21,925 nt of DNA, from IMG/VR virus record IMGVR_UViG_3300030450_003326, positions 1 through 21,925 of that record. One strand, written 5' to 3'. Below the pieces are notes generated by a model, which made no database searches, was not told the DNA's origin, and worked only from the letters and a program-made list of their open reading frames with translations. The DNA comes from a virus. The number at the start of each line of letters is the position of its first letter. Within the stretch, counting starts at the first letter, position 1. Below, in pieces: positions 1 through 21,925 of this stretch. The translations under genes and the position numbers were made by a program.

Positions 1-196
1 TGTTATTGGCAGGTGTATCTGCAATCGTTGAGATATATCTAAACCCTGGACGCCTAGACACTCCCCCTTGTCTGTGAACAAAGAAGTTTTCTAACTGGGC
101 AACACCTGTCTTATACTCTTTGATATCAGTACGAGCATCAAGTTTTGTACTCAACTCTCCACTTAAAAAAGCATTTTGTATTACCCTATATTTCAT
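1..196 (-). CDS. Tail tubular protein B-like / podovirus tail protein, N-terminal part (partial)
   Basis: Only the first 65 codons are in the window; the gene runs off the left edge. The ATG at 196 sits inside an ATGA overlap with the stop of the preceding gene, so translation is probably coupled. The N-terminus reads MKYRVIQNAFLSGELSTKLD, then an R-x-D...Y-x-x-G segment, then a GG-x-x-RRPG block near residues 50-58. This pattern, F-x-x-GE-x-S near the start followed by GG-x-x-RRPG, is the usual opening of tail tubular protein B-like (tail nozzle) and stabilisation proteins of podoviruses. The neighbouring tail tubular A-like gene supports the call. The exact family cannot be fixed from the fragment. 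Confidence 0.72.
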   Translation of the reverse strand, partial: MKYRVIQNAFLSGELSTKLDARTDIKEYKTGVAQLENFFVHRQGGVSRRPGFRYISTIADTPANN

Positions 197-762
197 AGCC
201 TAATCTCTACCCATGAATCGTCTATTAAGTCTGAGGGGGTGCCCTCTTGAGCGTCTAAACTTCTTGCGTTCTTCATGTGAAGTTCATATCTTTGGAGCAA
301 AGAATTTTGCAGGTTAACACTTTGTACCAAAGGATAAGCTAAGTCGGATGCAAGCCTTAATGCTAAAGCTTCTGCAAAGTATGAATCAAATTCTGCTGCC
401 GCAGTAACCTGGGCAATGTATTCGATATTAACTTCGGATGAGTCAGACAAAAGTTTTCTATCCGCCTCTACTCGCCATTTAATAGTCTTATCGTGTAAAG
501 AAATAATCCTTAGAACATCCGTTGGAATAGTGAACTCATAGTCATAATCGAACAGAGGTTTAACTCCAGTCGATGCGAGTGCCACTCTTTTGATTGCAAA
601 GTTCCAAGGATGTGAACGTAGGACTTCATCACGCAATTTAGAGTATTGCTCATTACAAAGCCTTGCCCTTTTATTCGTCTCGCTTAAGGAGTTAATCCTC
701 TCTGCCCCCAACTTAATAAGAGCAGAGTTACAGATAGTAACCTCTGTTGTTGTTAGTGGCAC
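193..762 (-). CDS. Tail tubular protein A-like (head-tail adaptor)
   Basis: This 189-aa protein resembles the T7 gp11-like tail tubular A / gatekeeper family. Members are about 190-200 aa, bind below the portal and connect it to the tail nozzle. The N-terminal half shows the family pattern: EVTICNSALIKLGAERI near residues 7-23, then A-R-L-C-N-E-Q-Y and an R-D-E-V-L-R-S-H-P-W-N-F-A block near residues 45-57. The start is a GTG at 762 with AGGAG six to seven bases upstream. An ATG five bases upstream is out of frame and hits a stop after four codons. The gene follows a terminator hairpin and overlaps the tail B-like gene by four bases. Confidence 0.75.
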   Translation of the reverse strand: MPLTTTEVTICNSALIKLGAERINSLSETNKRARLCNEQYSKLRDEVLRSHPWNFAIKRVALASTGVKPLFDYDYEFTIPTDVLRIISLHDKTIKWRVEADRKLLSDSSEVNIEYIAQVTAAAEFDSYFAEALALRLASDLAYPLVQSVNLQNSLLQRYELHMKNARSLDAQEGTPSDLIDDSWVEIRL

Positions 763-770
763 GACATACT

Positions 771-798
771 CCTAAAAAAGAAAGGGGCCGAAGCCCCT
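771..798 (-). terminator. Rho-independent terminator after the capsid/decoration genes
   Basis: Read leftward, a 6-bp stem AGGGGC / GCCCCT closes a UUCG tetraloop (783-798) and is followed by TTTCTTTTTT. It lies five bases past the stop of the 803-1255 gene. The U-tract runs straight into the AGGAG ribosome binding site of the next gene, so it probably reduces read-through from highly expressed head genes into the tail genes rather than ending the operon. Confidence 0.85.
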
Positions 799-802
799 AT
801 CA

Positions 803-1255
803 TTAATCAATTACGTAAAGAACTATTAACTTAATTGAATCCGCTGTAGTCGTTGCAACAGCATTATCTTTAATAGTCATTTGAACCGTAACTTCAGCCG
901 AAAACTTTTTAAGTCTACCGTCTAGAATACCTAATGAAGTAGAACCCGCACTAGAAGGGTTATACGCATCGAGGAATCCATCTGCATCTGCCGCTTCAAC
1001 AGCATCGTCTGAAGCAGTCCAACCGAGGTCAACTGTTCCTCCATCAAGAGCAGTAGTAACCATATGAATATCTATGATTCTAGCTCCCTTAGGAATTTTC
1101 ATAAAACTAATAGTATCGTTATTACCAACATCACCTGCGAAGGTATAATCATCGTAAGCAACGTGAACTCTTCCGTATTGCTCCCCTGCCGGAATCTTTT
1201 CCGAGGGGATATTCACAAACTGTTTTGTATAATTCGTACTGTAATATGCAGCCAT
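803..1255 (-). CDS. Probable head decoration/stabilisation protein
   Basis: This 150-aa protein has no recognisable catalytic motif. It is rich in Ala, Thr, Asp and Val and looks like a beta-rich structural protein, with several stretches such as GARIIDIHMV and SIKLIVLYVID that would form strands. It lies 11 bases downstream of the major capsid gene and has a nearly identical leader (GGGGGTAAATC before ATG, against GGGAGTAAATC for the capsid gene), suggesting similarly high expression. In phages of this type the gene after the major capsid protein often encodes a decoration or stabilisation protein. The function is inferred from position, size and composition only. Confidence 0.55.
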   Translation of the reverse strand: MAAYYSTNYTKQFVNIPSEKIPAGEQYGRVHVAYDDYTFAGDVGNNDTISFMKIPKGARIIDIHMVTTALDGGTVDLGWTASDDAVEAADADGFLDAYNPSSAGSTSLGILDGRLKKFSAEVTVQMTIKDNAVATTTADSIKLIVLYVID

Positions 1256-1266
1256 GATTTACCCCC

Positions 1267-2214
1267 TTACGATTCAGCACATAGGATTTCTACGACTTTA
1301 TTCTCTTCCATCCTAGTAGCTCCAATACCCATACTAGCGTACACTTGTGTACTGTATGACTTATCGGCTCTCTCGGAAACCTTTCCTTGGATGTCTTTAG
1401 CAGTTGCAAGCAATAGCCCATCTTGCGCCCAAGCAAAACATCTTCTAGCACTCGCAACAAAAGTTTCGCCTTCGCCCGTAACAAACTTACCTGTATTCTT
1501 ATCCCAGTCACCGCTTGTCCCCGACGTAGTTGCAAGCCTTTCTGTTCTGATAAATTTGAATCCTAAGAAGGTATCAATCTCACCTTGAACCAAAGCTTTA
1601 ACTGTGTTGAAGTCTGAACTTGTAACTGCTGTCTCACTTAGAAGACTCATAAGCTGAGAAGAACCAAGAGCAAGAAATCTTGGAATTGATTCATCAACAT
1701 CAGCGGCATCTAGCTTTTCTTTGGCCAGTCTTAGAGTAGCCACGTTTAGGTTAACACCATCTGTATCAGTACCGTCAAAGGCACCGATCTTATTCGCAAG
1801 AGCGAGAGTAACAGACGTTGCTCCTTCTTCCCCACCATAAGCTGTACCTAGAGCTTGTTCGATAATCACATCATCTTTAGCTCTACCCAATGCCCACATA
1901 GCTGCTTGAGCATAATCAGACGTTGGATCAATCAACATTCTAAGTTTATCGGCATCATCAATAAGATCCGCCCATTCATAATCTGTTAGTGTGACTCTAC
2001 GTCTACTATGTGCAGAATCAATCTGTGGCGTATCCGCGTGACGTGAAGTTCTCTTCACCGCAGTTGCCGCCCCTATTCTATCGTAAAAAGCACTCTTCCC
2101 AGTCTGCGACTCGTTCCTAACAGCAGATGCAAGTCTGGAACCTTTTTGCTGGGAGAGGTGAAAAACATTTGATGAAAACTGTTTCACAAACGCTGTAGTA
2201 ATTTCACTACTCAT
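1267..2214 (-). CDS. Major capsid protein
   Basis: This 315-aa protein fits the phage major capsid protein type of many podoviruses (Phage_capsid_2-like, HK97 fold). It starts MSSEITTAFVKQFSSNVFHL, then has a QQKGSRLASAVR and S-A-F-Y-D-R-I-G segment and a conserved-looking H-A-D-T-P stretch near residues 59-63. A DYEWADLIDDADKLRMLIDP region follows, and the C-terminal part contains FLGFKFI and R-R-C-F-A-W-A-Q-D-G-L-L-L-A. It lies between the scaffold and decoration genes, the normal order. The start has AGGGAG six bases upstream of the ATG. I see no sign of a slippage-derived longer form, but this was not tested. Confidence 0.85.
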   Translation of the reverse strand: MSSEITTAFVKQFSSNVFHLSQQKGSRLASAVRNESQTGKSAFYDRIGAATAVKRTSRHADTPQIDSAHSRRRVTLTDYEWADLIDDADKLRMLIDPTSDYAQAAMWALGRAKDDVIIEQALGTAYGGEEGATSVTLALANKIGAFDGTDTDGVNLNVATLRLAKEKLDAADVDESIPRFLALGSSQLMSLLSETAVTSSDFNTVKALVQGEIDTFLGFKFIRTERLATTSGTSGDWDKNTGKFVTGEGETFVASARRCFAWAQDGLLLATAKDIQGKVSERADKSYSTQVYASMGIGATRMEENKVVEILCAES

Positions 2215-2219
2215 GATTT

Positions 2220-2245
2220 ACTCCCTATATTAAGTTAACGTATTC
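2220..2245 (-). promoter_or_regulatory. Possible phage-type promoter in the major capsid leader
   Basis: On the minus strand, AATACG (2244-2239), nine bases, then TATAGGGAG (2229-2221) lie just upstream of the capsid ATG. The T7 RNA polymerase consensus has AATACG, six bases, TATAGGGAGA, so the two outer blocks match but the spacer is three bases longer. The GGGAG also serves as ribosome binding site, which could explain part of the match. No phage RNA polymerase gene is in the window. Confidence 0.3.
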
Positions 2246-2366
2246 GGTTCCTATGGTTGGATTGCCTCATGATTATGAGATCCGATGGTTGGTATCGCTG
2301 CTAGGATCTATAAAAGACTACCCCATACCTGACATTTTCCATATTCCCAAATTAAATTTTAATGCC

Positions 2367-3182
2367 CTATCCCTTATATGTAAACAATCTTTGCATATCT
2401 TCCAAAGCTTTTTGGTGATTCGGATGATTTTTGTCAAAATAAGGGTGCTTAGGATTCGCCATTATCTCATTTATTTCTGCCTGAGCCTGCTGTGGAGTTC
2501 GACCATAAGACCCACTATCTGCCTGGCCCTTGAAATTATCATCTGATAATGTCTCGCCTATCTTAGAAAATACTTTAATCAAAGATGGATCATTACCAAT
2601 ACCCGTACTATCTAAATATTCTCTAAGATTATCGTCTCCAAAATGTTGGACAGCTGCCTGAGCCGCCCTAACTCTAGCATCGTATGAAGATCCCCAGTCC
2701 GTTTTTAATGTTCTGATACTAGATTCAATAGTATCCTGCTGCTCTCTATCCTGAGAATCTAATTCATTCTTTGCTTTATCCAAGTACCAATTAAACATTT
2801 CCTGCGCTTGACTTGGTAGAACACCGGCTTTATGAGACGCTTTTTTATAGTCCTCAAAAAATTCGTCATCGACTTCTTCGCCTTTTGATGTGATATCATA
2901 ATCATTTACCTCTTGTGGTAACCCTGCCTTATGAAAAAATTGCCTCCATTCATCAGGCTCTGCATACTTACCAGGGACTACAACCTTATCTGAACCCAAC
3001 ATCTTTTGAGAGTGGACATAGCTCTTTGCCAATCCGTCTACATTTTGTATCGGCTTTAGAGATGGATCATCACGAATATCCTCTGGCAGTGAGGCTCTCC
3101 AATCATTTGATACGCTCTCGGTTTCTGGTTCGGGTGCTGATTCTTGAACAGGTTCTTCAGTATTAGTCAACGTACTCATCAT
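2367..3182 (-). CDS. Capsid assembly scaffolding protein
   Basis: This 271-aa, strongly acidic and Gln-rich protein lies directly upstream of the major capsid gene, where podovirus scaffolds sit. Residues 1-27 are dominated by E, P, S and T. A D-W-R-A-S-L-P-E-D-I-R segment follows (about 27-37), then a Y-V-H-S-Q-K-M-L-G stretch; both are common near the N-terminus of phage scaffold-type proteins. The remainder is predicted helical, with a Q-A-Q-E-M-F-N-W-Y region and a C-terminal A-x-x-E-I-x-x-I-M-A-N-P-x-H-P-Y repeat-like end. Scaffolds guide shell assembly and leave before DNA packaging. Two adjacent ATGs (3182 and 3179) follow GGAG; it overlaps the upstream gene by 20 bases. Confidence 0.8.
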   Translation of the reverse strand: MMSTLTNTEEPVQESAPEPETESVSNDWRASLPEDIRDDPSLKPIQNVDGLAKSYVHSQKMLGSDKVVVPGKYAEPDEWRQFFHKAGLPQEVNDYDITSKGEEVDDEFFEDYKKASHKAGVLPSQAQEMFNWYLDKAKNELDSQDREQQDTIESSIRTLKTDWGSSYDARVRAAQAAVQHFGDDNLREYLDSTGIGNDPSLIKVFSKIGETLSDDNFKGQADSGSYGRTPQQAQAEINEIMANPKHPYFDKNHPNHQKALEDMQRLFTYKG

Positions 3183-3435
3183 CTGTCTCCATTCCTTTTT
3201 GAATTTGTATATTCAGTTTATCAATATCTATTTTTAAAATGGACATTATCCGAAGGATAGAATTTCTCGCCCCCTCTCGTAATGCCATCTCATTAATATT
3301 TGAAGTGTAGGTTGGAGACAATACATAATTGTTCTTCATCAAATCATACAGGACTCTCTGTCCTTGTTCTGAATTGAATACTGCCTTGTAGTCGATAGCA
3401 ATATCGACATGTTTCTGCGCTTTCTTTTTTGGCAA
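3163..3435 (-). CDS. Small Bbp19-like structural-region protein
   Basis: This 90-aa protein lies between portal and scaffold. It has a pattern I associate with Bbp19-type proteins of podoviruses: Y-K-x-V-F-x-S-E-Q-G-x-R-V-L-Y-D-L-M near residues 16-33, then A-L-R-E-G-A-R-N-S-I-L-R-I-M-x-I-L in the second half. The role of this family is not known to me beyond its position in head operons. It starts with a TTG at 3435, with AGGAG seven bases upstream; that AGGAG overlaps the stop of the portal gene. The N-terminus MPKKKAQKH is basic. Family assignment is from memory of the pattern. Confidence 0.6.
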   Translation of the reverse strand: MPKKKAQKHVDIAIDYKAVFNSEQGQRVLYDLMKNNYVLSPTYTSNINEMALREGARNSILRIMSILKIDIDKLNIQIQKGMETDDEYVD

Positions 3436-3444
3436 GTTAAACTC

Positions 3445-5073
3445 CTATACTGCTACTTCTTCAGGCGGAACCGCCTCTTGCATCATCTTCATTGCTGGTG
3501 TAGATTTCTGAACTACTTCGCTTTCATGCTGTTCCTGTTGCATTTGTTGTGCCATGGCCATCTGTTCTTGTCTAGCCATTCTTTGCTGAATCACTTCTTG
3601 TAATGGATTCAGAACTTCCTCTGGTAATCCATACGCTCTAGAAACATATCTTAGCAATTGATCCCCATTAAGATTATCTAGCATCTCTGGCTTAGATTGA
3701 AACAACGGACCAATAATTTCAAAGACCCTCATAAAACTTTGGGCATCTGCGGATCTCTGAGCTTTAGCAATCTGTGAAGAGTATCTTACTTGAAGCATGA
3801 CTTCAGCAAGCACTGGAGGAGCAGGAGGAAATAACTTCTTCCTTACCATGATATTGAATAGCCTATCAATGAGAGGACGTAAGAGTTCAAACTGTTGACG
3901 CCCTAGTATAGGTCCGAGAAGTCTGAGCTTCTCTTCTGTTCTCTGTGAGACTTCAGTTGCAGTCATCTGTGGACCGGACCCCAGTTGAAGCTGATCAATG
4001 AAGAATGCTTCACGTATCCTCATCCGAATCTGCTCCATCATCTGGAATCCAAAGTCCACACGACTACCTGTTTGTAAAGGCTCAATCTTATCTGCCGATC
4101 CTGCACGATAATAATTTATCCCACCAGGCGCAGTCTTAATAGGCAGTAGTATGCCATCATCCGGCATCATTAACGGGGGATCTACTGTCTTTTGAGCCGA
4201 TCGTATAGTAGTCTTCATGACTTGATTAATCATCTTAATGTCTGCAAGTGCTTTCATTGCTGGACTTCTGCCATATACTTCACCGGCTATCTTAGTCCAC
4301 CGAGGCACCAAATAAGGAAATTCTTTAAACCCACTGTACGATATTATTTTTCTCTTCTCTTTTAATACATAGATAGAACGGAATGCGAACCCTTTACCTT
4401 TTAGTTTAGGCCCATCATACTTATCCGTTAGAGGCTCAACCGCATGGATAATCTCATATTGATCAGCTCTATCATGAAGCTTGCCTTCTATTTGTTGTTT
4501 CATATCTTCTGTTAAAGCTTCTTCCCCAAACTCTTGCTGTATCTGTCTAGCAGTCCAAGAGAAGCTTCTATACACTGTATCTATACTACCCTTATTATTC
4601 TGGTCTACATAAGCTTCATATATCGGACGAGATTGAAAACGTATAACCTCTTCATCGTCTTCTTCCATCCTCATACAAGAAGTTCCAAACGATCCTAGAT
4701 CCAAATAAACTTCGTGGATCTCTGTCTGGAAATTAGAATTATTTAAAATCTTATGCATCTGCCGAACGGCAGTCTGAAGCCAGAGACGAACGTCATCGTC
4801 TTGATCAGTAACCTCATCACCAGTTGTAAGCTCAAACCACTGAGTGCTAGGATTTGTGAGCATACCATGCAAAGCAGAAGCAAGCAGTTCGTTAGCATGG
4901 ATTCCAGTTGAATCGAAAATTTTATTGTATTTCTTTTCACCATGTATCCTCGTACTATAGATATCATCTTTACGTGGCAGAACATAATCAGCCAGCTCTT
5001 GCCAGTGATTCTCCCAGTTGATTCTATTGTTCTTAAGCTGTTCGAATCGTCTAATTATTTGTTCTGCTGCCAT
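3445..5073 (-). CDS. Head-tail connector (portal) protein
   Basis: This 542-aa protein matches the podovirus head-tail connector family in length and pattern. The N-terminus has R-x-x-x-W-x-x-x-x-x-x-L-A-D-Y-V-L-P-R-K, followed by I-F-D-S-T-G-I-H-A-N-E-L-L-A-S-A-L-H-G-M-L-T-N-P near residues 50-75 and a Y-G-R-S-P-A-M-K-A-L-A-D-I segment near residue 270. A Gln/Met-rich C-terminal tail follows. Portals form the dodecameric ring at the packaging vertex, receive DNA from the terminase and hold the tail. The start at 5073 is one base past the preceding stop, and its AGGA lies in that gene's last codons, suggesting coupled translation. Confidence 0.9.
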   Translation of the reverse strand: MAAEQIIRRFEQLKNNRINWENHWQELADYVLPRKDDIYSTRIHGEKKYNKIFDSTGIHANELLASALHGMLTNPSTQWFELTTGDEVTDQDDDVRLWLQTAVRQMHKILNNSNFQTEIHEVYLDLGSFGTSCMRMEEDDEEVIRFQSRPIYEAYVDQNNKGSIDTVYRSFSWTARQIQQEFGEEALTEDMKQQIEGKLHDRADQYEIIHAVEPLTDKYDGPKLKGKGFAFRSIYVLKEKRKIISYSGFKEFPYLVPRWTKIAGEVYGRSPAMKALADIKMINQVMKTTIRSAQKTVDPPLMMPDDGILLPIKTAPGGINYYRAGSADKIEPLQTGSRVDFGFQMMEQIRMRIREAFFIDQLQLGSGPQMTATEVSQRTEEKLRLLGPILGRQQFELLRPLIDRLFNIMVRKKLFPPAPPVLAEVMLQVRYSSQIAKAQRSADAQSFMRVFEIIGPLFQSKPEMLDNLNGDQLLRYVSRAYGLPEEVLNPLQEVIQQRMARQEQMAMAQQMQQEQHESEVVQKSTPAMKMMQEAVPPEEVAV

Positions 5074-5074
5074 T

Positions 5075-5563
5075 TCAATATCCTGTTGTTAACATTGTGG
5101 CCCGTCGTCCTGGTGCCCTAGTTTTCATCGCGGCTTCGCTTTTCCGCTTGGCAAAGATCCCTAATACTCTATCTATTTGTTTCTGGCCTTCCGCTTGGCT
5201 ATCGAAGCCAACAAACCCTGTTCCTGCTTGAGCCAAAGTCTTTTCTCTACCTGCGCCTCTATAGTGACGGGTTTCTCCTGTTCTCCTTTTAAAAAATAAG
5301 AAGTTAGAGTATATGGGAGTTGTCTTAAACTTTTCCACTGCTTCATTAACAAAGCCGTACTCTGGCCTTTTAAGATCATCCTTACCAAGCGTTTTTAAGC
5401 TACTACCTTTTCCAAGAAGAGACTTCCACTGATCCGATTTAAATCCATAATATCTATTAAGTGAACCATGCATCTTCCCTCGTATCTGAGTGGAACCAAA
5501 AAATCCAGACCAATCCTGCGGCCTCCAAGTATCTATGCTATCTCCTGACGGACTACTAGTCAT
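5075..5563 (-). CDS. Unknown protein with GRR-type C-terminal tail, between terminase and portal
   Basis: This 162-aa basic protein has no enzyme motif I recognise. It ends in KTRAPGRRATMLTTGY. Tails of the form GRR-x-T-x-L-T-G occur in small virion-region proteins of many podoviruses, so the last 15 residues may be a conserved module. The central part has an F-K-T-T-P-I-Y-S-N-F-L-F-F segment and Gly/Arg-rich stretches. The start has a strong AGGAGGAGCA before the ATG, overlapping the TAG of the large terminase gene. By position it could be a minor virion or ejection-related protein; the sequence does not settle this. Confidence 0.6.
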   Translation of the reverse strand: MTSSPSGDSIDTWRPQDWSGFFGSTQIRGKMHGSLNRYYGFKSDQWKSLLGKGSSLKTLGKDDLKRPEYGFVNEAVEKFKTTPIYSNFLFFKRRTGETRHYRGAGREKTLAQAGTGFVGFDSQAEGQKQIDRVLGIFAKRKSEAAMKTRAPGRRATMLTTGY

Positions 5564-5571
5564 TGCTCCTC

Positions 5572-6879
5572 CTAAGTAAAGTAATCATACTCATCCAAAG
5601 ATTTCCTTGGAAGTTCTTTTTTATTAGTCCTCTGTGCTTCAGATTTTGATCCCATGGCCAAATACCTGAAAGCATCCGAACCATGGGATGCCCAGTCATG
5701 ACGAGGCTTAGCTAAGAATAATTGATTTTTAGAATCCCATTTCCGTTGGTAATTCCTTAAAGCATTTATTCCGCGTTCACACTTTACCTTATCAAACCAG
5801 CACTTAGGAAGCAACATCCTTACGGCATGGATTCCATCCTCCAAACCCCATCTTGGAAGTACGTATAACTGTCGCAAACCAAGCGAACGTAACGTTTCTT
5901 CCCTACTCTTGCCAGTACCCAGTTCTCTTGCTCTCGCATCGTGAGGGAGAGTGTGTTCTCTATAAATGTATGGCTTCTTCTTAAGTTTGCGTACAAAAAA
6001 ATCCAACCCTTGACCACCTTCTTCTAGGTAATCTATCAGTCTAAATTCCTGTCCTACCGTCTGACAAAACCATATTGCCGTTGTATCCCCTATACCAAGA
6101 TCCCAAAAAGTATCCACAGGAACATTAGGATCATAAGGTACGTTGCATATTCGTCCATCTTTCTCCGCCTTATCGAGTAACTTACCATAGTAAGATCCGA
6201 CGAGGGCGGCTGTAAAACTACATTCAAATTCCTGATCGTATTCCTCTTCTGTCATTTCCCTCTGAGCAGCTTCCAACTCAGAGTCGGGAAGTACCTTTGT
6301 CTCTGAAGCTCTAAACATACAGACATACCAGTCCTTGTATTGTTGGGCTTGACTATAGAGATTGTAAAAATGATTTTGGCCTTTAGGCGTCCCGATAAAA
6401 ATCGCCCAGCCTTGACGGTCAGACAGTGCAGGTCTAATAACTTGCGTCCAAATCGTAGGGTCCATTTCTGCGTATTCGTCCAGTACAACGCCATCTAGAT
6501 ATATCCCCCTAACGCTACCAGGATTCTCGGCACCCAATAACATTATCCTTAATTTATCTTGCTTATTAGGCCTTGGAATGTCCACTCTAAGATCGGCTTC
6601 GTTGGCCTTAGCTCCAGGGATTTCTCTAGTAAAATCCTTAACATATTCCCAAGCAACTCTCTTTGCCTGACCATATGTCGGGGCGATATAAGCATACTGA
6701 GGACTTTTGTTATTGTTCCTCAATGCCCTATCTACCATCTCGTTAATTGATAAAACTGTTTTGCCAAATCTTCTGTGTAGAACTAGAACGTTGAACCTCT
6801 GCAAGCTTCTATGTATCTCTGCTTGCAATGGCCTCGGGGTGTAGCCTGTCGATACTTTCTTGACTTTGCTTACTGCCAT
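5572..6879 (-). CDS. terL: Terminase large subunit (packaging ATPase/nuclease)
   Basis: This protein pumps DNA into the prohead through the portal and cuts it. Counting from the chosen ATG at 6879 (435 aa), the ATPase shows a Walker A variant HRRFGKT at 35-41, Walker B VVLDEYAEM with D134 and E135, and an IFIGTPKG coupling-type motif at 160-167. The RNase H-like nuclease shows WDLGIGDTTA with D260, HDA with D314 and a final SHGSDAFRY with D402. I chose ATG 6879 because AGAAGG lies four bases upstream; an in-frame TTG at 6903 and ATG at 6897 lack one. Neighbours are terS and portal. Confidence 0.93.
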   Translation of the reverse strand: MAVSKVKKVSTGYTPRPLQAEIHRSLQRFNVLVLHRRFGKTVLSINEMVDRALRNNNKSPQYAYIAPTYGQAKRVAWEYVKDFTREIPGAKANEADLRVDIPRPNKQDKLRIMLLGAENPGSVRGIYLDGVVLDEYAEMDPTIWTQVIRPALSDRQGWAIFIGTPKGQNHFYNLYSQAQQYKDWYVCMFRASETKVLPDSELEAAQREMTEEEYDQEFECSFTAALVGSYYGKLLDKAEKDGRICNVPYDPNVPVDTFWDLGIGDTTAIWFCQTVGQEFRLIDYLEEGGQGLDFFVRKLKKKPYIYREHTLPHDARARELGTGKSREETLRSLGLRQLYVLPRWGLEDGIHAVRMLLPKCWFDKVKCERGINALRNYQRKWDSKNQLFLAKPRHDWASHGSDAFRYLAMGSKSEAQRTNKKELPRKSLDEYDYFT

Positions 6880-6948
6880 AGTACCTTCTTTCCGCATACG
6901 CAACGGTACTTAAGAGGGAGATGAAATGATTGGGTAAACTCTTGTTTC

Positions 6949-7140
6949 TTAATGTGTACTCCTATCTTGCATAGATACTTCCTTGAATACCAATACACCT
7001 TTTGTTGTGTAATGGCTATGAATTGCAAGCACATTCTTACCCTCCTCATCTTCTATATTGATAAACTCTGGAGAGTCTTCATCTGGCGGCATAAACAACA
7101 GTTCATATATCTGCGCTGTCCCCTTTCTCTTCTCCATCAT
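6949..7140 (-). CDS. Small hypothetical protein between terS and terL
   Basis: This 63-aa reading frame starts at the double ATG 7140/7137, inside the 3' end of the small terminase gene (38-base overlap). It has no clear ribosome binding site, so the start is uncertain. The protein looks natural: I-N-I-E-D-E-E-G-K-N-V-L-A-I-H-S-H-Y near the middle and G-V-L-V-F-K-E-V near the end suggest a small beta-rich fold. It fills an otherwise empty stretch in a tightly packed operon. I do not recognise the family. Confidence 0.5.
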   Translation of the reverse strand: MMEKRKGTAQIYELLFMPPDEDSPEFINIEDEEGKNVLAIHSHYTTKGVLVFKEVSMQDRSTH

Positions 7141-7708
7141 TATCACTATGACTTGGTTCTTCAACTTCCATCTCCACTTCTTTAGTGGCCAACTCTCCAT
7201 CTATGCTTTCATCTTCTTCTCTCTTAATTCCAGTATCCACTACAATCTGTAACGGTGCGTTGGCATCTCCGGTTATCTTAGTCTGATTACCATACTCCTG
7301 AGGGTTCGCCTTCTCAGCTCCCCACTTGTAAAGATCCGCCTTTAACTTTAACGCCGGAACTTCCTCTTTGGAAATACTCTCATTGTTTGCCACCGACATT
7401 ACCTTGTCGTGATAGTAATCGCCTCTATCGCGTCTAGCGAGCCTGAGGTCTTCTGCAAAGTCTGGGTAATGGTTACGCCAGTAATATATGGTTTGGACGC
7501 TATTAAGCCCTATTTCCTCAACGACCTCGGCGTATGTCTTGCCGTTCCTGACTAGGTGACATATCTGTTCGGAGATACCAATGTTATATTTCGGATGGAT
7601 TAAAGGCTTTACCCACTTGCCAGATTCACCAACTGTGTCGCCTGTATCAATATCAACGACCTTCAAAGTCCCGTTAACTAGCTGATAGATATTCTGATCA
7701 TCTTCCAT
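7103..7708 (-). CDS. terS: Terminase small subunit (DNA recognition)
   Basis: This 201-aa protein has a helix-turn-helix region at about residues 44-80, containing ISEQICHLVRNGKTYAEVVE and then a recognition-like I-G-L-N-S-V-Q-T-I-Y-Y-W. A helical A-R-R-D-R-G-D-Y-Y-H-D-K-V segment follows, then K-L-K-A-D-L-Y-K-W-G-A-E-K-A-N-P-Q-E-Y-G-N-Q-T-K, an ending typical of small terminases. The last 45 residues are very acidic. Small terminases bind the packaging site and hand DNA to the large subunit encoded downstream. The ATG at 7708 forms TAATG with the upstream stop and has AGGA about nine bases before it; a TTG at 7729 is the alternative. Confidence 0.8.
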   Translation of the reverse strand: MEDDQNIYQLVNGTLKVVDIDTGDTVGESGKWVKPLIHPKYNIGISEQICHLVRNGKTYAEVVEEIGLNSVQTIYYWRNHYPDFAEDLRLARRDRGDYYHDKVMSVANNESISKEEVPALKLKADLYKWGAEKANPQEYGNQTKITGDANAPLQIVVDTGIKREEDESIDGELATKEVEMEVEEPSHSDNDGEEKGDSADI

Positions 7709-8058
7709 TACATTCCATCCTGTTCCCAAGGTTGTTTAAACGTCTTAGGTTTGCACCTAAAGCAAATACGGTTATACCTACCTTCGGCAATAAACTCCTG
7801 TTCGCACTTCAGGCATTCCCTTTTAACATCTTCCAGTTTCGTCAACTGCTTAAAGCATTGATCTACTTCATGAGGTAGGTTATGGTTGACGGCCGGCTTT
7901 TTAGTTTCTGATTCGTAGCGGTACTGCTGCAAGAACTTATTCATCTCTGCCTGCTTCAATGAAAGACAAGACATACAAACATTGAAACCTTTTGGTCTTA
8001 CGAAAACCTCAGTACCACAATATTCGCAGAATGATCTCATGGTTATATTGTACTGCAT
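7708..8058 (-). CDS. Double zinc-ribbon protein, function unknown
   Basis: This 116-aa protein carries two cysteine quartets with identical spacing: C11-x2-C14-x13-C28-x2-C31 and C82-x2-C85-x13-C99-x2-C102. Each should bind one zinc ion as a small zinc ribbon, joined by a helical, charged linker. Such proteins usually bind nucleic acid or other proteins. It is the first gene of the leftward operon and is joined to terS by a TAATG overlap, so it may be a packaging accessory or a regulator of late genes; the sequence does not decide. The start at 8058 lacks a good ribosome binding site, and an in-frame ATG at 8040 is equally possible. Confidence 0.65.
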   Translation of the reverse strand: MQYNITMRSFCEYCGTEVFVRPKGFNVCMSCLSLKQAEMNKFLQQYRYESETKKPAVNHNLPHEVDQCFKQLTKLEDVKRECLKCEQEFIAEGRYNRICFRCKPKTFKQPWEQDGM

Positions 8059-8184
8059 GTACCCACAAAGTCTATCGTGCGGTGAGTCGATGCATTTTCA
8101 AAATCTTGTCCCAGTGTGCGCGTCGACCCTACGTATATAATTCTGCCGACCATTTGGGGGGCACGGGGTCAAAAAAATCAGATA

Positions 8185-8197
8185 CCAAGGCCCTTGG
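8185..8197. repeat. Perfect palindrome, operator-like
   Basis: CCAAGG-C-CCTTGG is a 6-bp inverted repeat around one base. In a divergent regulatory region this is the size of a dimeric regulator half-site pair. No binding protein is identified. Confidence 0.35.
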
Positions 8198-8385
8198 GGT
8201 AAAAATATCCGGCCAAAAACATTTTATAATATGGCCCCGGCACCTTAAATATGTGACCAGGGGAGTCAATGATTCTTGTTTAGCTGGACCGACCGACCGC
8301 ACCAATGAACCCATGACTCCGTGATTCAAATACTCAACTAAAATGGTTTACCGATTGCTCCCAAAAGTCAATGAATAATGTTGAA

Positions 8386-8400
8386 TGGACAGGGTGGACA
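8386..8400 (+). repeat. Iteron copy 1
   Basis: TGGACAGGGTGGACA, followed at once by TGGACAGGACA, so four GGACA units lie in 25 bases. It differs from the inverted copy at 8517-8531 at one position. Confidence 0.6.
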
Positions 8401-8516
8401 TGGACAGGACATGTTTATAACTTTCTATATATTTTTTATTTATTCTTATACTATTTATATACTATACTATTTTACTCTTTTATTATTCTTATATCTTTTA
8501 TAAAGAGAAGAAACAC

Positions 8517-8531
8517 TGTCTACCCTGTCCA
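8517..8531 (-). repeat. Iteron copy 2 (inverted)
   Basis: On the minus strand the sequence is TGGACAGGGTAGACA. It faces copy 1 across the AT-rich core. Confidence 0.6.
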
Positions 8532-8631
8532 AATATCTTAAAGCCCCTTTATTAATAGGTGTGTAGAGATTACAGGGTACAGAAAATCTGCCTTGACTTT
8601 GGACTGTCATTGTGGTAGCTTCGGGACAGGT

Positions 8632-8646
8632 AGGACAAGGTAGACA
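8632..8646 (+). repeat. Iteron copy 3
   Basis: AGGACAAGGTAGACA matches copy 2 at 13 of 15 positions. It is preceded by a partial unit, GGGACAGG, at 8623-8630. Confidence 0.5.
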
Positions 8647-8654
8647 ACACCTTC

Positions 8655-8682
8655 TCGACAAAACTAAAACATACTTTATAAA
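8655..8682 (+). promoter_or_regulatory. Probable sigma70-type early promoter, rightward
   Basis: TCGACA (8655-8660), a 16-base spacer and TATAAA (8677-8682) would start transcription near 8690, about 45 bases before the first early gene. It follows the third iteron directly, so iteron-binding protein could affect it. A weaker alternative is TTGACT (8593-8598) with TAGCTT (8616-8621). Confidence 0.5.
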
Positions 8683-8732
8683 TGGTGGACCTTTCGGGTT
8701 CACTAAACGCTGGAAACAAAGGAGAAATCTAA

Positions 8733-8984
8733 ATGATCACACTAACTTTGCCTGTCCATTGCCGTGATGCGCTAATGCAATCAGTCGTGAGACAATTCAA
8801 GCTAAAGGCACGAGAGGAACGGAGCAAAAAACACGATGCAAAACATGGACCAGAACCAACAAAAAAGCTTCTCGAACATGATTGGGAACTCGCAATCGAT
8901 GAACTAAATGCAGCACGTGATCTTTTTCAACACATCGAAAGTCAAATTTTGGAAACTGAATTTAAGGAGAAAAGGGATGAATAA
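8733..8984 (+). CDS. Small hypothetical early protein
   Basis: This 83-aa protein opens the rightward operon. It is helical, charged and His/Lys/Glu-rich, with no motif I recognise. After MITLTLPVHCRDALMQSVVR come a basic region and an E-L-A-I-D-E-L-N-A-A-R-D-L-F-Q-H-I-E-S-Q helix that could form a coiled coil. The start has AAAGGAG eight bases upstream. The position right after the early promoter suggests early expression. The next gene begins inside its last three codons. Confidence 0.65.
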   Translation: MITLTLPVHCRDALMQSVVRQFKLKAREERSKKHDAKHGPEPTKKLLEHDWELAIDELNAARDLFQHIESQILETEFKEKRDE

Positions 8985-9114
8985 TATTTTATCAGGGCCT
9001 GGTAAATTAATGGTCCATGGGACGCTTTTCTTCTTACTTTGCATGGCAGCGACGTGGTTCCTTTATCACATCTTAATCTTCATGCTTTTATATCAAACAT
9101 TGGGAGTAAAATAA
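8977..9114 (+). CDS. 45-aa membrane protein, early region
   Basis: This short gene starts at ATG 8977, overlapping the end of the preceding gene by eight bases, with AAGGAG (8964-8969) seven bases upstream. The protein is MNNILSGPGK followed by a nearly continuous hydrophobic stretch (about residues 11-40: V-H-G-T-L-F-F-L-L-C-M-A-A-T-W-F-L-Y and so on), long enough for one long or two short membrane helices. A gene this small is easily missed because a longer frame starts upstream in the same phase. The early position argues against a normal holin; it could alter the host membrane or block superinfection. Function unknown. Confidence 0.65.
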   Translation: MNNILSGPGKLMVHGTLFFLLCMAATWFLYHILIFMLLYQTLGVK

Positions 9115-9116
9115 TT

Positions 9117-9551
9117 ATGGAAAAACTAAAACCAACACAAATTCTAGTCAATCAACGCGGGAACGTTATTAATTTATTGGCACCTGAAAATCTAGGTCTC
9201 ATGAAAGAACTAGTCACGGACCTAAGGAACCGAAGGGCCAAACACGGAGATTCGTGGGGACTTGGAAGGGAAAATTCTAGAAAACTTGGTGCAGCTAAAG
9301 GCCTCTGGAAAAAGAGGCATGGCATAGACTTGATGGACCTTTATGAATCTTTTAAGAGGGCCTACCGCCCTCAATCTATGAGGCTTATTCCTTATCGGAC
9401 CGATGGAGAAACTCTACGAGTAACAGAAAGTTCCTTCATCGTTCAAGACCTGGACCTTGGAACTATCACCGAGTATTCCAGTGACTTGGATGAAGTAACA
9501 CTGGAGCCGGAAGCACAACAAACATTAGAACTAATGGAGCAAGCTTTATGA
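9117..9551 (+). CDS. Hypothetical early protein
   Basis: This 144-aa protein begins at ATG 9117, two bases past the preceding stop, with GGGAG ten bases upstream. An in-frame ATG at 9039 lies inside the membrane gene and has no site. The N-terminal half is basic (L-R-N-R-R-A-K-H-G-D-S-W-G-L-G-R-E-N-S-R-K-L) and could contact nucleic acid. The C-terminal 40 residues are acidic. I do not recognise the family. It shares an ATGA overlap with the next gene. Confidence 0.65.
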   Translation: MEKLKPTQILVNQRGNVINLLAPENLGLMKELVTDLRNRRAKHGDSWGLGRENSRKLGAAKGLWKKRHGIDLMDLYESFKRAYRPQSMRLIPYRTDGETLRVTESSFIVQDLDLGTITEYSSDLDEVTLEPEAQQTLELMEQAL

Positions 9552-9811
9552 ATTATGGACAGGCCGCCAAAAGGGTAAGCCAATTAAGAATAAGAAGGCA
9601 AGAGTACAGTAAGATGTATGATTCTTTAAGTGATATAGCTAAAAGGATTGACGATATAGTAGACGGACAGGCCATTCCAATTATTCACGGCCTCTTAACT
9701 ATAGGACAGCTTGCTAAAAAACATATGGATGAAGACCTTCAAGACTTGGAAGAAATATTAGATTCAAAAATTCTAGTAAGCGATACAGAGGAGGTTGAAC
9801 CTATGAAATAA
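9548..9811 (+). CDS. Hypothetical helical early protein
   Basis: This 87-aa protein starts in an ATGA overlap with the previous gene. It is largely helical, with a basic N-terminus (A-A-K-R-V-S-Q-L-R-I-R-R-Q-E-Y) and an acidic C-terminus (D-E-D-L-Q-D-L-E-E-I-L). It ends the first early gene group, just before a non-coding stretch with a strong hairpin. No family recognised. Confidence 0.6.
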   Translation: MNYGQAAKRVSQLRIRRQEYSKMYDSLSDIAKRIDDIVDGQAIPIIHGLLTIGQLAKKHMDEDLQDLEEILDSKILVSDTEEVEPMK

Positions 9812-10102
9812 AATTTGTTTGGCCGGCAAACCCTGCTATCCTACCCGTTGGCCAAATGAAAACAATTTACAGTTTAGATTTTTCTTCGGTCGGTCCCTTC
9901 GGACCGGCCACCTTATTTTCCCAGGCAAATATTACACACCACACACACACCTAAGCAAACAAAAAAAATTTATGTTGAGAGCGCAAAAAGAATTGACAGC
10001 CACTAAAAAATACCCTTAGAATTTTAGTCAACAACTTTCATTTACTGTACAAGTGATTGTAATTGCAAGCTTTGACGCCGAACAGGTAGAGTAGGAGAGG
10101 CA
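9812..10102 (+). other. Structured non-coding stretch between two early gene groups
   Basis: This 291-base gap holds an inverted repeat TTTGGCC (9818-9824) / GGCCAAA (9850-9856), a strong 9-bp hairpin (9888-9909) and a CA-rich run near 9935-9950. A 66-codon frame starting with TTG at 9819 spans these elements, but its stop region and composition are poor and it has no ribosome binding site. The stretch may hold a terminator followed by a long leader for the next gene. Confidence 0.5.
9888..9909 (+). terminator. Strong hairpin, probable terminator or attenuator
   Basis: GGTCGGTCC (9888-9896) pairs with GGACCGGCC (9901-9909), including one G-U pair, around a CTTC loop. It is followed by ACCTTATTTTCC, a weak U-tract. 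It lies 77 bases past the first early gene group. Confidence 0.5.
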
Positions 10103-10354
10103 GTGAAGAGATTAAGGGATTGGAAAGCATTGATGATACCTAACACGTGGTTCCTTGTACATCATCATGCTTGGGGCCTCCAATTTATTTACATTATTCA
10201 AGAGGTCACACCTAAACAAGTCGTGTTTAAAAGGGAAGGGCACAGAGGCGCAGTGTTTTATGATCATCCGAAGGCTAAAGAAGTTTCGTTTGGCAATGGA
10301 GCTATGACGATCAACCGTGATGGGATTCCTTTTGTTTCATTCTATCACATATAA
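10103..10354 (+). CDS. Small hypothetical protein
   Basis: This 83-aa protein has a GTG start at 10103 with AGGAG five bases upstream. It is aromatic- and His-rich, with a V-H-H-H-A-W-G-L-Q-F-I-Y-I-I-Q-E-V segment near residues 19-34 and a beta-like C-terminal half. It may be a small single-domain beta fold. Its stop codon lies in the AAGGAGGG ribosome binding site of the next gene, so the two are probably co-translated. No family recognised. Confidence 0.6.
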   Translation: MKRLRDWKALMIPNTWFLVHHHAWGLQFIYIIQEVTPKQVVFKREGHRGAVFYDHPKAKEVSFGNGAMTINRDGIPFVSFYHI

Positions 10355-10363
10355 GGAGGGCAT

Positions 10364-10606
10364 ATGATTACATTCGATGAGTTTATTGACGACATGATTT
10401 GGCAAGGAGGCAAGGTGATTGCACGCAATGGCCCATGGTTCGTGATGACCAACGCAAAGAGGGGATCGTATCGTATCTACGTTGAGAGCGCGGGGCATCT
10501 CAAGGAAGTACACAAATTCCACAACGATCAAGAGCATAAGGACATTAGAAAGTTTGGCAGTAGAAATTTAGAGGCATGGTTGTACGAAACTGGAGGCGTG
10601 AGCTAG
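10364..10606 (+). CDS. Small hypothetical protein
   Basis: This 80-aa protein is preceded by AAGGAGGG three bases before the ATG. It shows F-D-E-F-I-D-D-M-I-W-Q-G-G-K-V-I-A-R-N-G-P-W-F-V-M-T, suggesting an alpha-beta mini-domain, and a charged C-terminal half. The pattern P-W-F-V-M loosely recalls the N-T-W-F-L-V stretch of the preceding protein, but I would not call them paralogues. The stop codon starts a stem-loop. Function unknown. Confidence 0.6.
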   Translation: MITFDEFIDDMIWQGGKVIARNGPWFVMTNAKRGSYRIYVESAGHLKEVHKFHNDQEHKDIRKFGSRNLEAWLYETGGVS

Positions 10607-10626
10607 TCGGCGGATGAAACCGACTA
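10604..10626 (+). terminator. Stem-loop after the small gene pair
   Basis: TAGTCGG (10604-10610) pairs with CCGACTA (10620-10626) around a nine-base loop. There is no U-tract, so it may protect or pause the transcript rather than terminate it. Confidence 0.3.
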
Positions 10627-10670
10627 ACCACTAACATAAATAATTGGAAAAAAACTGAGGAGATTTCTGC

Positions 10671-10904
10671 ATGATCAATAGCAATACTATACATGATTCA
10701 AAATTAGAACGCAAGCCATTAATAGATGGGTACACGATACGTCACATCTTAGAGATGCTTATCCACAATGAGAAGGTAATCGATAGGTCCACCGCGATTA
10801 AATGTTTCAACGAGCTGATAACTATAGCAGTAGATGATGCCTACTTTACTATCACTGAGAACATGTCAGACCTGCTGGCAACTGCACGGAAGGCACGAAG
10901 TTAA
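10671..10904 (+). CDS. Small hypothetical protein
   Basis: This 77-aa protein has GAGGAG eight bases before the ATG. It is helical, with I-R-H-I-L-E-M-L-I-H-N-E-K-V-I and C-F-N-E-L-I-T-I-A-V-D-D-A-Y-F-T-I. It lies alone between two stem-loops just before the primase gene, so it may be made in a different amount from its neighbours. No family recognised. Confidence 0.55.
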   Translation: MINSNTIHDSKLERKPLIDGYTIRHILEMLIHNEKVIDRSTAIKCFNELITIAVDDAYFTITENMSDLLATARKARS

Positions 10905-10920
10905 ACAAAATTAATTGACA

Positions 10921-10954
10921 ATGAGGGACCATTAACGAAAGCATGGTTCCTCAT
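10921..10954 (+). terminator. Long hairpin in the primase leader (terminator/attenuator)
   Basis: ATGAGGGACCAT (10921-10932) pairs with ATGGTTCCTCAT (10943-10954) through 12 positions, including one G-U pair, around a ten-base loop. CATTTCTT follows, then the AAGGAGGG of the primase gene. It could cut transcription into the replication genes or shape their ribosome access. Confidence 0.5.
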
Positions 10955-10973
10955 CATTTCTTAAGGAGGGAAA

Positions 10974-13352
10974 ATGCCAGTACAAATATTGGGATTAAGA
11001 CAGTACGAGGATGCCGGCGGTCGCAGGAAAACGAAAGAGGATTTCTTTGGTAACGAGTGGAGGGCACCATCTGTTGCTGAGTTGCTTGGTAACCATGAGC
11101 ATTACCTAGCGCAGGTCACACCGATGGAACGGGTCAACATATATTACACGGCGGCGGATTGCCTGGAAGAAAGAGGGCGGAAGCTTAAAAAGCAGTGGGT
11201 TATCCCGTTTGACATCGATGATATAGATGTATCAAGGACCGATGAGTATATAGATGTGGCGTTGGATGCGCTGGGATTAAGCTACGATACTACGGGTATC
11301 GTGATGTCAGGCCATGGCCTACAAATAATTGTAGGAATTACGGAAGCCATTACAGATAAGTCCTACTTTAAGGAGAGAAGGAAAGAGTATCGGAACCTAT
11401 GCGATAAAATAGATGAGGCCCTCGGTCGAGCGTCGTTGCCTGGCCATGCTGATCCATCGGTCTGGTCACCTGCCAGATTACTAAGGATGCCTGGCACAGC
11501 TAACGGTAAGCCGGACAAACCTTTTGTTGATGCGGTCCTGATCCAGGGGAACGTCGAGCCAATAAAGAATCCGTTGGAACCTATCGGGGACACGGGGGCA
11601 CCAACCAGGGAAGATGAGGAGAGCAAGCATACTATCGCTATGAATCCCAAGATGCTTGAACATTTAAAGATCGATGCGGAGGGGGTAAGAGAATGTGAAG
11701 TGTTCAAGTGGATGAAGGATGAACCTAACGAGGTAGCTGAACCTATTTGGTATGCATCCCTCAGTATTCTTGGAAGGGTTAGCAATGAGATTGCCCACGA
11801 GTACAGTCAAGGTTACTCCAACTATAACAGAGAAGAGACAGACGATAAGATTGCGCAAGCAATCGAAGCTTCGGGGCCAGTAACGTGTGAACATTTCAAT
11901 ACCCTTTGGGGTAAGTGTAACACCTGCCCTCACCAATATAAAGTTAAGAGTCCTATTAGTATTAAAGGACCAAACTTTATAAGGACTAAAGACATCGGGT
12001 TCAGAACCTTGAACCTCAAGAAAGATCCTCCGGTACAGGGTAAGCCAGACTACGACGACTTGTATCGGTTCTTCTACCAGCAACATCCTTATATATCCTT
12101 GGAAGAATACCGCGAGGTATATGCATGGGATGGTAAGCGTTGGATTAAATATGCGCAGTCAAAGATAAAAGAGTTCGCTGAAATCCACGTAGACTTTAAG
12201 CCCTTGGCGTGTGAGAGGACAGAATTTTTGGAGAAAGTTTTGGCCAACCACATGAGGCCGGAAACTTTCTTGAATCCGTATGGCTTTGCTAACTTTCCAA
12301 ACGGTACGATGAGGTTACCAGGTGCCAAGGTAACGGGGGAGATGGAAGAGATCCAAGAGATGGAGCCTTTCAAACTGTACCCACATCGTATGGATTTAGG
12401 TATGACATACATCTTACCCTTTGAGTACGACGCTAAGGCCACGTGCCCTCGGTTCGAGACGTTTATGGAAGAGGTAACGATGGGAGATAAGTCACTCATT
12501 GCAATCCTGCAAGAATTTATGGGGTATTCACTAAGCAACGCGGACGCTGAGTTGGGAGAGCGAGCGTTGTTCCTTTTGGGGGAAGGAAGTAACGGGAAGA
12601 GTGTGTTCTTGGATGTAATGAAATGGTTGGCCGGTAAGGAGAACTTCTCCTCGGTTCCCTTGTCTTCACTTGATAAGGAGACAGGGAGATTTGAACTGCA
12701 CGGGCGCATGTTTAATGTCACCGAAGAAACTCCTAGGCATGGGCTTAAAGACTCCAGTGTCTTTAAGAATCTAGTCACTGGTGGGACAATGACTATCAAG
12801 CAACTATACAAAAACATTGCGACTGTCAAGAACAACGCAAAATTTATCATGGCAGCAAACGAACTGCCACACAACACGGACACGACGAAAGGAATGTTTA
12901 GAAAGATCCTGATCGTGCCTTTCAATGCGACGTTCGAGGGCAAGAAGATCGATAGGAAGATAAGGCAGAAACTTAAGGATGAATTACCAGGCATATTTAA
13001 TTGGGCCATCGATGGGTACAACAGGCTGCAGACAAACGAGTATCACTTCACTACTTCATCGGCAGTAGAAAAGGAAGTACATCAATACGAATACCTATCG
13101 GACCCACTAAAAGTCTGGGCCAGAGATCACCTGGAGGACACGGATGAACGGGACTTCACACCCATGCGTGAGCTTTACATGGCATATGTAAATGAGATGG
13201 AGGTATCCAGGCAGAAAGCATCAACGCTTTCAGCGTTCGGCATACGATTGCGAAGGCTGTTTAAGTTTAAGAAGTACGAGAGAAGGATGGTGGATAACCG
13301 GAAGGCCACTTGTGTTTATGGATTAAAGCTAATTGGAAGGAGGGAGTTCTAA
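10974..13352 (+). CDS. Primase-helicase, P4/D5 family (AEP-like primase plus SF3 helicase)
   Basis: This 792-aa replication initiator/primase unwinds DNA and lays primers. The N-terminal archaeo-eukaryotic primase-like domain shows F-D-I-D-D-I-D with D80 and D82 as likely metal ligands, and SGHGLQ at 112-117. A middle zinc-binding stretch has C305-E-H ... C315-N-T-C318-P-H. The C-terminal SF3/D5-type helicase has Walker A GEGSNGKS at 536-543, a Walker B-like F-N-V-T-E584-E585 and motif C F-I-M-A-A-N629-E-L-P. AAGGAGGG lies three bases before the ATG. In phage P4 the equivalent protein also binds origin iterons; the candidate iterons lie at 8386-8646. The stop overlaps the next ATG as TAATG. 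Confidence 0.9.
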   Translation: MPVQILGLRQYEDAGGRRKTKEDFFGNEWRAPSVAELLGNHEHYLAQVTPMERVNIYYTAADCLEERGRKLKKQWVIPFDIDDIDVSRTDEYIDVALDALGLSYDTTGIVMSGHGLQIIVGITEAITDKSYFKERRKEYRNLCDKIDEALGRASLPGHADPSVWSPARLLRMPGTANGKPDKPFVDAVLIQGNVEPIKNPLEPIGDTGAPTREDEESKHTIAMNPKMLEHLKIDAEGVRECEVFKWMKDEPNEVAEPIWYASLSILGRVSNEIAHEYSQGYSNYNREETDDKIAQAIEASGPVTCEHFNTLWGKCNTCPHQYKVKSPISIKGPNFIRTKDIGFRTLNLKKDPPVQGKPDYDDLYRFFYQQHPYISLEEYREVYAWDGKRWIKYAQSKIKEFAEIHVDFKPLACERTEFLEKVLANHMRPETFLNPYGFANFPNGTMRLPGAKVTGEMEEIQEMEPFKLYPHRMDLGMTYILPFEYDAKATCPRFETFMEEVTMGDKSLIAILQEFMGYSLSNADAELGERALFLLGEGSNGKSVFLDVMKWLAGKENFSSVPLSSLDKETGRFELHGRMFNVTEETPRHGLKDSSVFKNLVTGGTMTIKQLYKNIATVKNNAKFIMAANELPHNTDTTKGMFRKILIVPFNATFEGKKIDRKIRQKLKDELPGIFNWAIDGYNRLQTNEYHFTTSSAVEKEVHQYEYLSDPLKVWARDHLEDTDERDFTPMRELYMAYVNEMEVSRQKASTLSAFGIRLRRLFKFKKYERRMVDNRKATCVYGLKLIGRREF

Positions 13353-14779
13353 TGGAATTTAAAATTGAACCTTTTGCACATCAAAAGGATGCGCTTAAGA
13401 GGAGCCAGAAGACCAAAGACATGGGCCTACTATGGGAGATGGGCACCGGCAAGACAGGAGGTGCGGTCCTGATACTTCGAGATAAGTTCGAGAGATACGG
13501 GGAGATCCAGAAGACAGTGATCTTTTCTCCAATCGTTACGCTTGAGAACTGGAGACAAGAGATAAAGATGCACTCATATATAAATGACTGCAACATTTAC
13601 GTATGCAATAGGGCAGGAAAGAAACGAGTCGATACCATAGCCGAGGCAACCAAGAAGAAATCAATCATCATCCTTAACTACGAGGCCATGCTTAATAAGA
13701 ATGTGAGGGAACTTCTAATTAAATGGGGGCCAGAGATTATGATATGTGATGAATCTCACCTGGTAAAGAACCATACTTCCAAGCGGAGCAAGTACGTGTG
13801 GGAACTATCCCGGGTAGAGAGCATAAAGCATAGATACATACTGACTGGGACTCCTATCCTTAACTCTCCGATAGACCTGTACCAACAGTACAAGATCCTT
13901 GACGGAGGCGAGACGTTCGGCAAAAACTTTTGGGCGTTCCGTGCGGAATATTTTTTCGATGAGAATGCGAAGTGGGTTGGGAAGCATAACTATTTCCCCA
14001 AGTTCGTACCTATTAAATCAAAGTTCCACGAGCTAACAAGTAAAGTCTATGCCAAGTCAACACGGATACTAAAGAAAGATTGCCTGGACTTACCTCCTTA
14101 TGTGGTTAAAACAATCCGTTTACCTATGGCACCGGACCAGTACCGAGCATATCGTGATATGAAAAAGGAGTTCATAACCTTTGTAGAAGATGCAAAGAAA
14201 GATAAGACACACGCAGCGGTAGCATTGCAAGCTACTACTAAAGCTATAAGACTCCAGCAAATTTGCTGCGGTTTTATAAAGACCGAGGATGGAGAGAACA
14301 TTCCTTTTAAATATAATCCTAAGCTCGACGTTACTAGGGATATTCTAGAACAGATTACACCTGATCATAAGGTGATAGTCTGGACTTCTTTCATTGCGAA
14401 CTATAAAATGCTTTCCGATATGTTAGAGAGCGCAGGAATTAATTATGTTTTACTCACCGGCCAACAATCCAATTCTCAAAAGGAGCAATCAATTGAAAGA
14501 TTCAGAAAAGAAAAAGACTGCAGAGTTATCATTGCAAATAGAAAAACTGGGGGAACAGGTGTCAACCTTACAGAAGCATCTTACTCGATTGTCTTCGGAA
14601 GGGATTTCAATCTCGCTAACGAGCTCCAATCAGAAGCCCGAAACTACAGAGCAGGATCAGAAGCTCACCGATCTATAACAAAAATAAATTTAGTGATGGA
14701 AGATTCTATTGATGAACTAATCATGACCGCTCTTGATAACAAACAAGAGATAAGCGAAGTCATATTGGATTTAAAATGA
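13352..14779 (+). CDS. SNF2-like superfamily 2 DNA helicase
   Basis: This 475-aa SF2 ATPase/translocase begins at ATG 13352 in a TAATG overlap with the primase stop, with AAGGAGGGAG upstream; an upstream in-frame ATG at 13310 is inside the primase gene. Residues 25-40 hold the Walker A M-G-T-G-K34-T. Motif Ia is V-I-F-S-P-I-V-T-L-E-N-W, motif II is D133-E-S-H, motif III L-T-G-T-P, and the C-terminal lobe has V-I-V-W-T-S-F, N-R-K-T-G-G-T-G-V-N-L and motif VI Q426-S-E-A-R-N-Y-R433. The pattern is SNF2-type rather than replicative. In phages such proteins sit beside primase and polymerase and may help replication, recombination or fork restart. Confidence 0.88.
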   Translation: MEFKIEPFAHQKDALKRSQKTKDMGLLWEMGTGKTGGAVLILRDKFERYGEIQKTVIFSPIVTLENWRQEIKMHSYINDCNIYVCNRAGKKRVDTIAEATKKKSIIILNYEAMLNKNVRELLIKWGPEIMICDESHLVKNHTSKRSKYVWELSRVESIKHRYILTGTPILNSPIDLYQQYKILDGGETFGKNFWAFRAEYFFDENAKWVGKHNYFPKFVPIKSKFHELTSKVYAKSTRILKKDCLDLPPYVVKTIRLPMAPDQYRAYRDMKKEFITFVEDAKKDKTHAAVALQATTKAIRLQQICCGFIKTEDGENIPFKYNPKLDVTRDILEQITPDHKVIVWTSFIANYKMLSDMLESAGINYVLLTGQQSNSQKEQSIERFRKEKDCRVIIANRKTGGTGVNLTEASYSIVFGRDFNLANELQSEARNYRAGSEAHRSITKINLVMEDSIDELIMTALDNKQEISEVILDLK

Positions 14780-15093
14780 AAACGTTTGGCGATAAGAAAA
14801 AGGAAGCTGAGTACCTTAAGAAAATATTATTAGAAGAAATCATTCTTGGTAAGCGTGGCAGGGTAAAGATTATCAGGCACCACGATGGCAGGTATGAAGT
14901 ACAAGAGGGGGTGTGGAAAGGAAGATTGTTTAGTCACGATGAGTACGAGCTATTAATTAAGGAGGGGTCTATTGACCCAGTTAATACGCATGAGTTGGAT
15001 GATCGCCCTCATAAGAGAGCGTTATTTTATAAACATTTTAACGACAAACTCCAAGAGTATGCACTCAAAGAGTATGTAAAAGGAAAGAAGTAA
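14776..15093 (+). CDS. Small hypothetical protein in the replication operon
   Basis: This 105-aa, Lys/Glu-rich protein starts in an ATGA overlap with the helicase gene and ends one base into the next start. After a helical N-terminus (A-E-Y-L-K-K-I-L-L-E-E-I-I-L-G-K) comes a compact R-V-K-I-I-R-H-H-D-G-R-Y-E-V-Q-E-G-V-W-K-G-R beta-like segment near residues 29-50. Tight coupling suggests a replication or recombination accessory. No family recognised. Confidence 0.65.
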   Translation: MKTFGDKKKEAEYLKKILLEEIILGKRGRVKIIRHHDGRYEVQEGVWKGRLFSHDEYELLIKEGSIDPVNTHELDDRPHKRALFYKHFNDKLQEYALKEYVKGKK

Positions 15094-15515
15094 TGGAGAT
15101 TACAGTCAAAGATTTAGATGGTCTATGCAGGGATGTAGTGAAGACACGAGAAGACTATGATGCGGCAAAGAAAACCAGCAATGAGTTCGATGCCATCCAT
15201 AAGAAAGCAAACAGAAAGTTAATGGATGCGCTGGATGCCTTGGGAAAAAAGTCTTATGTGGTTGATGGTCTGGCCTCTGTCTCTAAGGTACAGAAGCTTA
15301 AAGTTACTGTGCCTAAAGACCTGGACTCAAGGAAACAAATGATCGATTACTTCCTACGCCAGGGAGAAAATATAAGCAGCAAATATTTAACAGTAAACTC
15401 TATGAGTTTGAACTCTTGGTATTCTCAAGAAGCGGAGGACAACCCAGAGTTTCAGCTACCAGGAGTAGGGGAGCCAGAGTTAAGTGAGTACTTACAAATC
15501 AGAAAAAAGAAGTGA
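15093..15515 (+). CDS. Conserved-looking phage protein in the replication operon
   Basis: This 140-aa protein has a TAATG start and a helical N-terminal half with heptad-like spacing (K-T-R-E-D-Y-D-A-A-K-K-T-S-N-E-F). A V-D-G-L-A-S-V-S-K-V-Q-K-L-K-V-T-V-P-K-D segment (about 58-77) and an N-S-M-S-L-N-S-W-Y stretch follow, then P-G-V-G-E-P. Similar small proteins lie near ssDNA-binding or recombination genes in many phages, as far as I recall. No enzymatic motif is visible; function unknown. Confidence 0.65.
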   Translation: MEITVKDLDGLCRDVVKTREDYDAAKKTSNEFDAIHKKANRKLMDALDALGKKSYVVDGLASVSKVQKLKVTVPKDLDSRKQMIDYFLRQGENISSKYLTVNSMSLNSWYSQEAEDNPEFQLPGVGEPELSEYLQIRKKK

Positions 15516-15651
15516 AGAGTTAGAAGCCTGGATAGATGAGAATATAACTTGGATAAGTCTACTGTATGACTTACATAAACAGAACCAAAGGAACCAAGAT
15601 GTCGAAGAATCAGATGCAACAATTAAAAAATTCCCCCCAAACTGTAGTTAA
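15484..15651 (+). CDS. Possible 55-aa overlapping gene
   Basis: A frame starting with GTG 15484 runs 55 codons. It overlaps the previous gene by 32 bases and the chosen start of the next by 53 bases, filling the only gap here. The product begins MSTYKSEKRSEELEAWIDEN and is protein-like, but the ribosome binding site (GGGGAG about 12 bases upstream) is far and the downstream overlap is unusually long. It may be spurious. Confidence 0.25.
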   Translation: MSTYKSEKRSEELEAWIDENITWISLLYDLHKQNQRNQDVEESDATIKKFPPNCS

Positions 15652-16279
15652 AAACTGGGGGCAAAAGTTCAACGCCGCCAATATAATCATGCCAAAGATT
15701 ATATTGCAGCAAAAGATGTCCGAGCTAGTAGAAGATGGGAAGGCTAAGCCAGGTGACCTGGTAGATAATCTCACGGATGAAGTGTTGGCTCAGGTAGGTA
15801 AGCCACTAGAAATAATTCCTTTCCGAACGGAGACGGTATGGATGGAGAAACACAACGGGGATTTTGCAGGGGCCAAGCCATATGATGGGCAAGAGTTACC
15901 ATTCGAGGAGGAGAAAGACGGGGTCACAATAGTAAGAGACAAGGTTATGAATGTCTTTGTTCTGATACCAGGTATCACAGACGTTCCTTACATCATTCCT
16001 TTTAGGCGTACATCTTACAAAGCAGGTAGGAAGATAGAGACAAGGCTTTATCGTAATGTCCTTGGCGGTCTGAACCCGTGTGCTTTCGCTATGAATCTCA
16101 CGGCCAAGAAGGTAGATGGAAAGAAAGGAACTTACTTCGTAATAGATGCAGCGACAGGACGGAAGGCCAACAACGATGAGGCCATACTATGCTATCGCTT
16201 CAATGAGTCTGTCTTATCTGGTCAACGAAAGGTTGACTACTCAGAAGAGAAAGAAAAGAAACCACACCCACAATTCTAA
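15599..16279 (+). CDS. Possible phage ssDNA-binding/recombination accessory protein
   Basis: The 226-aa protein starts at ATG 15599, with AAGGA eight to twelve bases upstream; an in-frame ATG at 15566 lacks a site. It is beta-rich, with P-K-I-I-L-Q-Q-K-M-S-E-L-V near the start, then G-D-L-V-D-N, V-F-V-L-I-P-G-I near the middle and I-P-F-R-R-T-S-Y-K-A-G-R-K-I. The C-terminal tail is charged and ends in P-Q-F; many phage ssDNA-binding proteins end in an aromatic residue, although theirs are acidic. Its place between helicase and polymerase and the fold-like pattern suggest an ssDNA-binding role. This is inference; I cannot name the family. Confidence 0.55.
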   Translation: MSKNQMQQLKNSPQTVVKNWGQKFNAANIIMPKIILQQKMSELVEDGKAKPGDLVDNLTDEVLAQVGKPLEIIPFRTETVWMEKHNGDFAGAKPYDGQELPFEEEKDGVTIVRDKVMNVFVLIPGITDVPYIIPFRRTSYKAGRKIETRLYRNVLGGLNPCAFAMNLTAKKVDGKKGTYFVIDAATGRKANNDEAILCYRFNESVLSGQRKVDYSEEKEKKPHPQF

Positions 16280-16284
16280 ACCAT

Positions 16285-16303
16285 GGGGGCTTCGGCCCCC
16301 TTT
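16285..16303 (+). terminator. UUCG-loop hairpin terminator
   Basis: GGGGGC (16285-16290) and GCCCCC (16295-16300) close a TTCG loop, followed by TTTA. The short U-tract suggests partial termination before the genes for the small RHH-like protein and DNA polymerase. It is nearly the same hairpin as the leftward one at 783-798. Confidence 0.7.
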
Positions 16304-16318
16304 ACATAAGGAGTTATT

Positions 16319-16525
16319 ATGAGAGGAAAGGTTGTAAAGAAAGCAGTACCAAAGAAAGAAATTTTTTATTGTCGTGGCATTAGCCCTGGTATTAAGAAAT
16401 TTGTTGTTGACCGTGCCAAGGAAAGGGGTGTCTCTATATCCTATTACCTTGAGCATATCTTAAGCGCAATCAAGGTGCAGCATGATGCCAAGAAGAAAAA
16501 GAAGAAACTAACAACAAGGAAATAA
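16319..16525 (+). CDS. Small basic protein, possible ribbon-helix-helix type
   Basis: This 68-aa protein has AAGGAG before the ATG and lies between a terminator and the polymerase gene (one-base gap). Residues 15-50 read as a short strand I-F-Y-C-R-G-I, then S-P-G-I-K-K-F-V-V-D-R-A-K-E-R-G-V-S-I-S-Y-Y-L-E-H-I-L. That is the strand-helix-turn-helix arrangement of ribbon-helix-helix DNA-binding proteins. Both termini are very Lys-rich, which would help DNA contact. It may be a small regulator or a polymerase accessory; assignment is by pattern only. Confidence 0.55.
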   Translation: MRGKVVKKAVPKKEIFYCRGISPGIKKFVVDRAKERGVSISYYLEHILSAIKVQHDAKKKKKKLTTRK

Positions 16526-16526
16526 A

Positions 16527-18398
16527 ATGAGCATAGTGACCATCCAACAGTTTCATAGCAGGATTGACCAATTTAAACTAGATGGCCACTATGGTTTGGA
16601 TACCGAGACGTTCGGTATAGGTAGGCAGGATCGCTTGTACTCTATTATACTATCGAATGAGAAAACAAGCTACTACTTTAATTTTCTGAGTGAGCAGGAT
16701 CACTTAGGAAATGAACCGGCCATAGTGTTACCAAAAGAATTTATAAAAGAGTTTGAACCCGTCTTCAACAACGCCAATAGTACCTGGTATATTCACAACG
16801 CAAAGTTTGACATGGCTAAGCTGGGCATGGAGGGACTCAAGATCAAGGGCACGGTACATTGTACCCAAGCATTGGCCCGACTTGTAAAGAATAATCACTT
16901 GAGTTATTCACTCGATGCATGTGTAAAAAGAATCTATGGCTACAACATAGGTAAGCTTTCACTTGATGAGTATATAACTAAGCACAAGTTACATGAAACG
17001 GTAGAGATACCAGGCAAGCAGAAGAGACAGAAGAATAAATTTTACCATAAGGTTCCTTTTGATATCATGGCAGACTATGGCATTAGGGATGGCCGTGTTG
17101 TTCAAGCCTTAGGTGAATACCAAGAGCGCAAGTTAACCGAGACAGGAATAAATAAACGACTGATTCAGACTGAAAGAAACCTAACCAAGGTATGCTTCGA
17201 CATCGAACAACGTGGTATTAAATTAGATATGCAGTATGTTCGAAAAGGGATGGCCGACCAAGAGGAGAAGCTAGTGCAGGCCAAGGAAGATTTCCAACAG
17301 CTTACAGGTATCGAATATAAACGGGGGCCAACGTGCCTGGTGGAAGCCTTCACAGCACAAGGCATACCCATTCGTCGAACAGCCAAAGGACGCCCCTCCT
17401 TCTCAAAGGATGCGCTACTCGATAGTGACTATCCTATTGTCCACATCTTAAAAAGGATTCGAAGTCATGAGAAAATTATTGATACTTATTATTCTAGTTT
17501 CCTCCATCTATCTGATCCTCGTGGTATCATACGGGCGAACATCTTCCAGTCTGGAACTGAGACGGGGAGATTTTCCTACTCTTCCCCAAACCTACAGAAC
17601 TTGCCAAAAGAAGATAACGTAAAGAAAGATTACTATGTACGTAAATGTTTTGTGCCTAGGAAAGATCATTGCTTTGTCATGATTGACTATGATCAACAAG
17701 AGTACCGCCTAATGTTGGACTATGCGGGGGAGTTCAAACTCATAGATAGGATCAACCAAGGCCTGGACGTACACCAAGCGACAGCGGATCTCTTGAACTC
17801 TGCCAGTAGGTATAGCGATGTTACCAGGAAGACAGCGAAGATGATTAACTTTATGCTCCTGTATGGTGGGGGCACAGAAACACTGGCCAAACAACTGGAT
17901 GTTACTTTGGATAAGGCCAAGGAACTAAGACGCCTTTACTTCGAGAGCCTTCCTCGTGTTACGGATTTCTTTCGGCGCGTGGTTAGTACCGCCAAATCTC
18001 GTGGGTGGATTCAGAACTGGGCAGGTCGCAAGTGTTACCTGTCTTCACTCAAAGGGGCGTACATCATGCCCAATCATTTAATCCAGGGTGGATGTGCTGA
18101 CATTATCAAGTCGGCCATGACTAAAATCCACAAGCTTCTCAAGGGTAAGAAGTCATCGATGTTAGTCCAGATACATGACGAGCTTCTACTGGAAATGCAT
18201 GAGTCTGAACTAAGCCTGGTCCCTCGGATCAAACAAATCATGGAAGATGTGTACACGCCAAAGAATGGGCTGAAGTTAACATGCGGAGTGGAACACTCAT
18301 GGGTTAGCTTCGCCTCCATCGACAAGATCAAAGGGTTACCCTGTGGCCAAGAAACCAGAGACAGTTTTCAAAGAGAGATTCCAACGCAAGTTGGATAA
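16527..18398 (+). CDS. polA: Family A DNA polymerase with 3'-5' exonuclease
   Basis: This 623-aa replicative polymerase has the full proofreading site: Exo I D25-T-E27, Exo II H-N-A-K-F-D95 and Exo III Y184-G-I-R-D188. The polymerase domain has G-T-E-T-G-R-F-S-x-x-x-P-N-L-Q-N-L-P, motif A D387-Y-D-Q-Q-E-Y-R394, motif B R434-x3-K438-x3-F442-x3-Y446-G and motif C H550-D551-E552. No 5' nuclease domain precedes it, as in T7-type enzymes. F442 is at the position of E. coli Pol I Phe762. About 20 residues extend past the usual family end, in the part that overlaps the nuclease gene. AAGGAA precedes the ATG. Confidence 0.95.
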   Translation: MSIVTIQQFHSRIDQFKLDGHYGLDTETFGIGRQDRLYSIILSNEKTSYYFNFLSEQDHLGNEPAIVLPKEFIKEFEPVFNNANSTWYIHNAKFDMAKLGMEGLKIKGTVHCTQALARLVKNNHLSYSLDACVKRIYGYNIGKLSLDEYITKHKLHETVEIPGKQKRQKNKFYHKVPFDIMADYGIRDGRVVQALGEYQERKLTETGINKRLIQTERNLTKVCFDIEQRGIKLDMQYVRKGMADQEEKLVQAKEDFQQLTGIEYKRGPTCLVEAFTAQGIPIRRTAKGRPSFSKDALLDSDYPIVHILKRIRSHEKIIDTYYSSFLHLSDPRGIIRANIFQSGTETGRFSYSSPNLQNLPKEDNVKKDYYVRKCFVPRKDHCFVMIDYDQQEYRLMLDYAGEFKLIDRINQGLDVHQATADLLNSASRYSDVTRKTAKMINFMLLYGGGTETLAKQLDVTLDKAKELRRLYFESLPRVTDFFRRVVSTAKSRGWIQNWAGRKCYLSSLKGAYIMPNHLIQGGCADIIKSAMTKIHKLLKGKKSSMLVQIHDELLLEMHESELSLVPRIKQIMEDVYTPKNGLKLTCGVEHSWVSFASIDKIKGLPCGQETRDSFQREIPTQVG

Positions 18399-18651
18399 GA
18401 TCCCAAATTCTTGGTGGTTAAAAACTCAACTCATTTCAACCGTTGGCATACCTGATATCATTGGGTGTGTCGGCGGCACCTTCGTTGCACTCGAATTAAA
18501 AAGAGATATGAAAGAAGCCAATAGAAGGCACAGCCTTCAACGCCACATCCTTAAGGTAATCAAGGATGCAGGAGGCTTTGCCTCTTTCACCTACCCAGAG
18601 AACTCCGAAGAAATCCTAGCGAAAATTCGCTCCTTACATTCTTCTTCCTAG
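18343..18651 (+). CDS. VRR-NUC-like PD-(D/E)XK nuclease
   Basis: This 102-aa protein fits the small VRR-NUC / Holliday-junction-resolvase-like nuclease type. Catalytic residues are G35-I-P-D38 and E51-L-K53, with Q66-R-H following, which together form the PD-(D/E)XK site and its trailing Gln. Enzymes of this group cut branched DNA and in phages may resolve replication or recombination intermediates before packaging. The GTG start at 18343 lies 56 bases inside the polymerase gene, with only a weak AAGGG upstream. It is the last rightward gene, and its end overlaps the convergent leftward gene by 18 bases. Confidence 0.75.
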   Translation: MAKKPETVFKERFQRKLDKIPNSWWLKTQLISTVGIPDIIGCVGGTFVALELKRDMKEANRRHSLQRHILKVIKDAGGFASFTYPENSEEILAKIRSLHSSS

Positions 18652-18855
18652 ATCCAGTATATTAAACCCAGCATTTCTAAACCTATCAAATGTTTCCTTA
18701 TCTGATAGATCCTCCACTATCAATTTTGTCTCCTTACATTTTTTCCAAAGTAGGGAGCGCGAGCAATACCTGTAGCATAATTTACCTACGTTATCTTCAA
18801 GTTCCCTGGGGTCACAGAATCTATAAGTTCTTTTCTTGAAGTCACGCGGAGCCAA
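18634..18855 (-). CDS. Small Cys-containing hypothetical protein
   Basis: A 73-aa product results from the TTG at 18855, which overlaps the preceding leftward gene by 14 bases. The frame stays open upstream to an ATG at 18975, but that part lies inside the other gene and reads like a shadow. The body has F-C-D-P-R-E-L-E-D-N-V-G-K-L-C-Y-R-Y-C and a further K-K-C, so metal binding is possible. It ends in N-I-L-D-L-G. The stop lies inside the 3' end of the convergent nuclease gene. No family recognised and the start is uncertain. Confidence 0.45.
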   Translation of the reverse strand: MAPRDFKKRTYRFCDPRELEDNVGKLCYRYCSRSLLWKKCKETKLIVEDLSDKETFDRFRNAGFNILDLGRRM

Positions 18856-19069
18856 TTTCTTCGCGAAAATTGTCGAGGAGCAAGACCAACCTATCACGCA
18901 GATCATCGATAACTGAATCAAACCTAAGATGCGGCGGACGATTAAGCTCTCTAACAAGATCCCGATGTACCTCATAAAACCTCCGCTTATACTTTCCTTC
19001 CATATGTTTCATGTGTACTTGCATAAGAGTATTGACTAGCTCCACACTAGATGTAGCTAACTGAATCAT
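18842..19069 (-). CDS. Small hypothetical helical protein, lysis region
   Basis: This 75-aa protein starts in an ATGA overlap with the preceding gene. It is helical and amphipathic throughout (S-S-V-E-L-V-N-T-L-M-Q-V-H-M-K-H-M near the start, D-S-V-I-D-D-L-R-D-R-L-V-L-L-L-D-N-F near the end) and has no membrane segment. It lies downstream of the endolysin in the same operon. No family recognised. Confidence 0.6.
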   Translation of the reverse strand: MIQLATSSVELVNTLMQVHMKHMEGKYKRRFYEVHRDLVRELNRPPHLRFDSVIDDLRDRLVLLLDNFREEIGSA

Positions 19070-19248
19070 GGTTGTCTATCTGGCAAGAGTCTATCTACTA
19101 GGTTATCAACCATAGTAATGGCAAGATCATCGAAGTGATTCTCAGTAACAGAAACAATCTCATCCTGTAGTGCTGACCGGATTCCTTTGAACCAAAGCTT
19201 TCTTCCGAAAGCATGCCAATCAATCTTGTCTTTAAGTGGTTGACTCAT
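19066..19248 (-). CDS. Small hypothetical protein downstream of endolysin
   Basis: The 60-aa product starts at ATG 19248 because AAGGAGAGGTAC lies directly upstream; the longer in-frame ATG at 19308 lies inside the endolysin gene without such a site. It begins MSQPLKDKIDWHAFGRKLWF and continues with helical stretches ending in V-D-R-L-L-P-D. It overlaps the endolysin end by 17 bases and the next gene by four. No membrane helix is visible. Function unknown. Confidence 0.65.
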   Translation of the reverse strand: MSQPLKDKIDWHAFGRKLWFKGIRSALQDEIVSVTENHFDDLAITMVDNLVDRLLPDRQP

Positions 19249-19639
19249 GTACCTCTCCTTGTAGGTTTGACTTACGTCTTTGGCATTGCATGTGAAAATG
19301 TAAAGCACTTCCCTTTACCTTATGATAGACTATGGGCCTACGTTCACCTGCTTTATTATATGCACCCTGTTTATTAAATCGTTCCTTAAATTTAAACATA
19401 AAAGAATGTATATGGAAATCATTCCAGCCTCTCACTGAAATGTCTACGGCCCTGCCATCTTTATGTGTGGATGTTTTTCTACCAGGTGCATCCTCTCTCA
19501 TCGAAGTAATCACACAAGGTATGCCATAGTCATGGGCATATGCCGCAGTGAAGCTGATCATCTCAAGGATAGTAGGATCTAAATAAAAGAGATCTCTTTC
19601 ATCTAGCCCTGGTTTCAATGTAAAATATGTTTCCCCCAT
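19232..19639 (-). CDS. Probable endolysin, M15-like zinc peptidase
   Basis: The 135-aa protein carries the zinc-site pattern of M15 / D-Ala-D-Ala carboxypeptidase-like enzymes: H59-K-D-G-R-A-V-D66 (H-x6-D) and L-H114-F-H116, with an I-T-S-M-R-E-D-A-P block before the first histidine. Such phage enzymes cut peptide crosslinks of peptidoglycan at lysis. It is short, so it is a single catalytic domain without a cell-wall-binding module, and no signal peptide is seen, so a holin should be needed for release. GGAGG lies about seven bases before the ATG. It follows a membrane/coiled-coil gene, a common lysis cassette order. Confidence 0.78.
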   Translation of the reverse strand: MGETYFTLKPGLDERDLFYLDPTILEMISFTAAYAHDYGIPCVITSMREDAPGRKTSTHKDGRAVDISVRGWNDFHIHSFMFKFKERFNKQGAYNKAGERRPIVYHKVKGSALHFHMQCQRRKSNLQGEVHESTT

Positions 19640-19872
19640 ACCTTGGCCTCCAGCTCTTTGATTCTTTCTTCCATGCTTTTGAATCTATCCGCGTGTCCTT
19701 GGTTATCATTGATTAGGACTGCCAGTTTCTTATCAAGTTCTGTTATGGTGTAGCCAAGACGGTTGATCTTTGAGAGTAATTGGCGAATGAAGAAGGCGAT
19801 GATTGATAGCATCCCCCCACCTAGTGCAACGGCTCCTGCAATTGCCACATCGAAAGTTGCCTGACCATCCAT
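19615..19872 (-). CDS. Single-membrane-helix coiled-coil protein, holin or spanin candidate
   Basis: The 85-aa protein has one clear membrane segment at about residues 9-29 (V-A-I-A-G-A-V-A-L-G-G-G-M-L-S-I-I-A-F-F-I). A helix with heptad spacing follows (I-T-E-L-D-K-K-L-A-V-L near 43-53 and M-E-E-R-I-K-E-L-E-A-K-V near 67-78). A membrane anchor plus coiled coil directly upstream of an endolysin is typical of inner-membrane spanins and of some holins; I cannot choose between them. It shares the AAGGAGTAACC leader with the 19883-20221 gene and overlaps the endolysin start by 25 bases. Confidence 0.65.
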   Translation of the reverse strand: MDGQATFDVAIAGAVALGGGMLSIIAFFIRQLLSKINRLGYTITELDKKLAVLINDNQGHADRFKSMEERIKELEAKVWGKHILH

Positions 19873-19882
19873 GGTTACTCCT

Positions 19883-20221
19883 TTATTGCCTACTTTTTGG
19901 CCCGTGTTTTCTTTTATGCTCTTTTGATAGACCCCACCCTACATAATCACCTCCTCTTAATTCAAGTGGAGTACCTGCTTGGGGGGTAGTTCTGTTTTTA
20001 TTTATCTCCATCCATCTTTCAATTTCTTCCGCAGATAATTTTTTAGGCGCATCTTTATGTTTTGGATTCTTTAGCCAAGGCATACTAGACTCTGTTTCTT
20101 TTTTCATTTCTTTTTTCAACGCTGCTTCTGCTTTGTACTCAGAAGCATCGGCAACAGAATCTATTTTCTTTTTCTTTGGCAACGTCCTTAAGACACGCTT
20201 CAATGCTTTGCCTGCTCCCAT
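19883..20221 (-). CDS. Basic protein sharing an N-terminal motif with its neighbour
   Basis: This 112-aa, Lys-rich protein starts MGAGKALKRVLRTLPKKKK. The next gene upstream starts MPAGKLLMSILKKLPKSRT, so both share M-x-A-G-K-x-L-x3-L-x2-L-P-K. The rest is charged and probably mostly disordered, with K-K-L-S-A-E-E-I-E-R-W-M-E-I-N-K-N-R near residues 60-77. AAGGAGTAACC precedes the ATG. Its place between fibre-region and lysis genes suggests a virion or late role; the family is unknown to me. Confidence 0.6.
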   Translation of the reverse strand: MGAGKALKRVLRTLPKKKKIDSVADASEYKAEAALKKEMKKETESSMPWLKNPKHKDAPKKLSAEEIERWMEINKNRTTPQAGTPLELRGGDYVGWGLSKEHKRKHGPKSRQ

Positions 20222-20223
20222 GG

Positions 20224-20709
20224 TTACTCCTTCTTTTTCTTTCTCGACTTCTTAAATTCTTCATGTGCGGAATTTATATCTGACCGAATCTTATCCATAG
20301 CTTTATTAAACTCTGAAAGTCCTTTCTCCCCTTCCTCATGTAAATCTTTCGTTGCGTTTTTCAATGCTGCGATAGATTCTTCGAGCTTTTTCTTGCGCTC
20401 TTGCTCAAGCTTTTTCCTTTCTTCAGGAGACATAGCTCGTCGAGCATCTCTTTTTTCGGTACGCCTTTTTTTGTCTTCGCGCACTTTACTAGCACGATCC
20501 TCTATAGGCCTGGGATCTCCTGGTTTAAGTGCCTGTTTTTTTCGTCGCTCTTGTACTTTGATACTTGCGCCGCTGGGACTAGACCCTCTGCCATAATCAT
20601 CAAGATCCTTTTGAATCCGTCGAAGTTTTTCTTTGGCCTTCAAGACTCCAGATGTCCTACTCTTTGGAAGCTTCTTCAATATACTCATCAATAATTTACC
20701 TGCTGGCAT
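20224..20709 (-). CDS. Charged coiled-coil protein with shared N-terminal motif
   Basis: The 161-aa protein is unusually rich in Lys, Arg and Glu. After the shared M-x-A-G-K-x-L-x3-L-x2-L-P-K start comes a long helical region with S-P-E-E-R-K-K-L-E-Q-E-R-K-K-K-L-E-E-S near residues 93-111, very likely a coiled coil, and a Lys-rich tail. The N-terminal amphipathic segment could bind a membrane or another protein. The gene starts three bases past the 39-aa membrane gene and ends three bases before the 19883-20221 gene. Function unknown. Confidence 0.6.
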   Translation of the reverse strand: MPAGKLLMSILKKLPKSRTSGVLKAKEKLRRIQKDLDDYGRGSSPSGASIKVQERRKKQALKPGDPRPIEDRASKVREDKKRRTEKRDARRAMSPEERKKLEQERKKKLEESIAALKNATKDLHEEGEKGLSEFNKAMDKIRSDINSAHEEFKKSRKKKKE

Positions 20710-20711
20710 GG

Positions 20712-20831
20712 CTACCTCACAACGTCAATGGGACTTGCCCCTATTGGTGTATAGATACTAATAATCGTACATAGAAAGAATGCAATCACCATGTACGCGA
20801 TAACTATGTAATCTTCTTTATCGTTTTTCAT
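20712..20831 (-). CDS. 39-aa single-pass membrane protein
   Basis: The ATG at 20831 forms an ATGA overlap with the stop of the preceding gene, and the TAG ends two bases before the next ATG, so the frame fits its gap exactly. The protein has a charged start (MKNDKEDY), one membrane segment (about residues 9-27: I-V-I-A-Y-M-V-I-A-F-F-L-C-T-I-I-S-I) and a short tail. The acidic N-terminus and tail R39 do not fix its orientation. It could be a small holin, antiholin or spanin partner in this late/lysis region, but nothing in the sequence proves that. Confidence 0.65.
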   Translation of the reverse strand: MKNDKEDYIVIAYMVIAFFLCTIISIYTPIGASPIDVVR

Positions 20832-21328
20832 TTGGGAAACTTATCCTTGATAGCTTTCCGCAAGCGTAGGTACTCGTCCATCTTGCCAGCTTTGTTCTCT
20901 TGCTTCTCTGCTATAGCTTCCAAGAGTAGCTCATCAATCTTACGGTATTCATTACGACGATCGAGCATAGGACGTTCACGTTCTGCCTTGTCGTCCATTT
21001 CTTTCTTGGCAGCCTCAAGCTTCAGAACTTTTTGTTCGAAGTCATCCAAGTTATCGCGGTCCCACTCGGCTATCTCTTCTTGGTAGTAGATTCCGATTGG
21101 TTCTCCTCGGACTTCTTTTGATCTCACTCCAAACGCTTTAACGTAGTAAACATTATTAGCTATTAAAGGACTAAATCTTTTTTCCAAATCAGCCTTTCTT
21201 TTTCTTTTAGCAATCTCGGCTAACTCTTCAGGTGTGAAAGGAACAACTTGTTTAAGTTCCCAATCCCATCGGTGGGTATCAGAATTAAATTCTGGTATTT
21301 CACTTTCAAGTTCTTTTACTTTTCCCAT
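20828..21328 (-). CDS. Helical charged protein, possible tail-fibre assembly chaperone
   Basis: This 166-aa protein follows the fibre-like gene directly; its AGGAATAGCA ribosome binding site overlaps that gene's TAG. It is mostly helical with coiled-coil spacing, has W-D-W-E-L-K-Q-V-V-P-F-T-P-E-E-L-A-E near residues 22-39 and ends Y-L-R-L-R-K-A-I-K-D-K-F-P-K. The F/V-x-F-T-P-E-E start and R-x-x-I-K-x-x-x-P-K end resemble what is seen in some tail-fibre assembly proteins, and position after a fibre gene fits. This is an inference; a minor structural role is equally possible. Confidence 0.5.
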   Translation of the reverse strand: MGKVKELESEIPEFNSDTHRWDWELKQVVPFTPEELAEIAKRKRKADLEKRFSPLIANNVYYVKAFGVRSKEVRGEPIGIYYQEEIAEWDRDNLDDFEQKVLKLEAAKKEMDDKAERERPMLDRRNEYRKIDELLLEAIAEKQENKAGKMDEYLRLRKAIKDKFPK

Positions 21329-21336
21329 TGCTATTC

Positions 21337-21925
21337 CTATTTAAGTTTTTCAATCATTACAGTAGAGTAGACCTCAACTAGTCCGGAAATATTTGTGGCG
21401 TTCCCCAAATTTGAAGTAGATGAAGAGGCCAACGATGGTGTTCGGTATTCAAGTCGCCATTGCCGTTCAGAGGCCGTGCCCGAAGTGACATAAATAATCG
21501 CCTCTACATGCGTATTGTTAGTTCCTGCGGCATCGTTAAAATAATAGCTACCGCCCAAATGCGACTCATTTGCCCCGCCTGTTTGATAGATACGTATCCG
21601 TGTATTTCCAGTTCTATAAAAAGGGGCATGTGCCCTGATACGATACATACCTTTTGCAAGTTGAAAAACGGAACTGCTTAAACTTTCTAAAAACCACGAC
21701 TCCCCATCGATTGTGTTCAATGTTCTTGTTGTCCAAGCCCCTGTTGCTGCTGTTCCACCGACTGTATTCTGGGCTTGCACATCTGTTAACTTGCAAACCG
21801 CGGGCTTGATGACTGCGGCCGTAGGTTGAGGTGGTTGTCTGTAGTCGGAGCCTTGTCGGGTAGCGACCACAGTAAAATTATTATCCTCTTGCGAGCCTCC
21901 ATCAGTACACGTTACTATAACGCTG
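21337..21925 (-). CDS. Fibre- or appendage-like structural protein, C-terminal part (partial)
   Basis: The frame stays open to the right edge, so the visible 195 codons are only the C-terminal part; a GTG at 21870 is internal rather than a real start. After a Pro/Gln linker (Q-P-P-Q-P-T-A) lies a beta-rich domain of about 150 residues with G-M-Y-R-I-R-A-H-A-P-F-Y near its middle and a final V-E-V-Y-S-T-V-M-I-E-K-L-K. This arrangement is like the C1q/TNF-type jelly-roll ends of many phage fibre and collar proteins, where a C-terminal trimer binds the host. Placement before a possible chaperone and the lysis genes supports a receptor-binding role. Confidence 0.6.
   Translation of the reverse strand, partial: SVIVTCTDGGSQEDNNFTVVATRQGSDYRQPPQPTAAVIKPAVCKLTDVQAQNTVGGTAATGAWTTRTLNTIDGESWFLESLSSSVFQLAKGMYRIRAHAPFYRTGNTRIRIYQTGGANESHLGGSYYFNDAAGTNNTHVEAIIYVTSGTASERQWRLEYRTPSLASSSTSNLGNATNISGLVEVYSTVMIEKLK

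Follow-up and report, generated by a model that had tools for sequence, protein, structure and literature searches.

Two adjacent, strongly basic proteins of an uncultured phage begin with the same short segment and then continue into bodies without significant likeness. The shared start can be seen in both protein and DNA and, judged from its letters, was probably copied between genes by local duplication or recombination, with unlike basic bodies behind it. Our best overall explanation, to which we give a probability of roughly 0.38, is that the two are real basic accessory proteins whose copied start would act as an address to the membrane or to a membrane partner. An earlier note on this DNA had pointed to the pair and suggested that a short N-terminal targeting or docking peptide had been duplicated; the coordinates, the minus strand and the protein starts that it gave agree with the open reading frames. 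Throughout, the window is the whole stretch of DNA that was analysed, a single virus record of 21925 bases that represents a partial genome of an uncultured virus of bacteria.

The locus and its genes

The two genes, here called K161 and K112, are placed between the tail-fibre-side genes and the putative lysis genes (table 1). The intergenic gaps measure 2 bp on each side of K161 and 10 bp ahead of the 85-aa gene, gene starts carry Shine-Dalgarno-like sites (GAGG in the start context of K161), and the G+C content of K161 and K112 by codon position resembles that of six other measured genes. For these reasons, both look like real genes.

Table 1. Features of the window and of the records compared with it.
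Feature	Record	Positions	Strand	Properties
K161	window	20224..20709	-	ORF for a 161-aa basic protein (32 K, 18 R, computed pI 10.2); single-sequence model mostly helical, mean pLDDT 76.5, pTM 0.27, helices 3-13, 20-40, 69-91 and 95-160
K112	window	19883..20221	-	ORF for a 112-aa basic protein (21 K, 7 R, computed pI 10.0); single-sequence model of low confidence, mean pLDDT 59.2, pTM 0.20, helix 4-12
Shared segment of K161	window	20662..20709	-	first 16 codons, MPAGKLLMSILKKLPK
Shared segment of K112	window	20174..20221	-	first 16 codons, MGAGKALKRVLRTLPK
39-aa protein	window	20712..20831	-	single hydrophobic stretch (by eye); present in L013 and L043, no match in L003
166-aa protein	window	20828..21328	-	upstream of the 39-aa gene; 81% identity to the L003 and L013 versions
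Tail-fibre C-terminal part	window	21337..21870	-	phrog_24210, E 1.9e-11; near the end of the window
85-aa protein	window	19615..19872	-	hydrophobic N-terminal stretch (by eye), then weak coiled-coil family matches
M15-type peptidase, 135 aa	window	19232..19639	-	PF08291, E 0.0011, 19.6 bits; phrog_894 endolysin, E 0.0023
Exact 15-bp direct repeat, copy 1	window	20218..20232	-	ribosome-binding site and start codon of K112
Exact 15-bp direct repeat, copy 2	window	19869..19883	-	start of the 85-aa gene
Poly-lysine ORF	L003	13418-13525		33-37 residues across the three records
Poly-lysine ORF	L013	5620-5724
Poly-lysine ORF	L043	186-299
NNNSxS gene	HTVC010P (L015)	21074-21679
NNNSxS gene	HTVC010P (L015)	21709-22335
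NNNSxS gene	HTVC100P (L014)	10977-11504

Among the neighbours, the 166-aa protein has phrog_9114 as its nearest family (E 0.012 only). The 85-aa protein matches a profile of unknown function (phrog_1009, E 5.3e-5) and may be holin- or spanin-like, by position only. The PF08291 match of the 135-aa peptidase lies below the Pfam cut-off of 23.2 bits, and the protein is a putative endolysin by its sequence matches.

Further along the window, the minus-strand genes at 18634-18975 and 18842-19069 overlap in different frames. The product of the former begins like a lipoprotein (SCSS), contains the conserved segments RTYRxC and KLCYRYC, was aligned in three uncultured relatives described below (L002, L003 and L013) and found in a fourth (L043), and gave no match in family searches; it looks like an outer-membrane lipoprotein, o-spanin-like by position. 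An 80-aa ORF at 19066-19308 is listed from GTG, and its true start is probably the in-frame ATG at 19248 (MSQPLKDK), directly behind AAGGAGAGG. Across the whole window there was no Rfam match at gathering scores.

Like starts on unlike bodies

The shared N-terminal motif described in the earlier note is real. In a BLASTP alignment of the two starts, 9 of 16 residues are identical, the initial Met included (20 bits; the E value of 0.007 refers to that single comparison). The starts are also alike in DNA, with 39 of 57 coding bases identical. The DNA likeness claimed before thus stands within the coding bases, and the start contexts had been read correctly (GAGGTAGCC-ATG and GGAGTAACC-ATG); upstream of the ATG the likeness is partly ordinary, the gene at 19615-19872 having the same GGAGTAACC-ATG.

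In register, and for a motif picked post hoc, after it had been seen, residues 2-16 agree at 8 of 15 positions and the DNA at 36 of 54 bases, each the top value among 1127 near-neighbour pairs (next best 6 residues and 30 bases). Each pair consists of same-strand genes that are immediate or next-but-one neighbours, drawn from 726 simple gene calls (ATG starts, at least 50 residues) in 30 sources, some of them overlapping. In 200000 trials with the first 29 residues of both proteins shuffled, 8 identities arose 10 times and the observed BLOSUM62 score never. When all 246753 pairs of distinct N-termini are compared, 8 identities are reached by 113, of which 111 have similar bodies too (local score at least 60); the two pairs with unlike bodies are K161/K112 and one fibre-region gene pair of two Pelagibacter phages. 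This likeness beyond chance in protein and DNA, together with its rarity on unlike bodies, supports the proposed copying of a short N-terminus.

The signal is confined to the start, since an unanchored local alignment of the whole proteins gives a score that 422 of 2000 shuffles also reach, which is not significant. The complete divergence that had been claimed for the remainder is likewise borne out: the body scores are reached by 186 of 2000 shuffles in local and 1110 of 2000 in global alignment. K161 and K112 were also considered as whole-gene duplicates, an idea that we reject because the bodies lack significant likeness. A match to DAxxx[LM]S[AP]EE can be spotted by eye in both bodies and is put in register by the global alignment, the body tests being negative.

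The likeness extends from the ribosome-binding region to about codon 19-20, beyond which it fades. Of the 8 residues shared after the Met, 5 are encoded by the same codon against 2.4 expected (P about 0.05, borderline), which mildly favours common descent of the DNA. The two copies of the 15-bp repeat are spaced 349 bp, about one K112 gene. On its own the repeat proves little, because ribosome-binding sites are under selection to be alike; taken with a likeness that runs from the ribosome-binding region to codon 19-20, it would fit an exchange or duplication of gene starts.

The gene pair and its slot in other genomes

As far as we searched, K161 and K112 are seen in this phage only and appear to occupy a slot of variable content that directly precedes the putative lysis genes. 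Scans of viral contigs returned 39 pattern stretches for K161 and 25 for K112, none of them confirmed. Neither protein was found by tblastn against 50,697 phage records (E up to 1) or against the loci compared here (E 0.01 and 0.05), K161 had no match in four contig records, and 24-residue N-terminal queries, which are short and thus weak tests, found nothing at E up to 10. Of the surroundings, positions 15000-21925 gave no blastn match to phages, the M15 peptidase alone gave 6 stretches in viral contigs with none confirmed, and the 166-aa protein and the M15 peptidase had no match in phage records at E up to 0.01. Against Pfam, PHROGs, NCBIfam and PDB sequences, K161 gave weak matches only, none credible (NCBIfam ZorA, E 0.013, 14.5 bits against a cut-off of 500; Pfam DUF2884, E 0.03; one PDB chain, E 0.091; a tape measure profile, E 0.73), and K112 gave nothing below E 0.08.

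The motif itself was sought at the DNA level as M-x-A-G-K-x-h-x3-h-x2-h-P-K, where h is L, I, V, M or F, in scans that may exclude the record of K161 and K112. Viral contigs contain 12 such stretches, two pairs among them identical in sequence; nine give fewer than 50 residues before the next stop, and in the others (L033, L038 and L039) the frame is open for 151, 277 and 119 codons upstream. With a stricter pattern (h = L or F), 9 stretches were found in bacterial and archaeal genome contigs, 6 of them giving fewer than 50 residues; in the remainder (L050, L051 and L053) the open frame extends 83, 47 and 68 codons upstream. The search for the motif at gene starts elsewhere that the earlier note had proposed produced no convincing start among these 12 viral and 9 bacterial or archaeal stretches. 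A narrow search of the literature for a shared N-terminus, docking peptide or amphipathic helix of this kind found none, which does not imply absence from print.

Closer uncultured relatives (L002, L003, L013 and L043) were found with the polymerase, the 166-aa protein and the lipoprotein-like protein as queries. The slot is covered in L003, L013 and L043; the L002 contig stops short of it. The order in these three is 166-aa gene (L043 covers just its end), 39-aa gene (L013 and L043), a poly-lysine ORF, 85-aa gene and M15 peptidase, and something strongly basic is encoded by the slot in all four phages where it is covered. The poly-lysine peptides resemble one another (their scores are reached in 0, 0 and 1 of 3000 shuffles), show no similarity to K161 or K112 in 12 comparisons (26-87% of 3000 shuffles reach the score) and do not have the AGK..L...L..LPK start. 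The start context of K161 resembles that of the poly-lysine ORF in L043 (TGAGGTAGCCATGCCA vs TGAGGTGACCATGCCA). That K161 or K112 is an extended poly-lysine peptide would fit position and start context but not protein similarity, and we do not claim it. In L003 and L043, the end of the poly-lysine ORF holds the purine-rich start context of the next gene. The L003 phage has portal and capsid proteins 76% identical to those of the window, yet it is without K161 and K112. In the distant polymerase relatives (L020, L022 and L024-L029) no lysis-side gene was matched, so the slot cannot be located there.

A possible role for the start segment

The start segment looks like a cationic amphipathic helix, in keeping with the short amphipathic N-terminus proposed earlier. 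The hydrophobic moment of residues 3-14 is 0.63 in K161 and 0.90 in K112 (values as high occur in 0.7% of 5000 and in 0 of 5000 shuffles, respectively), and both single-sequence models place a short helix at the start (table 1), with modest confidence. There is also a borderline tendency for conserved positions to share one side of the helix, 73 of 1716 and 83 of 1287 permutations being as extreme. A cationic amphipathic N-terminal helix, as expected of a membrane-binding segment, is predicted at that modest model confidence. Anionic membrane surfaces are common binding sites for N-terminal helices of this kind.

We favour, tentatively and at less than even odds, the reading that the start segment is a membrane or membrane-partner address by the lysis proteins. 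The segment would fold into a short cationic amphipathic helix and associate with the cytoplasmic membrane at its inner face, or with a membrane partner, for which the 39-aa and 85-aa proteins are candidates; in this way the two basic proteins would be brought to the site of lysis preparation. In the relatives, the poly-lysine peptide of the slot would fill this role in a simpler form, an equivalence that is positional only because there is neither sequence similarity nor a shared motif start. A peripheral membrane address is favoured by the amphipathic helix, the neighbour with a hydrophobic start, the putative endolysin and a suggestion, made in PMC6811365, that an M15 peptidase may serve for lysis in HTVC010P-related phages without a lysozyme. 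The synteny of the slot in L003, L013 and L043 speaks for the best overall explanation. Against the address, the motif shows no independent sign of selection, because the searches returned no homologue of K161 or K112; the neighbours have putative lysis roles only, and both models are single-sequence ones, that of K112 being poor.

Somewhat less plausible is a functionless peptide: duplication or recombination at the start site would have supplied K112 (or K161) with a ribosome-binding site and first codons, and the bodies would act, for example, in nucleic acid binding. The exact 15-bp repeat, a likeness that begins in the ribosome-binding region, the resemblance of the K161 start context to that of the poly-lysine ORF of L043 and the strongly basic bodies all agree with such a leftover. 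However, the residues that were kept are largely those of the helix face together with AGK and LPK, with 7 of 15 positions changed, and a pure leftover would be expected to change evenly; the helix-face test is itself only borderline.

Docking to the virion is a serious alternative, although we give it less weight still. The shared N-terminus would anchor both basic proteins, different as they are, to head or tail, as short N-terminal docking segments of fibre or internal proteins do, and it is true that K161 and K112 come after the tail-fibre side of the late region, that NNNSxS starts occur on different bodies in likely structural genes of the same phage group (HTVC010P and HTVC100P), and that the only other pair in our sample with similar starts but dissimilar bodies comes from fibre-region genes. 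Yet K161 and K112 lie beyond the fibre and 166-aa genes, towards the lysis side, there is no credible match to a virion family (the best is the tape measure profile for K161), and the L003 phage, with its similar portal and capsid, does without both proteins, which are therefore not essential virion parts. Rather unlikely in our judgement is the broader proposal that the 16 residues are a portable address tag which recombination at ribosome-binding sites has moved about, and with which a phage lineage brings different basic proteins to one site (the membrane where lysis is prepared, or the virion), the slot of sister lineages holding a bare poly-lysine peptide. Convergence or chance between two lysine-rich proteins is improbable: the post hoc choice of motif, the unanchored alignment and the 14 of 7260 pairs of lysine/arginine-rich N-termini (n=121) that reach 8 identities lean towards it, but the top rank among near neighbours, the rarity in shuffles, the similar bodies of the other matching pairs bar one and the shared codons (borderline) tell against it.

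The observation is solid but narrow, concerning two orphan proteins in one partial genome. If the shared start does serve as an address, the pair would be a small and testable case in which a phage has passed a targeting peptide from gene to gene.

Comparison with known systems

The phage has HTVC010P-like head genes, and its portal and capsid place it near Pelagibacter phage HTVC010P and allies. Whole records of five cultured phages were compared (HTVC010P, HTVC100P, HTVC028P, Lederberg EXVC029P and Baldr EXVC032P), and in 5/5 the portal is 40-50% and the capsid 51-56% identical over the aligned parts. The structural module of an HTVC010P-like podovirus is present, with portal, scaffold and capsid matched in all five by tblastn; the 193-762 protein (tail tubular A in isolates) also matched all five and the terminase four, Baldr being the exception. 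The replication genes, by contrast, are not those of an HTVC010P-like genome: the polymerase, primase and helicase of 10974-18398 had no match in the five isolates (L014-L018) at E 0.05. Other uncultured contigs carry genes similar to them (polymerase in L020, L022 and L024-L029, helicase in seven of these). Going by these matches, the genome is a mosaic of head genes and replication genes with different affinities.

An M15 peptidase is annotated near fibre-side genes in four of the five cultured phages. K161, K112 and the full motif were not found in the five whole records, where four loosely similar starts misfit the motif.

The poly-lysine ORF of L003, L013 and L043 differs from K161 and K112 in being one ORF of 33-37 residues, as opposed to two, and has no sequence similarity to them. 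It is like them in position, between the 166-aa/39-aa genes and the 85-aa gene, in its strong basicity and, in L043, in its start context. The fibre-region NNNSxS genes of HTVC010P and HTVC100P differ in their motif, in encoding larger proteins (175-208 residues) and in having, by eye, no cationic amphipathic start. Like K161 and K112, however, they carry a common N-terminal segment on unlike bodies: two of them adjoin in HTVC010P, and one cross-phage pair passes 8 identities although the bodies behind it are unlike.
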